Source: Deltaproteobacteria bacterium (GTDB lineage: Bacteria; JAUYMQ01). From it: 6,371 nucleotides of DNA. Below the pieces are notes generated by a model. That model saw only the letters and a program-made list of their open reading frames with translations. It made no database searches and was not told the DNA's origin. This document shows, piece after piece, positions 1 through 6,371 of the stretch; the stretch's first letter is position 1; the number at the start of each line of letters is the position of its first letter. Position numbers and translations under genes: made by a program. Where the stretch lies: the NCBI GenBank assembly GCA_030698575.1, contig JAUYMQ010000279.1:1-6371 (forward strand), written 5' to 3'.

Positions 1-872
1 CGAAGCCAGGCCGAGAGGCTGATATGCCAGCGCCGCCAGAATTCGGTGGGGTTGAGGGCGAAGTAAGGGAGGTGGAAATTGGCGAAAAGGTTGAAGCCGA
101 GAATTCTCCCGAGGCCCCGGGCAATGTCGGTGTAGCCCGAGAAATCGCAATAGATCTGAAAAGCGAAGGCGTAGACCGCCATCAGTGCGCTGAGCCCGTC
201 GAGCGGATCCGGCCCTTCGAAGACGCTCGTGACGATCTCGGCGAGATTGTCGGCAATGTACATCTTCTTGAAGAGGCCCCAGGAGATGAGCAGCGCCCCG
301 TCGCTGAGCCCCTCCCGCGTGACCTGCCGGGGCACGCGCACCTGCGGAAGCATGTGCCAGGCCCGCTCGATGGGCCCGGCAACAAGTTGCGGGAAGAAGG
401 CTGTGTAGATTCCATACTCGAGAAGATTCCCGGTCGCCGCCTGCCGGCCCCGGTAGACGTCGATCACGTAACCGAGTGACTGAAAGGTGTAGAAGCTGAT
501 GCCCACGGGCAGGATGATCTGCAGCAGACCCGGCTCCAGATGGAGCCCGGCCCGCGCGCCCAGGTCGATCAGACTTTCTGCGAAGAAGTTGTAGTACTTG
601 AAGAATCCAAGGATTGAGAGATCGGTGATGATCGTGACGAACAGCCAGCGTTTTTTACCGGCCTGCACCGAGTTTGCATCGATCCGCAGCGCCACGAACC
701 AGTCGACGGTCGTCGTGAGCATGAGGAGCCCCACGAACCGCCAGTCCCAGGCGCCGTAGAAAACGTAGCTCCCGAGAAGCAGGAGCCAGTTCTGGCGCAC
801 GCGGTCGAGACGCACGTAGAGCGCAAGAAAGATTGCGAAGAAGACCCAGAAAGGGAGCGAGTTGAACAGCAA
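1..872 (-). CDS. AlgI-type MBOAT O-acyltransferase, partial (C-terminus off the left edge)
   Basis: Membrane-bound O-acyltransferase of the AlgI/DltB-like group. These inner-membrane enzymes move an acyl group (acetyl in AlgI) onto a polysaccharide or other hydroxyl acceptor. The first 290 residues are present, against roughly 470-500 usual for AlgI relatives. Visible hallmarks: the N-terminus MLFNSLPFWVFF, typical of the family; LPVGISFYTFQSLGYVIDVY near residues 120-140; FFPQLVAGPIERA; the core YCDFSGYTDIARGLGRILGF near 240-260; and FWRRWHISLSAWL at 278-290, which carries the first conserved histidine (His283). The second, catalytic histidine and the IPLGGN segment lie beyond the window. 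The start is TTG at 872: an in-frame TGA lies directly upstream (875-873), and GGAG (884-881) sits 8 nt away. It is the last visible gene of the three-gene minus-strand operon, 46 nt after the hydrolase stop. The acceptor cannot be deduced from sequence. Confidence 0.93.
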   Translation of the reverse strand, partial: MLFNSLPFWVFFAIFLALYVRLDRVRQNWLLLLGSYVFYGAWDWRFVGLLMLTTTVDWFVALRIDANSVQAGKKRWLFVTIITDLSILGFFKYYNFFAESLIDLGARAGLHLEPGLLQIILPVGISFYTFQSLGYVIDVYRGRQAATGNLLEYGIYTAFFPQLVAGPIERAWHMLPQVRVPRQVTREGLSDGALLISWGLFKKMYIADNLAEIVTSVFEGPDPLDGLSALMAVYAFAFQIYCDFSGYTDIARGLGRILGFNLFANFHLPYFALNPTEFWRRWHISLSAWL

Positions 873-918
873 TCAGGAGGCTCCGAGGCAGGTCCCTTCC
901 AACGGGGGCTGCTCATTC

Positions 919-2190
919 CTAGACGAACGGCCGCCCTTCACGGGCATAGGCCGCCGCAGAGTGAAACAGATTGATTGCCATCAGGCTCGTCTCTCCGTCC
1001 GCCCTTCTCTCGTAGATCGCGGCAACTCCGGATTGCACCTCTTTGTCTTCCTGGCTCGCCTCCAGAGCGTAGTCCGCGAGGTGGCAGGCGAGGCGGGTGT
1101 CGCCGGCCTCCGCGAGCGCGGTCGCGCGCGCCAGCAGGGCACGCGCTCCCCCGGCGAGCGCGGCAACTTCAAGGGCAACCGCCGCCCGTGCGGCGGGCTT
1201 CAGTTCGCTCGGCCGTCCCGTATACCAGCCGCCGTAGTGGCGAATCACGTTCCGCACGATGAACTCCGCCTCGTCATAAACTGGTTGCAGCCAGGGCGAG
1301 TCGCTTCGAGGCTGGCACACGCGCGCAACAATGTCCACGTGGGGCGGTGAGCCGTCGTTGAGGGCCTTGAGGGTTTGCTCCACGATCGATTCGAGGTAGG
1401 CGGCTGTCTCGAGAAGCATCCGCTGGATCTTCTCCGGCTCGTTCACCATCGGGCCGCCGTGGCCCGGACAGAGGCTGCGCGGCTGGCAGGCAGCCATCTC
1501 CCTGAGGCCCCGGGCCCAATCCCACGGGTAGCGCTGCGCCTTCTGCGGGTTTCCGGCGTTGGGCACGCTCCAGATGAACAGATCACCCGAGCAGAGCACG
1601 CCGCGCTCGGGACAGTACACCCAGGTGTGGTCGTCGGTCTCTCCACGGCAGTGATGAAGCTCGAAGGTGATGCCGCCAACCCGGAGCGCGTGACGATCCT
1701 CGTAGAACGTATCCGGGAGGATCGCCGGCGCGTGGAAGAGATCGTAGGCGTCCCCCTCTTCCGCCATCTTCGCCGTGCCTCCGAATTGCCGCGCATTCAG
1801 GATGCTGTTGTGCCGTGAGGTTTCCTCGTAGCGAGCGAAGCGGGCGGGCATGGCGGCGTGCCCGATGACCCGGGGGGGCGGCTGACCTTCCTTAAGGAAG
1901 TGGGACAGTCCGTAGGCATGATCGACGTGGCCGTGCGTGAAGATCGCCGTGTGAACCGGCGCGGCGGTGCGCTGGCGGAGCATTTCCGCCATGCCTTTCC
2001 CGAAAACGACCTGGCCGCTGTCGACCAGCACCAGCCCCTCGTCGGTTTCGAGGGCCGTGCTGCCGCTGAAAACGCACTGAAACCACGTGCGCTCGGCCAC
2101 CTCGATCGGCCCGCCCCGCCAGAAAAACTGCGCTTCCTCGGGGCTCTGTCCCTCGCTCCCCTGGAAACGGTCCATCGGGTTCTTCGCCAC
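919..2190 (-). CDS. Metallo-beta-lactamase-fold hydrolase with alkylsulfatase-type dimerisation domain
   Basis: A 423-residue binuclear-metal hydrolase, with no signal peptide or membrane segment, so probably cytoplasmic. The metal-binding motifs of the fold are complete: HGHVDH (His86, His88, Asp90, His91), HHCRGETDDH (His180 as likely ligand), SGDLF (Asp203) and PGHGG (His244). From about residue 270 the protein matches the dimerisation domain of the BDS1/SdsA1 alkylsulfatases, including HYGGWYTGRPSEL near 318-330 and a helical tail to the end. The SCP2-like C-terminal domain of true SdsA1 enzymes is absent, so sulfatase activity is not assured; thioester, ester or sulfate ester hydrolysis are all possible. 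GTG at 2190 is preferred as start because AAAGGAGG (2204-2197) lies 6 nt upstream. An in-frame ATG at 2322 would add 44 low-complexity Arg/Gly/Ser-rich residues and would translate through a strong hairpin. It is the middle gene of the operon. Confidence 0.9.
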   Translation of the reverse strand: MAKNPMDRFQGSEGQSPEEAQFFWRGGPIEVAERTWFQCVFSGSTALETDEGLVLVDSGQVVFGKGMAEMLRQRTAAPVHTAIFTHGHVDHAYGLSHFLKEGQPPPRVIGHAAMPARFARYEETSRHNSILNARQFGGTAKMAEEGDAYDLFHAPAILPDTFYEDRHALRVGGITFELHHCRGETDDHTWVYCPERGVLCSGDLFIWSVPNAGNPQKAQRYPWDWARGLREMAACQPRSLCPGHGGPMVNEPEKIQRMLLETAAYLESIVEQTLKALNDGSPPHVDIVARVCQPRSDSPWLQPVYDEAEFIVRNVIRHYGGWYTGRPSELKPAARAAVALEVAALAGGARALLARATALAEAGDTRLACHLADYALEASQEDKEVQSGVAAIYERRADGETSLMAINLFHSAAAYAREGRPFV

Positions 2191-2196
2191 CTGGCC

Positions 2197-2204
2197 CCTC
2201 CTTT
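2197..2204 (-). promoter_or_regulatory. Ribosome binding site that decides the hydrolase start
   Basis: AAAGGAGG on the minus strand, with 6 nt between it and a GTG codon at 2190. This is the strongest Shine-Dalgarno match seen in the window. It favours the GTG over the ATG at 2322, which lies only 9 nt after the upstream stop and has no comparable motif. Confidence 0.75.
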
Positions 2205-2270
2205 CTGCAGTCTGGCCTGTCTCCCGCCCTGTCGCCTGGCGGCCAGGGTCCGACGCACTGCCGCTTGAAA

Positions 2271-2299
2271 GCTGCGCCGCCCGGCAGAGGCGGCGCAGC
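2271..2299 (-). terminator. GC-rich hairpin between the adaptor and hydrolase genes (possible terminator or processing/attenuation stem)
   Basis: On the minus strand GCTGCGCCGCC pairs perfectly over 11 bp with GGCGGCGCAGC, across a 7-nt loop (TCTGCCG). The tail begins TTTCAAG, so the U-tract is only three bases. The hairpin lies 33 nt after the stop of the adaptor gene and about 80 nt before the preferred hydrolase start. The stem is strong but the tail is weak, so it may be a partial terminator, or a 3'-end stabiliser that sets different expression levels within one operon. The hydrolase could also have its own promoter after it, but I see no convincing one. Confidence 0.5.
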
Positions 2300-2331
2300 G
2301 GGTGCCCAAGATTTCGCCCCATCGGGCGCGA

Positions 2332-4680
2332 TCAGGGAATCCAGGACCAGACTTCAACGGTGAAGAAACGGACGATCCCGTGGGTCATGACGAGGCCGAA
2401 GGGCTCGTACTTCGTGAAGACCTTGCCGTATCCCGTCATCTCGGATTTGAGCAGCCCGTCCTCGTTCGCCAGATTGACCAGCACCCGCACGACGCGCCCC
2501 TCGTCCGACGTGGCGGCGCGGCTGATGGCGTCTTCCCGCTCGGTGCGCAGATACTCGACCGTTCCTTCCTTCTCCTTGTCGGTAACGACGGGCGCGACGG
2601 CCTTCACCTGCCCCTCGAAGGTCTTGTCCGGGTAAGACCACGTTTTCACCTTCACGCGGGCGCCGGGCTTGATGTCGCCGACGTTCTTCTCGGGGACCTC
2701 CACCTCGGCCAGGAGCGTCCGGTCGTCCTGGACGCTCGCGATGGAATCGCCCACGATGACCTCCATTCCCACGCGCATGTCCAGCCGCGGGCTCTTCACG
2801 ATGCGCCCGGCGATCGGACTCCTGATCTCGCTCAACGCCAGATCCTCACGGAGGTACTTCAACTGGGCTTCGAGCCGTTCCACTTCGGCTTCCTGGGTTT
2901 CGACGGCTTCCGTGCGCGCGCCGCTCATCACGACATTAAGATTCTCGCGCGACGTGTCGTAGACTCCCTTGCTCAGATCTCGCCGTTGCAAAGCCTGCTC
3001 GTAGAGCCCCTCCGACACGACCTTCTCCTCATGAAGCGTGGCAAGGCGCTCCGCATCGCGGGTGGAGTAGTAGAGGTCCTGCTTCGCCGTCGCCATCGAT
3101 TCGCGTGCCTTGGCGACCTCCTCCGGCTTGCTCCCGGCTTTCGCCAGGGCCAGCTGCGCCTCCGTCCGCCGAAGCTCCGCCTCCGTCACTTCCAGATCCT
3201 TTCGGGTCCGGCGGGAATCGAGCCGCATGATGATTTCGCCTTTTTCGACCCAGTCACCCTCCTTGACCATGACCTCTTCGATCTTCCCCTGGACCTGTGT
3301 CCTGATCCCCATCTGTTTCTCGGGAAGGATCCGGAGCGCCCCGCCCGGCTCGTAAGGATAGGGAAGGAACATCACGAGAACGAGGAGCACGATGAGCCCG
3401 ATGCGGAGAGTCCAGGCGATGGTCGACCTTCCGTTGTTCTTCGCAAGCCAGGCATAGAACGGTTCGAAGCGCATTAATTCCTTTCTGAACGTGAACTCCA
3501 GCGAAAATGCCGCGATCACAAGGAGCAGGGCGGCTCCCGTCACGTCGATGTGGCCGACGACGAGCCGCAGAATCTTATAGCCGAGAAAACCGAGAACCAG
3601 CCCGTAGAACAGGAACGCGGCGAGGCCGTAGGCGCGGAAGCCCCATTTTTGCTTCCGCGTCAGGGGTTCGGTCGAGGGGGTCCTGAAGATCCACGACCAG
3701 GTGGCGTTCAGGGAACGGCTTCGAAGCTCGGGCACCTCGAGCCACTGCGAGAGCATCCAGTAGGCGTTTCGCGGCCCCAGCGGGTTCCAGGGAAGGAAAA
3801 GGATGAGAACAGCCGAGACGATCAACAGCAAATCGTGAAGGCCGGTCTGCGACGAGGCGCCGTACCAGGCGATGAAAGCCAGCGATGCTAGCAGAACCTG
3901 CGCCACGAAGCCGGCATAGATCATCCGGTAGCGATCCCGAGGCGTGCGCATGACGGCGGCGTCGGTCAGGTCGCACTGAAAGATGGGGAAGAAGTACCAT
4001 TGCAACCTGAGTCCGAACCAGCGGATTCGCCCTCCTCTGTACTTGCAGGCCACGGCGGCCCAGAACCTCTGGAAGAAATTCATGAAGAGGAACGCGCCGA
4101 GGCCCATCAGCAGGGGGACGTTGTCGCGAAGATGGAAGTGCAGTTCCGTGAAATAACTTCGCCAGTGCTTGGCCATGAGTATGGCCGCCAGCAGGACTGT
4201 CGCGCTCGCGACGAAGGCGAAAGCGGGGGTGAAGCACCAGCTCAACCGTTCCGTGATCGCGCCGAAGAAGCGATCCACGTCGAACCGGGCCGGCGGGCAA
4301 ATGGTGTAGCCAGCCGGAGGGGCGATCTTTTCCGGAACGATCGTGATCCCGTCCGGAACCAGGAGGCCGCGCGTTCTGATCCAGCGCAAGAAGGCTTCGA
4401 GGTCTTCGGGATCCAGCGTGCGATCGAATCGCTCCCGGAATCGTGCACGCACTTCCGTCGGCGCCGTGTGGCCGTCGAGCTGGCCGAAGATGAAAAACTC
4501 GCGCTCACCCAGTTCCAGCGATGCGCCGGTTCTCGGGTCGGACACAAGGAACGCGCCCTCCGCGGCGCGCGGAAGGATTTCGAGATCCTTTCGAAACTCC
4601 GGATGAGGCGGAATTCCGGGGGGCACGGCCGCAAGCGCCGGTTCGGAGCCGTTCGATCGTCCCTGGGGGGGTGATGCCAT
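2332..4680 (-). CDS. PqqD-like / M50-like (pseudo-site-2-protease) / HlyD adaptor fusion protein
   Basis: A 782-residue inner-membrane protein with three parts. Residues ~30-110 resemble the PqqD-like winged-helix domain common at the front of this family. Residues ~140-440 are a multi-pass region homologous to M50/site-2 peptidases, with hydrophobic segments near 151-170, 187-203, 255-273, 284-300, 350-370, 380-395 and 424-442. Residues ~447-782 form a HlyD-type periplasmic adaptor: a lipoyl half-motif (VQGKIEEVMVKEGDWVEKGE), a long coiled coil (~491-615), the second half (LALSEIRSPIAGRIVKSP), then a beta-barrel region and the ending VEVWSWIP. The M50 zinc site is lost: the HExxH position reads QRFWA (204-208) before the conserved ACKYRGGR, and the Asp-Gly motif reads Asn305-Ala before YWMLSQWLEVPELRSRS. 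ATG at 4680 is chosen over GTG at 4710 because GAGGAAAGG precedes it. It probably acts with an exporter rather than as a protease. First gene of the operon. Confidence 0.9.
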   Translation of the reverse strand: MASPPQGRSNGSEPALAAVPPGIPPHPEFRKDLEILPRAAEGAFLVSDPRTGASLELGEREFFIFGQLDGHTAPTEVRARFRERFDRTLDPEDLEAFLRWIRTRGLLVPDGITIVPEKIAPPAGYTICPPARFDVDRFFGAITERLSWCFTPAFAFVASATVLLAAILMAKHWRSYFTELHFHLRDNVPLLMGLGAFLFMNFFQRFWAAVACKYRGGRIRWFGLRLQWYFFPIFQCDLTDAAVMRTPRDRYRMIYAGFVAQVLLASLAFIAWYGASSQTGLHDLLLIVSAVLILFLPWNPLGPRNAYWMLSQWLEVPELRSRSLNATWSWIFRTPSTEPLTRKQKWGFRAYGLAAFLFYGLVLGFLGYKILRLVVGHIDVTGAALLLVIAAFSLEFTFRKELMRFEPFYAWLAKNNGRSTIAWTLRIGLIVLLVLVMFLPYPYEPGGALRILPEKQMGIRTQVQGKIEEVMVKEGDWVEKGEIIMRLDSRRTRKDLEVTEAELRRTEAQLALAKAGSKPEEVAKARESMATAKQDLYYSTRDAERLATLHEEKVVSEGLYEQALQRRDLSKGVYDTSRENLNVVMSGARTEAVETQEAEVERLEAQLKYLREDLALSEIRSPIAGRIVKSPRLDMRVGMEVIVGDSIASVQDDRTLLAEVEVPEKNVGDIKPGARVKVKTWSYPDKTFEGQVKAVAPVVTDKEKEGTVEYLRTEREDAISRAATSDEGRVVRVLVNLANEDGLLKSEMTGYGKVFTKYEPFGLVMTHGIVRFFTVEVWSWIP

Positions 4681-4747
4681 GGTGCCGAAACCTTTCCTCG
4701 GGACTCGCACGCCCGGTTGAAACCCGTGACGCGGTAGTCATGCGAAA

Positions 4748-4777
4748 ATTATGCCGGATCCTCCCCCCTCCTGGCAA
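4748..4777 (-). promoter_or_regulatory. Candidate sigma-70-type promoter of the minus-strand operon
   Basis: On the minus strand TTGCCA (4777-4772; 5 of 6 to TTGACA) is followed after 18 nt by CATAAT (4753-4748; 5 of 6 to TATAAT). Transcription would start near 4741, giving a leader of about 60 nt before the ATG at 4680. The position is right for driving the adaptor, hydrolase and MBOAT genes together. It is found by eye only, and housekeeping consensus fit can arise by chance. Confidence 0.45.
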
Positions 4778-4995
4778 AGGGTCAGCCGGCTCTCGAAATG
4801 AGCGCGCGACGCCTCGCCCGAAGGACGCGCAATAAAGCGGCGATGCCCATGATTTCGGCAGCGCATTCCAAATCACCTCTCGATCTCCGTCGCAGTCCCT
4901 GCACATCCAGCAGAAATTTCCGTTCATTGACAGCTAGTTCCAACCAATCCGGGTGGTCCCTGACCGCCTCATTCAAAGAACATTTTTCCCCTTAT

Positions 4996-5014
4996 TGTGA
5001 AATCTTTTTCCACA
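4996..5014. promoter_or_regulatory. Imperfect palindrome, possible regulator-binding site
   Basis: TGTGAAATCTTTTTCCACA has outer TGTG/CACA arms and inner AA/TT matches (6 of 9 positions per half). It lies at about -138 to -120 relative to the start predicted from the sigma-54-like element, the range used by enhancer-binding activators. It resembles a CRP/FNR half-site layout only loosely, since the spacer is too long for CRP. Confidence 0.25.
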
Positions 5015-5023
5015 TCCTCGGAC

Positions 5024-5039
5024 GTAGTGCGCGCACCAC
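5024..5039. promoter_or_regulatory. Imperfect palindrome with a perfect GTGCGCGCAC core
   Basis: A 10-bp perfect palindrome GTGCGCGCAC (5027-5036) sits in a 16-bp element matching its own reverse complement at 14 of 16 positions. It lies 10 bp from the previous palindrome and about 70 bp upstream of the sigma-54-like element. CG-rich palindromes occur by chance in high-GC DNA, so this is only a candidate operator. Confidence 0.25.
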
Positions 5040-5107
5040 ACTGTTTGGCGTCCCTCCATCCCTTTCAATCCCCGCCCGTTTTAGGTTTCGATAATAATAC
5101 GGGCCGG

Positions 5108-5123
5108 TGGCCCACTTTTTGCA
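5108..5123 (+). promoter_or_regulatory. Candidate sigma-54 (-24/-12) promoter facing the synthase gene
   Basis: TGGCCCACTTTTTGCA matches the sigma-54 consensus TGGCAC-N5-TTGCA. The invariant GG (5109-5110) and GC (5121-5122) are separated by exactly 10 nt and the TTGCA block is complete. The predicted start is near 5134, leaving a leader of about 320 nt before the ATG at 5456. Dependence on an activator is implied if it is real; no activator gene is in the window. Confidence 0.45.
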
Positions 5124-5213
5124 TACTGGGGGTGGCAAGAACGGCTTCCGGCAGGCGGTTCGCTGGTCGTTCAGCGGATCGCTCCGTAGAAGTATGTCTT
5201 GGCTTGACCTGAA

Positions 5214-5241
5214 ACTATCCGACCAGCGTAGGGCGGATAGT
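5214..5241 (+). repeat. Perfect 8-bp inverted repeat in the leader of the synthase gene
   Basis: ACTATCCG (5214-5221) and CGGATAGT (5234-5241) are exact reverse complements separated by 12 nt. A TTGACC hexamer lies 4 nt before the left arm, but no good -10 hexamer follows at the right distance. The repeat could be a dimeric repressor site or a small RNA hairpin in the leader. Confidence 0.4.
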
Positions 5242-5455
5242 GCGGAGGGCTTCAGATCTCGTGCGCCTGGCGGCCGGAGGGGCCGGGGGGCAGGGTGTCT
5301 TGATAGGGTCCCCTTCTGTTAGTACGGCGCAGTCGCCGAGACCTCGGTACTTGCACGCAACAGAGTCCGATGCTGCTCGACCCCGGGCGATCGATCGTCG
5401 CTCCCGGTGGTTGGCGGCAGCATAACGCTCGTTCACCAATCACCCTGGAAATTTC

Positions 5456-6371
5456 ATGGCCTTGCCCCCGCCTGAGATTGTCCTGACGCTGCCCGGATTC
5501 CCGGACCCCGTCGTCGCCATCGCTGCGTGCCGGGCCGGGGCGCTCGGTGTCCTGGATCTCGAGTACGAGCGGTCGACGGCGCGAGCCGCCGATGCGCTCC
5601 GGAAGCTCCAGCAACACGCCCGGGCGGGCTTTGGGGTCAAGCTCGACCCATCCGCAGAAGCCTTCACTCGGGCCATCATCTCCGCGCTCCCTCACGAGAC
5701 GCAGTTCGCAATCCTCACGGGGAACGATCCCGCCGCCATCGCCTCCACCGCCCGCTACCTCGCCGATCGAGGCGTCGCCTTTCTACTCGAGGCCCTCAGC
5801 GAAGACGATGCCGGACTCGCGCGTGAGCTGGGCGCCGCGGGCGTCATCGCCAAAGGGCTCGAAGCCGGGGGCCGGACCGGATCGGACACGACCTTCATCC
5901 TGATACAGCGCATCCTTGCATCAATGGAGAAAACCCGGGAGAAAACCCGCCCGCTACCGGTTTGGGCGCAGGGGGGCATCGGTTCACACACAGCGGCGGC
6001 GTGCATCCAGGCAGGGGCCGCCGGCGTCGTGCTCGACTGGCAGCTGGCGCTGACGCGTGAAGCCTCGGCGTCCAGGGCCCTCCCTGAAAAGCTTCGCGAT
6101 CGCATTCGCGCGATGGACGGAAGCGAGACGGCCTGCCTTGGAGAAACGCTGGGGGCGTCCACGCGCCTCTTTCTGCGGCCGGGCGTCGCCGCAGCGGACA
6201 AGCTTGCGCGAGTCGAGGCCGATCTTATTGCAGCCGGGCCCGGACCTGATGCAGCGAAGACCTTCCGGGAGGCGGTGCTCGCCGCCGCCGGAGCGGAAGA
6301 CCCTGAAAAACGAGCCGGGTTGACGGGACAGGATGCCGCCTTCGCGGCGAGGCTCGCGGCGCGGCACCTGA
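5456..6371 (+). CDS. Nitronate monooxygenase/FabK-like flavin domain at the N-terminus of a probable large PfaA-like polyketide/lipid synthase, partial
   Basis: 305 codons are present and the frame is open at the right edge. The first ~200 residues form an FMN-binding TIM-barrel domain of the nitronate monooxygenase/FabK enoyl-reductase type. Visible are the opening VLTLPGFPDPVVAIAACRAGALGVLDLE (9-36), the strand GFGVKL, the AKGLEAGGRTG loop (132-142) followed by TTFILIQ, and VWAQGGIGSHTAAACIQAGAAG (169-190), the phosphate-binding end. Residues 194-260 (LDWQLALTRE, RIRAMDGSETACLGETLG) match, from memory, the linker between this domain and a ketosynthase in giant type I synthases. FabK and nitronate monooxygenases carry His in the GGHxG loop; here it is Arg140. 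Start: ATG with a weak GGA upstream; the nearest in-frame upstream stop is TAA at 5423. It is divergent from the adaptor operon. The ketosynthase and later domains are predicted, not seen; a stand-alone flavoprotein is the alternative. Confidence 0.82.
   Translation, partial: MALPPPEIVLTLPGFPDPVVAIAACRAGALGVLDLEYERSTARAADALRKLQQHARAGFGVKLDPSAEAFTRAIISALPHETQFAILTGNDPAAIASTARYLADRGVAFLLEALSEDDAGLARELGAAGVIAKGLEAGGRTGSDTTFILIQRILASMEKTREKTRPLPVWAQGGIGSHTAAACIQAGAAGVVLDWQLALTREASASRALPEKLRDRIRAMDGSETACLGETLGASTRLFLRPGVAAADKLARVEADLIAAGPGPDAAKTFREAVLAAAGAEDPEKRAGLTGQDAAFAARLAARHL
5927..5950 (+). repeat. 12-bp in-frame tandem duplication (EKTR-EKTR) inside the flavin domain
   Basis: GAGAAAACCCGG is followed at once by GAGAAAACCCGC (11 of 12 identical), giving Glu-Lys-Thr-Arg twice at residues 158-165. 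It falls in the variable surface loop between the RIL helix and the PVWAQGG strand, so the domain should tolerate it. It looks like a recent slippage duplication. Confidence 0.8.

Follow-up and report, generated by a model that had tools for sequence, protein, structure and literature searches.

The fusion gene in this locus raises the question of what role an intramembrane protease fold may have once its zinc site is gone. In the window (the whole stretch of 6,371 nucleotides that we analysed, a deltaproteobacterial contig), this gene joins a PqqD/RRE-type head, a site-2-protease (S2P)-like membrane domain and a HlyD arm in one protein (Table 1). The initial annotation had taken the membrane domain for a retained pseudoprotease, and our results agree: the predicted structure has an S2P fold, both zinc motifs are gone, and purifying selection acts on this domain in a pair of HExxH-less relatives. 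From its domains and gene neighbours we infer a role as scaffold or exporter; the reading that we favour, with moderate confidence, is that the protein is the non-proteolytic pseudo-S2P membrane platform of a TolC-dependent exporter for a specialised, probably sulfated lipid.

Table 1. Positions of the fusion gene, its domains and motifs, and the truncated synthase gene in the window
Feature	Positions	Strand	Basis or remark
RRE(PqqD)-pseudoS2P-HlyD fusion protein	2332..4680	-	782 aa; ATG at 4680, stop at 2332-2334
PqqD/RRE-like winged-helix domain, N-terminal, residues 26-110	4351..4605	-	AlphaFold2 model against TbiB1 (5v1u)
S2P-like membrane domain, residues 134-440, catalytic motifs erased	3361..4281	-	NF041824 match and structure matches
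QRFWA, residues 204-208, at the HExxH position	4057..4071	-	alignments
NPLGPRNAYW, residues 299-308, at the NPLLxLDGYY position	3757..3786	-	alignments
N305-A306, in place of the ligand Asp and the Gly	3763-3768	-	alignments
HlyD/periplasmic adaptor domain, residues 455-705	2566..3318	-	PF16576 and PF13437
RLS-type hairpin-tip motif, R545/L549/S556	3013..3048	-	motif found in the HlyD arm
C-terminal signature VEVWSWIP, residues 775-782	2335..2358	-	clade alignment
NMO-NMO-KS-AT lipid synthase gene, start only	5456..6371	+	cut by contig end; Pfam and alignment with L060

We modelled residues 26-448 with AlphaFold2, using an alignment of 30 sequences from which two plasmid-record rows were left out; the model reached a pLDDT of 82.2, compared with 54.6 when three sequences were used. 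In structural alignments the head matches TbiB1 (5v1u) with Z 11.3 over 82 residues and PqqD (5sxy) with Z 8.9, and it has the winged-helix fold of an RRE domain; the Pfam PqqD cut-off is reached only in one relative (P0002). The membrane part matches SpoIVFB (8vjm; Z 8.3, 154 residues), the M. jannaschii S2P (3b4r; Z 8.2, 153 residues) and 9j83 (Z 7.9, 164 residues), and RseP is among its S2P matches, whose Z scores range from 7.9 to 8.3. Foldseek E-values for the model are weak, and for a bundle of helices Z scores of this size (about 8) are modest; we nevertheless accept the S2P core fold as the predicted fold of the membrane domain, because several S2Ps match together and sequence homology agrees. 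The NCBIfam intramembrane metalloprotease model daptide_HExxH (NF041824) matches residues 29-394 at 101.8 bits, a score below its 300-bit cut-off that places the protein outside the family proper. Pfam Peptidase_M50 (PF02163) gives no match in the window protein at its curated cut-off, which is also missed by two relatives with intact motifs (L036 and L037). The remainder of the protein is a HlyD/periplasmic adaptor: PF16576 (64.1 bits, cut-off 30) and PF13437 (61.2 bits, cut-off 22.2) both exceed their cut-offs, and the hairpin tip is present. The tip carries the RLS motif, found also in several relatives, that adaptors use for docking to TolC-type outer-membrane channels (PMC4446572).

The loss of both zinc motifs, as claimed in the initial annotation, is confirmed by alignment with homologues of about 20-30% identity: against the 22 that have intact motifs, QRFWA falls exactly on HE(F/L/V)(A/G)H, and R304-N305-A306 falls on (L/Y/F)-D-(G/S), in both cases without local gaps, so that Asn305 occupies the column of the ligand Asp and Ala306 that of the Gly. 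The protein therefore lacks the two features expected of an active M50 protease, having QRFWA for HExxH and N305 for the Asp of LDG. The family motif ACKYRGGR, described as directly following QRFWA, is indeed kept; it is not adjacent, as A-V stand between. We also looked for intact zinc ligands elsewhere: a scan of the full sequence found no HExxH, and the few His, Asp and Glu residues of the membrane domain do not re-create a zinc motif. The scaffold residues G216-G217, G223, P232, W272 and P300 are kept in the window protein's clade and in the intact set alike.

No close relative was found in genome contigs (one 27% match, to the HlyD part) or in viral contigs, and the window genome is the sole representative of its phylum among the genomes searched; relatives were therefore drawn from other groups, giving a set of 33 S2P-HlyD homologues from several groups of genomes. 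Plasmids searched with P0005 as query yielded nothing at E 1e-20. Three S2P-HlyD homologues on proteobacterial plasmids (L031, L032 and L033) have an intact HExxH; they are flanked by genes for giant cadherin-like, DUF4347 or LEPR-XLL proteins as well as for TolC and further HlyD proteins, and none of the genes listed for the stretches examined is an ABC gene.

A tree of the 33 proteins, built without the two motif blocks, places the window protein in an 11-member clade with support of 100/100 that occurs in several bacterial lineages. HExxH is absent in 10 of the 11 members, whereas all 22 proteins outside the clade keep both HExxH and the Asp (Fisher p about 1e-7 for HExxH loss, uncorrected for relatedness and with small sets). 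The clade is thus a distinct subfamily, as had been suggested, combining good tree support, motif loss and purifying selection, with one exception, G460. This member ends in VQFWYWLP, the clade consensus at the C-terminus being (V/I)E(V/I/M)WSW(I/V/L/F)P. In another, G748, the S2P and HlyD halves are two adjoining ORFs (L085:16701-19102 (+)), which we joined for alignment.

The ten HExxH-less members read QRFWA, AVIVQ, ATFLI, TKLLQ, SKVVQ, GRLIQ, SRIVA (twice), GRIIQ and AIFLQ, and the first His, the Glu and the second His are gone in every one, being replaced by Q/A/T/S/G, R/V/T/K/I and A/Q/I, respectively. The initial annotation had asked whether homologues beside PfaA-like synthases share the QRFWA/RNA replacements; the loss of the motif is common to them, but the exact letters are not, because each lineage has its own replacements. 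A tree in which the ten proteins form one clade that excludes G460 is worse by 17.2 log units (p-AU 0.0044), and the tree model thus rejects a scenario in which HExxH disappeared once. Given that G460, with its HELAH, lies inside the clade, the loss was probably not one event; assuming that the motif was never regained, there were probably three or more separate losses of HExxH. Decay of the second motif is uneven: the Asp is kept in G422, G860, G748, G785 and G806 (cyanobacterium-like), as well as in G460. These retained residues are what could be said for a protein that is still a hydrolase with other ligands, i.e. a protease modified and not dead. We regard this as improbable, since His, Glu and His have disappeared from 10 of the 11 members, the window protein offers no replacement HExxH, and no catalytic-type residue of the membrane domain is conserved across the whole clade.

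Selection on the membrane domain was compared between erased and intact pairs. The erased pair G785/G806 gives a dN/dS of 0.22, and four intact pairs give 0.30, 0.28, 0.27 and 0.19; in a second erased pair, G621/G790, whose members are further apart, the ratio is 0.34 at a dS close to saturation. The erased domain is thus under purifying selection much like that on intact ones, which speaks against general decay and bears out the view that the flanking motifs are too well kept for it: scaffold residues remain where catalytic residues are lost. That the gene is an isolated decaying copy or a sequencing artefact is accordingly very improbable. Such an origin might be suspected from the state of the window genome, a fragmented MAG of 653 contigs with 4.6% contamination, and from the lack of a close relative among the genomes searched; against it stand the intact frame of 782 residues with its preserved flanks, the low dN/dS of the erased pair, and nine further HExxH-less relatives from several lineages, which also dispose of the concern that this copy is an isolated mutant among homologues that keep HExxH.

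The clade has a conserved gene neighbourhood. The truncated synthase ORF of the window aligns to residues 11-293 of the NMO-KS synthase of L060, and residues 296-1189 of that synthase are matched by another contig of the window genome, C109 (L064); a third contig, C531 (L063), contains AT-DH-PPTase as well as the first part of a phosphodiesterase-family gene. There is no exact sequence overlap between the window, C109 and C531, so their assignment to a shared gene cluster rests on abutting homology. Nine of the 11 clade genomes, the window's included, have a PfaA/Ars-like synthase protein: beyond the window's own genome, the KS-AT-DH-PPTase protein is found at E 1e-100 in 8/10 other clade genomes vs. 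0/17 genomes with intact homologues, counts that are uncorrected for relatedness. In the synthase loci with the S2P-HlyD gene (L035/L039, L058/L059, L060, L076/L077, L078, L082/L083, L084 and L085/L086), phosphodiesterase-family, hydrolase, p526, TPR, SDR and sulfotransferase genes occur in combinations that differ from locus to locus, as judged from simple ORF picks and, for several loci, from contig fragments. Sulfotransferase genes occur in five synthase clusters. A sixth locus, in G621 (L080, L081), has the pseudo-S2P-HlyD gene between NRPS genes, which stand in place of the synthase; one of these NRPS genes encodes condensation, adenylation, carrier, sulfotransferase and thioesterase domains, with sulfotransferase-thioesterase at its end. 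In G190, a MAG that is 73% complete, no synthase match was found; its locus contains TolC, a second HlyD, an inositol-phosphatase-family protein and an ATP sulfurylase-APS kinase. G460 carries a synthase cluster despite its kept HELAH and Asp, and hence the cluster does not require motif loss. The conserved cluster protein p526 (L035:14604-16181 (-) and homologues) has no Pfam match, and a search of the window genome did not find it; in the phylum of G422, likely Cyanobacteriota, p526 and pseudo-S2P-HlyD each occur in 7/386 genomes, 6 of them in common. No ABC, MFS or RND pump was found among the cluster genes examined.

Two further genes of the window were noted. Adjoining the fusion gene, positions 919-2322 (-) encode a metallo-beta-lactamase-fold protein with an alkyl-sulfatase dimerisation domain, which would suit a sulfated-lipid theme and of which no counterpart was seen in the other clusters; positions 3-872 (-) encode an MBOAT/DltB-like O-acyltransferase cut by the contig end.

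Our favoured reading assigns a part to each of these components. The type I PfaA/Ars-like synthase (NMO-KS-AT-ACP, KR-DH, KS-AT-DH-PPTase), usually accompanied by a phosphodiesterase-family enzyme, alpha/beta hydrolases and a sulfotransferase, would make a long lipid, the sulfation of which is probable from gene content. The PqqD/RRE-type head would be a cytosolic docking domain; the S2P helix bundle, with its zinc site erased, would serve as a membrane platform only and would presumably perform no proteolysis in the cell; and the HlyD arm would reach a TolC-type channel from the periplasm. The pseudo-S2P-HlyD protein would thus pass or hand the lipid across the envelope, and, judging from neighbour genes and the tip motif, it may belong to a tripartite exporter that works through TolC. 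If so, pseudo-S2P-HlyD would be a part of the export machinery, open to testing, for a group of orphan and probably sulfated lipids.

A less probable alternative is that the protein is a membrane anchor or regulator: the pseudo-S2P would tether the synthase or the sulfotransferase to the membrane, or would protect a substrate against active S2Ps, while the arm would do something else in the envelope. Known pseudoproteases work by binding or stabilising, as does plant EGY3, which takes part in stabilising chloroplast superoxide dismutase (PMC9355673); the RRE-like head has a peptide-docking fold; and TolC-type channel genes lie near two clade members only. Against this reading, a HlyD arm with an RLS tip is what adaptors typically use to dock to a channel, and most members have retained it. 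In a bolder form of the export reading, which we consider unlikely, the erased bundle replaces the pump itself: joined with the HlyD arm and with a channel of the TolC type, the bundle would be the entry gate for a membrane lipid at the inner membrane and would need no ATPase, RND or MFS protein, the RRE-like head taking the cargo or its carrier protein. Were this true, an intramembrane protease fold would have been turned into a lipid export gate.

The closest known relatives are the intact S2P-HlyD fusions (G148, G147, G009), which have the same RRE/PqqD-S2P-HlyD order, lie on neighbouring tree branches and keep the scaffold glycines and prolines. A C-terminal WSW motif is common to the nearest of them and to the window clade; unlike the clade, the intact fusions keep HExxH and the Asp, the nearest end in WSWW (VEFWSWW), and the synthase protein is missing from their genomes at the threshold given above. 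For the S2P half, daptide_HExxH is the named family that comes closest. Among S2P pseudoproteases, EGY3 of plant chloroplasts is highly conserved, is called the only pseudoenzyme of its family, and is reported in plants only, with a stress role (PMC9355673). By description, not by sequence, it resembles the window clade as an S2P homologue classed as a pseudoprotease. EGY3 is not known to have a HlyD arm or an RRE head. A literature search on M50 with HlyD and polyketide synthase gave no match. A bacterial pseudo-S2P clade with an exporter arm and lipid-synthase clusters would represent the reuse of an intramembrane protease fold for envelope transport.

The arm itself resembles the MacA/AcrA/HlyD adaptors in its HlyD_D23 and HlyD_3 domains and in its hairpin with an RLS tip; those adaptors partner a separate ABC, RND or MFS pump, whereas the arm of the window protein is fused to the S2P bundle. 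The synthases share KS, AT, ACP, KR, DH, PPTase and NMO-type ER domains with the secondary lipid synthases, which comprise types F (hgl) and P (ars), with Beijerinckia filed under type P (PMC3098273); a clade synthase is 43% identical to the Beijerinckia synthase. The Beijerinckia cluster encodes an ABC permease, an ATPase and an adaptor, where clade clusters encode pseudo-S2P-HlyD and often a sulfotransferase. Given this ABC exporter, the RLS-tipped arm and the lack of a pump among the clade cluster genes that we examined, we propose that the erased S2P bundle serves as the export platform.
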